Part shown: piece by piece, positions 1 to 64,000 of the stretch | Layout: every line of letters begins with the position of its first letter | Numbering within the stretch: position 1 is the first letter of the stretch | Assembly (NCBI RefSeq): GCF_947500985.1 | Contig: NZ_CANMTX010000010.1 | Span: 1 to 64,000 of the forward strand | DNA from: an uncultured Maribacter sp. | Lineage (GTDB): Bacteria > Bacteroidota > Bacteroidia > Flavobacteriales > Flavobacteriaceae | Reading direction: 5' to 3' | DNA: 64,000 nucleotides | Position numbers and translations under genes: made by a program | Notes under the pieces: model-generated | Database searches by the model: none | Told to the model about the DNA's origin: nothing | The model's input: only the letters and a program-made list of their open reading frames with translations

Positions 1-588
1 TACAGTTGCCGTGTCACAATTTCCTTCCGCATCACATACCGTATACTCTATTACATCGGTTCCTTCAAAACCATCGTCCGGAGTATATGTAATCGTATCA
101 TCTGAAATATCATCAGGTGTACCACCATCATTAATTTCAACAGTTCCATTTGATGGATCGGTTACCGTTAACGTACCATCACTAGGAATACCAAAATCGT
201 TATCTAAAATATCTATATCAATTGGAGTATCTATTGGAGTAGATACAGTATCGTCCACAACATCTAGAGCTACCGGTTCCCCTACAGTAATTGTTACAGT
301 TGTCGTGTCACAATTTCCTTCCGCATCACATACCGTATACTCTATTACATCGGTTCCTTCAAAACCATCGTTCGGAGTATATGTAATCGTATCATCTGAA
401 ATATCATCAGGTGTACCACCATCATTAATTTCAACAGTTCCATTTGATGGATCGGTTACCGTTAACGTACCATCACTAGGAATACCAAAATCGTTATCTA
501 AAATATCTATATCAATTGGAGTATCTATTGGAGTAGATACAGTATCGTCTACAACATCTAACTCTTCTATAGGAGTATTATCAGGATC
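1..588. repeat. Two tandem 294-bp near-identical repeats (Ig-like domain units)
   Basis: Bases 1-265 and 295-559 match at a 294-bp (98-codon) offset with only three differences seen by eye (near 10, 75 and 254). Each unit encodes one Ig-like domain of the large minus-strand protein. The first copy is cut by the window edge, so more copies may lie to the left. Confidence 0.9.
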
Positions 589-2775
589 TAAATAATCCGG
601 AGTACCATCATTATCCGTATCGTCATTTGTTGGATCACCATCGTTGTTCGCATCCTCGTCCGATGTATCCAAACCATCACCATCATCGTCCAAATCCCTA
701 TAGTTTACGTCCTCCGTACCATCGGTGTCAGGCAGATCGTTAGCAGGGTCGTTGATCTCATCGTTGACATCAAAACCGTCATTTACATCAGAACCTTCAT
801 AACCATCGTCAAGTCCATCACCATCGGTATCTATACCGGTAAAGGTCTGATCAGGGATTCCGTCAAAATTAAAATCGTTGCCCTCATTGTTATCGGCAAC
901 AGAATCGTTATCACTATCTAAATCAAGGTAATCTACATTATCGATTCCATCTGTATTGACAGGTGTTAGCCCATCCGGATATGCACTGTTAACTCCATCG
1001 TTAGATGCATACGTTGCGGCATCGTCCTCGTTAGGAGCTATATAGCCATCTGTAGTCTGTGCCTCTGCATTATCTGGAATTCCATCGTTATCACTATCAA
1101 TATCCAAATGGTTCGGTATTCCATCATCATCACTATCTAATGAATCAGTTAACGGATCGTTGTCGCCATCTAAATTAGGATCTTCAACACTGTCCAATAT
1201 ACCATCGTTGTCATCATCAAGATCTGCACTATCCGCTACTCCATCGCCATCAGTATCAGGACCAGTATTGGTGTCAGGATCTAAATAATCTGGAGTACCA
1301 TCATTATCACTATCGTCATTTGTTGGATCACCATCGTTGTTGGCATCCTCATCAGGTGTATCCACACCGTCACCGTCATCGTCCAAATCCCTGTAGTTTA
1401 CATCCTCAGTACCATCGGTATCAGGCAGATCATTAGCAGGGTCGTTGATCTCATCATTGACATCAAAACCGTCATTTACATCAGAACCTTCGTAACCATC
1501 GTCAAGTCCATCACCATCTGTATCTATACCGGTAAAGGTCTGATCAGGGATTCCGTCAAAATTAAAATCGTTGCCCTCATTGTTATCGGCAACAGAATCG
1601 TTATCACTATCTAAATCTCTATAATCGGGCTCAGCATCACCATCTGTATTAATCATATCAATACCTTGATTTCCAGAACCTTCATACGCATCGTCAAGAC
1701 CATCCTTATCACTATCCAATCCTGAAGGAGGCACATATCCATTAGTTAACTGACCTTCAATATTATCAGGAATACCATCATTATCAGAATCTATATCCCT
1801 ATAATCTGGTTTAGCATCACCATCTGTATTGTATTGAGGTTCAATACCCCCTTGACCGTAAACTTCATCTAAACCATCGCGTGTACTATCAATACCATCT
1901 GGTGCTAAATAACCAGCAGTAGATTGTGCTTCGTAATTATCTAAAATTCCATCATTATCAGAATCTATATCATGAAAATCAGGAATTCCATCACCGTCAG
2001 TATCTATAGGAGACAACCCAGCCTCATAAGAATCATCGATACCATTGTTATCATTATCACCAGTTGGTGGAATATACCCTTCAGAAGTTTGAGCCTCTAC
2101 CTTATCTTTAATACCGTCATTATCTGAATCAAAGTCTCTATAATCAGGATACTGATCACTATCGGAATTTATCGGTATAATACCAAAACCAAAACTACCT
2201 TCATAAGCATCATCTAAACCATTTTGGTTTACATCGATACCTAAAGGAGCCACATATTCTAAATAAGGTTGAGATTCAACATTATCTCTTATACCATCAA
2301 TATCAGAATCAAAATCTAAATAATCTACTATCGCAGCCCTATCAGAGTTAATAGGAATGATACCAAAACCATATGAGCCTTCGTAAGCGTCATCTAATCC
2401 ATTATTATTATCATCAATACCAGAAGGAGCGACATAACTAATAGTACGCTGACCTTCATAATTATCTAATATACCATCTCCGTCAGAATCAATATCTAAA
2501 TAATTCGGTATACCATCACCGTCCCTATCAGAAGGGTTCGTTAAGTAATCCCCATCACCATCTTCATTCTGATCTTCAACAGTATCTAAAATACCATCAT
2601 CATCTTTATCTATATCTTCTACCGATTGTTCAAAAAACAGAATTGATGTATTGACTTCTTTAGATTCAAATCCGAAAACTTGAATACCAAGAAGCAATAT
2701 CATTGAAAAAATAAATAGAAAAGAAAATCTGTCGGTATTAAAACCGTTAATTTTTATAAAAGAAATTTTACCCAT
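1..2775 (-). CDS. Large secreted thrombospondin type 3 / Ig-like repeat protein, N-terminal part, cut by window edge
   Basis: The minus strand is open from an ATG at 2775 to base 1, giving 925 residues with no stop; the ORF track lists only antisense shadows. Residues 1-40 hold a hydrophobic stretch ([17 protein letters not shown]) that looks like a signal peptide or anchor. About residues 55-730 are acidic DxDxDGxxD repeats (for example [25 protein letters not shown]) typical of calcium-binding thrombospondin type 3 repeats. From about residue 733 come 98-residue Ig-like (Big_9/cadherin-like) repeats ending CDAEGNCDT. The likely role is a surface or secreted adhesin-like protein; Bacteroidota proteins of this kind often use type IX secretion, but the C-terminus that would show it is outside the window. 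An in-frame upstream ATG at 2802 would add MVISKTLTL and cannot be excluded. Confidence 0.85.
581..1615. repeat. Duplicated TSP3 segment at 693-bp spacing
   Basis: About 345 bp starting at 581 (tcaggatctaaataatc) recur from 1274 with scattered, mostly third-position changes. The offset of 693 bp is 231 codons, so the reading frame is kept. This is an older, more diverged duplication than the Ig-like repeats beside it. Confidence 0.8.
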
Positions 2776-2865
2776 AAGTGTTAGTGTTTTACTAATCACC
2801 ATGGCATTACGCAGGATTTTTAAAATGTTCGTTATAAGAAAGTGGGGCTGTCTTATTTAACGATG

Positions 2866-2896
2866 CTAAGATATATTATAATTGAATCAACTCAAA
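2866..2896 (-). promoter_or_regulatory. Candidate promoter of the large repeat protein
   Basis: Read on the minus strand, TTTG is followed after exactly 19 nt by TATCTTAG, one mismatch from the Bacteroidota -7 element TAnnTTTG. This would give a leader of roughly 80-90 nt before the ATG at 2775. Confidence 0.4.
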
Positions 2897-3130
2897 TTCT
2901 TTTTCGATTAACCAAGGAATTAAATGGGTAATCGACAGAAAAAGCAGGCTTTTTAATTAAGAATATTTAACATTTCAATTTTATTTACGATGAATTCTTA
3001 ATAAAAGATCATAGAATATTTAAAATAGTAACCTTTAAAAACCTAAAACCCAATTAATCAAATAGATATAAAAAATAATAATTTAAAATTATCATACCTA
3101 CAACCTAAATGTTAAGAATTGAATTTATAT

Positions 3131-3138
3131 TACTTTTG
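3131..3138 (+). promoter_or_regulatory. Candidate -7 element of prfC
   Basis: TACTTTTG matches TAnnTTTG. No good TTG lies 19 nt upstream. Transcription would begin around 3143-3146, leaving a leader of only about 8 nt before the ATG at 3153. Confidence 0.5.
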
Positions 3139-3152
3139 CACAAATTTTGTAT

Positions 3153-4742
3153 ATGACCTTTAAGCAAGAAATAGAACGTAGAAGAACCTTCGGAATAATT
3201 TCTCACCCAGATGCGGGTAAAACTACATTGACTGAAAAATTATTACTTTTTGGTGGCGCAATACAAGAAGCAGGTGCTGTTAAGAATAATAAAATTAAAA
3301 AAACAGCTACTAGTGATTTCATGGAAATTGAAAGACAAAGAGGTATTTCAGTTGCCACTTCTGTTCTTGCATTTAACTACAAGGGTAAAAAAATCAATAT
3401 ACTTGATACGCCTGGTCACAAAGATTTCGCAGAAGATACTTTTAGAACCTTAACTGCCGTAGATAGTGTTATTGTTGTAATCGACGTTGCAAAAGGTGTT
3501 GAGGAACAAACAGTTAAATTGGTTGAAGTTTGTAGAATGCGTAAAATACCGATATTGGTGTTTATAAACAAAATGGATAGGGAAGGTCAAGATGCTTTTG
3601 ACCTACTTGACGAATTAGAACAGAAATTAGGTCTTTCTGTAACTCCGTTAAGTTTTCCTATAGGTATGGGATATGACTTTAAAGGTATCTACAATATTTT
3701 CGAAAAGAATATCAACTTATTTAGTGGAGATAATAAAAAGAACATTGAAGAGACTATAGCATTTGATGATGTTACCAATCCTGAGTTGGATAAAATTATA
3801 GGAAATAAGGCAGCAACTGAATTAAGAGAAAACCTAGAACTGGTTTGGGGTGTCTACCCTAGCTTTGATAAAGAGCTTTATTTAAAAGGAGAACAGCAAC
3901 CCGTATTTTTTGGTTCTGCATTAAATAATTTCGGAGTAAGAGAGCTTTTAGACTGCTTTATTCAAATTGCTCCTACTCCACGTTCAAAGAATGCCGAAGA
4001 ACGTCTTGTAGCAGCTAACGAAAAAGAAATGACAGGGTTTGTCTTTAAAATTCATGCTAATATGGATCCAAAGCACAGAGACCGTCTTGCATTTATAAAA
4101 ATCGTATCTGGTACTTTTGAACGTAACAAACCTTATTTACATGTAAGAAATGGTAAAAACTTAAAATTCTCTAGTCCGAATGCATTTTTTGCCGAAAAGA
4201 AAGAAATAGTTGATATCTCTTACCCAGGAGATATTGTAGGGCTGCATGATACTGGCAATTTTAAAATAGGAGATACATTAACTGAAGGAGAAAGTCTGCA
4301 CTACAAGGGTATACCTAGCTTCTCTCCTGAACACTTTAGATATATAAACAATGCTGACCCAATGAAGTCTAAACAACTTAATAAAGGTATTGATCAGTTA
4401 ATGGACGAAGGTGTTGCCCAATTGTTCACCTTAGAACTAAATGGAAGAAAAATAATCGGTACTGTAGGAGCTTTACAGTTTGAAGTGATACAATATAGGC
4501 TTGAGCATGAATATGGTGCAAAATGTAGCTACGAAAACTTTAACGTACACAAAGCCTGTTGGGTGGGTACTGAGAATAGAAAAACAGATGAATTCAAAGA
4601 ATTTGAACGAGTAAAGCAAAAATTCTTAGCGAAAGACAAAAAAGGACAATTGGTTTTTCTAGCAGACTCTCAATTTTCTTTGCAAATGACACAGCAGAAA
4701 TATCCATCAGTGAAATTTCATTTTACTTCTGAATTTGAATAA
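3153..4742 (+). CDS. prfC: Peptide chain release factor 3
   Basis: RF3 is the cytoplasmic translational GTPase that recycles RF1/RF2 from the ribosome after peptide release. The 529-residue protein starts MTFKQEIERRRTF and has the G1 loop SHPDAGKTT (about residues 17-25), DTPGH, FINKMD, and the RF3-type C-terminus with YRLEHEYGAKC. Length fits the family. The ORF track starts at the TTG at 3147, but that codon lies where transcription would begin, so the ATG at 3153 is preferred. The gene stands alone and shares a bidirectional terminator with the converging DUF3467 gene. Sure. Confidence 0.96.
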   Translation: MTFKQEIERRRTFGIISHPDAGKTTLTEKLLLFGGAIQEAGAVKNNKIKKTATSDFMEIERQRGISVATSVLAFNYKGKKINILDTPGHKDFAEDTFRTLTAVDSVIVVIDVAKGVEEQTVKLVEVCRMRKIPILVFINKMDREGQDAFDLLDELEQKLGLSVTPLSFPIGMGYDFKGIYNIFEKNINLFSGDNKKNIEETIAFDDVTNPELDKIIGNKAATELRENLELVWGVYPSFDKELYLKGEQQPVFFGSALNNFGVRELLDCFIQIAPTPRSKNAEERLVAANEKEMTGFVFKIHANMDPKHRDRLAFIKIVSGTFERNKPYLHVRNGKNLKFSSPNAFFAEKKEIVDISYPGDIVGLHDTGNFKIGDTLTEGESLHYKGIPSFSPEHFRYINNADPMKSKQLNKGIDQLMDEGVAQLFTLELNGRKIIGTVGALQFEVIQYRLEHEYGAKCSYENFNVHKACWVGTENRKTDEFKEFERVKQKFLAKDKKGQLVFLADSQFSLQMTQQKYPSVKFHFTSEFE

Positions 4743-4778
4743 AAAAAAGCCCAACTTTAAAAGTTGGGCTTTTTTTTA
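4743..4778. terminator. Bidirectional intrinsic terminator between prfC and the DUF3467 gene
   Basis: The hairpin AAGCCCAACTT / AAGTTGGGCTT is flanked by an A-run on the left and a T-run on the right, so it can end prfC on the plus strand and the rpo operon on the minus strand. Confidence 0.9.
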
Positions 4779-5090
4779 TGCTTCACCGGTCGGACCAAAA
4801 TTCATTGGTATAGAAGGTTGTTCATAATCTTTTATAGTACCATTAGCTTTTTCAAACCGTTGTACATTATCATTCAATGCTTTTAAAAACTTTTTAGCAT
4901 GTTGCGGAGTAAGTATAATTCTACTCTTAACCTTTGCCTTTGGAGCTCCTGGCATCATACTTATGAAATCAACTACAAATTCAGATACTGAATGATTTAT
5001 TATGGCTAGGTTAGAATATATACCCTCTGCCATCTTCTCATCCAATTCAATATTAATTTGTTTTTGATTCGGATTCTTATTGTCACTCAT
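4776..5090 (-). CDS. DUF3467 family protein
   Basis: The 104-residue protein (MSDNKNPNQKQINIELDEK) has the family features INHSVSEFVVDF and SRIILTPQHAKKFLKAL. Its function is unknown to me; it has no signal peptide or membrane segment, so it is cytosolic. It lies 56 bp downstream of rpoC on the same strand, a placement usual in Bacteroidota, and is probably the last gene of the rpoBC transcript because the terminator follows directly. Family assignment is fairly sure. Confidence 0.85.
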   Translation of the reverse strand: MSDNKNPNQKQINIELDEKMAEGIYSNLAIINHSVSEFVVDFISMMPGAPKAKVKSRIILTPQHAKKFLKALNDNVQRFEKANGTIKDYEQPSIPMNFGPTGEA

Positions 5091-5146
5091 ATTACAGTTT
5101 TATTAGAAAAATAACCCCCAAATAAAATTTGAGGGTTAATATAAAA

Positions 5147-8100
5147 TTAGAATCTTAATGCCTCTTTTCTGGCCATTATTTCATCATATTCTTCTTTGGA
5201 CCCAACGATAATACTATCGTAGTCTCTCATACCCGTACCAGCCGGAATCTTATGACCAACGATTACATTTTCCTTAAGACCTTCTAATGTATCAATCTTA
5301 CCACTTACAGCAGCTTCATTCAATACTTTAGTCGTTTCTTGGAACGATGCAGCAGAGATAAATGATTTCGTCTGTAACGATGCTCTAGTAATACCTTGTA
5401 GAATTGGAGTAGCAGTTGCTGAGACAGCATCTCTTGCTTCTACCAATGCCTTATCACCACGTCTCAATAAAGAATTTTCATCTCTCAACTCTCTTGGAGT
5501 TACAATTTGACCTGGTTTAAGGTTATCAGAATCACCCGCTTCCATTACTACTTTCTTACCAAATATTTCATCATTTTCCATAATGAAATCATCTTTATGA
5601 ATCAATTGATTCTCTAAGAAAATAGTATCACCCGGATCTTGAATTCTTACTTTACGCATCATCTGCCTAACAACTACTTCGAAGTGCTTATCATTAATCT
5701 TCACACCTTGAAGTCTATAAACTTCCTGTACTTCGTTTACCAAGTACTGTTGTACTGCAGAAGGACCTTTAATTGCTAAGATATCTTCTGGAGTAATTGA
5801 ACCATCTGACAATGGCATACCAGCTCTTACGTAATCATTCTCCTGAACTAAGATTTGATTAGAAAGTTTTACAAGATATTTCTTCACTTCACCTAATTTA
5901 GATTCAATGATGATTTCTCTGTTACCTCTCTTAATCTTACCAAAAGAAACAACACCGTCAATTTCAGATACAACTGCTGGGTTTGATGGATTTCTTGCTT
6001 CGAATAATTCAGTAACTCTTGGAAGACCACCCGTAATATCACCTGCTTTTGCAGATTTACGAGGAATTTTAACCAAAATCTTACCTTCTTTAATCTTATC
6101 ACCATCATCTACCATAATGTGCGAACCTACAGGTAGGTTATATGAACGTAATGTTTCACCTTTAGCATCTTGAATCAATAATGTTGGTATCAACTTCTTG
6201 TTTCTAGACTCAGAAATTACTTTCTCTTGGAAACCTGTTTGCTCATCAATTTCAACTTGGTAAGTTACACCTTGCTCAATATTCTCATAAGCTATCTTAC
6301 CCGGGAATTCTGAAACGATAACACCGTTATATGGATCCCAAGAACAAATAACATCACCTTTAGCAACCTTAGCTCCGTTTTCAATAAATAATTGAGAACC
6401 GTAAGGAATATTACTTGTACTTAAAGTAATACCTGTTTTAGCATCTACTACTTTTATTTCACTCGTTCTAGAGATTACAATTTCAGCAGGTTTACCGTCT
6501 GAACCTTCTCCTGTTACTGTTCGTAAATCTTCAATCTCAGCAACACCAGAGAATCTTACTTCTAGTTTATTATCTTCAGAAATGTTACCTGCAATACCAC
6601 CTACGTGGAATGTTCTAAGTGTAAGCTGTGTACCTGGCTCCCCAATTGATTGAGCAGCAACAACACCAACAGCTTCACCTCTTTGAACCATCTTATTAGT
6701 AGAAAGGTTTCTACCATAACATTTAGCACAAATTCCTTTATCCGCCTCACATGTAAGTGCCGAGCGAACTTCGATTTTCTCAACCGGAGAAGCTTCAACT
6801 CTTTTCACATCAGCTTCCATAATTTGCTGACCAGCCTGAAGAATTAACTCTTCAGTCATTGGGTTATAAACATCATGCAATGAAACACGACCTAAAATTC
6901 TTTCACCTAAAGTTTCAACGATCTCTTCATTCTTCTTAAGCGCCTGAACTTCTACACCTCTTAATGTTTCACAATCTTCAGTGTTAATAATAACATCTTG
7001 AGAAACATCAACTAGTCTTCTAGTTAAATAACCTGCATCTGCAGTTTTCAAAGCGGTATCAGCAAGACCCTTACGAGCACCGTGAGTAGAAATAAAGTAT
7101 TCCAGAATTGAAAGACCTTCCTTAAAGTTAGAAAGAATCGGGTTTTCAATAATTTCACCACCACCGGCAGTAGATTTTTTAGGCTTAGCCATCAAACCAC
7201 GCATACCTGTTAACTGACGAATTTGCTCCTTAGAACCCCTTGCACCAGAATCAAGCATCATATATACCGAGTTGAAACCTTGCTGATCCTCACGGATACG
7301 CTTCATAGCCAACTCTGTTAACTGAGCGTTAGTAGATGTCCAAACATCAATAACTTGATTATATCTCTCGTTGTTGGTTATAAGACCCATGTTATAATTG
7401 GCCATAATACCGTCAACTTGAACATTGGCTTCACCAATCATGTCCATTTTTTCAGCAGGAATAATAATATCCCCCAAACTAAAGGACAATCCACCTTTAA
7501 AAGCGAATTCATAACCCATAGTCTTAATCTTATCCAAGAACGCGGCTGTAACTGGTACACTTGTTACAGCTAAAATATCTCCAATAATATTTCTTAAGGC
7601 TTTCTTATTAAGAACTTGGTTAATATAACCTGCCGCTTCTGGCACGTGATTATTAAATAATACACGACCTACAGTTGTAGGTATGATTTTATAAACCAAC
7701 TCACCTTCTTCATTGAAATCTTTTGCTCTAACTTTTATTCCAGCATTCAGGTTAACCATGCCTTCATTGAAAGCAATCTCTACCTCTTCTGCTGAATAAA
7801 AAGTTAAACCTTCACCAATAATTGGAACTTCTGGTGTTGATTTACGCTCTTTGGTCATATAATATAGACCCAAGACCATATCCTGTGATGGAACCGTAAT
7901 TGGTGAACCGTTCGCAGGGTTTAATATGTTTTGAGAAGCAAGCATTAATAATTGCGCTTCTAAAATTGCCTCTGGTCCTAATGGTAAATGAACCGCCATT
8001 TGATCCCCATCAAAATCCGCATTAAATGCAGTACATGCTAATGGGTGAAGACGAATCGCTTTACCTTCTATTAATTTAGGTTGGAATGCTTGAATACCTA

Positions 8101-9445
8101 AACGGTGTAATGTAGGAGCCCTGTTTAATAATACTGGGTGACCTTTCAATACATTCTCTAAAATATCCCAAACTACAGGTTCTTTTTTATCTATAATTTT
8201 CTTAGCGGACTTCACTGTTTTTACAATACCTCTTTCTATCAACTTTCTGATAACAAAAGGTTTGTACAATTCAGCTGCCATATCTTTTGGAAGACCACAT
8301 TCGAACAAGTTCAATTCTGGTCCAACAACGATTACCGAACGTGCAGAATAATCAACACGCTTACCAAGTAAGTTTTGACGGAAACGACCTTGCTTACCTT
8401 TTAATGAATCTGAAAGTGACTTTAATGGTCTATTAGATTCAGTTTTTACAGCAGATGCCTTTCTTGTGTTATCAAACAAAGAATCAACAGCTTCCTGAAG
8501 CATACGTTTTTCATTACGCAAAATCACCTCTGGTGCTTTTATCTCTACTAATCTTTTAAGACGGTTATTACGAATAATTACCCTTCTATAAAGATCATTT
8601 AAATCTGAAGTCGCAAAACGACCACCATCTAATGGAACTAATGGACGCAATTCTGGTGGTATAACCGGAATTACTTTCATAATCATCCACTCTGGCTCGT
8701 TTTCTCTATTCTCTTGAGATTCTCTTAATGCCTCTACAACCTGTAAACGTTTTAAAGCTTCAGTTTTACGTTGCTTAGAAGTTTCTGTATTTGCCTTATG
8801 TCTTAACTCGAAAGAAAGTTCTTTAAGATCTATTCTACCCAATAAATCAATTAAACACTCTGCTCCCATTTTAGCTATGAACTTGTTAGGGTCAGAATCT
8901 TCTAAATATTGATTTTCTTGAGGAATAGTATCTATTATATTTAAATACTCTTCTTCTGTTAAGAAATCCATTTTTTGAATTTCTTCACCTTCAGGACCTT
9001 TAGCAATACCTGGTTGAATTACTACATAACGCTCGTAGTAAATAATCATATCCAATTTCTTGGATGGCAAACCTAATAAGTACCCTATTTTGTTAGGCAA
9101 AGAACGGAAATACCAAATATGAGCAACTGGCACTACCAAGTTAATATGACCTACACGGTCTCTACGTACTTTTTTCTCAGTAACCTCTACACCACAACGG
9201 TCACATACGATACCACGGTAACGTATACGCTTATATTTACCACAAGCACACTCGTAATCCTTTACAGGACCGAAAATACGCTCACAGAACAAACCATCGC
9301 GTTCTGGTTTATGAGTTCTATAGTTAATTGTTTCAGGCTTTAAAACTTCACCTCTAGACTCTGCCAAAATAGATTCTGGCGAAGCTAATCCTATTGAAAT
9401 TTTATCAAACCTTTTTACTGGGTTATTATCTTTTATTCTAGCCAT
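5147..9445 (-). CDS. rpoC: DNA-directed RNA polymerase subunit beta'
   Basis: This is the largest catalytic subunit of RNA polymerase, 1432 residues, complete. The N-terminal zinc site is visible as [19 protein letters not shown], the active-site Mg loop as [16 protein letters not shown], and a second Cys cluster ([13 protein letters not shown]) further on. The C-terminus carries [15 protein letters not shown]. The length is usual for Bacteroidota. It follows rpoB by 61 bp. A weak hairpin around 9482-9512 overlaps the rpoB stop codon. Confidence 0.99.
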
Positions 9446-9507
9446 AATAGCGTGCTGATAATGTTTTAATTTGTTTTACTTAATAGTCTTCAATATAAAA
9501 TATTGAA

Positions 9508-12500
9508 CTATTCCTCAAGTCTAATATCCAAACCTAATCCCTTAAGTTCGTGCATTAAAACGTTGAAAGATTCTGGTAAACCAGGCTCAGGCATAGTTTC
9601 TCCTTTAACGATAGATTCATAGGTTTTTGCTCTTCCGATAACATCATCAGATTTAACCGTTAAAATCTCACGTAAAGTTGCCGATGCACCATATGCTTCA
9701 AGTGCCCATACTTCCATCTCTCCAAAACGCTGACCACCAAATTGAGCTTTACCACCCAATGGTTGTTGTGTAATTAATGAGTATGGTCCTATAGAACGTG
9801 CATGCATCTTATCATCTACCATGTGTCCAAGTTTCAACATATAGATCACACCTACTGTTGCAGGTTGATCAAAACGTTGTCCAGTACCACCATCATATAA
9901 GTATGTATGTCCAAATCTTGGAATACCCGCTTCGTCTGTGTAAGCATTAATCTGATCTAATGTAGCACCATCAAAAATTGGAGTTGCATACTTTCTACCA
10001 AGCTTAAGACCTGCCCAACCTAATACGGTTTCGTAAATTTGACCAATGTTCATACGAGAAGGTACACCCAGTGGATTAAGAACGATATCAACAGGAGTTC
10101 CATCTTCCAAAAACGGCATATCTTCATGACGCACTATTCTAGATACAATACCTTTGTTACCGTGTCTACCTGCCATCTTATCACCAACCTTAAGCTTACG
10201 CTTTTTAGCAATATAGACTTTAGCCAACTTCATAATACCAGCTGGCAACTCATCACCAACAGATATTGTAAACTTATCTCTTCTCAAGTTACCTTGTAAA
10301 TCGTTAAGTTTAATTTTATAGTTATGAAGTAAATCTGCTACTAATGAATTAGTCTCGTTATCTGTAGTCCAGCTTCCACCAACTAAGTGAGCGAAATCAT
10401 CAACAGAATTTAACATTTTCATTGTATACTTCTTACCCTTAGGTAATACTTCTTCACCTAAATCATTAAGAACACCTTGAGAAGTTTTGCCATTAACTAT
10501 GGTAAATAATTTCTCAACAAGAACATCTTTCAATTCTTGGAATTTTACTTCGTATTCTAATTCTAATTTAGAAAGCTCTTCTTTATCTTCTGAACGTTTT
10601 CTCTTATCTTTTACTGATCTAGAGAATAATTTCTTATCAATAACAACACCTCTTAAAGAAGGTGAAGCTTTTAAAGAAGCATCCTTTACATCGCCAGCTT
10701 TGTCACCAAAAATAGCACGTAATAATTTTTCTTCAGGAGTTGGATCCGATTCCCCTTTTGGAGTAATCTTACCTATTAGAATATCACCAGGCTTAACCTC
10801 TGCACCAATTCTAATCATACCATTTTCATCAAGGTCTTTTGTAGCCTCTTCAGAAACGTTTGGTATATCATGTGTAAGCTCTTCAGCTCCTAATTTAGTA
10901 TCTCTAACATCTAAAGAATATTCATCAACATGTATAGATGTAAATATATCTTCACGAACAACTTTTTCAGAAATTACAATTGCATCCTCAAAGTTATACC
11001 CTTTCCAAGGCATAAAAGCTACTACTAAGTTTCTACCTAATGCCAACTCTCCTTTTTCGGTTGCATAACCTTCACAAAGAACTTGTCCTTTCTTAACTCT
11101 ATCTCCTTTTTGTACAATAGGTTTTAGGTTAATGTTCGTACCTTGGTTAGTTTTTCTAAACTTAACTAAGAAATACGTTTTACTATCTTCTTCAAAGCTG
11201 ATCAATCTTTCGTTATCAGTTCTATCATATTTGATAGTAACTTTCTGAGCATCTACATACTCTATAACTCCATCACCTTCTGCATTGATCAATACTCTAG
11301 AATCTGAAGCAACTTGGCGCTCTAAACCTGTACCAACAATCGGTGATTGTGGCTTCAATAAAGGAACTGCCTGACGCATCATGTTTGATCCCATCAAAGC
11401 CCTGTTGGCATCATCATGTTCCAAGAAAGGAATTAAAGATGCAGAAATAGATGCAATTTGATTAGGAGCAACATCGGTATATTGAATTTCTGATGGATCT
11501 ACAACAGGGAAATCACCTTCTTCTCTAGCAATAACCTTTTCAGCATCAATAGTACCATCTTCCTTCATAGGAATGTTTGCTTGCGCAATCTTCATTCCTT
11601 CTTCTTCTTCTGCACTTAAATAAGTAAAGTTCTTATAATCAACAACAGAATCAGTAACTTTTCTATAAGGTGTCTCTAAGAAGCCCATTGGGTTTACTTT
11701 CGCAAACACAGACAATGAAGATATCAAACCAATGTTTGGACCTTCAGGAGTTTCAATAGGACATAAACGACCGTAATGTGTATAGTGAACATCACGTACT
11801 TCGAAACCAGCACGCTCTCTAGATAAACCACCTGGACCTAATGCCGATAGCCTTCTCTTGTGCGTAATCTCTGCTAATGGATTCGTTTGATCCATAAACT
11901 GAGATAACTGATTCGTACCAAAGAAAGAATTAATAACAGAAGACAACGTCTTCGCATTAATCAAATCTATAGGTGTAAATACTTCGTTATCACGAACGTT
12001 CATACGCTCACGAATTGTTCTTGCCATACGTGCAAGACCAACACCAAACTGAGAAGATAATTGTTCACCTACAGTTCTAACACGACGGTTAGATAAGTGG
12101 TCAATATCATCAATCTCTGCTTTTGAGTTAATTAATTCAATTAAATATTTTATTATAGTAATGATATCAATTTTAGTCAAGACTTGCTTGTCCATACCAA
12201 TATCCAACTGTAATTTCTTATTCATTCTATAACGACCAACTTCACCTAAGTTGTAACGTTGATCAGAAAAGAATAATTTATCAATAATACCACGTGCTGT
12301 TTCCTCATCTGGCGGCTCAGCATTACGTAATTGACGATAGATATGTTCAACGGCTTCTTTTTCAGAGTTCGTTGGATCTTTTTGTAATGTATTATGAATA
12401 ATTGCGTAATCCGATTGCGCATTATTTTCTTTATGTAAAAGAACAGTCTTTACATCTGCATCTATAATCTCAGCAATATGTTCTTTCTCTAAAATAGTAT

Positions 12501-13317
12501 CACGATCTAGAACAATTTCATTACGCTCAATAGATACTACTTCACCAGTATCCTCATCAACGAAATCTTCATGCCATGTATTCAAGACTCTAGCCGCTAA
12601 TTTACGACCAAGTACTTTTTTAAGTCCGGCATTAGAAACCTTTACTTCTTCCGATAGGTCGAAAATCTCTAATATATCTTTATCACGTTCAAAGCCAATA
12701 GCTCTAAACAATGTAGTAACCGGTAATTTTTTCTTTCTATCGATATAAGCATACATAACTCCATTAATATCGGTAGCAAACTCTATCCAAGAACCTTTAA
12801 AAGGTATTACTCTTGCAGAATATAATTTTGTTCCATTTGCATGGAAAGACTGTCCAAAGAATACACCAGGAGAACGGTGTAACTGAGAAACAACAACCCT
12901 TTCTGCACCATTGATAACGAATGTACCACTTGGTGTCATATAAGGAATCGTACCTAAATACACATCTTGTACAATTGTTTCGAAATCCTCATGCTCAGGA
13001 TCCGTACAATATAATTTTAAACGTGCTTTTAAAGGAACGCTGTAAGTAAGACCACGTTCGATACATTCTTGAATAGAATATCTTGGTGGATCTATGAAAT
13101 AATCTAAAAATTCCAATACAAACTGATTTCTAGTATCAGTGATTGGAAAGTTTTCCATGAAGGTGTTATAAAGACCTTCATTACCTCTTTCATCTGATTT
13201 AGTCTCTAGTTGAAAAAAGTCTTGGAAAGATTTAATCTGAATATCTAAGAAATCCGGGTAATCCGGTGTGTTTCTTGCGGAAGCGAAGCTTATTCTTTCA
13301 GTATTATTTGTGAACAT
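9508..13317 (-). CDS. rpoB: DNA-directed RNA polymerase subunit beta
   Basis: This is the second catalytic subunit of RNA polymerase, 1269 residues, complete. The rifampicin-cluster region reads [19 protein letters not shown] followed by [14 protein letters not shown], close to the sensitive consensus. The C-terminal [18 protein letters not shown] is also present. It is separated from rplL by 132 bp holding a long hairpin, and leads into rpoC in the same operon. Confidence 0.99.
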
Positions 13318-13388
13318 CTACGGACAGTGTTTTGATCGTGAGTACTAAATGAGTAGTATACCTCTTAATATACCTAATTCTATAAAAT

Positions 13389-13427
13389 GGCTTAGGTCTA
13401 AACGCAAAAAGCGCAAAGACCTAAACC
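13389..13427 (-). other. Long RNA hairpin between rplL and rpoB
   Basis: On the minus strand GGTTTAGGTCT pairs with AGACCTAAGCC (11 bp, one G-T pair), then a TT/TT internal loop, then GCGC/GCGT and a TTTTT loop. No T-run follows, so it is not a typical terminator. By position it resembles the E. coli rplL-rpoB processing and attenuation site; that function is inferred. Confidence 0.75.
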
Positions 13428-13449
13428 AAAAGTAATATGGTTGTTGCTA

Positions 13450-13824
13450 TTATTTAAGCTCAACTTCTGCTCCAGCTTCTTCCAATGATTTTTTGATACC
13501 TTCAGCTTCATCTTTAGTAACTGCTTCTTTAACAGCTTTTGGTGCGCTATCAACGATATCTTTCGCATCTTTCAAACCTAAACCAGTTAATTCTTTAACC
13601 AATTTAACAACTGCTAATTTAGAAGCACCTGCTGCTTTCAAAATTACATCAAATTCAGTTTTCTCTTCTGCTGCTTCACCAGCTTCACCACCACCGGCAG
13701 CTACTGCTACTGCTGCTGCTGCAGGCTCAATACCGTATTCATCTTTTAATATATCAGCTAACTCGTTTACTTCTTTAACTGTTAAGTTAACTAATTGTTC
13801 TGCGAAATCTTTTAAATCTGCCAT
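13450..13824 (-). CDS. rplL: 50S ribosomal protein bL12 (L7/L12)
   Basis: This is the stalk protein that recruits translational GTPases to the 50S subunit. The 124-residue protein has the N-terminal dimerisation region ([18 protein letters not shown]), an Ala/Gly-rich hinge ([19 protein letters not shown]) and the C-terminal domain with [20 protein letters not shown]. It lies 51 bp after rplJ and before the rplL-rpoB hairpin, which could set the ratio of ribosomal protein to polymerase mRNA. Confidence 0.98.
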
Positions 13825-13875
13825 TTTCTATCGTTTAATAAAATTTTTAAAATATACTTAGTTTATTGTGCGTAC

Positions 13876-14391
13876 TTATCTTTCAGATAATGTTTTAAGG
13901 ATTCCAGCGATTTTTCCACCACCAGATTTAAGACCAGAAATAACATTCTTGGCTGGAGATTGTAACAATCCAATAATTTCGCCAATCATTTCTTCTTTAG
14001 ACTTAATGCTAACTAAAGCATCCAAGTTTTCATCACCTATGTAAATTGCTTCTTCTACAAAAGCTCCCTTCAATAAAGGCTTCTTAGATTTTTTTCTAAA
14101 ATTCTTTATCAATTTTGCAGGGGCATTGGCAACATCAGAAAACATAAGAGATGTATTCCCTTTTAATGTCTCTGGTAATTCACCAAATTCTTTCTCTGAA
14201 GCTTCCATCGCTTTTGCAAGCAATGTATTTTTAACTACAGCTAGCCTAATATTAGCTTTGAAACAAGCTCTTCTTAAATCAGAAGTTGTACCTGCGTCTA
14301 AACCTGAAATATCAGCCACATAAATTGTGGTGCTATCTGCCAACTGCGTAGTCAAATCTTTTATAACCGTTGCTTTTTCTTCTCTTGTCAT
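13876..14391 (-). CDS. rplJ: 50S ribosomal protein uL10
   Basis: uL10 is the base of the ribosomal stalk that binds 23S rRNA and L12 dimers. The 171-residue protein begins MTREEKATVIKDLTTQLADS and contains RRACFKANIRLAVVKNTLLAKA. Length is normal. Only 25 bp separate it from rplA, so there is no room for an E. coli-like L10 leader; any autoregulation would have to act elsewhere. Confidence 0.97.
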   Translation of the reverse strand: MTREEKATVIKDLTTQLADSTTIYVADISGLDAGTTSDLRRACFKANIRLAVVKNTLLAKAMEASEKEFGELPETLKGNTSLMFSDVANAPAKLIKNFRKKSKKPLLKGAFVEEAIYIGDENLDALVSIKSKEEMIGEIIGLLQSPAKNVISGLKSGGGKIAGILKTLSER

Positions 14392-14416
14392 ACTTTTAAT
14401 TTTTAACTACCAGCCG

Positions 14417-15106
14417 TTAAACTGACTTTGGATCTAATTGCAAACTAGGACTCATTGTGCTAGACATGAAAATTGATTTCATATAAACACCTTTTGCCGC
14501 AGTTGGCTTCATCTTATTCAAAGTATCTAACAACTCATTAGCATTATCCGCTATTTTATCAGCAGAAAAAGAAGCCTTACCTATCGCAGCGTGTACGATA
14601 CCAGTTTTATCAACTTTAAAATCTATTTTACCTGCCTTCACTTCAGATACAGCCTTAGCCACATCCATAGTTACAGTTCCTGTTTTTGGATTAGGCATTA
14701 AACCTCTTGGTCCTAATACTCGACCTAAAGGACCTAATTTACCCATAACACTTGGCATAGTGATAATAACATCAACATCTGTCCAACCGCCTTTTATTTT
14801 CTCCAAATACTCATCTAACCCAACATAATCAGCACCTGCTTCTTGAGCCTCTGCTTCTTTGTCTGGTGTTACCAAAGCCAAAACCTTAACATCTTTACCA
14901 GTTCCATGAGGTAATGTTACCACACCACGAACCATTTGATTAGCTTTTCTTGGATCTACACCCAAACGAATCGCTAAATCTACAGATGCGTCAAATTTTG
15001 TATTGGTTATCTCTTTAATTAAAGCTGAAGCTTCTGTAACAGAGTATAATTTATCTTTCTCTATCTTCGAATGCGCTTCTTTTTGCTTCTTAGTTAACTT
15101 TGCCAT
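14417..15106 (-). CDS. rplA: 50S ribosomal protein uL1
   Basis: uL1 binds 23S rRNA at the L1 stalk and in many bacteria represses its own operon. The 229-residue protein contains the family segment [18 protein letters not shown] and starts [19 protein letters not shown]. It follows rplK by 18 bp in the same operon. Confidence 0.98.
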
Positions 15107-15124
15107 TTAATTACTTTTAAGATT

Positions 15125-15562
15125 TTAAAAAGGTTTCTTTCCTGCTACCTTCATACCCATAGAACGTGCAGTACCAGCTATCATACTCATAGCAGATTCT
15201 ACTGTAAATGCATTAAGGTCAACCATTTTATCTTCGGCAATTGCCTTGATTTGGTCCCAGGTAACACTACCTAATTTTACTCTGTTAGGTTCGCCAGATC
15301 CTTTTTTAATCTTAGCCGCTTCCAATAGCTGAATTGCCGCCGGTGGAGTTTTTACAACGAAGTCGAAAGACTTATCCTTGTAAACGGTGATAACAACTGG
15401 TAATATCTTACCTGGTTTATCCTGTGTACGAGCATTAAACTGCTTACAGAATTCCATTATGTTAACACCAGCAGCTCCTAAGGCAGGTCCAACCGGTGGC
15501 GATGGATTCGCTGCACCTCCCTTAACTTGTAGTTTAACTACTTTACCTATTTCTTTTGCCAT
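15125..15562 (-). CDS. rplK: 50S ribosomal protein uL11
   Basis: uL11 sits at the GTPase-associated centre and is needed for RelA-type stringent signalling. The 145-residue protein has the hallmark [20 protein letters not shown] and [13 protein letters not shown]. It lies 79 bp after nusG. No clear L1-binding site was recognised in that gap. Confidence 0.98.
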
Positions 15563-15641
15563 TGTTTAAAATTAAATTGAAAGTGTGTTTACGGAAGCAA
15601 CACTACTTTAATTATATGTATGTAACACTTATTCTAAATAC

Positions 15642-16193
15642 TTATACTTTCTCTACTTGCATGTAACTAAGCTCTAATGGTGTTTTTCTTCCAAAAATTT
15701 TCACCATAACTTCAAGCTTACGTTTTTCTTCATTTATCTTTTCAACAGTACCATTGAAGCCATTAAAAGGACCATCAATTACTTTTACCGTTTCACCAAA
15801 GACAAATGGGATAGCAACACTATCTGTATTAACAGCTAGCTCATCTACCTTACCAAGCATTCTATTTACTTCATTCTTTCTTAACGGAACAGGATCTCCC
15901 CCTTTAGTTTCACCTAAAAAACCTATAACATTAGTAATAGACCTAATAATATGCACCATTTCTCCACCTAAATTGGCTTTGATCATGATATAACCAGGAA
16001 AATAAACTCTTTCTTTATTTATCTTCTTGCCATTTCTAATCTGAATAACCTTTTCAGTAGGAACAAGAACATCTTCTAAATAGTCAGAGAAACCATGACG
16101 CTCCACTTCACTCTCAATGTATCCTTTGATCTTATTCTCTTGACCACTGACAGCTCTTACAACGTACCATTTTTTATCCAATACTTCTGACAT
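15642..16193 (-). CDS. nusG: Transcription termination/antitermination factor NusG
   Basis: NusG binds RNA polymerase and couples it to Rho or the ribosome. The 183-residue protein has the NGN domain (KKWYVVRAVSGQENKIKGYIE; VYFPGYIMIKA) and a C-terminal KOW domain (GETVKVIDGPFNGFNGTVEKI). It follows secE by 8 bp, the usual secE-nusG pair. Confidence 0.98.
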   Translation of the reverse strand: MSEVLDKKWYVVRAVSGQENKIKGYIESEVERHGFSDYLEDVLVPTEKVIQIRNGKKINKERVYFPGYIMIKANLGGEMVHIIRSITNVIGFLGETKGGDPVPLRKNEVNRMLGKVDELAVNTDSVAIPFVFGETVKVIDGPFNGFNGTVEKINEEKRKLEVMVKIFGRKTPLELSYMQVEKV

Positions 16194-16201
16194 AGTCCTA
16201 T

Positions 16202-16390
16202 CTAGTTTAAAACAAAGTTGAAATAAGATTTAATCACTTTACTAAAGACCGTATCTACTCCCCAAGTTGCCAAAGCAAAAAGGATAGAAAACACAGCTAC
16301 AATAACCATCAAGTTAGATGATTCTGCACGTGACGGAAGAGTAACATTATTCCTTAACTCTTCAACGGATTCTTTTATATATGTGAACAT
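16202..16390 (-). CDS. secE: Preprotein translocase subunit SecE
   Basis: SecE clamps SecY in the inner-membrane translocon. The 62-residue single-span form has an amphipathic N-terminal segment (YIKESVEELRNNVTLPSR) and one hydrophobic helix (LMVIVAVFSILFALATWGVD). It is placed between tRNA-Trp and nusG, as in other Bacteroidota. Confidence 0.95.
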   Translation of the reverse strand: MFTYIKESVEELRNNVTLPSRAESSNLMVIVAVFSILFALATWGVDTVFSKVIKSYFNFVLN

Positions 16391-16445
16391 TTAAATTCTT
16401 TTTACAATTTCAACAAATAGGATACCTATATTCCAAATTCTATTG

Positions 16446-16521
16446 TGGCACGGGAGGAGAGACTCGAACTCCCGACACCTGGTTTTGGAGACCAGTGCTC
16501 TACCAACTGAGCTACACCCGT
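16446..16521 (-). tRNA. tRNA-Trp (anticodon CCA)
   Basis: The minus strand folds into a cloverleaf with acceptor ACGGGTG/CTCCCGT, anticodon stem CTGGT/ACCAG and loop CTCCAAA (anticodon CCA), and TTCGAGT in the T loop. The acceptor has a T-T mismatch at the sixth pair. Discriminator G is followed by CCA in the DNA, unlike the other four tRNAs here. It lies between tuf and secE. Confidence 0.96.
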
Positions 16522-16620
16522 ATGAATAGCGATTATTAAATCACCTATTCTATTATTTGCATGTAAAGGTGTCCCGCTTGAGCAAGACACCCTTATACAC
16601 AATACTCTTTTAGATTAAAA

Positions 16621-17808
16621 TTAATCTATAATCTTAGTTACCTGACCAGCACCTACTGTTCTACCACCTTCACGTATAGCGAAACGTAGACCGATACTCA
16701 AAGCAATAGGCTGAATAAGCTCTACCGTAATAGTAAGGTTATCACCTGGCATTACCATTTCAACTCCTGAAGGAAGTGCAATGTTACCAGTTACATCTGT
16801 AGTTCTTACATAGAACTGTGGACGATAGTTATTATGAAATGGGGTATGACGACCACCTTCTTCTTTTTTCAATACATAAACCTCAGCTTCAAACTTAGCA
16901 TGTGGCTTAACAGAACCTGGCTTACAGATTACCATACCTCTACTAATCTGAGATTTTTCAATACCTCTTAGCAAGATACCTACGTTATCACCAGCTTCAC
17001 CTCTATCCAAAATCTTACGGAACATTTCAACACCAGTAACAGTAGAAGTCAATTTCTCAGCTCCCATACCGATAATCTCAACTGGATCACCTGTATTTGC
17101 AACACCAGTTTCAATACGACCAGTTGCAACAGTACCACGACCAGTAATTGTAAATACATCTTCAACAGGCATTAAGAAATCTTTTTCAACATCTCTCTTT
17201 GGAAGTTCGATCCACTCATCAACAGCAGCCATCAATTCCATAACTGTATCAACCCATTTTTGCTCACCGTTCAATGCACCTAATGCAGAACCAGCGATTA
17301 CAGGTCCATTATCACCATCATACTCATAAAAAGAAAGTAATTCTCTTACTTCCATTTCAACAAGCTCGATTAATTCCTCATCATCAACCATATCCACTTT
17401 ATTCATGAATACAACCATTCTTGGAATACCTACCTGACGACCTAATAAGATGTGCTCACGAGTTTGTGGCATAGGACCATCTGTAGCAGCAACAACTAAT
17501 ATAGCACCATCCATTTGAGCAGCACCAGTAACCATGTTCTTCACATAATCCGCGTGACCAGGACAGTCAACGTGTGCATAGTGACGATTAGCCGTAGAGT
17601 ACTCTACGTGTGAAGTGTTAATTGTAATACCTCTTTCTTTTTCCTCAGGAGCGTTATCGATAGAATCGAAACTTCTCAATTCAGAAAGACCTGCATTTGC
17701 CAAAACAGTAGTAATAGCAGCAGTCAATGTAGTTTTACCGTGATCCACGTGTCCAATAGTACCTATATTTAAGTGCGGTTTGGAACGATCGAAAGTTTCC
17801 TTTGCCAT
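16621..17808 (-). CDS. tuf: Elongation factor Tu
   Basis: EF-Tu is the GTPase that delivers aminoacyl-tRNA to the ribosome. The 395-residue protein has GHVDHGKTT (G1), [12 protein letters not shown] (G3), [11 protein letters not shown] (G4) and SALGALNG (G5), then the beta-barrel domains. It lies inside the tRNA cluster, between tRNA-Thr(GGT) and tRNA-Trp, and is probably cotranscribed with them from the promoter at 18362-18392. Confidence 0.99.
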
Positions 17809-17863
17809 GTTTAATGTATTTTATTCTTAGTTTATATTAGTGTACAAATTTATACCTTAATTG

Positions 17864-17935
17864 AGCCAATGACGAGAATTGAACTCGTGACCTCTTCCTT
17901 ACCAAGGAAACGCTCTACCCCTGAGCTACACCGGC
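17864..17935 (-). tRNA. tRNA-Thr (anticodon GGT)
   Basis: The acceptor GCCGGTG/CATTGGC (with two G-T pairs), anticodon stem TTTCC/GGAAG and loop TTGGTAA (GGT) define it. CCA is not encoded. The track ORF at 17850-18101 is a spurious reading through this and tRNA-Gly. Confidence 0.96.
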
Positions 17936-17960
17936 GTAAAGTGTTGAACCCACCCAAAAG

Positions 17961-17990
17961 ATAGATTCCTGCCTTCGCAGGGACGACATT
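17961..17990. repeat. REP-like palindromic element inside the tRNA cluster
   Basis: The spacer between tRNA-Thr and tRNA-Gly contains attcctgccttcgcaggga, a CCTGC-CTTC-GCAGG palindrome that resembles the common bacterial intergenic element of the form TTCCTGC(CTTC)GCAGGAATGAC. Only this one copy was noticed in the window. Confidence 0.45.
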
Positions 17991-18006
17991 ACTGTCAAAT
18001 TTATAG

Positions 18007-18079
18007 AGCGGGAGACCGGGTTCGAACCGGCGACATTCAGCTTGGAAGGCTGACGCTCTACCAACTGAGCTACTCCCGC
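18007..18079 (-). tRNA. tRNA-Gly (anticodon TCC)
   Basis: The acceptor GCGGGAG/CTCCCGC is perfectly paired, the anticodon stem is TCAGC/GCTGA with loop CTTCCAA (TCC), and the T arm contains GGTTCGAACCC. CCA is not encoded. Confidence 0.97.
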
Positions 18080-18126
18080 TTATAATATTACAATATTTCA
18101 ATAAAATTCTTTAGAAAATAGTTTTG

Positions 18127-18208
<82 letters not shown>

Positions 18209-18235
18209 TCAAACTAATATTTTAAAGATCTTAAG

Positions 18236-18309
18236 AGCCGATGGAGGGACTCGAACCCACGACCTGCTGATTACAAATCAGCTGCTCTAGCCAGCTGAGC
18301 TACATCGGC
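18236..18309 (-). tRNA. tRNA-Thr (anticodon TGT)
   Basis: The acceptor GCCGATG/CATCGGC is perfectly paired, the anticodon stem is CTGAT/ATCAG with loop TTTGTAA (TGT), and the T arm contains GGGTTCGAGTCCC. It is the first gene of the tRNA-tuf-secE-nusG-rpl-rpo cluster. Confidence 0.97.
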
Positions 18310-18333
18310 TTATTTTACAACTATTTCTGTCAT

Positions 18334-18360
18334 AAAAAAGCCCGCTATTTCTAACGGACT
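18334..18360 (-). terminator. Terminator-like hairpin downstream of hpf, overlapping the tRNA operon start
   Basis: On the minus strand AGTCCGTTA-GAAA-TAGCGGGCT forms a 9-bp stem (two G-T pairs) followed by a T-run. It can stop transcripts coming from hpf. The start site expected from the adjacent promoter (about 18355-18358) lies inside its 5' arm. Confidence 0.75.
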
Positions 18361-18361
18361 G

Positions 18362-18392
18362 CAAATGTATACTAGTTTTTTGTTTATTCAAA
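18362..18392 (-). promoter_or_regulatory. Promoter of the tRNA-tuf operon
   Basis: The minus strand reads TTTG-N19-TACATTTG, an exact match to the Bacteroidota consensus. The expected start lies around 18357, 48 nt before tRNA-Thr(TGT). Confidence 0.85.
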
Positions 18393-18413
18393 ACAAATTT
18401 TAAAAAATTTTCA

Positions 18414-18716
18414 TCAAGCTTGTAATCTTATTTTCTCTTTTTGCTTTATTAGCCTACGTTCCAGCGTACTACATGCAGAGTCTACAGCCTCTTCAAATGA
18501 TTTACATTGTTTTTTTACCACAAATTTATCTTTAGGAACCGTAATCTTAATTTCAACTATTTTATTTTCTTTAGCACTAGTATTCTCCACTTTCATATAA
18601 ACATCTGAGCTAATTACCTTAGAATAAAAGGTTTCCACCTTATCAAGTCTATTTTGAAGGAAATTAATCAACTTATCGTCTGCATTAAAATTTACCGATT
18701 GCGTATTTACTTTCAT
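18414..18716 (-). CDS. hpf: Ribosome hibernation-promoting factor, short form (HPF/RaiA)
   Basis: The factor binds the 30S subunit in stationary phase and blocks translation. The 100-residue protein contains only the N-terminal S30AE domain (MKVNTQSVNFNADDKLINFL; FEEAVDSACSTLERRLIKQKEK), so it is the short type. It lies 47 bp after xerC on the same strand. It ends just before the tRNA operon promoter and the hairpin at 18334-18360. Confidence 0.92.
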   Translation of the reverse strand: MKVNTQSVNFNADDKLINFLQNRLDKVETFYSKVISSDVYMKVENTSAKENKIVEIKITVPKDKFVVKKQCKSFEEAVDSACSTLERRLIKQKEKIRLQA

Positions 18717-18763
18717 AGTCAGAAAATTTATGGCTTTAAGAATTCAGCCTGATTTTACAATAA

Positions 18764-19654
18764 TTATTTATTTCCCCTAGGATGAGCCTTTGCATGAACC
18801 TTTTTCAACTCTGCAATACTATTATGGGTATACACCTGAGTGGATGCCAAACTAGAATGACCTAACAATTCTTTAACAGCATTTAAATCTGCACCCTTAT
18901 TCAAAAGATGCGTTGCAAAGGTGTGTCTAAGAATATGCGGACTCGTCTTTACCTTTGAAGACACCTCTCTAAAGTACTTTTTTATTAATCTATAAACAAG
19001 AGTTTCATACAATTTATTGCCTGATTTCGTTAAGAACATAAATTTATCATCAATCACTTCATTCAGTCTTTTACGATTTAATAGATATTCTATAAATTTT
19101 TCTTTGGTTTCAGCGAGCATAGGTATAATTCTCTCTTTATTACGCTTACCTAAGACTTTTATAGTCATTGTTTCAAAATCTACATCTGACACTTTCAAAG
19201 CAATAACCTCTGCCCTACGCATACCGGTAACATAAAGAACATCTATTAACAGCTCATCTCTTATACCCTCAAAATCTTCTTTATATTCTATTTGCGATAG
19301 CACATTCTCCATTTCTAATTCAGAAAAAGGAATCTCAACCTTCTTTGCTGTCTTCAACGCCCTATGCTTACTCAACGGATTAATTTCAGTTATCTCAATT
19401 TTTTGAAGAAACTTGAAATAAGCTTTTAATGATGATATTTTTCTATTAATAGATCTATTGTTGATTTTTCTTTCTGATAAATCAACAATCCAAAATCGAA
19501 CAATGTTGTATTCCACGATATCAATATCGCTTAAATCGTAATTAGACAAGCAGAAACCACTAAATTCAAGAATATCATTCTCATACGCCTTTGTAGTATG
19601 CGTAGAATAATTTTTCTCTAAGGTTAGATAAGAAATAAACTCTGTTAAAAACAT
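18764..19654 (-). CDS. xerC: Tyrosine recombinase XerC
   Basis: The 296-residue protein has an N-terminal SAM-like core-binding domain (about 1-85) and a C-terminal catalytic domain with TGMRRAEV (Arg), PHILRHTFATHLL (HxxR), LGHSSLASTQVYTH (His and nucleophile Tyr). XerC with XerD resolves chromosome dimers at dif. No integron, phage or transposon genes lie nearby, and its place between rpsU and hpf fits the housekeeping form. The paralogue XerD cannot be fully excluded. Confidence 0.92.
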   Translation of the reverse strand: MFLTEFISYLTLEKNYSTHTTKAYENDILEFSGFCLSNYDLSDIDIVEYNIVRFWIVDLSERKINNRSINRKISSLKAYFKFLQKIEITEINPLSKHRALKTAKKVEIPFSELEMENVLSQIEYKEDFEGIRDELLIDVLYVTGMRRAEVIALKVSDVDFETMTIKVLGKRNKERIIPMLAETKEKFIEYLLNRKRLNEVIDDKFMFLTKSGNKLYETLVYRLIKKYFREVSSKVKTSPHILRHTFATHLLNKGADLNAVKELLGHSSLASTQVYTHNSIAELKKVHAKAHPRGNK

Positions 19655-19696
19655 AATCTAAAGGTATCAAAGTTTTAGGTCTGTTGAGATTTGAGC

Positions 19697-19724
19697 AAAA
19701 AAAATCCCGCAAATTGCGGGATTT
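19697..19724 (-). terminator. Terminator after rpsU
   Basis: AAATCCCGC-aattt-GCGGGATTT (minus strand) is a 9-bp stem followed by eight T, between rpsU and xerC. Confidence 0.9.
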
Positions 19725-19743
19725 TTATTTTATAAAACAAAAT

Positions 19744-19938
19744 TTAGATTTCTTCTTGATCTCTAAGACCTTGAATGTACTCTGCTTTTTGTATTTGTGC
19801 TCTACGAACAACTGACGGCTTATTAAACTGTTGACGCTTACGTAACTGTCTCATTGTACCTGTCTTATCGAACTTACGTTTGAAACGCTTTAAAGCTCTA
19901 TCGATGTTTTCTCCTTCTTTTACTGGTATTATTAACAT
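19744..19938 (-). CDS. rpsU: 30S ribosomal protein bS21
   Basis: bS21 lies near the anti-Shine-Dalgarno end of 16S rRNA on the 30S platform. The 64-residue basic protein begins MLIIPVKEGENIDRALKRFK. It is monocistronic, with its own promoter and terminator. Unusually for this window it has a strong Shine-Dalgarno sequence. In Flavobacterium, bS21 has been reported to help hide the anti-SD, so the SD may serve autoregulation. Confidence 0.97.
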   Translation of the reverse strand: MLIIPVKEGENIDRALKRFKRKFDKTGTMRQLRKRQQFNKPSVVRRAQIQKAEYIQGLRDQEEI

Positions 19939-19945
19939 GGGCTAA

Positions 19946-19952
19946 ACCTCCT
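19946..19952 (-). promoter_or_regulatory. Strong Shine-Dalgarno sequence of rpsU
   Basis: AGGAGGT lies 7 nt before the ATG at 19938. It is the only full-strength SD I noticed next to a start codon in this window. That fits reports that rpsU keeps an SD in Bacteroidota, where most mRNAs lack one. Confidence 0.9.
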
Positions 19953-19972
19953 CTCTTTTGTGATTAAGGCTG

Positions 19973-20002
19973 CAAATATAACAACTAAATTGAAACAAGC
20001 AA
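19973..20002 (-). promoter_or_regulatory. Promoter of rpsU
   Basis: The minus strand reads TTG-N19-TATATTTG, an exact consensus match. The start would fall near 19968, about 30 nt before the ATG. Confidence 0.85.
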
Positions 20003-20038
20003 CCTTTAAACTGATTTTTAAAATTTTAATTAAGCTAA

Positions 20039-21208
20039 CTATACTGTAGCTGGCTTATATTCTTTCTTATCGATAATAATTTTAGAAATAATTTCTCTCA
20101 ATATTTCTGATGTTCCACCACCAATAGGCCCTAATCTACTATCTCTAAAGTTACGTGCCATTGGATAATCTTCAATATAACCGTAACCACCTAAAAACTG
20201 TAAACATTCGTAAGCGACCTCGTCTGCAACCTTTGTTGATTTTAATTTAGAGATTGTAGCTTCTTTAACTACATACTGCCCCTTATCTAAGCGATAAGCT
20301 ACAGAGTAGTTATACTCTTTACACATATCTATATCTGCGTGAAGATCCACGACTCTATGTCTTAATGCCTGAAATTGATTGATAGATTTACCAAAAGCCT
20401 CTCTTTCTGACATATAATTTAGAGCATAGTCTAAAACATGCTCTGACCTAGCATGAGCATTAACACCCATTATCAATCGTTCTAATGAGAAATGTTCCAT
20501 TATATATGAAAAACCCATGTTTTCGTCACCCATAAGATTCTCTGCAGGAATTTTTACATTATCAAATGCCAACTCGGCAGTATCCGATGCTCTCCAACCT
20601 AGTTTATTCAATTTATTTGCAGTTACGCCTTCACTATTTCTGTCTACTGCGAAAATACTGATACCCTTATTACCCAAATCAGGACTTGTTTTTGCCGCCA
20701 CAATCATGTAATCAGCATATACACCATTGGTAATAAATGTTTTCGAACCATTCAATATATAATGATCACCTTGCTTTACAGCAGTGGTTCTCATCGCAGC
20801 AACATCGCTACCGCCAAAAGGTTCTGATATACAAAGACAGCCAATTTTATCTCCATCTACACTTGGTCGCAAGTACTTTTCCTTTAAAAATGAATCTGCT
20901 TCTTTATTTAAATGTGTCATTGCCAAGTATGTATGAGCCCACATTGCAGCTGCGAATCCGCCAGAATTTATCTTTTGTAATTCTTCTAAAAAAATAATAG
21001 TATAAAAAAGATCAAGACCAAGACCACCATCTTCTTCAGGAGTTAAAAGACCGAAATAGCCCATATCACCGAATTTCTTCCAAATAAACCTTTCTATTGT
21101 TCCTGTTTCTTCCCATTTATCAATATGAGGAACCACTTCTTTCTGTAAAAAATCTTTTAGGCTGTTCCTAAATAATTGATGTTCTTCTGTGAAGTACATA
21201 CTCTGCAT
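20039..21208 (-). CDS. Acyl-CoA dehydrogenase family protein
   Basis: This FAD flavoenzyme family oxidises acyl-CoA thioesters in beta-oxidation or branched amino-acid breakdown. From the ATG at 21208 it has 389 residues, the normal length. Visible motifs are CISEPFGGSDVAAMRTTA, NGSKTFITNG, and the C-terminal GGYGYIEDYPMARNFRD with GPIGGGTSEILREIISK. The track start at 21274 would overlap the upstream gene by 56 bp and adds a non-family N-terminus, so it is not used. Substrate is not readable from sequence. Confidence 0.92.
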   Translation of the reverse strand: MQSMYFTEEHQLFRNSLKDFLQKEVVPHIDKWEETGTIERFIWKKFGDMGYFGLLTPEEDGGLGLDLFYTIIFLEELQKINSGGFAAAMWAHTYLAMTHLNKEADSFLKEKYLRPSVDGDKIGCLCISEPFGGSDVAAMRTTAVKQGDHYILNGSKTFITNGVYADYMIVAAKTSPDLGNKGISIFAVDRNSEGVTANKLNKLGWRASDTAELAFDNVKIPAENLMGDENMGFSYIMEHFSLERLIMGVNAHARSEHVLDYALNYMSEREAFGKSINQFQALRHRVVDLHADIDMCKEYNYSVAYRLDKGQYVVKEATISKLKSTKVADEVAYECLQFLGGYGYIEDYPMARNFRDSRLGPIGGGTSEILREIISKIIIDKKEYKPATV

Positions 21209-21218
21209 AGCGTTTTTT

Positions 21219-22088
21219 TTATAATGACAAATATAAAGCAATTCTATTAATACGCTCTGCCGGAAATTCTTCAACTTTCACTAAATCGTTCAAAGAATTA
21301 ATACTTCCGTTGAGATTACGATAATTTACTATACTCACAGCGACGTGTTTTTGCAGATATATCAATTTAGACAATTCTTCTGCCGTTGCGGTATTTACAT
21401 TTATTTTTATAATATCCGGTTTCGTTATCACCTTAAACTGTTTTAAAGCTCTTTCAACAACATCTGCCTCAAGACCATAAACATCAAACAATTGGTCGTC
21501 GATTAAAAAGCCACCCAAACGGTCTCTAAATTTTATTATTCTAGCTGATAACTTCTCCCCTATTCCACTAATCTTTTTTAAATCTTCTGCCGTGGCTGTA
21601 TTCAAATCTTTCCAAATAACTTTCTTAGCCTTATAATTAGAAGTTGATGCGTTGGAAGTTTTACTCTTTCTGTTTTGAGTCCACTCTGGAAACTTAAAAT
21701 ATGGAGAGATTATATTAAGTAATGAATCGGAAACTTTTGTGATGTTTTGAAATTCTATTACAGAATTAACAAATTTATCTTTCCTTCTAAAATCATGTAA
21801 TCTATCTATTTCCTCAACTGACATACCAAGTGTATAGCCCTTAAAATCAGTTATAAAATTAGGATTAAATGGATAAATCCGAATAGTATCTTTTTGTAAC
21901 GAAATAACTGCTAAAGAATCAATTTTAGCCTGAACTACCGCATCATGCTTTAATAGTGAAGATTGATTTTCTGTATTAGATTGAAACAGATAATACCCCA
22001 GCTGAATACTAATTATAAAAAATAATAAAAAGAAAATCCCACTTCGTTCCTGTTTATTGAACTTGAAGTGGGATTTAAATGAAGTCAT
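21219..22088 (-). CDS. ComEA-like helix-hairpin-helix membrane protein
   Basis: The 289-residue protein has one N-terminal membrane segment (GIFFLLFFIISIQLGYYLF), a linker, then helix-hairpin-helix motifs: DLNTATAEDLKKISGIGEKL and INVNTATAEELSKLIYLQKH. HhH domains of this kind bind DNA non-specifically, as in ComEA of DNA uptake systems. No other competence genes lie nearby, so a role in DNA uptake is only a possibility. It sits 8 bp after the AgcS symporter gene. Confidence 0.85.
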   Translation of the reverse strand: MTSFKSHFKFNKQERSGIFFLLFFIISIQLGYYLFQSNTENQSSLLKHDAVVQAKIDSLAVISLQKDTIRIYPFNPNFITDFKGYTLGMSVEEIDRLHDFRRKDKFVNSVIEFQNITKVSDSLLNIISPYFKFPEWTQNRKSKTSNASTSNYKAKKVIWKDLNTATAEDLKKISGIGEKLSARIIKFRDRLGGFLIDDQLFDVYGLEADVVERALKQFKVITKPDIIKINVNTATAEELSKLIYLQKHVAVSIVNYRNLNGSINSLNDLVKVEEFPAERINRIALYLSL

Positions 22089-22096
22089 ATTAAAAC

Positions 22097-23785
22097 TTAA
22101 TTATCTATAGCATCATATTTTAGCTTGATAGCGTCTAAGTATCTAGTCAATTGCTTTTTCACCACTGGGAATAAAAAGAATAGACCTACCATATTAGGGA
22201 ATACCATTGCAAATATCATAGCATCTGAGAAATCCCAAATAGATTTCATACTTGCTGCCGCTCCAATAACAATAAACGTTAAGAATAATAATTTATAAAC
22301 CATATCAGCTGTCTTACCTCTACCGAATAAATATTTCCAAGATTGCAAGCCATAGTAAGACCAAGATATCATCGTAGATACTGCAAATAATACCACAGCA
22401 ATTGTTAAAAATACATTTGAGTAAGGAATGTATTCAGCAAAAGCTACAGCAGTAATACCTGCACCTTCATAAGGAACACCATCAATTAAAACTGAACCAC
22501 TACCATCACCACCATAAGTGAAAGCTCCTCCAAAATTAAATATAATAATTACTATTGCCGTCATTGAACAAATAACCACAGTATCGATAAATGGCTCTAA
22601 CAAAGCTACTAAACCTTCAGAAGCAGAATACTTTGTCCTAACTGCAGAGTGAGCAATTGAGGCAGAACCTGCACCGGCTTCATTTGAAAATGCCGCTCTT
22701 TTAAAACCTACCAATAAAACACCTATAAGACTACCAACACCTATTGCAGTTGGCTTAAATGCTTCTTCTACAATTAAAGCTATAGCGTCATCTACTAATG
22801 TATAGTTACTTAAAATGATATACAAACAAGCAACAACATACATTATTGCCATAAACGGAACCACTTTTTCGGTTACTTGAGCAATACGTTTTATACCACC
22901 AATAATAATAACACCAACAAGTATAGCTAAAACAAGACCTACTATAGCTCCTGCTGCAGTACTTTGCCAATTAAAAAGTTCTTTTATAACAATTGTCGCC
23001 TGGTTAGATTGAGCTGCATTACCTCCTCCAAAAGAGCCTCCAATACAAAAAATGGCAAAAATAACTGCCGCTACTTTACCCAAATTTTTAAAACCCTTTT
23101 CTTTTAAACCTTTACTTATATAATACATAGGACCGCCATAAACAGTACCATCTTCACCTACATCTCTATACTGAACCCCTAGCGTACATTCAACAAATTT
23201 TGTTGACATACCAAGAAGACCGCAGACTATCATCCAAAAAGTAGCTCCTGGACCACCTAGCGCAATTGCTAAAGCAACACCAGCTATATTACCATTACCT
23301 ACTGTACCAGAAACTGCAGTTGCCAAGGCTTGAAAGTGACTTACCTCACCATCAGTACTTTCATCCCTAATCGTATCAATGATATCACCACTAACGGCAA
23401 GATCATTTTCCATACTTACAAGATGATCTTCAATATCGACATTTGATAAATCTTGACCTTGTGCAATACCATCTTCCCCATACAAATTTTGGGCTCCATG
23501 TTTTTCAATATCTTCATATTTACCGCGAACAGTATTAATGGCCTTACCAAAAAATCTAATATTTGGAAAACCAAAATATATAGTAAAAAACAAAGCACTA
23601 CCTACCAATAACACTAATACAAATGGTATATCTGGATCGTGCCAAACATTGAAGAAAATAACTGCTGAGAAGAAATCTGAAATAGGCTTAAAAGCTTGAT
23701 CTATTTGTTGATCTAATCCTACTTCTTGAGAAAAAATTAGAAAGGGAAATAAAAAGGTAAACAGGGTTAGAAGTTTATACTTCAT
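22097..23785 (-). CDS. Alanine/glycine:cation symporter (AgcS family)
   Basis: This is a predicted inner-membrane symporter for alanine or glycine with Na+ or H+. The 562-residue protein has many hydrophobic segments and family motifs VSGTVGNGNIAGVALAIALG and FSNEAGAGSASIAHSA. It begins with a signal-like segment (MKYKLLTLFTFLFPFLIFSQ) ahead of the first true span, seen in Bacteroidota members. The region at about residues 85-145 is an acidic insert. A -7-like TATATTTG lies upstream at 23851-23858. Confidence 0.92.
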   Translation of the reverse strand: MKYKLLTLFTFLFPFLIFSQEVGLDQQIDQAFKPISDFFSAVIFFNVWHDPDIPFVLVLLVGSALFFTIYFGFPNIRFFGKAINTVRGKYEDIEKHGAQNLYGEDGIAQGQDLSNVDIEDHLVSMENDLAVSGDIIDTIRDESTDGEVSHFQALATAVSGTVGNGNIAGVALAIALGGPGATFWMIVCGLLGMSTKFVECTLGVQYRDVGEDGTVYGGPMYYISKGLKEKGFKNLGKVAAVIFAIFCIGGSFGGGNAAQSNQATIVIKELFNWQSTAAGAIVGLVLAILVGVIIIGGIKRIAQVTEKVVPFMAIMYVVACLYIILSNYTLVDDAIALIVEEAFKPTAIGVGSLIGVLLVGFKRAAFSNEAGAGSASIAHSAVRTKYSASEGLVALLEPFIDTVVICSMTAIVIIIFNFGGAFTYGGDGSGSVLIDGVPYEGAGITAVAFAEYIPYSNVFLTIAVVLFAVSTMISWSYYGLQSWKYLFGRGKTADMVYKLLFLTFIVIGAAASMKSIWDFSDAMIFAMVFPNMVGLFFLFPVVKKQLTRYLDAIKLKYDAIDN

Positions 23786-23850
23786 AAGTTTAAAATTTAT
23801 TTTGAATTAGTTAGTTTGTCTAGCAATATCCTAAAAATAATGGATGCAAT

Positions 23851-23858
23851 CAAATATA
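23851..23858 (-). promoter_or_regulatory. Candidate -7 element of the AgcS symporter gene
   Basis: TATATTTG on the minus strand, 65 nt upstream of the ATG. No TTG was found at 19-nt spacing, so this is tentative. Confidence 0.35.
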
Positions 23859-23874
23859 AACGACAGAAAGATTA

Positions 23875-24882
23875 TTATTCGATATTGAACATTTCGTTCA
23901 ATATCTTTATTTGCTCAGGTCTACCTAACACTATGACCTTACTTTTTGGCTGTAGTTTCATATCTGCTTCAGGGTTTATGGTATACTCACCATCAGGAGA
24001 AATGTAACCTATAATAGTACACCCAGTTTTTCTTCGTAAATCTAAATCTCTCAACGAATTACAGTCTATCTGATTTGCAAAATCTTCAATAGCCACTTCT
24101 TCTAAATTGGTCGTATGCTCCCCTTCCATAGAAAGCTTATCCATAAATGTGATAAGGTCTGGCATAACTACCAAAGATGCCATATGATCACCTCCAATTT
24201 TATCTGGCATAATAACTTTATTTGCACCTGCCAAAATTAATTTCTTTTGAGAATTGACTAATGATGCTCTACTAATGATAAAAAGATTTTTTTTCATTTG
24301 TCTGGCTGACAAAACAACAAATAAATTTGCAGCATCATCTGGCAAGGTGGCAATTAAATACTTAGACCTCTCAATACCGGCTTCCAATAACACATCATCA
24401 TCATTTGCATCACCTTCTATAAATAACACATCGTCTTCATATCGCTCTATTACCTCCTTATCTTTTTCTATAACTACAAATGGTCTTTTATATGCTTTTA
24501 GCCGCTCTGCTGCCTGCATACCATTTCGACCAAAGCCACAGACGATTACATGCTGATTTAAATTTGCGATGGCATTCTTCATTTTTTTCTTTTTTAGCAG
24601 TTCTACTGAATTTCTTGAGAGTAGGTATTCGGTAACGATTGATATAGCGAAACCGACTATAAATACACTTGTAACAATAAGAATTATTGTAAATATCTTG
24701 CCTTCAGGTCCCATTGGCCTAACCTCTGAAAAACCTACGGTGGTTACTGTAATTATGGTCATATAAAAAGCATCGACCCAAGAATAGTCGGCAACAATTC
24801 TATACCCGAGCACACCGAATGTCAAAACCATTAGCATTAATGCCAATGCCAAATAAATTTTAGACCGAAATAATTGCATCAT
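23875..24882 (-). CDS. Potassium channel with cytoplasmic RCK/TrkA NAD-binding domain
   Basis: The 335-residue protein has two membrane helices flanking a pore (TVTTVGFSEVRP, about residues 40-55), then a Rossmann RCK-N domain (VIVCGFGRNGMQAAERL, about 113 on) and a TrkA-C domain. The selectivity filter reads TVGFSE rather than the common TVGYGD, so ion selectivity should not be taken for granted. It lies 3 bp after the PspC-like gene in the same direction. Confidence 0.9.
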   Translation of the reverse strand: MMQLFRSKIYLALALMLMVLTFGVLGYRIVADYSWVDAFYMTIITVTTVGFSEVRPMGPEGKIFTIILIVTSVFIVGFAISIVTEYLLSRNSVELLKKKKMKNAIANLNQHVIVCGFGRNGMQAAERLKAYKRPFVVIEKDKEVIERYEDDVLFIEGDANDDDVLLEAGIERSKYLIATLPDDAANLFVVLSARQMKKNLFIISRASLVNSQKKLILAGANKVIMPDKIGGDHMASLVVMPDLITFMDKLSMEGEHTTNLEEVAIEDFANQIDCNSLRDLDLRRKTGCTIIGYISPDGEYTINPEADMKLQPKSKVIVLGRPEQIKILNEMFNIE

Positions 24883-24885
24883 ATA

Positions 24886-25113
24886 TTACAAATCAAAAAC
24901 AGAATTTCGTTTCGTATAAATCAAATCTTTTATTCTAAGCCAGAAAGCCAAAAATAAATAAAGTGCAAACCCGAAGCCTACAGTTACAAAAGTGAGATAA
25001 ATGAACGATGTTCTTACTACTCTTGCACGTATACCTAAACGTTCGGCTATTCTACCACAAACCTCATACCCTCGTTTCTGAAAATAATGCAGTAATTTAT
25101 AAAATACGTTCAT
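24886..25113 (-). CDS. Small PspC-like membrane protein
   Basis: From the ATG at 25113 it has 75 residues (MNVFYKLLHYFQKRGYEVCG). It resembles the PspC fold: a short helix with CGRIAERLGIRARVVR, then one hydrophobic segment (FIYLTFVTVGFGFALYLFLAFWL). The track start at 25188 would run into the DUF2851 gene. PspC proteins are linked to envelope stress, but no other psp genes are seen here. Confidence 0.75.
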   Translation of the reverse strand: MNVFYKLLHYFQKRGYEVCGRIAERLGIRARVVRTSFIYLTFVTVGFGFALYLFLAFWLRIKDLIYTKRNSVFDL

Positions 25114-25124
25114 GGGGTATAAAA

Positions 25125-26411
25125 TTAGACTTTTATATTCATTAAAGAAGCCCCAATAGCACAATCTAAACATTTGTCTTTTGCGCAATAATTTGTATAC
25201 AGCTGTAGATATGTTTGAGAATCTTTTGCACTTTTAATAGATGTTCCCAATTTACCAAAGTTAGCTATAATACTGTTTTCTTCTTTTTTAATTTCTGACA
25301 TCATCTTTAAAAACTTCTCGTTCTCTGAACCGCCTTTATACCGGCTGTACGCAAACTTCAACGGAATTATAGTGTTTATCATTAACAAGTTTAAAAAGGA
25401 ATTTGAAATAACCTTTTTGCTCTTTTTTGAAATTTTACCAAAATTAAAATGGGTTTCCCAATACTCACTTGTTCCCGATTTTAAGATATGAGAAAAATTA
25501 GGCTCGTCATTTTCGATTAATGCATGAAATAAATTATTATTATTATTATTATTAGAGTAAATAGAGCTTAATTGAGCTAATCTAATGGTAGGAAAATTTG
25601 GCGGTCTCAACCTAAAAAACTCTGGAGACTTGAATACGGGACTTAAATTAAACTTATGTTTTAAAAATTGATATTCCTTTATCAACTCATTATAATACGT
25701 ATCGCCTTCAATAGTAGTACTAAGTAAATTTGCTTGTCCTAAAAACAAGCTTTCCATTTGAAGTGGTTTATCATTTAATTTTCTGATTATTGAAAAATCA
25801 ATTAATTTACCTATTTCAATAAATGCTTCTCTATTTATTTTGGACCCAAAAGTTTTTAAAAGCATTAAAAATAATACTTGCTCCCAGTCATTATTCGTAA
25901 AATCTAATAGCTCTTTGATAAAGATAGACTTCTGCTCTAACCGTTCTACAAACAAACGATCCAACCAATTGTTCTTTATAAATTCATCAACCTCATTAAA
26001 CTCATTTTCACAATTAATGAATTTATAATTCTTTCTATCAAAAAGATTTTGATAGTTATTTAGCATAGCTAACGGTATATATTCTTTTAAAGATAAAGTA
26101 GGAATTTCACTTCCGTCTTTTCTGTATACTGCGATATCATCTTCCCAAACAACATGCAAAATTACATTGTCATAATTAGTATCATCTTGGTGATTATGCG
26201 CATACCAATCTGATGATTTTATATGAATCTCTACATTACCTGCCCACAATTGCCCATTTAACTCTATTTGAGCATTAAAAAAATCAGGTCCGCTTAAATG
26301 ATTATGCATACCTGTTGAAACCACATGTACCTCCTCACCAGATGTAGACACGAGTTGGTTAATGGGATACTTTTTGTACTTCCATATAAAATGAAGTAAG
26401 TCTTCCTTCAT
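25125..26411 (-). CDS. DUF2851 family protein
   Basis: The 428-residue protein begins MKEDLLHFIWKYKKYPINQL and contains GNVEIHIKSSDWYAHNHQDD and VILHVVWEDD, which match DUF2851 of Bacteroidota. The VEIHxKSSDW segment suggests a nuclease-like core, but activity is not established. The C-terminus has paired cysteines (CAKDKCLDCAIG). A run of six asparagines near residues 287-292 comes from a trinucleotide repeat. Confidence 0.85.
   Translation of the reverse strand: MKEDLLHFIWKYKKYPINQLVSTSGEEVHVVSTGMHNHLSGPDFFNAQIELNGQLWAGNVEIHIKSSDWYAHNHQDDTNYDNVILHVVWEDDIAVYRKDGSEIPTLSLKEYIPLAMLNNYQNLFDRKNYKFINCENEFNEVDEFIKNNWLDRLFVERLEQKSIFIKELLDFTNNDWEQVLFLMLLKTFGSKINREAFIEIGKLIDFSIIRKLNDKPLQMESLFLGQANLLSTTIEGDTYYNELIKEYQFLKHKFNLSPVFKSPEFFRLRPPNFPTIRLAQLSSIYSNNNNNNNLFHALIENDEPNFSHILKSGTSEYWETHFNFGKISKKSKKVISNSFLNLLMINTIIPLKFAYSRYKGGSENEKFLKMMSEIKKEENSIIANFGKLGTSIKSAKDSQTYLQLYTNYCAKDKCLDCAIGASLMNIKV
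25531..25555. repeat. Trinucleotide (TTA/ATT) microsatellite within the DUF2851 gene
   Basis: About eight consecutive att units encode a run of Asn in the minus-strand gene. Changes by whole units keep the frame. Confidence 0.85.
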
Positions 26412-26422
26412 TCTATAAAAAT

Positions 26423-26445
26423 AAAAAACCCGCCGTTAAGCGGGT
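26423..26445 (-). terminator. Terminator after the rhodanese gene
   Basis: ACCCGC-ttaacg-GCGGGT on the minus strand is followed by TTTTTT, between the rhodanese gene and the DUF2851 gene. Confidence 0.88.
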
Positions 26446-26469
26446 CAATTTTTTTTAAAAGAAATAAAA

Positions 26470-26778
26470 TTATGCGGTTTCTCCTTCCCAATTCATAAAA
26501 CCTCCTTGAAGATTAAATGCCTTATCAAAACCTAAACTATTCATTATTGCACATGCCTGACCACTTCTGGCACCAGATCTACAATACACATAATAGTTTT
26601 TTGTTTTGTCTAATTTCTCTAGCTCTGCTACAAACTCTTGACCTTTATAAATATCAATATTTATAGAATTTGGAATTATACCTTCTTCTATTTCTTCTTC
26701 TGTTCTTACATCGAGAATTACTGCATTAGAATCTTTCTCTAACTGCGCTTCCCATTCTTGTTGTGATAAATCTGCCAT
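26470..26778 (-). CDS. Rhodanese-like domain protein
   Basis: The 102-residue single-domain protein has VILDVRTEEE and the active-site loop YCRSGARSGQA with the catalytic Cys. Such proteins move sulfane sulfur; the exact partner is unknown. There is no signal peptide. It is divergent from the MarR operon, with its own terminator at 26423-26445. Confidence 0.92.
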   Translation of the reverse strand: MADLSQQEWEAQLEKDSNAVILDVRTEEEIEEGIIPNSINIDIYKGQEFVAELEKLDKTKNYYVYCRSGARSGQACAIMNSLGFDKAFNLQGGFMNWEGETA

Positions 26779-26887
26779 AGTATAAATTATATATTGTAAA
26801 AATAACCGATTTTTCCTTATCTGATTACCTCAGGTATTTTTAACAAAAATTTAATCTCTTTAAAAAACAGAACATCAAAATTACAAT

Positions 26888-26904
26888 TACATTTGTATAT
26901 ACAA
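26888..26904 (+). promoter_or_regulatory. Candidate promoter and operator of the marR operon
   Basis: TACATTTG (26888-26895) fits the -7 element. It overlaps TTGTATATACAA (26893-26904), a perfect 12-bp palindrome located where transcription would start, and a second similar half (attattgtat) follows. This is a plausible autoregulatory MarR site. Confidence 0.5.
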
Positions 26905-26917
26905 TTATTGTATCAAC

Positions 26918-27364
26918 ATGAATGTAGAAGAAATCATTAAAACAAACCAAAGCATGCCTTTGCCAAAACGGACATTAATTCATATGGCATTGGTTGCAAA
27001 TAAAATTGACGAAGAAATAGCAACGGTACTTAAACCTTTTGATATTTCAATTCAACAGTTTAATGTTTTAAGAATTTTAAGAGGGCAAAATGGCAAGCCT
27101 GCTAATCTTTCTACTATTAACGAACGCATGGTTACTAAAATGAGTAACACTACCCGCTTAGTCGATAAATTAATTTCAAAAGACTTTGTCAACAGAACTG
27201 TTTGTTTAAAAAACAGAAGAAAAGTTGAAATAGTAATCACAGAAGGCGGTTTGAATATGCTGAATAAAATTGATGGAATACTTTTTGAAGCAGAGAAGAG
27301 AATACTTAAAAACTTTGCCGAAGCCGAATTGCATGAACTCAATGAACTATTAAATAAATTTTAA
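26918..27364 (+). CDS. MarR family transcriptional regulator
   Basis: The 148-residue protein has the winged helix of MarR repressors: QQFNVLRILRGQNG, then NERMVTKMSNTTRLVDKLIS (recognition helix) and the wing VCLKNRRKVEIVITEGG. It is first in an operon with a nitroreductase and a YceI protein (9 and 30 bp spacing). It likely represses this operon, responding to an unknown ligand such as a phenolic or quinone. A palindrome lies over its start site. Confidence 0.92.
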   Translation: MNVEEIIKTNQSMPLPKRTLIHMALVANKIDEEIATVLKPFDISIQQFNVLRILRGQNGKPANLSTINERMVTKMSNTTRLVDKLISKDFVNRTVCLKNRRKVEIVITEGGLNMLNKIDGILFEAEKRILKNFAEAELHELNELLNKF

Positions 27365-27373
27365 GTTTTACCA

Positions 27374-28006
27374 ATGAATTCAATATTAGAGAAATTAAAC
27401 TGGCGTTATGCCACTAAAAAATTTGACAGCTCTAAAAAAGTGAGCAAAGAGAATTTAGAAACTTTATTAGACGCTGCTAATTTAACAGCTTCTTCTTACG
27501 GTTTACAACCTTATAAAATTTATGTAATTGAAGATGCAGACATTAGAACAAAACTAAGAGCTGCCTCATATGACCAATCTCAAATAACAGATGCATCATA
27601 TGTTATTGTTTTAGCCAATAAGCCTACTTTTGACGATACTATGATTGATGATTACATTAATAACATCATGAAAATTAGAGGACTATCTAAAGATGATCTT
27701 GAAGGATTTTCGCAAACTATGAAATCTACTCTTTTAGATTTACCTGATGCGCAAAAGAACGCTTGGACATCTAACCAAGCTTATATTGTATTAGGTAATC
27801 TAATGACCATAGCCGCTGAAATGGAAATTGACACCTGCCCAATGGAAGGTTTTGATAAAGCTCAGTACAATGAAATTCTAGGTCTTACCGACAATGGGTT
27901 GAATGCTGCCGTAGTTTTAGCTGTTGGCTATAGATCTGCTGAAGATGAAACTCAAAATTACCCTAAGGTGAGATATTCTAAAGAACAAATTATCACTCAT
28001 ATATAA
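27374..28006 (+). CDS. NAD(P)H-dependent nitroreductase family oxidoreductase
   Basis: This is a 210-residue FMN-binding enzyme of the nitroreductase fold, with the N-terminal LNWRYATKKFDSSKKV and SYGLQPYKIYVIED, and a C-terminal AVVLAVGYRSAEDE. It may reduce quinones or nitroaromatics. Pairing with a MarR regulator suggests a response to reactive organic compounds. Substrate not determined. Confidence 0.9.
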   Translation: MNSILEKLNWRYATKKFDSSKKVSKENLETLLDAANLTASSYGLQPYKIYVIEDADIRTKLRAASYDQSQITDASYVIVLANKPTFDDTMIDDYINNIMKIRGLSKDDLEGFSQTMKSTLLDLPDAQKNAWTSNQAYIVLGNLMTIAAEMEIDTCPMEGFDKAQYNEILGLTDNGLNAAVVLAVGYRSAEDETQNYPKVRYSKEQIITHI

Positions 28007-28036
28007 ATTAAACACAATCATTTTAAAATTAGAAAC

Positions 28037-28618
28037 ATGAAAAAATCATTATTAAGTTTAGCATTCGTAGCCATTTTCGGATTTAGCGCTACAGCCTCTA
28101 CACCAATTGATGGAGAGAAAAAAGAAATTAACGTTAGCGAAAGTACTGTTACATGGAAAGGTTACAAGGTTACCGGATCACATGATGGTAGCATCAACCT
28201 AAAATCTGGTCATCTAGAAATGAACGGAAAGAAATTAACTGGTGGTGAATTTGTTGTAGACATGACTACAATTTCTAATAATGATCTTGAAGCAGGGAGT
28301 GGAAAAGAAAAACTTGAAGGTCATTTAAAATCTGCTGATTTCTTTGGCGTAGAAAGTAACCCAACTGCAAAATTGGTTTTCACTTCTGTTAAGGCCATGA
28401 ACGACAATTCATATACCGTAACAGGAGACTTAACTATTAAAGGTATTACAAAACCTATAACCCTAGTGGTTTCTATGTTTGAAAATAAAGCTACTGCAAC
28501 ACTTAAAGTAGACAGAACAAAATTTGATATTAAATATGGTTCTGGAAGCTTTTTTGATAATCTAGGAGATAAAGCAATCTACGATGATTTTGATTTAGTA
28601 GTAGACTTAGTACTATAA
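28037..28618 (+). CDS. YceI family periplasmic protein
   Basis: The 193-residue protein has a signal peptide (MKKSLLSLAFVAIFGFSATAS) and the YceI lipocalin-like fold: STVTWKGYKVTGSHDGSINL, GGEFVVDMTTIS, and DLTIKGITKPITL. Family members bind isoprenoid-like lipids such as polyprenyl quinones. Being downstream of MarR and a possible quinone reductase suggests a shared quinone-related role (inference). It is followed by a strong terminator. Confidence 0.92.
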   Translation: MKKSLLSLAFVAIFGFSATASTPIDGEKKEINVSESTVTWKGYKVTGSHDGSINLKSGHLEMNGKKLTGGEFVVDMTTISNNDLEAGSGKEKLEGHLKSADFFGVESNPTAKLVFTSVKAMNDNSYTVTGDLTIKGITKPITLVVSMFENKATATLKVDRTKFDIKYGSGSFFDNLGDKAIYDDFDLVVDLVL

Positions 28619-28650
28619 TCGTTTTAATACAATCAAATTACAACAATTTA

Positions 28651-28687
28651 AAATCCCTTTGATAAATTTCAAAGGGATTTTTATTTT
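28651..28687 (+). terminator. Terminator of the marR-yceI operon
   Basis: AAATCCCTTTGA-taaatt-TCAAAGGGATTT is a 12-bp perfect stem followed by T-rich sequence, 32 bp after the yceI stop. Confidence 0.9.
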
Positions 28688-28701
28688 TGACTAGCTAAAG
28701 T

Positions 28702-28731
28702 TTGATAGTTTAAATTTCCTCTTTATATTTG
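28702..28731 (+). promoter_or_regulatory. Promoter of the trp operon
   Basis: TTG-N19-TATATTTG is an exact consensus match. The start is expected near 28735-28738, almost on the ATG of the leader ORF at 28739. Confidence 0.85.
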
Positions 28732-28738
28732 ATGCTCA

Positions 28739-28795
28739 ATGAAAAATTTAATCGCAAATACTTGGTGGTGGAACAACTTACGAAAAACATCGTGA
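28739..28795 (+). CDS. trpL: Trp operon leader peptide
   Basis: An 18-codon ORF (MKNLIANTWWWNNLRKTS) lies between the trp promoter and an intrinsic terminator upstream of trpE. Three consecutive Trp codons occupy 28763-28771. Three Trp in 18 residues, directly before trpE, is the classical sign of translation-coupled attenuation. The stop region TCGTGA (28790-28795) is complementary to TCACGA (28836-28841) in the terminator, which supplies an anti-terminator. It is too short for the ORF track. Confidence 0.88.
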   Translation: MKNLIANTWWWNNLRKTS

Positions 28796-28824
28796 GCAAA
28801 GCATCATTGTAGTAAAACTATATA

Positions 28825-28858
28825 AAGGCTTGTCATCACGACAAGCCTTCTTTATTTT
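28825..28858 (+). terminator. Trp attenuator terminator
   Basis: AAGGCTTGTC-atcac-GACAAGCCTT is a 10-bp perfect stem followed by CTTTATTTTAT, ending 13-20 nt before the trpE ATG. Its loop and 3' arm overlap the sequence that can pair with the leader stop region. Confidence 0.88.
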
Positions 28859-28870
28859 ATAAAAGTACCT

Positions 28871-30268
28871 ATGACCTATCAATTTAAGACATATCATAAA
28901 AAAATTCTTGCCGACACCATGACGCCGGTAAGCGTTTATTTGAAAATAAGAGACCGTTTTCCAAATAGTATTTTATTAGAGAGTAGTGACTATCACGCTA
29001 ATAACAATAGCTTTTCGTACATCTGCTGCAACCCTATTGCATCTATTAAAGTGGAGAATGAGATTATTACAAAACAGTTTCCTGATGGCGCTATTGAAGA
29101 GATTCAAATTACAGTAGATACCAATGTTGTTGATATTATTGATACGTTCAGTAAAACGTTCAAGGCAGACACTAACGACTTTAAATTTATAAATAATGGT
29201 CTGTTCGGCTATATGGCTTACGATGCCGTTCGGTATTTCGAAGATGTAGATATATCTGTTAAAGATGACTCGATTCATATTCCAGATATTTACTATGCAG
29301 TATATCAAAACATTATTGCTATAAATCATTATAAGAACGAAGCTTATCTTTTTGCGCATTGCTATAACACAGAGAATAATATTCCTGAATTAGAACAACT
29401 GTTAAGTATTAGAAATTTTGCCACGTATAACTTTAAAATAGAAGGTGACAGAGAATCTAATCTAGAAGATGAAGAATATAGAGAACATGTAGACTTAGCA
29501 AAAAAGCATTGTCAACGTGGCGATGTTTTTCAATTGGTATTGAGCCGTCGTTTTTCTCAAGGTTTTAAAGGTGATGAGTTCAATGTTTATAGAGCGTTAC
29601 GTTCTGTAAATCCTTCACCATATTTGTTCTATTTCGATTATGGAGATTTTAAGATATTTGGTAGTTCACCAGAAGCACAACTGATTGTTAGCGATGGTAA
29701 GGCAGAAATTCACCCCATTGCTGGTACTTTTAAAAGAACCGGAAACGATGAACAAGATGCACAACTTGCTAAAGAGTTAAAGACAGACGATAAAGAAAAT
29801 AGTGAGCATGTAATGTTAGTAGATCTTGCACGTAACGACCTTAGTAGAAATGGTAGCGTAGTACAGGTAGAAAACTATAGAGAAGTACAGTTTTTCTCTC
29901 ATGTAATTCACTTAGTTTCAAAGGTTACCGGAATAAAGAAAAGTGATATACCTACTATGAAGGTTGTCGCTGACACTTTCCCCGCAGGTACTTTAAGTGG
30001 CGCGCCTAAACATATGGCAATGCAACTTATTGAAAAATATGAAAAAACGAGTCGTGGGTATTATGGTGGCGCTATCGGTTTCATGGATTTCTCAGGAAAC
30101 TTCAACCATGCCATCATGATCAGAACTTTTTTAAGTAAAAATCACAAACTACATTATCAGGCTGGCGCCGGATTGGTCGCTGCATCAAACCCAGAAAGCG
30201 AACTACAAGAAACATATAACAAACTAGGAGCTTTGACCAAGGCATTAGAAATAGCTGAAGAAATATAA
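28871..30268 (+). CDS. trpE: Anthranilate synthase component I
   Basis: TrpE converts chorismate plus ammonia to anthranilate, the first step of Trp synthesis. The 465-residue protein ends in the chorismate-binding domain with DVFQLVLSRRFSQ, LVDLARNDLSRNG, TFPAGTLSGAPKHMAMQ and YYGGAIGFM. A LLESSDYH-type segment sits at the N-terminal Trp feedback site (SILLESSD). It follows the attenuator and is 1 bp from trpG. Confidence 0.97.
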   Translation: MTYQFKTYHKKILADTMTPVSVYLKIRDRFPNSILLESSDYHANNNSFSYICCNPIASIKVENEIITKQFPDGAIEEIQITVDTNVVDIIDTFSKTFKADTNDFKFINNGLFGYMAYDAVRYFEDVDISVKDDSIHIPDIYYAVYQNIIAINHYKNEAYLFAHCYNTENNIPELEQLLSIRNFATYNFKIEGDRESNLEDEEYREHVDLAKKHCQRGDVFQLVLSRRFSQGFKGDEFNVYRALRSVNPSPYLFYFDYGDFKIFGSSPEAQLIVSDGKAEIHPIAGTFKRTGNDEQDAQLAKELKTDDKENSEHVMLVDLARNDLSRNGSVVQVENYREVQFFSHVIHLVSKVTGIKKSDIPTMKVVADTFPAGTLSGAPKHMAMQLIEKYEKTSRGYYGGAIGFMDFSGNFNHAIMIRTFLSKNHKLHYQAGAGLVAASNPESELQETYNKLGALTKALEIAEEI

Positions 30269-30269
30269 G

Positions 30270-30839
30270 ATGAAGAAAATATTAGTTATAGATAATTACG
30301 ATAGTTTCACTTATAACCTAGTGCATTATTTAGAGGAATTAGGTTGTGAGGTTATTGTAAAACGTAATGACCAACTTACTCTAGAAGAGGTTGATGCTTT
30401 TGATAAAATTGTACTTTCTCCAGGTCCTGGTATTCCTGATGAAGCGGGATTATTAAAACAAATCATCGAAAAATATGCACCTACCAAAAGTATATTCGGT
30501 GTTTGTTTGGGGCAACAGGCTATAGCTGAAGTATTCGGTGGTTCGTTAATAAATTTGGATGAAGTGTACCACGGTATTGCAACTAAAATAAAAATCACAA
30601 AAGATGATATTATTTTTGAAGGGCTGCCTAATGAAATCGAAGTAGGTAGATACCATTCTTGGGTGGTGAATCCTAATTTACCAGAAGTTTTAGAAGCTAC
30701 TTCTATAGATAAAAACGGACAAATCATGTCACTCCGTCATAAAACTTATGATGTACGTGCCGTACAATTTCATCCAGAATCTGTTTTAACTCCGCAAGGA
30801 AAAAAAATGCTTGAGAATTGGGTAAATGCAAAAGCATAG
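30270..30839 (+). CDS. trpG: Anthranilate synthase glutamine amidotransferase component II
   Basis: TrpG supplies ammonia from glutamine to TrpE. The 189-residue class I amidotransferase has the nucleophile Cys in FGVCLGQQAIAEVFGG and the His-Glu pair in VQFHPESVLT. It might also serve folate synthesis as PabA, which cannot be judged here. It is the second gene of trpEGDCFBA. Confidence 0.97.
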   Translation: MKKILVIDNYDSFTYNLVHYLEELGCEVIVKRNDQLTLEEVDAFDKIVLSPGPGIPDEAGLLKQIIEKYAPTKSIFGVCLGQQAIAEVFGGSLINLDEVYHGIATKIKITKDDIIFEGLPNEIEVGRYHSWVVNPNLPEVLEATSIDKNGQIMSLRHKTYDVRAVQFHPESVLTPQGKKMLENWVNAKA

Positions 30840-30852
30840 TAATGAGTATCAA

Positions 30853-30877
30853 GTACAAAGTAAAAACTTCTTTGTAC
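30853..30877 (+). other. Hairpin in the trpG-trpD spacer
   Basis: GTACAAAG-taaaaactt-CTTTGTAC is an 8-bp perfect inverted repeat without a T-run, in the longest gap (69 bp) of the trp operon. It may be an RNA processing or stability element; no function can be shown. Confidence 0.6.
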
Positions 30878-30908
30878 CCTATACAAACTACTTAATAGTA
30901 TTAAAAAA

Positions 30909-31904
30909 ATGAAAGAGACACTTAATAAACTTATAAATCACGAAATACTTTCCAAAGAAGATGCGAAACGCATTTTGGTAAATATTGCGAAAGGTGATTA
31001 CAACACAAGTCAGATTGCTGCTTTTTTAACAGTATATATGATGCGTAGTATTACTATTGAAGAACTTGAAGGATTTAGAGATGCATTATTAGATTTATGT
31101 TTGGCAGTAGATTTATCTGCCTATAACCCTATTGATCTTTGCGGTACTGGTGGTGATGGAAAAGATACTTTTAATATTTCTACTCTTGCCTCTTTTGTTA
31201 CAGCAGGCGCAGGAGTAAAAGTTACTAAGCATGGTAATTACGGAGTATCTTCTAAATGTGGTAGTAGTAATGTGATGGAATTTCTAGGGATAAAATTCAG
31301 TAACGACGCTGGCTTCCTAGAAAAATGTATAGATGAAGCTGGTATTTGTGTTTTACACGCTCCCCTATTTCACCCTGCCATGAAAAATGTGGCTCCTATT
31401 CGTAAAGATTTAGGCGTAAAAACGTTCTTCAATATGCTCGGTCCAATGGTAAATCCTGCTTTTCCTAAAAATCAAATGGTAGGTGTTTTCAACTTAGAGC
31501 TTGCCCGTATGTACGGATATTTATATCAGAAAACCGATAAGAATTTCACCGTTCTGCATGCTTTAGATGGGTATGATGAAATTTCTTTAACGGGAAGTAC
31601 TAAAACCATTTCTAACCATACAGAAAGCATGCTAAAACCATCTGATTTTGGTGTAAAACAAATTAAACAAAGTGATATTGTAGGCGGAGATTCTATTGAT
31701 ACTTCTGCTCAGATTTTCTTGAATGTTTTACAAGGCAGAGGTACAGAGCCGCAAAACAATGTTGTGTGTGCTAATGCCGGTATTGCAATAGCTACTGTAA
31801 ATAACCTAACACCTTTAGAAGGTTTTGAAAAAGCTAAAGAATCGCTTTTAGGTGGACACGGACTAGCAGCTTTGAAGAAAATACAAGAACTAAGCAGAAA
31901 TTAA
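30909..31904 (+). CDS. trpD: Anthranilate phosphoribosyltransferase
   Basis: TrpD joins anthranilate to PRPP. The 331-residue protein shows the glycine-rich PRPP loop CGTGGDGKDTFNIST, KHGNYGVSSKCGSSNVME and HPAMKNVAPIRKDLGVKTFFN. Full length, and in the usual place for Bacteroidota trp operons. Confidence 0.97.
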   Translation: MKETLNKLINHEILSKEDAKRILVNIAKGDYNTSQIAAFLTVYMMRSITIEELEGFRDALLDLCLAVDLSAYNPIDLCGTGGDGKDTFNISTLASFVTAGAGVKVTKHGNYGVSSKCGSSNVMEFLGIKFSNDAGFLEKCIDEAGICVLHAPLFHPAMKNVAPIRKDLGVKTFFNMLGPMVNPAFPKNQMVGVFNLELARMYGYLYQKTDKNFTVLHALDGYDEISLTGSTKTISNHTESMLKPSDFGVKQIKQSDIVGGDSIDTSAQIFLNVLQGRGTEPQNNVVCANAGIAIATVNNLTPLEGFEKAKESLLGGHGLAALKKIQELSRN

Positions 31905-31955
31905 GCAGATTACTTCATACCTTGAAATGACGAGGTAATAAAGAACATATATTTC

Positions 31956-32741
31956 ATGAACATTCTAGATAAAATAGTAGCCGATAAACGCAAAGAAGTT
32001 GAATTGAAAAAATCGATCATTCCAGTGTCTCAATATGAAGCATCTGTACTTTTTAATCGAAAAACCAACTCTTTAGCTCAAGCACTTAAAAATAGTGATA
32101 CGGGTATTATAGCTGAATTTAAACGTAGGTCTCCGTCCAAAGAAAGTATTAATCAAAATGCTAATGTTGGTCAAGTTGCCAAAGGTTATGAGAATGCCGG
32201 AGTTTGCGGAATGAGCGTACTTACAGATATTAAATATTTTGGTGGTGCTATCGAAGATTTAATTTTAGCACGCGCATCGGTTAATCTTCCATTACTACGT
32301 AAAGAATTTATCATTAGTGAATATCAAATAATCGAAGCCAAAGCATATGGTGCAGATGTTATTTTACTTATCGCAGCAATTCTAACAAAGCAAGAAATTA
32401 AGACCTATTCTGAACTGGCTAAAAGCTTAGGCTTAGATGTTTTATTAGAGGTACATAATGAAGAGGAACTTCATAAATCTATTATGCCAAGTTTAGATAT
32501 GTTAGGCGTAAACAATAGAAACCTAAAGACTTTCGAGGTAAGTTTAGATACTAGTAAATCTTTATCAAAATTGATACCAGATGATTTTGTAAAAATTTCT
32601 GAAAGCGGAATTAGTTCTATTGATGCCATCAAAGAATTAAAACCTTATGGTTATGAAGGTTTTTTAATTGGTGAGAATTTTATGAAGACAGATAACCCTG
32701 GGAAAAGTGCCATTCAATTCATCAAAAACTTGAAAAACTAA
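31956..32741 (+). CDS. trpC: Indole-3-glycerol phosphate synthase
   Basis: TrpC closes the indole ring. The 261-residue TIM barrel has IIAEFKRRSPSKESI, LRKEFIISEYQI, LGVNNRNLKTFEV and ISESGISS. It is not fused to TrpF. The stop codon shares one base with the start of trpF (taATG), suggesting translational coupling. Confidence 0.97.
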   Translation: MNILDKIVADKRKEVELKKSIIPVSQYEASVLFNRKTNSLAQALKNSDTGIIAEFKRRSPSKESINQNANVGQVAKGYENAGVCGMSVLTDIKYFGGAIEDLILARASVNLPLLRKEFIISEYQIIEAKAYGADVILLIAAILTKQEIKTYSELAKSLGLDVLLEVHNEEELHKSIMPSLDMLGVNNRNLKTFEVSLDTSKSLSKLIPDDFVKISESGISSIDAIKELKPYGYEGFLIGENFMKTDNPGKSAIQFIKNLKN

Positions 32742-33367
32742 TGAAACTGAAAATTTGTGGAATGAAACTGAATACGACTGAAGTTGCGCAATTGCGACCA
32801 GACTATTTGGGCTTTATTTTCTGGGAACCCTCTTCTAGATTTTTTGAAGGTAAAATCTCCGAACTTCCGCATACGATTAGTAAAGTGGGCGTTTTTGTTG
32901 ATGCAGAGTTAGATTATATCATTAATACAGTTCAGAAATATCAGTTACAAGGACTGCAATTGCACGGCCATGAAACTCCAGATTATTGTACTAAAATTGC
33001 AGCTGAATTAAAGAAATTGAATCATAAAGTCGACATTATAAAAGTATTCTCCATTAAAGAGGAATTCAACTTTGATGTTTTGACGCCGTATGAAAATGTG
33101 TGCGACTATTACCTTTTTGATACTAAAGGAAAATTACCCGGCGGAAATGGATATACCTTTAATTGGTCTGTTCTTAAAAATTACCCTTCTACAAAACCTT
33201 TCTTTTTAAGCGGAGGTATTGGTTTAAATAATCTGGATAAGATTAATGAATTTATGAAAACACCTGAATCTAAATATTGCTATGCCATTGATGTCAATAG
33301 CTCTTTCGAAATAGAACCAGGATTGAAAAATATTGAAGAATTACAAAAGTTTAAAGAAGCGCTATGA
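32741..33367 (+). CDS. trpF: Phosphoribosylanthranilate isomerase
   Basis: TrpF performs the Amadori rearrangement before TrpC. The 208-residue protein has KICGMK at the N-terminus, [19 protein letters not shown] and [11 protein letters not shown]. It overlaps trpC by one base and trpB by four (ATGA). Confidence 0.96.
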
Positions 33368-34548
33368 ATTATAATGCTGACGAAAAAGGATACTACGGTG
33401 AATTTGGTGGTGCCTTTATACCTGAAATGTTGTACCCAAACGTTGAGGAACTACGACAAAATTATTTAAAACTGATGTATGAAGATTCTTTTCAGAAAGA
33501 ATTTAATCAGCTTTTAAAAGACTATGTTGGTAGACCTTCTCCCCTATATTTTGCTAAACGTCTTTCTGAAAAGCACGGTTGTAAAATTTATTTAAAAAGA
33601 GAAGACTTAAACCATACTGGTGCCCACAAGATTAATAACACTATCGGTCAAATTCTTATGGCCCAAAAATTGGGTAAAACTAGAATTATCGCCGAAACTG
33701 GTGCTGGTCAACATGGTGTTGCTACCGCTACCGTTTGTGCTTTAATGGGCATGGAATGTATCGTTTACATGGGTGAAATTGATATTGCCCGTCAAGCTCC
33801 TAATGTTGCCCGTATGAAAATGCTTGGCGCAGAAGTAAGACCGGCAAAATCTGGTAGTAGAACATTAAAAGATGCAACAAACGAGGCTATTAGAGATTGG
33901 ATAAACAATCCTATAGACACCCATTACATTATTGGTTCTGCAATTGGTCCGCATCCTTACCCAGATATGGTTACACGTTTTCAATCTATAATATCAGAAG
34001 AGATAAAATGGCAACTGAAAGAACATGAAGGGCGAGAAAATCCTGATTACGTAGTGGCATGTATTGGTGGTGGCAGTAATGCCGCTGGCACTTATTACCA
34101 CTTCTTAGATCAACCTGAAGTTGGAATTATTGCCGTTGAAGCTGCTGGTAAAGGAGTAAATTCTGGCGAAAGTGCTGCAACATCTGCTCTTGGTAAAGTA
34201 GGTATTATTCATGGTTGCAAAACCATGTTGATGCAAACAACAGATGGTCAAATTACAGAACCCTATTCTATTTCTGCGGGATTAGATTATCCTGGCGTAG
34301 GTCCTATGCATTCGCATTTATTCAAATCTGGTCGTGCTGAATTTTACTCTGCAACAGATGACGAGGCTATGGCTGCAGGGTTAGAATTATCGCAATTAGA
34401 GGGAATTATACCTGCTATTGAAACAGGACATGCGTTTGCCATTTTTGAACATAAAAAATTCAAGAAAGATGACGTTGTCGTTATCAGCCTTTCTGGTCGA
34501 GGCGATAAAGATTTGAATACATATATTGATTATTTTAAGCTAGCATAA
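33364..34548 (+). CDS. trpB: Tryptophan synthase beta chain
   Basis: TrpB joins indole and serine using PLP. The 394-residue protein has the PLP lysine in [30 protein letters not shown], and the phosphate-binding GGGSNAAG. It works as an alpha2-beta2 complex with TrpA, whose gene follows by 6 bp. Confidence 0.98.
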
Positions 34549-34554
34549 CCTATT

Positions 34555-35319
34555 ATGAGCAATAGAATTACAACAAAATTACAAGAAGACAAAAAGCTTC
34601 TTTCTATATATTTTACGGCTGGTTATCCTGCATTGAATGATACCGTTCAAATCATTCAAGATTTGGAAAAGAACGGCGTAGATATGATCGAAATAGGATT
34701 ACCATTTAGTGATCCTCTTGCAGACGGACCTACTATTCAAGAAAGCTCCACTGCCGCCTTGAAAAATGGAATGACTACCGAAATAATTTTCAACCAATTA
34801 AAAGATATTCGCAAAACGGTCTCTATCCCTTTAATTATAATGGGATACTTTAACCCAATGTTACAATACGGTGTTGAGGCATTCTGTAAAAAATGTCAAG
34901 AAATTGGTATTGACGGATTGATTATGCCAGATTTACCTTTAGATGTGTACAAAGAGGATTATGAGGCAACTTTTAAAAAATACGGACTTATAAATATTTT
35001 TCTAATTACACCACAAACTAGTGATGCTCGTATTCGTCAAATTGATGATGCTTCTAACGGGTTTATCTATATGGTCAGTTCTGCTAGTGTTACAGGTTCA
35101 AAATCGGGTTTTGGTCAAGAACAAGAAAATTATTTTGAGCGAATAGCTTCCATGAATTTAAAGAATCCACAAATAGTTGGTTTTGGTATTAAGGACGAAG
35201 AAACTTTTAAGCAGGCAACTAAAACCGCCAAAGGTGCTATTATAGGTTCTGCTTTTATTAAGCATTTGACTGCTAATGGAACTGATAAAACTGCTGAGTT
35301 CACCAAACTAATACGATAA
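34555..35319 (+). CDS. trpA: Tryptophan synthase alpha chain
   Basis: TrpA cleaves indole-3-glycerol phosphate to indole, passed to TrpB. The 254-residue TIM barrel has IEIGLPFSDPLADGPTIQ with the catalytic Asp/Glu region and GLIMPDLPLDVYKED, plus FGIKDEETF. It is the last enzyme gene of the operon; a small ORF follows after one base. Confidence 0.97.
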   Translation: MSNRITTKLQEDKKLLSIYFTAGYPALNDTVQIIQDLEKNGVDMIEIGLPFSDPLADGPTIQESSTAALKNGMTTEIIFNQLKDIRKTVSIPLIIMGYFNPMLQYGVEAFCKKCQEIGIDGLIMPDLPLDVYKEDYEATFKKYGLINIFLITPQTSDARIRQIDDASNGFIYMVSSASVTGSKSGFGQEQENYFERIASMNLKNPQIVGFGIKDEETFKQATKTAKGAIIGSAFIKHLTANGTDKTAEFTKLIR

Positions 35320-35320
35320 T

Positions 35321-35551
35321 TTGAAAGAGTTTATAAACAATTGGAAACTAATTATTCTACTTTGCCTTACCTTAGGTTTAGCACCCTTTTTTCCTGAGCC
35401 ACATATTGTAGGCAAATTAAAATGGATTTTTGGTGGTGCTAATGACATGGTTTTTATGGATTGGTTTGATGTTGTATCACATGGATTTCCGTTTATACTT
35501 TTAATTCGTTTAATTATCATGAAGATAATCAGCTCAAAAACCGGAAATTAA
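35321..35551 (+). CDS. Small conserved-looking membrane protein after trpA
   Basis: A 76-residue ORF starts at a TTG one base after the trpA stop, so it is likely cotranslated. It has two hydrophobic segments (LIILLCLTLGLAPFFPEPHI and FPFILLIRLIIM) and a central KWIFGGANDMVFMDWFDVVSHG. I do not recognise a function; similar small membrane proteins occur in other flavobacteria. The TTG start is assumed from spacing; no ATG lies nearby in frame. Confidence 0.7.
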   Translation: MKEFINNWKLIILLCLTLGLAPFFPEPHIVGKLKWIFGGANDMVFMDWFDVVSHGFPFILLIRLIIMKIISSKTGN

Positions 35552-35605
35552 ATTGATAATTTTTTAATCATTTAAATAATTGTTAGCATATCCCATATTT
35601 AAAAT

Positions 35606-35648
35606 AATGAACGAGGTTGCCTTAATAGGGCAACCTCGTTCATTTTCT
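35606..35648 (+). terminator. Terminator of the trp operon
   Basis: AATGAACGAGGTTGCC pairs perfectly with GGCAACCTCGTTCATT (16 bp) across a 7-nt loop and is followed by TT. It is the strongest hairpin of the region. Confidence 0.9.
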
Positions 35649-35782
35649 ACCCTACTTCTAAAACAGCCTTAAATAGTTTATTCATTTTTTATATAGAAAA
35701 TCTTAACAAATGCAACCATCTAATTAGAGTACAGTTCCCTCCATTTTGCTTACATTTAAAGAATATATCCACGAGAACGAAC

Positions 35783-37276
35783 ATGAAAAAATCACTTACC
35801 CTTCTATTAATTATTACTCTTTATTCCGGGTACTCACAAGACTCTATCCTAATAAAATCTAAAGTTGCCAATGCAATTGTAGAATTAAGAGAATTTGTTG
35901 CCTTACCTAATGATGCCTTAAACGCAGATGATATAGATACAAACCTTTATTGGCTTAGAAAAAAGTTTACCGAACGCGGCTTCAATAGTACCATTTTAGA
36001 GACAGAAGGATTACCACTTTTCTTTGCTGCCCTACCAATGGATGATACTAAACCTACCATCTTATTTTACATGCATTTAGATGGGCAATCTGTTGATGCT
36101 ACTAAATGGGATCAGCCTGATCCTTACGCAGTAGTGCTAAAATCTAAGACTGATGATGGTTGGAAAAAAGAATCATTTTCAGATTTAGAAGATGACATTA
36201 ATTATGACTGGAGACTTTTCGGAAGATCTACTTCTGACGATAAAGGACCTATTGTTATGTTTTTAAACGCCATTGATGCACTAAAAAAAGACGGTATTGA
36301 AATACCTTATAACGTAAAGGTCATTTTAGATAGTGAAGAAGAGAAAAGTAGTGCACCATTACCGCAAGCTGTGCGCACATATAAAGATTTACTTAAAGCT
36401 GACTTCTTAGTCATTAATGATGGTCCGGTTCATGTTTCTGGTAAACCTACCGTTATTTATGGTTGCAGAGGTATCACTACATTATCTATCACCACTCACG
36501 GACCAATAAAACCTCAGCATAGTGGTCATTACGGAAATTACGCTCCTAACCCTGGTTTTCAATTATCGCAACTTCTAGCTACTATGAAAGATGCTGATGG
36601 CAGAGTTTTAATCAAAGGATATTATGACGGAATAACCTTGGATGAAGCTACGTTAGAAATATTAAAAAGTGTACCTGATAATATAGAAGAGATCAATAAA
36701 AACTTAGCAATTTTTACTCCTGAAAAAGTAGGTAGCTTTTACCAAGAAGCATTGCAATATCCTTCTTTAAACATAAGAGGATTGGGTTCTGGATGGATTG
36801 GTGATCAGGCTAGAACAATTTTACCAGCTACAGCAACTGCAGAATTAGACTTAAGATTAGTTCCAGAATCTGATGGCAACAGACTTAAAAAATTAGTAAA
36901 GGAGCATATTAAAAACCAAGGCTTTCATGTAATGAGTACAGAACCAACTATGGAAGACCGTCTTAAATATGATAAGATTGTAACCATTAAAGAAGGTACG
37001 GTTACAGATGCCTTCCGTACAGATTTGAATAATCCGTTTGGTAATAGCATCGTTAAAACCATAGAAACTAAATTCGGAGAAAAACCCGTTCAAATAAGAA
37101 TAATGGGTGGTACCGTCCCTATTTCTCCTTTCATCAATGAATTAAAGATTCCGGCATTTATTGTACCAATGGTTAACGCAGATAACAATCAACACAGCCC
37201 CAATGAGAATTTAAAAATTGGGCAAATAGCATATGGTATCGAAACATTTTATGCGCTATTAAGTTCTAAAATGTAA
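35783..37276 (+). CDS. Secreted M20 family metallopeptidase (dipeptidase-like)
   Basis: The 497-residue protein has a signal peptide (MKKSLTLLLIITLYSGYSQ) and the M20 zinc-site motifs: FYMHLDGQSVD, GRSTSDDKGPI, DSEEEKSS, and a late NADNNQHSPNENL. The dimerisation lid domain (about 220-370) is present, so it resembles carnosinase-type dipeptidases rather than short aminoacylases. Predicted to act in the periplasm or outside. It stands alone. Confidence 0.9.
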   Translation: MKKSLTLLLIITLYSGYSQDSILIKSKVANAIVELREFVALPNDALNADDIDTNLYWLRKKFTERGFNSTILETEGLPLFFAALPMDDTKPTILFYMHLDGQSVDATKWDQPDPYAVVLKSKTDDGWKKESFSDLEDDINYDWRLFGRSTSDDKGPIVMFLNAIDALKKDGIEIPYNVKVILDSEEEKSSAPLPQAVRTYKDLLKADFLVINDGPVHVSGKPTVIYGCRGITTLSITTHGPIKPQHSGHYGNYAPNPGFQLSQLLATMKDADGRVLIKGYYDGITLDEATLEILKSVPDNIEEINKNLAIFTPEKVGSFYQEALQYPSLNIRGLGSGWIGDQARTILPATATAELDLRLVPESDGNRLKKLVKEHIKNQGFHVMSTEPTMEDRLKYDKIVTIKEGTVTDAFRTDLNNPFGNSIVKTIETKFGEKPVQIRIMGGTVPISPFINELKIPAFIVPMVNADNNQHSPNENLKIGQIAYGIETFYALLSSKM

Positions 37277-37379
37277 TATTCTACCACATTAGAAACTTTT
37301 TACAGTCTTTTAAGTAAATGCCGATTCTTCTGCCTTCAACCAGCAAAATTATCGGCATAATAATTGAATTAAAACTATT

Positions 37380-37820
37380 ATGATATTTAAAAAGCATCCC
37401 TGGTTATTTTTACTTTCCATTTTTATATTAACTACAAGTTTTAAAGTAGACGATTCTATAGTAACTGCTGATTATAAATACTCAACAGATCGATTGCCGA
37501 CAATGGTTGAAATGTTACAACATGGCGAACACTATTCTATTCAAATTACTTCTATTGGTTGTTTTCATGGCAAACGCCAAACCATTACTGTTTTAAACAA
37601 AGAAGGTATTTTAACTGCTAGCTTAAATAACAAAAGAAAAATTCTATCTCCATCCGATGTTAATGAGCTTATTCATTTTGAACTTCAATTGAGAGAAATA
37701 CCACTGGGTGGTTGTACGACCATAGACACCTATACTATCAGTAATGACTACGAAACTTTTACAACTAGCGATGGCACTTGCAGCTGGCAAGGGTATAAAT
37801 CACTAGTTGCCATTTTTTAG
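37380..37820 (+). CDS. Secreted protein of unknown function
   Basis: A 146-residue protein with an N-terminal hydrophobic signal (HPWLFLLSIFILTTSF). I do not recognise a family. Three cysteines in the mature part (IGCFHGKR, GGCTTID, DGTCSWQ) could form a disulfide. It lies 103 bp after the M20 gene and may be cotranscribed. Confidence 0.7.
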   Translation: MIFKKHPWLFLLSIFILTTSFKVDDSIVTADYKYSTDRLPTMVEMLQHGEHYSIQITSIGCFHGKRQTITVLNKEGILTASLNNKRKILSPSDVNELIHFELQLREIPLGGCTTIDTYTISNDYETFTTSDGTCSWQGYKSLVAIF

Positions 37821-37916
37821 ATAGATAAAAAAGTGTAAACAACCATCTTTCTAATAATCAACATATTACCGTGACGATTGTCAAAATAGGTAATACTCTA
37901 TAAATATCACGAAACT

Positions 37917-37955
37917 ATCACAAGAGTTATCACAATAAGTTGATATTCTTGTGAT
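37917..37955. repeat. Inverted repeat upstream of the repeat lipoprotein
   Basis: ATCACAAGA and TCTTGTGAT form a perfect 9-bp inverted repeat with 21 bp between, and further ATCAC copies (tatcacg, ttatcaca) lie beside it. This could be an operator or stem; it ends 57 bp before the ATG at 38012. Confidence 0.55.
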
Positions 37956-38011
37956 TACCTTGTAATATGATTTTTATTCATTTGTCTGTAACCAAAAAAA
38001 AAACAGAACAT

Positions 38012-40096
38012 ATGAAAAATTTCAACTTTTTATCAATTTTAATGCTTTTGCTGATTATAGCAAGTTGCTCAGATGACGACAATGCCGTATCCAACGTAAT
38101 CATACCAGCATCTGGTGACATCGCCGGCGGACCCTTTACTTTTTGTGTAGACGGTGTACCTGATATGGTAAGTGGCATAACCCTTAATAGTGAAAGCGCT
38201 ACAGGTACTAGCAGCACATGGGTAATTACTGATGACCAAAATAATATTCTTGGTATTCCTCCAACTTTAGAAGCAGTACAAGGTGTTGATTTTGACGCTG
38301 CGGGTGCAGGTACTTGTTTTATTTGGTACTTAAGATATGAAGAAGGGCTAACCGGACTCGAAATGGGTTTGAATACCAATGGTTTTGAAGGCTCTTTTGA
38401 TTTATCGAACTCCATCGAGGTCCAAAGAAACGAAACCATGGCAGGTGTTCTTTCAGGTGGACCTTATGAATTTACCGTTGATGGTAATGCCGATTTCGTT
38501 ACCGATATTTCTTTAGATGGTGAAAATGCAATAGGTAGCAATAGTACTTTTGTCATTACCGATGATGAACTCAATATTCTTGGATTACCACCAACATTAG
38601 AAGCTGTAAAAGAAGTTGATTTTGACATGGCAGGTGCAGGTGTTTGTCTTATCTGGTATTTACGATATGAAGATGATTTGATCGGTGCCGAAGCAGGTAT
38701 GAATGCGGGAGAACTTGAAGGCTGTTTTAGTTTATCTAATTCTATTCAAGTTACTCGATTAGATGCTGCAAATGCTGGAATAATTTCAGGAGGTCCATTT
38801 AACTTTTGTGTAGATGGTGAAGTAGATAACGTTTATGGAATTACTTTAGACAGCTCAGAATCTACAGGTAGCAGTAGCAGCTGGGTTATTACAGATGAGC
38901 AAGGAAAAATTCTAGGTCTTCCACCTACATTAGAAGCAGTAGAAGGGGTGAATTTTGATGGAGCAGGTGCTGGTACTTGCTTAATATGGTATTTACGCTA
39001 TGAAGGTGAATTGAACGGACTAGCTGTTGATATGAATGCAAATGACCTACAGGGGAATTTTAATTTATCTAATTCAATTGAAGTGGTTAGAAGTAAAACC
39101 GAAGCCGGAGTTTTAACTGGTGGACCATATAAATTCTATGTAGATGGTGAAGCTGACCATGTAACCGATATTATGCTAGATGCCTCTGAAGCTTCAGGAA
39201 CAAATAGCACATGGGTTATTACAGATGAAGAATTGAATATTCTTGGTCTTCCACCAACTATTGATGCTGTTAAAGGTGTAAACTTTGATGCTGCAGGTGT
39301 TGGTACTTGTTTAATTTGGTATTTAAGATATGAAGATGGTTTAGAAGGTGCCGCCATGGGCTATAACGCTGCAGACTTAAACGGATGCTTTGATCTGTCT
39401 AACCCTATTGAAGTTCAAAGAGTACAAGGTGTAAATGCAGGTACTTTAGAAGGAGGTCCATTTAGCTTTTGTGTTGACGGTGAAGTTGATAATGTATATG
39501 GCATTACGCTAGATAATTCCAACGCAACGGGAACTCAAAACACTTGGGTTATTACTGATGATCAAGGAAAAATATTGGGTCTACCTCCAACACTTGAAGC
39601 TGTAGAAGGCGTAAACTTTGATGGTGCCGGTGCAGGAACTTGTTTAATTTGGTACGCACGTTACGAAGGTGAAATTACAGGACTTGCGGTAGATATGAAT
39701 GCAAATAACGTTACAGGAAATTTTGCGCTATCGAACCCATTGACAGTGGTAAGAACAAAACCTGAAGCCGGTACAATTACGGGAGGTCCGTTTGAATTTA
39801 TTGTCGATGAAACTGCTGATTTCGTTACTGGTATTACTTTAACCAACGAAAATGCGTCAGGAGCAAATAGCTCTTGGATAATTACAGATGAATCTGGTAG
39901 AATACTTGGATTGCCACCAACTTTAGCAGATGTACAAGCTGTAGATTTTAACGCTGCCGGTGAAGGAACATGCTTTATCTATTACATTAGATACGAAGAT
40001 GGATTAACAGGTATGGAACCTGGCTGGACATTTGATGAGTTCAATGGCTGTTTTGATATTTCAAACAATATAAAAGTGGTTCGCAAGGTTCATTAA
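38012..40096 (+). CDS. Lipoprotein with six tandem domains arranged as three two-domain units
   Basis: From the ATG at 38012 there are 694 residues. The N-terminus MKNFNFLSILMLLLIIASCSDDDN is a lipoprotein signal with lipobox Cys. Six 110-111-residue repeats follow, each GGPFxFxVDG ... WVITDDQxxILGLPPTLEAV ... GAGTCLIWYLRYE ... LSNSIEVxR. Odd repeats carry FCVDG and a Cys in AGTC; even repeats lack FC but have GCF near the end. No known family was recognised; an Ig-like beta fold on the outer membrane is a guess. The track start at 37967 adds a non-signal extension and is rejected. Confidence 0.85.
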   Translation: MKNFNFLSILMLLLIIASCSDDDNAVSNVIIPASGDIAGGPFTFCVDGVPDMVSGITLNSESATGTSSTWVITDDQNNILGIPPTLEAVQGVDFDAAGAGTCFIWYLRYEEGLTGLEMGLNTNGFEGSFDLSNSIEVQRNETMAGVLSGGPYEFTVDGNADFVTDISLDGENAIGSNSTFVITDDELNILGLPPTLEAVKEVDFDMAGAGVCLIWYLRYEDDLIGAEAGMNAGELEGCFSLSNSIQVTRLDAANAGIISGGPFNFCVDGEVDNVYGITLDSSESTGSSSSWVITDEQGKILGLPPTLEAVEGVNFDGAGAGTCLIWYLRYEGELNGLAVDMNANDLQGNFNLSNSIEVVRSKTEAGVLTGGPYKFYVDGEADHVTDIMLDASEASGTNSTWVITDEELNILGLPPTIDAVKGVNFDAAGVGTCLIWYLRYEDGLEGAAMGYNAADLNGCFDLSNPIEVQRVQGVNAGTLEGGPFSFCVDGEVDNVYGITLDNSNATGTQNTWVITDDQGKILGLPPTLEAVEGVNFDGAGAGTCLIWYARYEGEITGLAVDMNANNVTGNFALSNPLTVVRTKPEAGTITGGPFEFIVDETADFVTGITLTNENASGANSSWIITDESGRILGLPPTLADVQAVDFNAAGEGTCFIYYIRYEDGLTGMEPGWTFDEFNGCFDISNNIKVVRKVH
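38126..40093 (+). repeat. Three copies of a 663-bp two-domain repeat
   Basis: The GG codons opening each repeat lie at 38126, 38456, 38789, 39119, 39452 and 39782: spacings 330, 333, 330, 333, 330. Odd domains resemble odd and even resemble even, so the duplicating unit is 663 bp (221 codons). Confidence 0.9.
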
Positions 40097-40116
40097 TTTA
40101 AAACGAATTCAATAAA

Positions 40117-40152
40117 AAAAGGCTCTGTAATTAAATTTACAGAGCCTTTTTA
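40117..40152. terminator. Bidirectional terminator between the repeat lipoprotein and ppc
   Basis: AAAAGGCTCTGTAA pairs with TTACAGAGCCTTTT (14 bp) across a 6-nt loop; A-run and T-run flank it, serving both converging genes. Confidence 0.9.
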
Positions 40153-40169
40153 AATTTTACTAAAAAATA

Positions 40170-42716
40170 TTATGCCGAATTCCTACTAGCATTAATATTA
40201 CCATATAAAGATCGTGTTACAATTTTCTCATATAACTCTTTATACTCCGTTCCCTCACCTATTCTTTGAAGTGCATATTGTTGTATAACCAATAACGGTA
40301 AAACAATATTCTCTCTAATCTTAATAGACTCTCTAGAAATTGCCTCTTTTTGCATTAAAATTTCCATTCCTGATAATTTCAACAACATTGCTTTAGAAAG
40401 CTGGTATTCTGCCAATAAAATCTCCCAGAATACCCCGTATTCCTCATTCTCTTTCATATAACTGGTCAATTCAAAATAACATTTAGAAAGACTCATCATA
40501 CTATTCATCATTAAAGCTTGAAAGAATGGTACCTCTTGGTAAAGTTTCTGAGCTTCAGCAAATCTTCCACTGTCTTCTAAGTTTTTTAAAGCTGTACCTA
40601 TACCATAATATCCTGGTACATTTTGCTTTAATTGGCTCCAAGAACCTACAAAAGAAATTGCACGTAAATCTGACAACTCTAACTTAGCCTTATTCCCTCT
40701 TTTACCTGGTCTACTACCAATATTTGCTTTTGTATAATATTTAAGCGTACTCATATTTTCTAAATATGGCATAAACTTATCATGATGCTTTAAGTCGTCA
40801 TATTTTTCAAAACTCATTTCAGATAACTCTTCTATCAGCTCTCTATCTGAATCTGATATAACAATTTCCTTCTCTAAAATTGTATTTGATAGTCCGGCTG
40901 TCAATAACTGCTCACTGTTATAAATGAACTGTTCTTTTGTACCATACGTACTAGTAATGGTCTGCCCTTGAATGGTCAGTTGAATTTCGTTATTCGCAAC
41001 TTTATTTGTCTGTGCTGCATAAAAACGATGCGTTTTACCACCACCTCTTGCTGGTGGTCCACCCCTACCGTCAAAGAATATAGCTGCTATACCATGTTCG
41101 TCGCAAACTTCTGAAAGTTCTTCTTTAGTTTTTAAAATAGACCAGTTCGCTTTTAGGTAACCACCATCTTTTGTACCATCAGAAAAACCAAGCATAATAG
41201 TCTGCTTATCATTTCTATTTTTAACGTGCGCTTTATACTCTGGTAAATTGAATAAAAGCTGCATGGTAGCCTGCGCATTATCCATTCCGTTCATTGTTTC
41301 AAACAATGGTACGATATCAAAAGTAATATCTTTACCTGCCCAACCACACCATCTAAATAGTGCATAAACAAAAAGAATAGAGAATACATCTTCAGAATTA
41401 CTAATGATGTATCTATTACAACCTTCTTCGCCATTCTTATCTTGAATGGTCTGTAGTTGAAGTATGTTCTTAACAGTATCTTTTACAATATCTTCTTCAT
41501 AATCATCTGCTACTAAATTCAAATTCTCATGTAAAAGAATATCAATCAATTTTTCTTCAGATAATTCACTTAGGTCTTCTTTGATCAATCCGTTCTTTTT
41601 CAAAACCTCAACCATCACCTTAGTATGCATACTATGGTCTTGACGAATATCTATCGTTGCAAAGTGAACTTTAAAGATTTTCACCTTATCAATTAACAGC
41701 TCTAAATCTTTTAAATAAAGGCTCTGATATTTTTCAATAAGTATTAATCTGATTTCTTCTAACGGTATAATTAAATCTTCATAACCAATATCTTTAGAGC
41801 TATCGAACATAGCGGTATAAAGATTAGATCTTAACTTTTGTAATGGTTCTTGAACATCTTTAAAGGTAAGTTTATGAACCAGCCCTTTTAAATCGTTGTA
41901 ATAGCACTTCATTAAAGTTAAACGAAGCTCGTTCATTACATCTCTAGTAATATCTGCTGTTACGAACGGATTACCGTCACGGTCACCACCAGGCCAAAAA
42001 CCTAATTTTACTATATCATGATTTTCAAAGGCTTTTGATCCTACACTACCTTTGATATATGCATACATTTCACCAATAGCATCATAGTATACATGTCTTA
42101 ATGTATAAATAATATTTTTTGCTTCATCTAAAGGTGTAGGCTTCTTAGCGTTTATTAAAGATGTGAGTCCTAATTGTTGTAGACCTACATCGATCTCATC
42201 TATTTTATCTTCTAAGATTAATGTTCTAAGATTGGTGATTATATCTAAAACTGCTGGTGTATAGAACTGTGTTGGGTGCGCTGTAAGCACTATTCTTGCG
42301 CTGAAATTACTCAGTTTATCCCAAATAGTATCCCATGAATTATTTTTCTCAACTAACTGAAAATAATCTTTCAATGATAAAGAACTAGAATGTTTTTGCA
42401 ACTTCGGGAACGCAGCATCTTCTACACTATCATAAAGAACCACTTGGCGCTCTACGTACTGGATAATACGGAACATAAAATCTATCTGCTCTTTTTCTGA
42501 TTTTATTTCTACAAAGTTCTCAAAAAAGTTTTCTAGAATTTCTTTCGGATTAAGACCTTCGCTCAATCCCTTTTCAGATTGATTCAGCAATAACGGAATC
42601 AACATACCCACATTCTCAATATTCTTATAGGGTAGGTTTAAAAATAGACTGTTATAGACATTAAACTTATTTTGGACAGATTTCTTAAATTCTGCCAACC
42701 TTTCTTGTTGTTGCAT
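40170..42716 (-). CDS. ppc: Phosphoenolpyruvate carboxylase
   Basis: This enzyme makes oxaloacetate from PEP and bicarbonate, replenishing the TCA cycle. The 848-residue protein has the catalytic-loop motifs LTAHPTQF, GFWPGGDRDGNPFVT, LGFSDGTKDGGYLKANW, FFDGRGGPPARGGG and SFVGSWSQ. It is the Bacteroidota form with TQ where E. coli has TE after AHP. Monocistronic by context. Confidence 0.94.
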   Translation of the reverse strand: MQQQERLAEFKKSVQNKFNVYNSLFLNLPYKNIENVGMLIPLLLNQSEKGLSEGLNPKEILENFFENFVEIKSEKEQIDFMFRIIQYVERQVVLYDSVEDAAFPKLQKHSSSLSLKDYFQLVEKNNSWDTIWDKLSNFSARIVLTAHPTQFYTPAVLDIITNLRTLILEDKIDEIDVGLQQLGLTSLINAKKPTPLDEAKNIIYTLRHVYYDAIGEMYAYIKGSVGSKAFENHDIVKLGFWPGGDRDGNPFVTADITRDVMNELRLTLMKCYYNDLKGLVHKLTFKDVQEPLQKLRSNLYTAMFDSSKDIGYEDLIIPLEEIRLILIEKYQSLYLKDLELLIDKVKIFKVHFATIDIRQDHSMHTKVMVEVLKKNGLIKEDLSELSEEKLIDILLHENLNLVADDYEEDIVKDTVKNILQLQTIQDKNGEEGCNRYIISNSEDVFSILFVYALFRWCGWAGKDITFDIVPLFETMNGMDNAQATMQLLFNLPEYKAHVKNRNDKQTIMLGFSDGTKDGGYLKANWSILKTKEELSEVCDEHGIAAIFFDGRGGPPARGGGKTHRFYAAQTNKVANNEIQLTIQGQTITSTYGTKEQFIYNSEQLLTAGLSNTILEKEIVISDSDRELIEELSEMSFEKYDDLKHHDKFMPYLENMSTLKYYTKANIGSRPGKRGNKAKLELSDLRAISFVGSWSQLKQNVPGYYGIGTALKNLEDSGRFAEAQKLYQEVPFFQALMMNSMMSLSKCYFELTSYMKENEEYGVFWEILLAEYQLSKAMLLKLSGMEILMQKEAISRESIKIRENIVLPLLVIQQYALQRIGEGTEYKELYEKIVTRSLYGNINASRNSA

Positions 42717-43013
42717 ATATTAAAAACTTTGGACCATACCGTTATGGCAAACTTGCTAAAATTCGAACATAAATATCGCTATTCCAAGAGAATTTGGAGA
42801 ATGATTTTTGTGAAATATCAATTTCATAGAAGTATACCACAAAATAGTGCGTATTGACAACAAATATTCCATAAAACAGCTAATGCTTTCTACCTTTACA
42901 TTGTAAATAAGTAATAAAATTTTTCATTTTCATATAGTGTTCTCGTAAAAGAGTCTTGTTTTAAAAGCAAGACTCTTTTTAGTTTTAAGAAGTTTTGAAA
43001 ATATCTTTTCGGG
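42717..43013. other. Intergenic region upstream of ppc
   Basis: The gap between ppc and the UDG-like gene carries no convincing gene. A 37-codon plus-strand reading (MANLLKFEHKYRYSKRIW) inside the track ORF 42672-42857 has no supporting signal. The one clear element is the hairpin at 42947-42979. Confidence 0.5.
42947..42979. terminator. Terminator downstream of the UDG-like gene
   Basis: AAAAGAGTCTTG pairs with CAAGACTCTTTT (12 bp) over a 9-nt loop. It is 35 bp beyond the stop of the minus-strand UDG-like gene. The better T-run (TTTTT) is on the plus strand, although no plus-strand gene precedes it. Confidence 0.8.
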
Positions 43014-43682
43014 TCAGAAATAATCTTTATACTGTAGCACTCTAAAATCTATCGTATTAAAAGTAAGATCTTGCATCTTCATCTTCTTATAACCAACAAG
43101 ACTACCCACTGCCCTATTTGCCGCCCCAGAAGGTGCAATTAAACAAACTGTTTTAATAGTTTTACCAGTGATGGGATGAGTGAATTCATGAATTCTAGGT
43201 ACTTCATCAGAAATTCTTACTAGCGACACCGAGTACTCTTTTAAATGCTTTCTAAAAAAGTATTCAGGACCATTTTTGCTGTTACCTCCTGTAAATAAAA
43301 GCGTATGTACTTTGGTATACTTTTCTAAATAACTCAACACATCTCTTAATTCAATATTTTGCATACCAATATCTGAGGCATCTATTTTTGTACGTTCTGC
43401 TGAAGCTACAATATCACATACTCCGATCTTTCTATCTCTCAAAAATGCTTTGCGTTGTTCTATTGCCTGATCAGTAGTTTCAAATGCTAGATTTAAATCG
43501 AAAATTTTATTTAGAATAGGCCATAACTGTCCGTCTTTACTACCATAACAGAAATCAACATCACCTTTTTTCAACTCGCCAGTAGTAAAACGTGGCGGTG
43601 GCAAAGTACCTACAATTAGTTTTTCGGTAGTATGGTCAATAAAAGGTTCGTAAGGGTGCGTATGGTTAAATACGTATTGCAT
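43014..43682 (-). CDS. Uracil-DNA glycosylase superfamily protein
   Basis: The 222-residue protein shows UDG-like motifs: LIVGTLPPPRF near the N-terminus, a central LLFTGGNSKNG and a late LIAPSGAANRAVG. The usual catalytic Asp/Asn after GxxPG is not in standard form, so it is a divergent member and enzyme activity is uncertain. It is divergent from the tiny bTHX gene. It could be a base-excision repair glycosylase or an inactive relative. Confidence 0.65.
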   Translation of the reverse strand: MQYVFNHTHPYEPFIDHTTEKLIVGTLPPPRFTTGELKKGDVDFCYGSKDGQLWPILNKIFDLNLAFETTDQAIEQRKAFLRDRKIGVCDIVASAERTKIDASDIGMQNIELRDVLSYLEKYTKVHTLLFTGGNSKNGPEYFFRKHLKEYSVSLVRISDEVPRIHEFTHPITGKTIKTVCLIAPSGAANRAVGSLVGYKKMKMQDLTFNTIDFRVLQYKDYF

Positions 43683-43765
43683 TAGTGATTTATTTTCATG
43701 AGTCTATTATACAGACAAATGATTTCTAAATTACTAACTTTAAAAGAAACCTAATTAAACGAGTT

Positions 43766-43894
43766 ATGGGAAAGGGAGATAAAAAATCAAAAAAAGGGAA
43801 AATATCTAATAATTCTTACGGGGCAAGACGACCACGTAAAATTAAAAAAAGACCTACTATTGAAGAAAAGATAAAAATTAGTAAAAAGAAATAA
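43766..43894 (+). CDS. 30S ribosomal protein bTHX
   Basis: A 42-residue very basic ORF, MGKGDKKSKKGKISNNSYG followed by ARRPRKIKKRP, matches the THX/S31 type peptide (MGKGD... YG..RPRK) that sits in the 30S head. It is below the ORF track cut-off. It converges with the next minus-strand gene with two bases between stops. The longer acidic/basic tail TIEEKIKISKKK is a lineage-specific extension. Confidence 0.88.
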   Translation: MGKGDKKSKKGKISNNSYGARRPRKIKKRPTIEEKIKISKKK

Positions 43895-43896
43895 CC

Positions 43897-44262
43897 TTAA
43901 TCATCTATTCTAAATGTTAGCCCTACTTGATTTTCTTCATCTAAAGTAATCTCGTAGGTATAAAAACCTAATGGTAATGAGTCTGAAGATACTTCTGCAG
44001 GGGTATAATTCAAACTAGTTGAATCTGTAAGAATTGATATTGTAGTATTGGCATAGCCAGTTTCAAATTCCATATACTCAGAAAACTTACCAGCTTCTAC
44101 ATTCTCATAAACAGTATCTTTCTCTGCTACACGAACTTCTGTAAACAAAAGTTCTGTACTGTTTAGAATACGAATATTAACCAAGTTAACTTCGTCATCT
44201 CTATCTGTGCAAGAGAATAGTAATACAACACAAATTACAGAAAGCAATAGAACCCTTTTCAT
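43897..44262 (-). CDS. Small lipoprotein of unknown function
   Basis: The 121-residue protein has a lipoprotein signal (MKRVLLLSVICVVLLFSCTD). The mature part is acidic and probably beta-rich (VNIRILNSTELLFTEVRVAE; GFYTYEITLDEEN). No family recognised. It lies 45 bp after yaaA on the same strand. Confidence 0.8.
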   Translation of the reverse strand: MKRVLLLSVICVVLLFSCTDRDDEVNLVNIRILNSTELLFTEVRVAEKDTVYENVEAGKFSEYMEFETGYANTTISILTDSTSLNYTPAEVSSDSLPLGFYTYEITLDEENQVGLTFRIDD

Positions 44263-44307
44263 AGACGTATTTTATATAGCTAAGAACGAAAAAGAGTAGA
44301 TTATATT

Positions 44308-45069
44308 TTATCTAATAAAGACTGGCTGGTTTTCTTTTAAGGTATGCTCTTGACTAAATTCATAATCGTCTAGATTAAAACCTTTTATATCGGTAAGTGT
44401 TTTTGCGTCTGAGTCTAAAATATATCTTACCATAGCACCTCTAGCTTTCTTGGCAAAGAAGCTTATTATTTTCAATTTATCATTTTTCCAATCTTTGAAA
44501 ATCGGTGTAATAATTTCTGCTTTAATATGCTTTGGTTGTAGCGCACTATAATATTCATTACTTGCCAAATTAACAAGCAATTCACCATCGGTCATTTCAT
44601 CATTTAAATGATCAGTAAGCCTACTACCCCAATATTCATATAAGTTCTTATTTCTACCAATTTTTAATGAAGTACCCATTTCTAAACGGTAAGGCTGCAT
44701 TAAATCTAGAGGTTTCAGCATACCATATTGTCCCGATAAAATTCTAAGGCTTTGTTGTAGCTTATCCATTTTTTCTTCGGATAAAGTGTAAGCGTCTAAC
44801 CCTGTATATACATCACCGCTAAAGGCATATATTGCCGGTCTAGAATTCTCTGGTGTAAACGGTGTTGTAAAATCTTGATTACGCTGCCAGTTCAGTTGCG
44901 CCAAATTATCTGAAATAGACATCAATTCTGAAAGTGCTACCGGCTTCTTTTTCTTTAGAATTTTATTTAGCTTTTCAGCATCTTCTATAAATTTTGGAGA
45001 AGTAAATTTTGCCATCGGAAGTTCACTTTCGTAATTCAATGACTTAGCCGGAGAAATAACAATTTTCAT
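44308..45069 (-). CDS. yaaA: Peroxide stress protein YaaA (DUF328)
   Basis: In E. coli YaaA lowers intracellular free iron under peroxide stress and binds DNA. The 253-residue protein has the family signature [57 protein letters not shown] and [13 protein letters not shown]. Family is certain; the role here is taken from the E. coli homologue. Confidence 0.93.
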
Positions 45070-45159
45070 AGTGCAATTTTAGATGCCCAAAAATAAACAG
45101 GATAAGTAGGAAGACCTACAAAAGATAAAAAAGAGTTTAAATAGCGGTATCGAAGAAAC

Positions 45160-46191
45160 TTATTCTGTGCTGTTTTTAGTGTAACCACGCCATTTTTCAA
45201 TAGCTTTGGTCATATCTTCTGGCACTTCTGAATCGAAACTCATACGTTCACCGGTTACTGGGTGTACAAAACCTAATGTCTTCGCATGTAACGCCTGCCT
45301 AGGTAATAATTTAAAAGTGTTCTCAACAAATTGCTTGTATTTTGTAAAGGTTGTTCCTTTTAAAATTTTCTCACCACCATAACGTTCATCATTAAATAAC
45401 GTATGGCCTATGTACTTCATATGCACACGAATTTGATGTGTTCTACCTGTCTCCAATTTACATGACACAAGTGTAACATACCCTAATCTTTCTAATACCT
45501 TGAAATGAGTAACGGCTGCTTTACCTTCTTCCCCTTCAGGAAAAACATGCATTTGTAGACGGTTTTTAGGGTTTCTACCTACATGACCTACTACTGTACC
45601 TTCGTCTTCTTCTACATTACCCCAAACTAAAGCTACATACTCTCGTTCAGAAGTTTTATCGAAAAATTGTTTTGCCAAATGGGTCATGGCAGCTTCGGTC
45701 TTTGCTACTACTAATAAACCAGAAGTATCTTTATCTATACGATGCACCAAACCTGGTCTCTCATTACTATTTGCCGGTAAATTATCGGTATGAAAAATTA
45801 AGGCATTTATTAATGTACCCGAATAATTACCATGACCTGGGTGAACCACCATACCTGCAGGTTTGTTAACTACCAAGAGTACATCATCTTCATAGACGAT
45901 ATCTAATGGAATATCTTCTGGTACCAACAAAAACTCATGTGGCGGATGCTCAAATAATACCTTGACCTCATCGCCTGCTTTGACCTTATAATTAGATTTT
46001 ACAATCTCATCATTAACCCAAACATGACCGCCTTTTGCAGATTGTTGTATTTTATTTCTTGTAGCATTTTCAATGAAATTCATTAAAAATTTATCTACAC
46101 GTAAAGGCTCTTGCCCTTTTGACGCTACTACCCTATGGTGCTCAAAAAGCTCTCCATCTTCATTCTCTGGCTGCACAATATTCTCCTCCAT
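45160..46191 (-). CDS. rluD: RluA-family 23S rRNA pseudouridine synthase (RluD-like)
   Basis: The 343-residue protein has an N-terminal S4 domain (PLRVDKFLMNFIENATRNKIQ) and the catalytic HRIDKDTSGLLVVAKT with the essential Asp, then LETGRTHQIRVHMKYIGH. The S4 domain and length fit RluC/RluD; RluD is the closer guess. It overlaps nothing but abuts the PASTA gene (stop TAG and next start adjacent), so they are cotranscribed. Confidence 0.88.
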   Translation of the reverse strand: MEENIVQPENEDGELFEHHRVVASKGQEPLRVDKFLMNFIENATRNKIQQSAKGGHVWVNDEIVKSNYKVKAGDEVKVLFEHPPHEFLLVPEDIPLDIVYEDDVLLVVNKPAGMVVHPGHGNYSGTLINALIFHTDNLPANSNERPGLVHRIDKDTSGLLVVAKTEAAMTHLAKQFFDKTSEREYVALVWGNVEEDEGTVVGHVGRNPKNRLQMHVFPEGEEGKAAVTHFKVLERLGYVTLVSCKLETGRTHQIRVHMKYIGHTLFNDERYGGEKILKGTTFTKYKQFVENTFKLLPRQALHAKTLGFVHPVTGERMSFDSEVPEDMTKAIEKWRGYTKNSTE

Positions 46192-46782
46192 CTAATCTTC
46201 AGATTCCGATTTAATTACCGCTCTTTCTGTAATACTACCATTACCACAAATCAACTCTATTTTAGAAGTTTTAGGTAGCTTATCGCCAGGCTTAACATAC
46301 TTGCCCTTAAATTTTATTTGGTATACCATATCCTTACCCAACTCGTCTACATAGGTTACCCTTTGTACATCTAAACCCACTGCCTTCAACATAGAAGATG
46401 CGTTACGCTTGGTTACTTGAATAATTTTAGGAACGGTTACTTTTTTATATCCTGACGGATTAACGGTAAAATATATTTTTCTATTCTCCTTTACTTTTGA
46501 ACCTGCAGTAGGATCCTGCTCAATGATAGAAAACCTAGGGTAATCTGGATTGTAATTTGCCGAATCAAGCACTTCATATCTTAAGCCTGCTTCTTCAATA
46601 GATTTTCTCATATCCATAACAGATTTTTTTGAGAAATCTGGCACTTCTACAAACTCACCATGATTGGTGGTACTGTTCAGGTATCTTAATGTGACAAAAA
46701 TCACAATCGTCAATACCAACAACGCAAGACCAAGCTGAATTAAAAAAGTCTTACTTTTTAAAAAATTGAAAAAATTCCTCAT
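46192..46782 (-). CDS. PASTA domain membrane protein
   Basis: From the ATG at 46782 it has 196 residues: a short cytoplasmic tail, one membrane helix (FLIQLGLALLVLTIVIFVTL), then two to three PASTA domains (VPDFSKKSVMDMRKSIEEAG; EQDPTAGSKVKENRKIYF). There is no kinase domain. PASTA domains bind peptidoglycan or its precursors. Its divergent neighbour is ddl. The track's TTG start at 46803 overlaps a -7-like element and is rejected. Confidence 0.88.
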   Translation of the reverse strand: MRNFFNFLKSKTFLIQLGLALLVLTIVIFVTLRYLNSTTNHGEFVEVPDFSKKSVMDMRKSIEEAGLRYEVLDSANYNPDYPRFSIIEQDPTAGSKVKENRKIYFTVNPSGYKKVTVPKIIQVTKRNASSMLKAVGLDVQRVTYVDELGKDMVYQIKFKGKYVKPGDKLPKTSKIELICGNGSITERAVIKSESED

Positions 46783-46800
46783 ACATATTATTTGACCAGA

Positions 46801-46808
46801 CAAATATA
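46801..46808 (-). promoter_or_regulatory. Candidate -7 element of the PASTA-rluD operon
   Basis: TATATTTG on the minus strand, with the ATG 18 nt further on. No TTG is found at 19-nt spacing. Confidence 0.45.
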
Positions 46809-46957
46809 GTAAATGCCCACATACCTTTTAGCAGCTTCGGTTTATAGTTACATCTTACTTAAAAAATTTAATTCATTTTTTATGAATGCTGTTCGTTTTC
46901 TTTTTTATTTTATTTCAATACTTCATCTTTGCTTTCACATTCTTAATAGACCATAAA

Positions 46958-47932
46958 ATGAAAAAAAATATAGCAATTATAATGGGCGGGTATTCTAGTG
47001 AATATGAAATATCGCTTAAAAGTGGAAATGTGGTCTATGATTACCTGAACAAAGAAAAATTCAATCTTTACAGAATACATATTTTCAAGAGCAAATGGGT
47101 CTATGTAGATGATGCCGGTAACGAAACGGCAATTGATCGAAACGACTTCTCCATCCCTTTAAACGGCACATCAATAACGTTTGATTGTGTTTTTAACGCC
47201 ATACATGGTTCGCCTGGTGAAGACGGACTCATGCAGGCTTATTTTGAACTATTAGAGATAAAACACACCTCTTGCGATTTTTATCAAGCAGCCCTTACGT
47301 TCAATAAAAGAGATTTGCTTAGTGTATTGAAACCTTACGGAATTAAGGCTGCACCATCTTACTACCTAAATTTAGGCGATGAAATAAATGAAGCAGAAAT
47401 AATAAATAAAGTAAAGCTACCTTGTTTCGTAAAGGCAAATAAGTCTGGTAGTAGTTTCGGTATTACTAAAGTCTATAAAGCAGAAGAGCTAAAAAGTGCT
47501 ATAGAAACTGCTTATAAAGAAGATGATGAAATTATTATTGAAGGTTTTCTTGACGGTACAGAAGTATCTGTGGGCGTTCTAAAACTAAATGGCAAAACAA
47601 CAGTTTTCCCGATTACAGAAATTGTTTCTGAAAATGACTTCTTTGACTACCAAGCAAAATATGAAGGTAAGTCGCAAGAAATTACTCCTGCAAGAATAAA
47701 TCCTGAACAATTAGAAAAAGTAACGATCGCATCTAAAAGAATATACGATGTTCTTAAAATGACAGGCTTTTCTAGAAGTGAATTTATATTTATCGGCAAC
47801 GAACCTTTCTTGTTAGAGATGAACACTACACCTGGTCTTACTACAGAAAGTATACTACCACAACAAGCTAAAGAAGCTGGCATTGAGCTAGGTATGTTAT
47901 TTGAGTATGCAATTAACGAGGCATTGGCTTAA
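46958..47932 (+). CDS. ddl: D-alanine--D-alanine ligase
   Basis: Ddl makes the D-Ala-D-Ala dipeptide for peptidoglycan. From MKKNIAIIMGGYSSEYEISL it has 324 residues, with the ATP-grasp core (CFVKANKSGSSFGITKV, IIIEGFLDGTEVSVGVL) and the Mg-binding FLLEMNTTPGLTTESILP. The track start at 46886 adds a hydrophobic leader that is not part of this cytosolic enzyme. coaD follows by 31 bp. Confidence 0.95.
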   Translation: MKKNIAIIMGGYSSEYEISLKSGNVVYDYLNKEKFNLYRIHIFKSKWVYVDDAGNETAIDRNDFSIPLNGTSITFDCVFNAIHGSPGEDGLMQAYFELLEIKHTSCDFYQAALTFNKRDLLSVLKPYGIKAAPSYYLNLGDEINEAEIINKVKLPCFVKANKSGSSFGITKVYKAEELKSAIETAYKEDDEIIIEGFLDGTEVSVGVLKLNGKTTVFPITEIVSENDFFDYQAKYEGKSQEITPARINPEQLEKVTIASKRIYDVLKMTGFSRSEFIFIGNEPFLLEMNTTPGLTTESILPQQAKEAGIELGMLFEYAINEALA

Positions 47933-47963
47933 ATTAACTATATTTAAAACGTAAAACCCACCT

Positions 47964-48416
47964 ATGAGACGCGCAATTTTTCCTGGTTCTTTTGATCCTT
48001 TAACATTAGGGCATCATGATATTATTATGCGTGGCATAACGCTGTTCGACGAAATAATAATCGCCATTGGAAAAAATGCAGATAAAAAATACATGTTCAG
48101 TTTAGAACAGCGTATTTCATTTATAGAAGAGGCATTTAAAGACGTGCCTTCTATTTCAGTAAAGTCATATACAGGTCTAACAGTTGATTTTTGTAAGAAA
48201 GTAGATGCAAATTTTATTTTAAGGGGATTACGTAATCCTGGTGATTTTGAATTTGAGAAGGCAATTGCCCATACTAACCGTAAGTTATCGGAGATAGAAA
48301 CCGTGTTTTTATTGACCTCATCGGGGAAATCATATATAAGCTCATCTATTGTAAGAGACGTAATACGCAACGGTGGTGACTATACGGGCTTAGTACCCGA
48401 TTCTGTAAGAAAATAG
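47964..48416 (+). CDS. coaD: Phosphopantetheine adenylyltransferase
   Basis: CoaD performs the fourth step of coenzyme A synthesis. The 150-residue nucleotidyltransferase has PGSFDPLTLGHHDIIMR (TxGH motif), LRGLRNPGDFEFE and ISSSIVRDV. Full length. It follows ddl in the same direction. Confidence 0.97.
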   Translation: MRRAIFPGSFDPLTLGHHDIIMRGITLFDEIIIAIGKNADKKYMFSLEQRISFIEEAFKDVPSISVKSYTGLTVDFCKKVDANFILRGLRNPGDFEFEKAIAHTNRKLSEIETVFLLTSSGKSYISSSIVRDVIRNGGDYTGLVPDSVRK

Positions 48417-48539
48417 ATGTAGTTCATCGGCCTCACAACATCATAGACCACTTCAACCACACTTTTAAGCAAAAACACAACAAAAGCTAAACGTAAGTTA
48501 GAATATTCCTATAAATTAGTAGGAAAATTCAACAAAAAT

Positions 48540-50381
48540 ATGTTTAAATCACAAAATAGCTCATCTTTTTCTTTAGATTGGATAAATCAGATTCCGTCAT
48601 CTATAGTTATAATTGATACAGATTTCAAACTGATCAGTGCCTCTCCAAGATGGCAAGCAAATTTTGAATTGGATTTGAATGATATTGAAGGAAAATACTT
48701 TCTTGATCTTTTTTCTGAATTATCTCAAGATTTAAAGTCTAGACTTAATTATAGCTTAGAGGGATTAAGAGATATTAAGTTTAAATATAATGCTAAAGAT
48801 TGCCAATACTCTTCTAAAGATTCTATTTGGCACTTAAACCCTTGGAAAGATGGTTATGGCAATATTATAGGTGTTATAATTAAAGTAGATCCAATTTCAA
48901 AAACTCAAGAACTTGAAATGGAACTTAGCAAGACTAAACTTATTCTAAACCAAAAGAGTTCTGTTGCGAAAATAGGTAGTTGGGACTATGATGTACAAAA
49001 AGAAGAATTACATTGGACCCCAATAGTAAATAAAATCTACGGTTTACCTTCAGAGTATCAACCTACGCTAGAAAATTCTATCAATTTCTATCTTAAAGAA
49101 TCTCAAGAAATAATTAAAAAACTAGTTACTGAAGCAATTGATTCAGGTAAACCATGGAATGAAAAATTGCGGTTAAGAAAATCTGATGGAGAAGTTATAT
49201 GGGTTAATACTATTGGCAGACCCAAATTCAAGGAAAGTAAATGCACCAGAATAATAGGTACAATTCAAAATATTGATGAAAGCACATTACAGAAAAAAAA
49301 TGCTTTAAATCAATCGCCTACCGAGTATCCTTTATTTGAGAAAGTACCATTCGGACTAGCAATTATAAATTTTACTACCGGTAAACTTTTAGATGTAAAT
49401 GAACAATTTATAAAACTTACCTCGTTTGAAAAAGAACATTTTTTAGGTCATAATTTTAAAAATTTTGTAAACTCACATATCAAAAGCAAAGGCGCTGAAC
49501 TTAAAAACCAACTAAAAGAACATGGTTCTTTTAAACCTGTTAAGTTCACCTATACCAACCAAAAGAAACATAATATCAATATTAAGATGACAGGTACTCT
49601 AGTAGAAGGTAACTCTGGCGTCACAAGTGTGCTATGCACCTTTGAAAACATTACTTCTCAGACAAAACTAGAGAGAAACCTAAAGAGCACCATTGCATCC
49701 TCAAGAGAGAAAAATGAGCAACTACTTAATTTTGCGCACATGGTTTCTCATAATTTAAAAACTCATGCTACTAACTTCTCGTTGTTACTTAATTTCTTAA
49801 ATGATGAAACCGGAAAGATTCAACGTAACAAATACATGAATATGTTGTTCAGCGCTTCAGATAACTTATCTGAAACCATAAAAGGGCTTCGAGAGATTGT
49901 TGCTGTAAAGTCTAGTATTAATGAAGAGAAAAAATTACTTTCTTTAAATGAAAGCCTATTTGTTGTTGAACAGAACGTCACTGGCTTATTAAAAGAAACT
50001 TATGGTAAAATTATTAATGAAATACCAGAGACAACTCAAGTAAAGGCATTACCCGCGTATCTTAATAGTATTTTGACTAATTGTATTACCAACTCTATTA
50101 AATATAGAAGTCATGATAAAAAACCTATTATCATATTAAGTATTGAAGAGAATAAAAACTATACTGTTTTAAGTATTGAAGATAACGGTCTGGGTATTGA
50201 TTTAGAAAAATATGGTAATCAGTTGTTTGGGCTTTACAAAACTTTCCACAGAAATAAAGATTCTAGAGGTATTGGTCTATACATTACTAAAAACCAAATG
50301 GAAGCTATGAACGGAAAAATAACCGTAGAGAGTATGCCAAATGAAGGAACCACTTTTAGGTTTCACTTCAACAAAAAATAA
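48540..50381 (+). CDS. Soluble PAS-domain sensor histidine kinase (first of a tandem pair)
   Basis: The 613-residue protein has no membrane segment or signal. In order: a PAS domain (about 10-120), a PAS_3-type domain (about 140-255; KIGSWDYDVQKEELHW), a third PAS (about 270-375), a phosphoacceptor helix with FAHMVSHNLKTH (His near 404), and an HATPase domain with ITNSIKYRS, EDNGLGIDLEKYG and RGIGLYITKNQ. The H box lacks the Pro of the common HELRTPL form. A close paralogue and a response regulator follow. Confidence 0.92.
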   Translation: MFKSQNSSSFSLDWINQIPSSIVIIDTDFKLISASPRWQANFELDLNDIEGKYFLDLFSELSQDLKSRLNYSLEGLRDIKFKYNAKDCQYSSKDSIWHLNPWKDGYGNIIGVIIKVDPISKTQELEMELSKTKLILNQKSSVAKIGSWDYDVQKEELHWTPIVNKIYGLPSEYQPTLENSINFYLKESQEIIKKLVTEAIDSGKPWNEKLRLRKSDGEVIWVNTIGRPKFKESKCTRIIGTIQNIDESTLQKKNALNQSPTEYPLFEKVPFGLAIINFTTGKLLDVNEQFIKLTSFEKEHFLGHNFKNFVNSHIKSKGAELKNQLKEHGSFKPVKFTYTNQKKHNINIKMTGTLVEGNSGVTSVLCTFENITSQTKLERNLKSTIASSREKNEQLLNFAHMVSHNLKTHATNFSLLLNFLNDETGKIQRNKYMNMLFSASDNLSETIKGLREIVAVKSSINEEKKLLSLNESLFVVEQNVTGLLKETYGKIINEIPETTQVKALPAYLNSILTNCITNSIKYRSHDKKPIIILSIEENKNYTVLSIEDNGLGIDLEKYGNQLFGLYKTFHRNKDSRGIGLYITKNQMEAMNGKITVESMPNEGTTFRFHFNKK

Positions 50382-50423
50382 AATTAATTGAATAAATAGA
50401 TTATTGATTGTTTTACAACGCAA

Positions 50424-52349
50424 ATGATAACATTCACAACAATTATGTCCCAACAAATAAACAATCCCACTACATTCGTAGGAAATTACATCGGTATGAT
50501 AAAAGTTCCCCAGGTATCTAATACCTCGTACCTAATTAGACAATTGCCAACACCAACGGCTTTCGTAGACACTAATTATAACATTGTTCAGACATCTGAC
50601 AAGTGGACGAGTATTTTTAATGAAAATGAGGAGTGTGATAACTCTAGAAGCTTATTTGCGGTTTTTCCGAATTTAAGTGAAAAATGGAAAATGGTATTAG
50701 AAAACTGCTTTAAAGGTAATCCTCAGCCTATGGGTATTCATAAAACCATAGATACTAAAAATAATGAACTTTGGTTCGAATGGATCAATGCACCTTGGTA
50801 TGATACCAATGAGAATATTGTAGGAGCAATTATACAATTAAATAATATTACCGACGCCGTTAGTAATGAATTAGAACTCAATAAAAAAGATTTATTATTA
50901 CAACAACAAGCAGAAATTACCAAAATTGGAAGATGGGAATATAACATTGTTGATAACCAACTATTTTGGTGTTCTACCACAAAAGCTATTCATGAAGTAC
51001 CTGAACATTTTTCTCCAAATATTGAAACTGCTCTTTTTTATTATAAAGAAGGGCATAGTAGAAACGCTATATCTATGGCTCTTTTTGAAGCTCAAGATAA
51101 AGGAAAACCATGGAGCAATCTAAAGCTACAAATTATTACAACAACAGGTAAGGAAAAGTGGGTAATGGCCGGGGGAAAACCTATTTTTAACAAAGGTGAA
51201 ATGGTCGGATTAATCGGTACCTTTCAAGACATACACGAACAGGTAGAAGCTGACATAAAAATTATTAATAATGAAAAACTATTAAGAACACTCATTGACA
51301 ATTTACCTGTAAACGTTTACATAAAGGATACGGAATCAAGAAAGATTCTAATCAACAAAGCAGAATGTGAATATTTAGGAGTTAACGACCCAAAAGAAAT
51401 TATCGGTAAGAGTGATTTTGAACTCTACCCTTATGAAGCAGCCGAAAAATCTAGAGAAGAAGATTTAGAGGTAATGAATACTCTTAAACCTGTAATTGGA
51501 AAAGAAACCGTTAAAACCACTATAGACGGTAAACAAACTTCTTTTTTGAGTTCTAAAATACCATTATTAAATAACAAAGGTTTTGCTTATGGGCTTGTGG
51601 GTATTAGTCTAGATATTTCTAAACTAAAAGAAAAAGAAAAAGAGCTTAGAAATATTATAAATATTGCGTCGGTACAGAACAAAAAGTTATTAAACTTTGC
51701 ACATATTGTTTCGCATAATTTACGTTCCCACTCGGCTAATTTTTCAATGCTTTTAAATTTTTTAGAAACCGAAAAAGATGAGGGAGAAAAGAAAAATATA
51801 ATATCAATGCTTACTACGGCTTCAAATAATTTATTGGAAACATTAGATAACCTTAATGAAGTTGTTTCAATAAATACAAATACAAATATTGCAATCAAAG
51901 AAATAAATCTAAATAATAAAGTAATTGACTTGTGTGATAATCTTTCTCCTTTTATTGCTATAAATAGTGGGAAGATTGAAAACAACATTCCGGATAATTT
52001 CAACATAAAATCCGTACCAGCATACTTAGATAGTATATTAACAAACTTTATCACTAATGCGATAAAATACAAACATCCAGATAGAGAAGCCCTTGTAATT
52101 TTAAGTGCAGAGAAAAAGGGAGGCTATTCTATTTTAACCATTACTGATAACGGTTTAGGTATTGATTTAGATAAATATGGAAAAAAACTATTTGGTATGT
52201 ACAACACATTTCATGAACACAAAGATGCTAGAGGTATCGGTTTATACCTTACTAAAAATCAAATTGATGCCATGAACGGTAAAGTGGAAGTAACTAGCGA
52301 AACTGGAAAAGGAACAGAATTTAAAATTTTCTTCAATGACAAAAATTAG
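50424..52349 (+). CDS. Soluble PAS-domain sensor histidine kinase (second of a tandem pair)
   Basis: The 641-residue protein parallels its neighbour: PAS (about 35-150), PAS_3 (about 160-280; KIGRWEYNIVDNQLFW), a PAS_4-like domain (about 290-410; YIKDTESRKILINKAECEYL), phosphoacceptor FAHIVSHNLRSH (His near 431) and HATPase with DNGLGIDLDKYGKKLFG and RGIGLYLTKNQ. Starts at 50424 or 50445 (MSQQ) are both possible. Its stop lies 14 bp inside the response-regulator gene. The shared order suggests duplication. Confidence 0.92.
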   Translation: MITFTTIMSQQINNPTTFVGNYIGMIKVPQVSNTSYLIRQLPTPTAFVDTNYNIVQTSDKWTSIFNENEECDNSRSLFAVFPNLSEKWKMVLENCFKGNPQPMGIHKTIDTKNNELWFEWINAPWYDTNENIVGAIIQLNNITDAVSNELELNKKDLLLQQQAEITKIGRWEYNIVDNQLFWCSTTKAIHEVPEHFSPNIETALFYYKEGHSRNAISMALFEAQDKGKPWSNLKLQIITTTGKEKWVMAGGKPIFNKGEMVGLIGTFQDIHEQVEADIKIINNEKLLRTLIDNLPVNVYIKDTESRKILINKAECEYLGVNDPKEIIGKSDFELYPYEAAEKSREEDLEVMNTLKPVIGKETVKTTIDGKQTSFLSSKIPLLNNKGFAYGLVGISLDISKLKEKEKELRNIINIASVQNKKLLNFAHIVSHNLRSHSANFSMLLNFLETEKDEGEKKNIISMLTTASNNLLETLDNLNEVVSINTNTNIAIKEINLNNKVIDLCDNLSPFIAINSGKIENNIPDNFNIKSVPAYLDSILTNFITNAIKYKHPDREALVILSAEKKGGYSILTITDNGLGIDLDKYGKKLFGMYNTFHEHKDARGIGLYLTKNQIDAMNGKVEVTSETGKGTEFKIFFNDKN

Positions 52350-52740
52350 TGATATTACCATTATTGACGATGATGCTATAACGGTCTTCGGTTTACGTAA
52401 ATTAATAACTTCAAGTGTTGAATACAACACTATTGAATCTTATTCCAATGGTAAAATTGCATTAGACGCAATAACAGCTTTTTTAAATAATAACCAGCAA
52501 ATACCTCAGATTATATTTTTAGATATTAACATGCCAATTATGGATGGATGGGAATTTCTAAAAGCTTTTCTCGAGCTTCCAATTACCCAAACTATTAGAA
52601 TAAATATTGTAACATCATCAATCGACCCTCGCGATTATAAACAATGGGAGTTTTTTAAAAATAAAAGCCACCATTTAATCACTTTCAATCAAAAACCAAT
52701 CGACAGAAATAAAATAACAGAAATTACTCAACTTGCTTAA
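52336..52740 (+). CDS. Single-domain response regulator (receiver only)
   Basis: The 134-residue protein is only a receiver domain: acidic pocket IIDDDAI (10-15), phospho-Asp63 in FLDINMPIMDGWEF, the Thr/Ser in IVTSSID, and the conserved Lys in FNQKPID. No output domain is present, so it acts by protein contact or as a relay partner. It overlaps the second kinase by 14 bp, which strongly suggests it is that kinase's partner. Confidence 0.93.
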   Translation: MTKISDITIIDDDAITVFGLRKLITSSVEYNTIESYSNGKIALDAITAFLNNNQQIPQIIFLDINMPIMDGWEFLKAFLELPITQTIRINIVTSSIDPRDYKQWEFFKNKSHHLITFNQKPIDRNKITEITQLA

Positions 52741-52807
52741 TGCTATAAAGTAATCGTTATTTTTACAATCAATTATTGGCACTAATCACCTCTTTAATTG
52801 TTTGTAC

Positions 52808-54550
52808 ATGAAATATATATCACTCTTCTTTTTGGCTATTTTATTTTTCTCTTGCGAGAGTAAAGTTGAAAATACCAAAACCAATTACCCGACTCCTTTC
52901 GAAACTTCGAACAAGACAGAAACTGCGACCTATGAACAGGTACTAGATTTTTACCTAAAACTGTCTCAAGAGTTTTCTACTATAAACATACAGACCATTG
53001 GCACAACTGATAGCGGAAAACCATTACACGTAGTCACCTATAGTACAAAGGGTGATTTTGATTTTAAAAAATTAGGTGAAAATAATACCATGATGTTGAT
53101 TAACAACGGTATTCACCCAGGTGAAAGTGATGGTATTGATGCCACCATGTTACTTTTTCGTGATTTGGCAAGCAATGAAATTGAAACACCGAAAGAGACG
53201 ATCATAGCTACTATACCTATTTACAACGTTGGTGGTGCATTAAACAGAAATAGTACTTCTAGAGCTAACCAAAATGGACCTCTGGAATACGGATTTAGAG
53301 GTAATGCCAAAAATTATGATCTTAATAGAGATTTCATTAAAACCGATACCAAGAACGCTGCAACTTTTGCCGAAATATTTCATCTTATAAATCCTGATGT
53401 GTTTATAGACAATCATGTTAGCAATGGTGCCGATTACCAATATGCCTTAACCCATCTCTTTACACAACATAATAAATTAGGCGGAAAATTAGGTGAATAT
53501 ATTCATGATTCATTGATGCCTCAATTACAAGAATCATTAGCAAAATCGAATTGGGATATTACTCCGTATGTGAATGTATTTAATACTCCACCAGAAAAGG
53601 GATTTCAACAATTTATGGACCACCCAAGATATTCTACCGGCTATACTACACTGTTCAATACTGTAGGTATGATGGTCGAGACACATATGTTAAAACCATA
53701 CGACAAGCGTGTAGCAGGAACTTATGAATTGATGCGAAAAATGATTGCCATAACTGAAAAAGATGGCGATAAAATTAGAAAGCTACGTGATGCCGCTTTA
53801 TCATCTTTTGACGAAGATGAATATTACTACATAGCATGGACAATTGATACCACCAAAGTATCTAATTATATTTTCAAAGGCTTTAAGGCAGATACTATTA
53901 TTAGTGCGGTTACTGGTTTAAAAAGGCTAAAGTACAACCGAGAGTTGCCGATTGAAACCGAAGTTGCTTATCAAGATTATTATAAATCTTCAGATTCCGT
54001 TAAAATTCCTAAAGCATATATTTTAGGTAGACAATGGCAAAATGTAATTGAAAAATTAGAATTAAATAAGATCCTATACACCACGCTTCAAAAAGATTCG
54101 ACACTTGCAGTAGAATCTTATAAAATCAATGATTATAAAACGTACACATCGCCCTATGAAGGGCACTACCCTCATTATAATACTACCGTAAACGTCACAA
54201 ATAGCACTAAAGAATTTCATGCGGGAGATATTATAATACCTACCAATCAACCAGGTTTTAGATATCTTTTAGAAACATTAGAACCCGCTGCAATTGACTC
54301 CTTTTTTAATTGGAATTTCTTTGACACTATACTACAGCAAAAAGAAGGATTCTCACCTTATGTGTTTGAAGATACCGCATTAAAAATGCTAGAAAATGAT
54401 GCTGTTTTGAAAGCCAAATTTGAAAATAAAAAAAAGCTTGATTCAGATTTCAATGAAAACTGGCACAAGCAATTAGACTGGCTTTTTAAACAAAGTGAAC
54501 TTTATGAAAAGGCACATTTACAATATCCTGTGTATAGAATAAAAAAGTAA
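52808..54550 (+). CDS. M14 family zinc carboxypeptidase lipoprotein
   Basis: From the ATG at 52808 it has 580 residues, with a lipoprotein signal (MKYISLFFLAILFFSCES). The M14 zinc ligands are visible in NNGIHPGESDGIDATM (HxxE) and FIDNHVSNGADYQY (His); the catalytic Glu is in VGMMVETHML. The C-terminal 230 residues are an extra domain of unknown role. It likely degrades peptides in the periplasm or at the outer membrane. The TTG track start two codons earlier is not used. Confidence 0.88.
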   Translation: MKYISLFFLAILFFSCESKVENTKTNYPTPFETSNKTETATYEQVLDFYLKLSQEFSTINIQTIGTTDSGKPLHVVTYSTKGDFDFKKLGENNTMMLINNGIHPGESDGIDATMLLFRDLASNEIETPKETIIATIPIYNVGGALNRNSTSRANQNGPLEYGFRGNAKNYDLNRDFIKTDTKNAATFAEIFHLINPDVFIDNHVSNGADYQYALTHLFTQHNKLGGKLGEYIHDSLMPQLQESLAKSNWDITPYVNVFNTPPEKGFQQFMDHPRYSTGYTTLFNTVGMMVETHMLKPYDKRVAGTYELMRKMIAITEKDGDKIRKLRDAALSSFDEDEYYYIAWTIDTTKVSNYIFKGFKADTIISAVTGLKRLKYNRELPIETEVAYQDYYKSSDSVKIPKAYILGRQWQNVIEKLELNKILYTTLQKDSTLAVESYKINDYKTYTSPYEGHYPHYNTTVNVTNSTKEFHAGDIIIPTNQPGFRYLLETLEPAAIDSFFNWNFFDTILQQKEGFSPYVFEDTALKMLENDAVLKAKFENKKKLDSDFNENWHKQLDWLFKQSELYEKAHLQYPVYRIKK

Positions 54551-54553
54551 AAC

Positions 54554-55144
54554 CTAATCTTCGCCGAACAAGATTTTAATATTTACATAAGAATTCTCAA
54601 GAGCCTTTTGAATTTTAGCTGGGCCTTTCCATTTCACTTTAAATATTCCTTCCTTTTTTTCAGGTTTTAATGTACCTTCAAAATCGGTACTCATAGCGTA
54701 CCAATATACTTGCTTCAGTTTATTGACTCCGTTACGTTTAAAAATGTGATATGTGGTACGTATATAACTATCAATAACAAGATTTCTTACGCCAGTTTCT
54801 TCTTCAACTTCGCGAATAGCACATTCTTCTATAGATTCACCCTTATCTAACTTACCTTTTGGTAAATCCCATTTATCGTTTCTATAGATAAAAAGTACTT
54901 TTCCTTTCTTATTTTTAACCACGCCACCACCAGCAATGACCATAGGAATTTCTTTAGTGAACTTCTTTAAAATTTCATCGTGGTTAGGGTGATAAATGAA
55001 CGCTTCTTTCAACTTCCCTTTCCTCAATGAACTTATTGCATCTTCAATAGATTCTTGATTTAACAAAAAATACTCCCCATTTGTAGTATCAGAGAGTTTA
55101 TTTGTCAAAATCAAAGGCAATTCATTAACAAAAACTTTATACAT
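54554..55144 (-). CDS. NUDIX hydrolase
   Basis: From the ATG at 55144 it has 196 residues; the track's extension to 55279 runs through pyrE and is not real. An N-terminal domain (about 1-65) precedes the NUDIX fold with the box GKLDKGESIEECAIREVEEETG. The substrate is unknown. Its start codon is separated from the divergent pyrE start by only 7 bp. Confidence 0.9.
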   Translation of the reverse strand: MYKVFVNELPLILTNKLSDTTNGEYFLLNQESIEDAISSLRKGKLKEAFIYHPNHDEILKKFTKEIPMVIAGGGVVKNKKGKVLFIYRNDKWDLPKGKLDKGESIEECAIREVEEETGVRNLVIDSYIRTTYHIFKRNGVNKLKQVYWYAMSTDFEGTLKPEKKEGIFKVKWKGPAKIQKALENSYVNIKILFGED

Positions 55145-55147
55145 TTG
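55140..55147 (+). promoter_or_regulatory. Candidate -7 element of pyrE, inside the NUDIX start
   Basis: TACATTTG matches TAnnTTTG and covers the NUDIX ATG. The expected start is at about 55152, that is, on the pyrE ATG, which would make a leaderless mRNA. No TTG lies at 19-nt spacing. Confidence 0.45.
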
Positions 55148-55151
55148 CGTC

Positions 55152-55796
55152 ATGGTTTTAGACAAAAACACTGCAAAAAAAACAGCAGAGCTTCTCCTGC
55201 AAATTAATGCAATAAAATTGAAACCCGAAAATCCTTTTACATGGGCTTCGGGCTGGAAATCTCCAATATATTGCGACAATAGAATTTTACTCTCTTATCC
55301 TATCATCAGAAACTACGTTCGCGATGAAATGGCAAAGCAAGTTGAACAACTTTATGGCAAGCCAGATTGTATCGTTGGGGTTGCTACAGGAGCAATAGGA
55401 ATAGGAGCTCTAGTTGCCGATAAACTTAATTTACCTTTCGTATACGTAAGACCTGAGCCTAAATCTCATGGTCGTCAAAATCAGATAGAAGGTCATTTAG
55501 AAGCACACCAAACAGTTGTCGTCATTGAAGATTTGATTAGTACTGGCAAAAGTAGTTTAAACGCTGTTGATGCTTTAAGAGCTGTTGATGCGAACGTAAA
55601 AGGTATGTTAGCCGTTTTCACTTACGGTTTTGAAACAGCTGCAAATAACTTTAAAGAAAAAAATACCGAACTGCACACTTTAAGTAGCTACGAATATCTT
55701 ATTGAACAAGCATCTGATACTGGTTATGTAAAAGAAGAGCAGTTAATTACATTAATGGAATGGAGGAAAGACCCTTCAAAATGGACAAATAAATAG
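55152..55796 (+). CDS. pyrE: Orotate phosphoribosyltransferase
   Basis: PyrE makes orotidine monophosphate in pyrimidine synthesis. The 214-residue protein has the PRPP loop VVVIEDLISTGKSSLNAV and substrate-binding KSPIYCDNRILLSYP and VYVRPEPKSHGRQNQIEG. It is divergent from NUDIX. An SRPBCC gene follows by 2 bp. Confidence 0.97.
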   Translation: MVLDKNTAKKTAELLLQINAIKLKPENPFTWASGWKSPIYCDNRILLSYPIIRNYVRDEMAKQVEQLYGKPDCIVGVATGAIGIGALVADKLNLPFVYVRPEPKSHGRQNQIEGHLEAHQTVVVIEDLISTGKSSLNAVDALRAVDANVKGMLAVFTYGFETAANNFKEKNTELHTLSSYEYLIEQASDTGYVKEEQLITLMEWRKDPSKWTNK

Positions 55797-55798
55797 TT

Positions 55799-56191
55799 AT
55801 GTTAATAGAAACACCAAAGACACAAGTATCTAAAAGTACAGAAGATACTTTCAACTTTTTGAATGACCTGCCTAATTTTAGACAGTTAATGCCAGAGAAT
55901 ATTGACAAATTTGAAGTTTTGAACGAGAATAGATTTCTTTTTGCTTTAAAAGGAATGCCAGAAATTGTTTTGGAGAAAAAAGAACAAACACCTTTTACCC
56001 AAATTGTTTTAGGTGCTGCCAGCGAAAAACTACCATTTACGTTAACTGCAGATATTATAGAAATAGAAAGCGACAAAAGTGAGGTCGTTTTAAGTTTTAA
56101 AGGTGAATTCAATGCTATGATGGCGATGATGATAAAAAAACCTATCACTAATTTCATAAATACATTATCAACAAATTTGGGTACAGTTTAA
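55799..56191 (+). CDS. SRPBCC (START-like) family protein
   Basis: A 130-residue protein with the START-like helix-grip pattern (MLIETPKTQVSKSTEDTFNF, then beta strands). Its function is unknown; flavobacterial copies commonly follow pyrE. It is 2 bp from pyrE, so cotranscribed. Its stop overlaps that of birA by four bases (convergent). Confidence 0.75.
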   Translation: MLIETPKTQVSKSTEDTFNFLNDLPNFRQLMPENIDKFEVLNENRFLFALKGMPEIVLEKKEQTPFTQIVLGAASEKLPFTLTADIIEIESDKSEVVLSFKGEFNAMMAMMIKKPITNFINTLSTNLGTV

Positions 56192-56919
56192 TACAACAGT
56201 TGTATTTCTTTCAACCCATACTCTTGATAATCACCATTTTCAAGTTTCACTATAAGCTTACCGCTAATTGAAACTTCCTCTATTGTTCCTTTAAATAGTG
56301 TATCATGTCGGTTCTTAAAAGTACTCTTCTCTCCTATTTTAAATAATTGAGAATGATATTGAGCGTACAATTCATTCTCTAGAGATTGTATTGGCTTATT
56401 TAAATAGCTATGCAATTGTTCTATTAAAGAATAAAATACCGAATCAAGATCAAATACGGTACCCACAATATTTTTTAATGAAGACGCATTTGGAGCTTTT
56501 TCGAACACTTCTTGATTCACATTCAACCCAAAACCAACTATACTTCGTTTTATTTTAGATCCAGATAAAATATTTTCGATAAGAATACCTCCTATTTTAT
56601 TATTACCTGACAGAATGTCGTTAGGCCATTTTATACTCAAATCAGGTATACCTAAACGTTTTAAACCATCTATTATCGCAAGAGACACACAAACACTTAC
56701 CAAAAAAACTTCTTTAATAGGTACATCTATATTACTCTTCAATACACTGAAAGCTAGGTTTTTACCTGGCTCAGATTCCCATTTTGCATTCATTTGACCT
56801 CTGCCAGAAGTTTGATTCCTAGTTGTAATTACAGTAAAATCTTTCAATTCTTTTTGAAATGATAACTCTTTTAAATAGGTGTTTGTAGATTGCGTGGCAT
56901 CAAGTTTGATTATTTGCAT
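56188..56919 (-). CDS. birA: Biotin--[acetyl-CoA-carboxylase] ligase
   Basis: BirA attaches biotin to the carrier protein of carboxylases. The 243-residue protein has the catalytic domain with QTSGRGQMNAKWESEPGKN, SIKWPNDILSGNNKIGGIL and VGFGLNVNQEVF. It lacks the N-terminal helix-turn-helix of the E. coli repressor, so it is a ligase only. It is divergent from rsfS. Confidence 0.95.
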   Translation of the reverse strand: MQIIKLDATQSTNTYLKELSFQKELKDFTVITTRNQTSGRGQMNAKWESEPGKNLAFSVLKSNIDVPIKEVFLVSVCVSLAIIDGLKRLGIPDLSIKWPNDILSGNNKIGGILIENILSGSKIKRSIVGFGLNVNQEVFEKAPNASSLKNIVGTVFDLDSVFYSLIEQLHSYLNKPIQSLENELYAQYHSQLFKIGEKSTFKNRHDTLFKGTIEEVSISGKLIVKLENGDYQEYGLKEIQLLY

Positions 56920-56985
56920 TTACTGTTCTTATTGTGAATCTATAATCTATTGTTAAAAACTAGTCCTAAAAGAACAAAAAAATAA

Positions 56986-56993
56986 TAACTTTG
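56986..56993 (+). promoter_or_regulatory. Candidate -7 element of the rsfS-ftsH operon
   Basis: TAACTTTG matches TAnnTTTG, 19 nt before the ATG of rsfS. No TTG at standard spacing. Confidence 0.45.
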
Positions 56994-57012
56994 TAAAAAT
57001 TAAAATTTTTGA

Positions 57013-57387
57013 ATGCAGGAAAGTAAAACTAGCAAAGATGAGTTAATTGCATTAATAATTCAGGGAATTGACGAAGTAAAAGGTCATAACATTAACCTAT
57101 TAGATTTAAGAGAAATTGAGAATACCGTTTGTGACTACTTCATAGTTTGTAACGGTACTTCAAATACGCATGTAAATGCGATTGTAGGTTCTATCCAAAA
57201 AACAGTAAGTAAAGCGATTCAAGATAAACCTTGGCACGTAGAAGGCGAAGACAATGCCGAATGGGTATTAATGGACTATGTTAATGTAGTAGTTCATGTA
57301 TTCCAGAAGCAAGTACGAGAATTTTATGATATAGAAGGTTTATGGGGAGATGCAAAATTCACAACCATAGAAAGTAGCGTAAACTAA
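57013..57387 (+). CDS. rsfS: Ribosome silencing factor
   Basis: RsfS binds uL14 and keeps 50S subunits from joining 30S in poor conditions. The 124-residue protein has LLDLREIENTVCDYFIVCNG and GEDNAEWVLMDYVNVVVHVF with FYDIEGLWGDA. It leads into ftsH after 12 bp. Confidence 0.95.
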   Translation: MQESKTSKDELIALIIQGIDEVKGHNINLLDLREIENTVCDYFIVCNGTSNTHVNAIVGSIQKTVSKAIQDKPWHVEGEDNAEWVLMDYVNVVVHVFQKQVREFYDIEGLWGDAKFTTIESSVN

Positions 57388-57399
57388 TAAAAAATTAAA

Positions 57400-59424
57400 A
57401 TGGCAAAAGAAAACAAAACAAATCCGAAAAAACCAAAATTTAGCTCTTGGTGGATTTATGGATTAGTAGCAGTATTACTAATTGGATTTCAATTATTCAA
57501 TAGTGATGATTTAGCTAGTACCAATAAAACGACTACTTCAGAATTACAACAGTACTTAAGAAATGGTGATGTAAAGAAGATTCTAATTATTACGAATACC
57601 AATCAAGCAAAAGTCTTTTTAAAAGATGAAGCTATTGCTAAAGATGTTCATAAAGATTTGAATGAAAAATCATTTCTACCATCTTCAGGTAATTTACCAC
57701 AGTATACTTTAGACTATGGTGATCTTCAAATATTTCAAAATGAAATAACTGAAATCAAAAAAGAAAATAATTTAGATACGATTATTGAATTTGGTAAAGA
57801 ATCTACAGCCATTTTAGATTTCTTACTATCCTTATTGCCATTTGTTCTAATCATTGGTATATGGATATATTTAATGCGTAGAATGTCTGGCGGCGGCGGC
57901 GGTGGCGCTGGAGGTCAAATATTTAATATCGGTAAATCTAAAGCCAAGTTATTTGACGAAAAAACAGATACTAGAACATCTTTTAAAGATGTTGCCGGTC
58001 TAGAAGGAGCAAAAGAAGAAGTTGAAGAGATTGTAGATTTCTTAAGAAATCCAGACAAATACACTTCATTAGGTGGTAAAATTCCTAAAGGTGCATTATT
58101 AGTTGGCCCTCCAGGTACCGGTAAAACCCTTTTGGCAAAAGCCGTTGCAGGTGAAGCTAAAGTGCCTTTCTTTTCACTATCAGGTTCTGATTTCGTTGAA
58201 ATGTTCGTAGGTGTTGGTGCTTCTAGAGTACGTGACCTTTTTAAACAAGCGAAAGACAAATCACCAGCTATTATTTTCATTGACGAAATTGATGCTATCG
58301 GTAGAGCTAGAGGTAAAAATAATTTTACCGGTTCTAACGATGAGCGTGAAAATACATTGAACCAATTATTAACCGAAATGGATGGTTTCGGTACAAATAC
58401 AAATGTTATTGTACTTGCAGCTACTAACCGTGCAGATGTATTGGATAAAGCTTTAATGCGTGCAGGTAGATTTGACAGACAAATTTATGTTGACCTTCCA
58501 GATATTCGCGAGCGTAAAGAAATTTTCGAAGTTCACTTAAGACCTATTAAAACTGCTGAAACTTTAGATTTAGATTTCTTAGCAAGACAAACACCTGGTT
58601 TCTCTGGTGCAGATATTGCAAATGTTTGTAACGAAGCAGCATTAATTGCAGCCCGTAATGAGAAAAAAGCGGTTACTAAACAAGATTTCTTAGATGCAGT
58701 AGATAGAATCGTTGGTGGTCTAGAAAAGAAAAATAAAATCATTACTCCTGGTGAGAAGGAAACTATTGCTTATCACGAAGCTGGTCATGCAACCACAAGT
58801 TGGATGTTAGAACATGCTGCTCCTTTAGTGAAGGTGACCATCGTACCTAGAGGACAGTCCTTAGGTGCTGCATGGTATTTACCAGAAGAGCGTTTAATAG
58901 TTAGACCAGAACAAATGTTGGACGAAATGTGTGCAACAATGGGAGGTAGAGCTGCCGAGAAAGTTATTTTCAATAAAATATCTACTGGTGCATTAAGTGA
59001 TCTAGAGAAAGTAACCAAGCAAGCTCGTGCAATGGTAACTATCTATGGCCTTAATGATGAAATAGGAAACATAACTTATTATGATTCTGCTGGGCAAGAT
59101 TCTTATGGTTTTTCAAAACCTTACAGTGAAGATACCGCTCGAAAAATTGATGCAGAAATATCTAAAATCATAGAAGAGCAGTACCAAAGAGCAATTAAAG
59201 TGCTTACCGATAATAAGGACAAATTAACGACCTTAGCCGAACGATTGTTAGAGAAAGAAGTTATCTTTAAAGAAGATTTAGAAAAAATATTTGGTGTTAG
59301 AAATTTTGAAAAAGATATCCTAGCATTAGAAAACAAAAAAAATCTTGAAAAGTTAAAAGATTCAGACTCAAATTTAGATTCTGATTCAAAAACGGAAGAG
59401 GAAGAAATTACAGAGAATAAATAA
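57400..59424 (+). CDS. ftsH: ATP-dependent zinc metalloprotease FtsH
   Basis: FtsH degrades membrane and regulatory proteins at the inner membrane. The 674-residue protein has two membrane helices (about 16-34 and 140-158), a Gly-rich linker (SGGGGGGAGGQIF), AAA domain with Walker A GPPGTGKT near 236 and Walker B IIFIDEIDA, and the zinc site HEAGH near 459. The C-terminal tail is acidic. A weak inverted repeat (AATTGCT/AGCAATT) follows. It is in an operon with phospholipid genes. Confidence 0.98.
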   Translation: MAKENKTNPKKPKFSSWWIYGLVAVLLIGFQLFNSDDLASTNKTTTSELQQYLRNGDVKKILIITNTNQAKVFLKDEAIAKDVHKDLNEKSFLPSSGNLPQYTLDYGDLQIFQNEITEIKKENNLDTIIEFGKESTAILDFLLSLLPFVLIIGIWIYLMRRMSGGGGGGAGGQIFNIGKSKAKLFDEKTDTRTSFKDVAGLEGAKEEVEEIVDFLRNPDKYTSLGGKIPKGALLVGPPGTGKTLLAKAVAGEAKVPFFSLSGSDFVEMFVGVGASRVRDLFKQAKDKSPAIIFIDEIDAIGRARGKNNFTGSNDERENTLNQLLTEMDGFGTNTNVIVLAATNRADVLDKALMRAGRFDRQIYVDLPDIRERKEIFEVHLRPIKTAETLDLDFLARQTPGFSGADIANVCNEAALIAARNEKKAVTKQDFLDAVDRIVGGLEKKNKIITPGEKETIAYHEAGHATTSWMLEHAAPLVKVTIVPRGQSLGAAWYLPEERLIVRPEQMLDEMCATMGGRAAEKVIFNKISTGALSDLEKVTKQARAMVTIYGLNDEIGNITYYDSAGQDSYGFSKPYSEDTARKIDAEISKIIEEQYQRAIKVLTDNKDKLTTLAERLLEKEVIFKEDLEKIFGVRNFEKDILALENKKNLEKLKDSDSNLDSDSKTEEEEITENK

Positions 59425-59465
59425 AATTGCTGTACTTTAGTTTAGCAATTATTTCAATAACGTAA

Positions 59466-60077
59466 ATGGGGTTTTTAGATATTTTATTTGGTGGTGGTAA
59501 GAAGAAAGTTTCGAAAGAAACTGCTGAAACGCGTGGCGACCACATGCCAGATTTAAATATCCCTGTTGATGAAAAATTTACTATACATTTTAAACAGAAT
59601 GGCGGTAAATTTATTTATTGTGATTCTGATTTAGAAGTTTCCAGGGCAATAGAAAATATTGTTACCGAAAATAATTGGGAGAGTGAGCCTTTCTTTGTTC
59701 TCAATGAAAGGCTAGCCCAAAAATTCTCAAAAGAAGCTATTACTTTTACAGATAAATCTCGTGATAGCGAGGTCTTCTTTACCACTTGCGAGCATCTTAT
59801 CGCTCAAAATGGAAGTATTCTTGTATGTTCTAATCAACTACACGAGAAAAAAGTAAATGAACTACCAAGTAACGTTGTAGTTTTCGCAACAACAAGTCAA
59901 CTGGTAGAATCTATAGGTGAAGGTTTAAAGACCATCAAGAAAAAATATGGTCAAAAAATACCGGCCAATATCACTACATTAAAACACTTTAAAGCTACCG
60001 CAGAGAATTCAGATGATTTTCTAACATATGGTAGTAGTACTAAAAATCTTTATCTTTTACTTCTGGAAGATTTATAG
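59466..60077 (+). CDS. LUD domain protein (LutC/YkgG-like)
   Basis: The 203-residue protein has the LUD-type strands FFTTCEHLIAQNGSILVCSN and NVVVFATTSQLVESIGEG. LutC acts in lactate oxidation, but no lutAB genes are here; in Bacteroidota this LUD gene sits between ftsH and cdsA, so another role is likely. It begins MGFLDILFGGGKKK with no signal. One base separates it from cdsA. Confidence 0.82.
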   Translation: MGFLDILFGGGKKKVSKETAETRGDHMPDLNIPVDEKFTIHFKQNGGKFIYCDSDLEVSRAIENIVTENNWESEPFFVLNERLAQKFSKEAITFTDKSRDSEVFFTTCEHLIAQNGSILVCSNQLHEKKVNELPSNVVVFATTSQLVESIGEGLKTIKKKYGQKIPANITTLKHFKATAENSDDFLTYGSSTKNLYLLLLEDL

Positions 60078-60078
60078 T

Positions 60079-60882
60079 ATGAAAGAAATTTTAAGAAGGT
60101 CACTAACTGGGGCTGTCTACATTATATTATTATTGTCAGCAGTCTTTTTAAGTTCTGATGCTTTCGATTTTTTATTCATGACTTTTGGTTTAGCATGTTT
60201 ATACGAGTATAAAAAATTGGTCCACTTAAAAGGCTATCACATTTTTGCTGCGTATTTGGCTTTATGGTGGGCTTTTATTTATCTAGTAAAAGATCAACAA
60301 ATAATCAATATTTTAATGGTTGTTACTATAGTTGTTGATATTTATCTTCTGATTAACCTTTTTACTAAAAAACCGATAAAATTTAATACACCAATGAAGT
60401 TTATAGTTGGTCTATTTTATATAGGCGGCGGATGTATCTTTCTAACAATGATACCTTACAAGAATGACGCCTTTGCCAAATTATTAATTATGGGCATCTT
60501 TATACTAATATGGGTAAATGATTCATTTGCCTACTTGGTAGGTAAAAGCATAGGTAGAACCAAATTATTTCCTTCAGTTTCTCCTAAGAAAACTATTGAA
60601 GGTACCTTAGGAGGCTTTATATTTGCACTAATAGCCGCATATTTAATGGCTACCTTTGAAGCTTTAATTAGCCCAATTCAATGGATGATACTTGCAACTG
60701 TAATTGTTGTTGCCGGTAGCTTGGGCGATTTAATAGAATCAAAATTAAAAAGAGCAGCTGGTGTTAAAGACAGTGGCGCTATATTACCAGGCCATGGTGG
60801 CATGTTAGATCGCTTAGATAGTTTGGTCTTTGCTGCTCCATTTGCTTATTTAACCTTAAATATATTTAGTTATGTTTCATAA
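60079..60882 (+). CDS. cdsA: Phosphatidate cytidylyltransferase
   Basis: CdsA makes CDP-diacylglycerol for phospholipid synthesis. From MKEILRRSLTGAVYIILL it has 267 residues, several membrane spans and the family signature region GDLIESKLKRAAGVKDSGAI with LPGHGGMLDRLDSL. The track start at 60028 overlaps the LUD gene and is not used. It overlaps psd by 11 bp. Confidence 0.95.
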   Translation: MKEILRRSLTGAVYIILLLSAVFLSSDAFDFLFMTFGLACLYEYKKLVHLKGYHIFAAYLALWWAFIYLVKDQQIINILMVVTIVVDIYLLINLFTKKPIKFNTPMKFIVGLFYIGGGCIFLTMIPYKNDAFAKLLIMGIFILIWVNDSFAYLVGKSIGRTKLFPSVSPKKTIEGTLGGFIFALIAAYLMATFEALISPIQWMILATVIVVAGSLGDLIESKLKRAAGVKDSGAILPGHGGMLDRLDSLVFAAPFAYLTLNIFSYVS

Positions 60883-61555
60883 AGAGGGACAAAAAATTAT
60901 ATTGTTTTCTTTTTGTTTAGTAGGAATCAGCGTACTCTTAGCTCATTTCTTTATTGATATATCTTGGTTAAAACTGACCATTCAATTACTGGGTTTAATA
61001 CTATTGATAATTATTCTTCAGTTTTTCAGAAACCCAAAAAGAGTTGCTGCTAAAGATTTCAACGAAATTCTGTCTCCAGTTGATGGTAAGGTCGTTGTTA
61101 TTGAAGAAGTTTTTGAAAAAGAATTCTTTAAAGAAAAGAGAAGGCAAGTTTCTATTTTCATGTCTCCTGTAAATGTTCACGTAACAAGATACCCAGCAAG
61201 TGGTAGTATCATTTTTTCTAAATATCACCCTGGTAAATTTCTAGTTGCATGGCACCCCAAATCTAGTGAAGAGAACGAAAGAACTACTGTAGTTATAAAA
61301 ACACCGAAATTTGGCGAAATTTTATATCGGCAAATTGCAGGTGCATTAGCTAGACGTATTGTTAATTACGCAGAAAAAGGGGAAAGTGTACAGCAAGGTG
61401 ATGACGCAGGATTTATAAAATTTGGCTCTAGAGTAGATTTATTTTTACCTCTAGATTGTCAAATTAATGTAAAGCTAAACCAGAAAGTTAAAGGTGCAGA
61501 GACTTGTATAGCTACTTTTGTTGACCCAAATGAAAATGAAGAAATTACGTATTGA
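60872..61555 (+). CDS. psd: Phosphatidylserine decarboxylase proenzyme
   Basis: Psd makes phosphatidylethanolamine. The 227-residue short form has two N-terminal membrane segments (IILFSFCLVGISVLLAHFFI), LSPVDGKVVVIEEV, MSPVNVHVTRYPASG and the self-processing site FGSRVDLFLP (G-S cleavage giving the pyruvoyl group). Overlaps cdsA and the next gene. Confidence 0.93.
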   Translation: MFHKEGQKIILFSFCLVGISVLLAHFFIDISWLKLTIQLLGLILLIIILQFFRNPKRVAAKDFNEILSPVDGKVVVIEEVFEKEFFKEKRRQVSIFMSPVNVHVTRYPASGSIIFSKYHPGKFLVAWHPKSSEENERTTVVIKTPKFGEILYRQIAGALARRIVNYAEKGESVQQGDDAGFIKFGSRVDLFLPLDCQINVKLNQKVKGAETCIATFVDPNENEEITY

Positions 61556-61787
61556 ATTTGAGGAAACCGTTGTTTTGGTCAATAACTTTAACGAACCAAT
61601 ACCGGCTGACATACTTTTAAAGCTATACGCGTATTATAAAATAGCCAATTCAAATTTTGACAATCCTGGTAGCAAAACACCCTTAATTAATGCTTTTAAA
61701 GCAAATGCATTGTTTCAAGCTAAGAACATGAGCAAGAAAAAAGCGATGCAAGCTTATATTGATTTAGCCACCAAAGAACTAAAATGA
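61530..61787 (+). CDS. Acyl-CoA-binding protein
   Basis: From the ATG at 61530 it has 85 residues (61536 is equally possible; the track starts at a TTG, 61518). The ACBP pattern is clear: LLKLYAYYKIANSNFDNPG and NAFKANALFQAKNMSKKKAM with YIDLATKEL. It carries medium to long acyl-CoA in the cytosol. It overlaps the 3' end of psd by 26 bp, so it is tied to phospholipid synthesis. Confidence 0.9.
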   Translation: MKMKKLRIEFEETVVLVNNFNEPIPADILLKLYAYYKIANSNFDNPGSKTPLINAFKANALFQAKNMSKKKAMQAYIDLATKELK

Positions 61788-61867
61788 TAATTATCGATTA
61801 TCTAAACATTAGTTGACGTCGTGTCTATATGGTTTAAAATAATTAGTAAACAATTGACCAACATTCG

Positions 61868-62338
61868 ATGAAAAGATTAGAAAAGATAAAGACCAATATT
61901 CTTCGTATTTCTATCGGTGTTGTGTATCTAATTTTTGGGTTTATAAAATTTATTCCACACTTGAGTCCGGCAGAAGATTTAGCTACTGATACAATTAGTA
62001 TTTTAACCTTAGGAATTTTACCCTCGCAAATAGGCTTGATTACATTAGCAATAGGAGAAACTTTAATTGGTATCTTTCTTATAGCAAATTGGAAACCTAG
62101 ATTATTTATTGGTATCGCTATAATTCATATACTATTTACATTTAGCCCACTATTCTTATTACCTGAAGAAATTTTTGGCAAAGGCGAATTAGTATTCACC
62201 CTAGCAGGACAGTACATTTTTAAAAACATCATTATTTTAAGCGCCTTAATATCGTTGAAAATTGATTTAGATATTAATCTAAGAAGAAAAGCCAATCTAG
62301 CATCATCTTCAAATAAATTAGTTGCTATTAAAAATTAA
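61868..62338 (+). CDS. DoxX-like membrane protein
   Basis: The 156-residue protein has about four membrane helices (ISIGVVYLIFGFIKFIPHLS; IGLITLAIGETLIGIFLIAN) in the DoxX-like arrangement. The function of this family is not well defined. It ends with a four-base overlap against the converging creatininase gene. Confidence 0.75.
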   Translation: MKRLEKIKTNILRISIGVVYLIFGFIKFIPHLSPAEDLATDTISILTLGILPSQIGLITLAIGETLIGIFLIANWKPRLFIGIAIIHILFTFSPLFLLPEEIFGKGELVFTLAGQYIFKNIIILSALISLKIDLDINLRRKANLASSSNKLVAIKN

Positions 62339-63099
62339 TGATATAAATCTTTTAAGTCGGCGTCGCAAAGGGAACAAAACAAATCATTTAATTTTTGGCA
62401 AACGTCATAAAAAAAACGTTCCCCTTTTTCTGCAGTAGCAAACTCCGGATTACCAATACCTGTATCGCTACTTACCTTAGACCACTGTCTTTCTGCCCAA
62501 GCCCAACCTTCATTAAATGCTTCTATTTTGAATGACTTAGCACTACCACTACCCCATTTCTCTTTTGGTTGAACTAAATCAGGTCTCAAATAAAGCATCA
62601 AGCTCGTTTCCATTTCATCGGCATGATCACCCGCTTCTTGAAAATATTTAGATTTATCTAACATTGGCGGAAAAAAGCAAAAGCTTATAAACATGTCTGG
62701 AAACATCAAGCCCAACTCTCTTACAAGAGGCTTGAAATTATTACCACCATGACCATTAAAAAGCAGCAATTTTTTAATGCCTTGTCTATTTAACACCGTC
62801 ACCAAATCTTTTAGAATAGCCAATTGCGTTGACGGATTTAGATTCATATCTAAATAAATGTCACTTTGACCTGTATTTACACCATAAGGAATCGTTGGCA
62901 ATACTATCACCTTCTTACCTTTGTCCCAGGCGATTTTAGCAGCTGATTCAACCATACTTTGCGCTTGATAGTTATCTGTACCATATGGTAAATGATAATT
63001 ATGTGCCTCTGTAGCACCCCAAGGCAAAACTGCCAATTCTATTTGTTCATCTTTTAAATGTTCCCAGTTCGTTTCGGCAAGTACATAAGGTCTAATCAT
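62335..63099 (-). CDS. Creatininase family protein
   Basis: The 254-residue protein has the family metal-site pattern: LPWGATEAHNYHLPYGTDNY near the N-terminus, FNGHGGNNFKPLVRELG, and AGDHADEMETSLMLYL with Glu and His ligands. Members include creatinine amidohydrolase and FAPy/mycofactocin-type enzymes, so the substrate is open. It stands alone on its strand. Confidence 0.88.
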   Translation of the reverse strand: MIRPYVLAETNWEHLKDEQIELAVLPWGATEAHNYHLPYGTDNYQAQSMVESAAKIAWDKGKKVIVLPTIPYGVNTGQSDIYLDMNLNPSTQLAILKDLVTVLNRQGIKKLLLFNGHGGNNFKPLVRELGLMFPDMFISFCFFPPMLDKSKYFQEAGDHADEMETSLMLYLRPDLVQPKEKWGSGSAKSFKIEAFNEGWAWAERQWSKVSSDTGIGNPEFATAEKGERFFYDVCQKLNDLFCSLCDADLKDLYH

Positions 63100-63127
63100 A
63101 GTATTAAAGATACTATTAAAGCATAAA

Positions 63128-63151
63128 AAAACCCTTGAAATTAATCAAGGG
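63128..63151 (-). terminator. Terminator after the small membrane protein gene
   Basis: CCCTTGA-ttaatt-TCAAGGG on the minus strand is followed by seven T, between the 55-residue gene and the creatininase gene. Confidence 0.85.
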
Positions 63152-63192
63152 CTCCTATATTTTTTTGATAAATATGGTTTAATAAATCTGAT

Positions 63193-63402
<210 letters not shown>

Positions 63403-63499
63403 TTACCTCTGTATGCTTAACTCAAATAAATTGATTACTAGCTCAAAATCAGAACAATAATCAGTATATACACAATCAAAAACACTTATAATCTGTAAT

Positions 63500-64000
63500 T
63501 TACACCAACTTTTCTTTAAAAAACTCAATGGTACGTGACCAAGCAAGTTCTGCCGCAGGCTCATCATATCTTGGTGTAGATGTATTATGAAAACCATGGT
63601 TTACCTCTGGGTAGAAATAGGCAACATTCTCTTTACCAAGTTCATTCAGCGCCTTTTCATAAGCTGACCATCCGGAGTTTACACGTTCGTCTAAACCCGC
63701 ATACTGCAACATTAAAGGTGCATTAATATTTTCTATGCCTTCTGTTGGCTGACCGCCATAAAAAGGTACTGCAGCTGCCAAATCTGGTACTTTTACTGCC
63801 ATCATATTAGAAATCCATCCACCGAAACAAAAACCTACAACTCCTATCTTACCATTACAATCTTCATGATTTTTCAAATATTCAAATGCCGCTATGAAAT
63901 CTTCTAACATTTCATCTCTATCTCGGGTTTTCTGCATTGCACGACCTTCATCATCATTACCTGGGTAACCACCAAGCGGACTCAAAGCATCTGGTGCAAT
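63500..64000 (-). CDS. Dienelactone hydrolase family protein, 5' end cut by window edge
   Basis: The visible 166 residues are the C-terminal part; the frame stays open to base 64000 ([17 protein letters not shown]), so the track's TTG start at 63985 is internal. The alpha/beta hydrolase has the nucleophile Cys in VVGFCFGGW, Asp in AGLDERV and His in [14 protein letters not shown]. The true substrate is unknown. The start is outside the window. Confidence 0.9.

Follow-up and report, generated by a model that had tools for sequence, protein, structure and literature searches.

The trpL leader of Escherichia coli is controlled by stalling of the translating ribosome, by the competition between an antiterminator and a terminator and by ribosome release at the stop codon. 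For Bacteroidota, the RNA family Bacteroid-trp (Rfam RF01692) was published by Weinberg et al. 2010 (PMC2864571). In Flavobacterium psychrophilum, according to the accessible part of one study, leader-peptide attenuation was inferred ahead of amino-acid operons, as in the locus described here, and that part does not mention a leaderless form (PMC9723704); another report notes Bacteroid-trp upstream of the trp operon of this species (PMC6414381). The attenuator as such is therefore already known.

Leaderless sensors are known from other groups. The trpL1 leader of Streptomyces lividans (MFAHSTRNWWWTAHPAAH) is leaderless and has 18 codons with WWW after 8 codons, then a terminator and trpE (PMC8079986). 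The attenuator RNA of Sinorhizobium meliloti, trpL/rnTrpL, starts at the AUG of the trpL ORF; once released, this RNA and the peptide have additional functions in trans (PMC7298713). Mycobacterial leaderless poly-cysteine ORFs attenuate an operon (Canestrari et al. 2020, cited in PMC13236596).

The window, a 64,000-nt stretch of the genome of an uncultured Maribacter sp., contains a match to RF01692 at 28719–28834 (plus strand, 50.4 bits; gathering cut-off 49). The match is the only one in this genome and covers the full model length, with several non-standard pairs. Like Bacteroid-trp, the element lies ahead of a tryptophan biosynthesis operon in Bacteroidota, contains a Trp-codon ORF (WWW) and has the 5′ arm of a terminator at the end of the model. 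Matches occur in 143 of the 201 Flavobacteriaceae genomes searched; there were none outside Flavobacteriaceae in the phylum sample, and the model may miss many members there.

All features of the locus are on the plus strand. The leader ORF MKNLIANTWWWNNLRKTS (28739–28795) has 18 codons and ends with TGA at 28793–28795. Its sensor, three consecutive TGG codons, is located at 28763–28771, with no in-frame start codon between the ATG at 28739 and the Trp codons. The intrinsic terminator (28825–28858) is a 10-bp hairpin with arms at 28825–28834 and 28840–28849, an ATCAC loop and a T-rich tract at 28850–28858; the gap between terminator and trpE is 21 bp. The operon has the order trpEGDCFBA, comprising trpE (anthranilate synthase component I, 28871–30268, ATG at 28871), trpG (30270–30839), trpD (30909–31904), trpC (31956–32741), trpF (32741–33367), trpB (33364–34548) and trpA (34555–35319). 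The minimum free energy of the leader region is −32.1 (z = −4.84), and none of 200 shuffled sequences was as stable. A sequence-only reading of this DNA had proposed the promoter, the 18-codon ORF with three Trp codons and the 10-bp terminator before trpE, and each was recovered at its position, base for base. Family membership, the hairpin P1 and the AAGC:GCTT antiterminator helix, described below, go beyond that reading. Elsewhere in the window, a 709-aa ORF (37967–40096) with about six repeats of a unit of ~110 residues (GGPFxFCVDGxxDxVxGITL...WVITD) probably encodes a secreted protein or lipoprotein, and five tRNA genes are clustered on the minus strand at 16449–18309.

Tandem codons for the end product in the leader ORF and an intrinsic terminator ahead of trpE are features of an attenuator, and a mutually exclusive antiterminator was obtained in the computed folds of truncated transcripts, both for the window and for 103 leaders. 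The element is thus very probably a ribosome-mediated transcription attenuator of trpEGDCFBA and a member of RF01692 in a near-leaderless form. Trp operons of other phyla are, as is generally known, regulated by TRAP, T-box or riboswitch-type leaders, and a protein- or metabolite-binding leader would be the alternative to attenuation by ribosomes. Such a leader is extremely improbable here: translation is indicated by the WWW ORF, by the constancy of its frame and by the substitution of GTG or TTG for the start codon in some relatives, and no T-box or riboswitch family matched.

The 5′ neighbour of the trp locus is a YceI-like gene (28037–28618) ended by a terminator at 28650–28688 (AAAATCCCTTTGA-TAAAT-TTCAAAGGGATTTT and a T-run), which insulates the trp promoter from it. 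The promoter has the two elements of Bacteroidota sigma-A promoters, a −33 element TTTG at 28701–28704 and a −7 element TATATTTG at 28724–28731. The latter fits TAnnTTTG and is kept with similar spacing in relatives; the two elements are in register (N19), and TTG at N19 is also present in most short-spacing relatives. The −7 box of F. psychrophilum spans −12 to −5 (PMC9723704), and in F. johnsoniae the transcription start site (TSS) lies 4–5 nt past the −7 element. By analogy with these offsets in other flavobacteria, we infer a transcript start at 28736–28737 and a 5′ UTR of 2–3 nt (28736–28738), a well-constrained prediction that falls within the 1–4 nt expected by the sequence-only reading. 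With 2–3 nt of predicted RNA upstream of the AUG, a Shine–Dalgarno sequence is absent. The Rfam consensus has about 20 positions before the AUG, and the RF01692 model overlaps the promoter box because the predicted transcript of the window has only 2–3 nt there.

A second TAnnTTTG, TATTTTTG at 28682–28689, overlaps the T-run of the upstream terminator, and the same attenuator could in principle be transcribed from there or from elsewhere further upstream, with an ordinary 5′ UTR of ~45 nt. This is improbable, since the upstream box is missing in the sister species G076, which keeps only the box close to the AUG, the −33 TTTG stands in register with the box TATATTTG, and short spacing is shared by a clade of 17 taxa and found again outside it. 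A search of relatives for a conserved alternative promoter found none.

The spacing d between the final G of TAnnTTTG and the A of the leader start codon was compared in about 200 leaders, with d = 5 equated with a 0-nt 5′ UTR via the published F. psychrophilum and F. johnsoniae offsets. In the window, and in G076, d is 8. The distribution is bimodal: 74 leaders have d of 5–9, 13 have 10–14 and the remainder mostly 15–25; d = 4 was permitted in the search and gave no cases. About one third of the leaders would accordingly have a 5′ UTR of 0–4 nt and the others mostly one of 10–17 nt, as predicted from these offsets. One leader (L020) with boxes at both d = 5 and d = 19 was assigned to the long class. 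The set found with RF01692, which is not selected on d, contains 33 genomes with short, 9 with middle and 61 with long spacing. Among the leaders found with RF01692, 35 of 106 have short spacing; ordinary genes of the same loci that carry a TAnnTTTG box have d = 5–9 in only 5 of 124 cases (Fisher p = 4e-9). In most short leaders, the −33 TTG is in register. In all spacing classes alike, the first Trp codon follows the AUG at a distance of 8 codons (103 of 105 leaders).

The short spacing noticed in the window is common to its whole clade (17/17 rows, support 99), which comprises Maribacter, Arenibacter, Eudoraea, Flagellimonas/Muricauda and Robiginitalea. Other short leaders belong to Flavobacterium frigidarium/kayseriense/pokkalii (d = 5), Joostella, some Winogradskyella, one Aquimarina and Mesonia/Psychroflexus/Zunongwangia; most Flavobacterium leaders examined have the long-UTR form. 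Related leaders of Bacteroidales, located ahead of trpB or trpD, show both spacings, with d of 5 and 9 in some Prevotellaceae/Bacteroidaceae and about 20–23 in the others. At least six changes between the short and long states were counted on the TrpE tree of 112 rows, a single-gene FastTree phylogeny with many weak forks.

The two classes also differ at codons 5–6. In long leaders, these codons contain TTAA in 88 of 105 cases, with a pairing probability of ~0.8, whereas TTAA occurs in none of the 73 short leaders and the pairing probability is ~0.3. This difference would be understandable if ribosomes that load at the 5′ end required an open start. It is also conceivable, though rather unlikely, that the AUG came close to the promoter by drift, that initiation proceeds as on any short leader and that the spacing has no functional link. 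Bacteroidota lack Shine–Dalgarno sequences in any case, trp leaders with UTRs of 10–17 nt exist in the same family, and the association of a short UTR with a missing TTAA stem was not significant in the test of independent pairs (4.1 of 5 in the same direction, 0 opposite, p = 0.125), which with only five contrasts is unable to reach significance. Drift does not, however, agree well with a bimodal distribution that is sparse at 10–14 and breaks off sharply at its lower end, at the predicted +1, with the repeated switches of state or with the distribution of the TTAA stem, and the short his leaders of the same clade also count against it.

The his leader of the window's genome (MKNRTTHHHFHIHA; L239, G000:C1) lies upstream of hisG, is followed by a terminator and has the box TACTTTTA at d = 8. 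In the clade with short trp leaders, d of the his leaders is 8–9 in all seven genomes (G000, G001, G011, G018, G026, G032 and G057), and in genomes with long trp leaders it is 16–22; G030, however, combines a trp leader at d = 9 with a long his leader. In almost every relative, the first HH of the his leader lies at a distance of 6 codons from the AUG. Judged from sequence, the his leaders of the Maribacter–Arenibacter–Muricauda clade look near-leaderless; this evidence is weaker than that for trp because the box, TAnnTTTA, is less canonical.

Two further leaders were observed in this genome. About 250 bp upstream of PDT/pheA (prephenate dehydratase, at 107824) lies an aromatic-rich ORF MTKQYFWNGFYFYFFFKRGTGLL (L241, G000:C7) with a strong terminator behind it; the element is likely a Phe/Tyr attenuator and apparently has an ordinary 5′ UTR. 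A branched-chain-rich ORF MKLPNLKIELVIVIPNLG (L240, G000:C9), followed by a terminator upstream of ilvD (at 57697), is likely an ilv attenuator with ambiguous promoter spacing (d = 5 or 16).

A broader reading of these data can be put forward tentatively, at slightly less than an even chance: the amino-acid attenuators of Bacteroidota would alternate repeatedly between leadered and truly leaderless forms at a fixed distance from AUG to sensor, the leaderless form would lose the codon 5–6 stem, loading at the 5′ end would be a tuned part of the switch and trp and his would have shifted together in Maribacter–Arenibacter–Muricauda.

The antiterminator of the window is formed by the 5′ strand TCGTGA (28790–28795), which includes the stop codon, and its complement TCACGA (28836–28841), composed of loop bases of the terminator followed by the two initial bases of its 3′ arm. 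The sequence-only reading had proposed this pairing at the same coordinates, and had made its case dependent on conservation of the Trp-codon ORF and of the pairing in related genomes. Both are conserved: the fixed sensor distance was described above, and a Watson–Crick complement of 6–8 nt between the leader downstream of the Trp codons and the terminator loop is present in 112 of 121 leaders, against ~6 in shuffled sequences, with some compensatory change. The base 3′ of TCGTGA co-varies with the loop base 5′ of TCACGA (A/T 52, T/A 3, C/G 1), and in one small lineage (L077, L090, L120 and L121) the register is shifted to GTGAGA:TCTCAC with a GGCTTATC terminator. The position of the stop codon varies: it starts 6 nt before the first base of TCGTGA in 16 leaders, 3 nt after it in 60 and 8 nt after it in 20, so that it lies before the motif in 15-codon leaders, inside it in 18-codon leaders and after it in 20-codon leaders. 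That TCGTGA is retained wherever the stop codon falls speaks for RNA pairing, and against coding, as the reason. All these counts treat the leaders without regard to kinship.

RNAalifold on pooled alignments of pre-terminator leaders gave no consensus P1 or Trp stem. In the antiterminator stretch, only six outer pairs were recovered; they are invariant and are not evidence, because the sequences were selected for those pairs. Pairing with the terminator 5′ arm alone was rejected as a universal antiterminator, as AAGC:GCTT is present in the window and some relatives and not in all. Pattern matches outside Bacteroidota (L154, L164, L172 and L178) were judged to be due to chance. Four Bacteroidales leaders (L138, L162, L220 and L137) are Bacteroid-trp-like and lie ahead of trpB; two of them, L138 and L220, have an 8-bp antiterminator GTCGTGAG:CTCACGAC.

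In the computed fold of the unblocked RNA, the hairpin P1 (28777–28796) pairs CTTACGA (28777–28783) with TCGTGAG (28790–28796) with a probability of 0.98 and sequesters TCGTGA when the ribosome is absent. Folding of the RNA left free by a ribosome stalled at the second or third Trp codon predicts inner antiterminator helices within 28799–28831, AAGC (28799–28802) with GCTT (28828–28831), the latter being part of the terminator 5′ arm, and TGTAGT (28808–28813) with ACTATA (28817–28822); these are kept in some relatives and not in all. With transcripts ending at 28842–28846, the antiterminator probability in the window is 0.88–0.97 for a ribosome at Trp codon 2 or 3 and 0 for a ribosome at the stop. 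These models agree with the earlier suggestion that a stalled ribosome would free TCGTGA and one at the stop would cover it. In the absence of a ribosome, the probability does not exceed 0.15, because P1 hides TCGTGA; with only the first Trp codon in the A site, P1 is still able to form. The same trend was obtained for 103 leaders; in these, RNA free of ribosomes reaches a mean antiterminator probability of 0.30 immediately before emergence of the 3′ arm. In full-length transcripts at equilibrium, the terminator is always more stable; antitermination must therefore be kinetic, with the outcome settled during emergence of the 3′ arm. Because TCACGA consists of loop bases and the two initial bases of this arm, it is available early.

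The proposed switch would operate as follows. Transcription would begin at about 28736, and a ribosome would load on the near-5′-terminal AUG without a Shine–Dalgarno sequence and translate 8 codons up to WWW. When Trp-tRNA is scarce, it would stall at Trp codon 2 or 3, covering the 5′ side of P1; TCGTGA would be left free to pair with the emerging TCACGA before the terminator 3′ arm is complete, and transcription would continue into trpE. When Trp-tRNA is plentiful, a ribosome at the TGA would mask TCGTGA and the terminator would form. The terminator would form as well in the absence of a ribosome, with P1 and the Trp-codon stem hiding TCGTGA.

The logic of this switch is that of E. coli trpL, as had been suggested from sequence for a flavobacterium. 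That part of the suggestion is supported; the element itself belongs to the known RF01692, and leader-peptide attenuation had already been proposed for flavobacteria. Unlike E. coli trpL, the leader is predicted to be near-leaderless and has no Shine–Dalgarno sequence, and the universal antiterminator contact involves loop bases and the beginning of the terminator 3′ arm rather than chiefly the 5′ arm. Leaderless mRNAs are few in the phylum: they are reported to account for only 5.5% in F. psychrophilum (PMC9723704), and 5′ UTRs shorter than 10 nt for ~3.7% in Bacteroides thetaiotaomicron. The view that a leader starting at the 5′ end is unusual nevertheless needs correction, as Streptomyces has trp leaders of this kind with WWW and the trpL of Sinorhizobium is leaderless too. 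The S. lividans leader agrees with that of the window in its 18 codons, WWW after exactly 8, terminator and trpE; it belongs to another phylum, with 17% leaderless mRNAs (PMC8079986), no sequence relation is claimed and the likeness is convergence. S. meliloti is an Alphaproteobacterium, and its leader has 14 residues. The mycobacterial ORFs share a leaderless sensor with the window, but they sense cysteine and are described as acting by translation attenuation (PMC13236596).

The attenuator itself is unsurprising, being of a textbook family and mechanism. The bimodal promoter–AUG spacing and the predicted near-leaderless form are new within Bacteroid-trp: the accessible part of the original publication (PMC2864571) gives neither the near-leaderless form nor the TCGTGA:TCACGA antiterminator, both predicted for the window, and no description of a leaderless form or of two spacing classes in Bacteroidota was found in the open-access literature. 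Close relatives within Flavobacterium, Aquimarina and Winogradskyella thus provide a natural series in which the same sensor is preceded by a predicted 5′ UTR of either 0–4 nt or 10–17 nt. This series permits a direct test of efficient loading on 5′-terminal AUGs without Shine–Dalgarno guidance, and of loading time as a determinant of the attenuator set-point.
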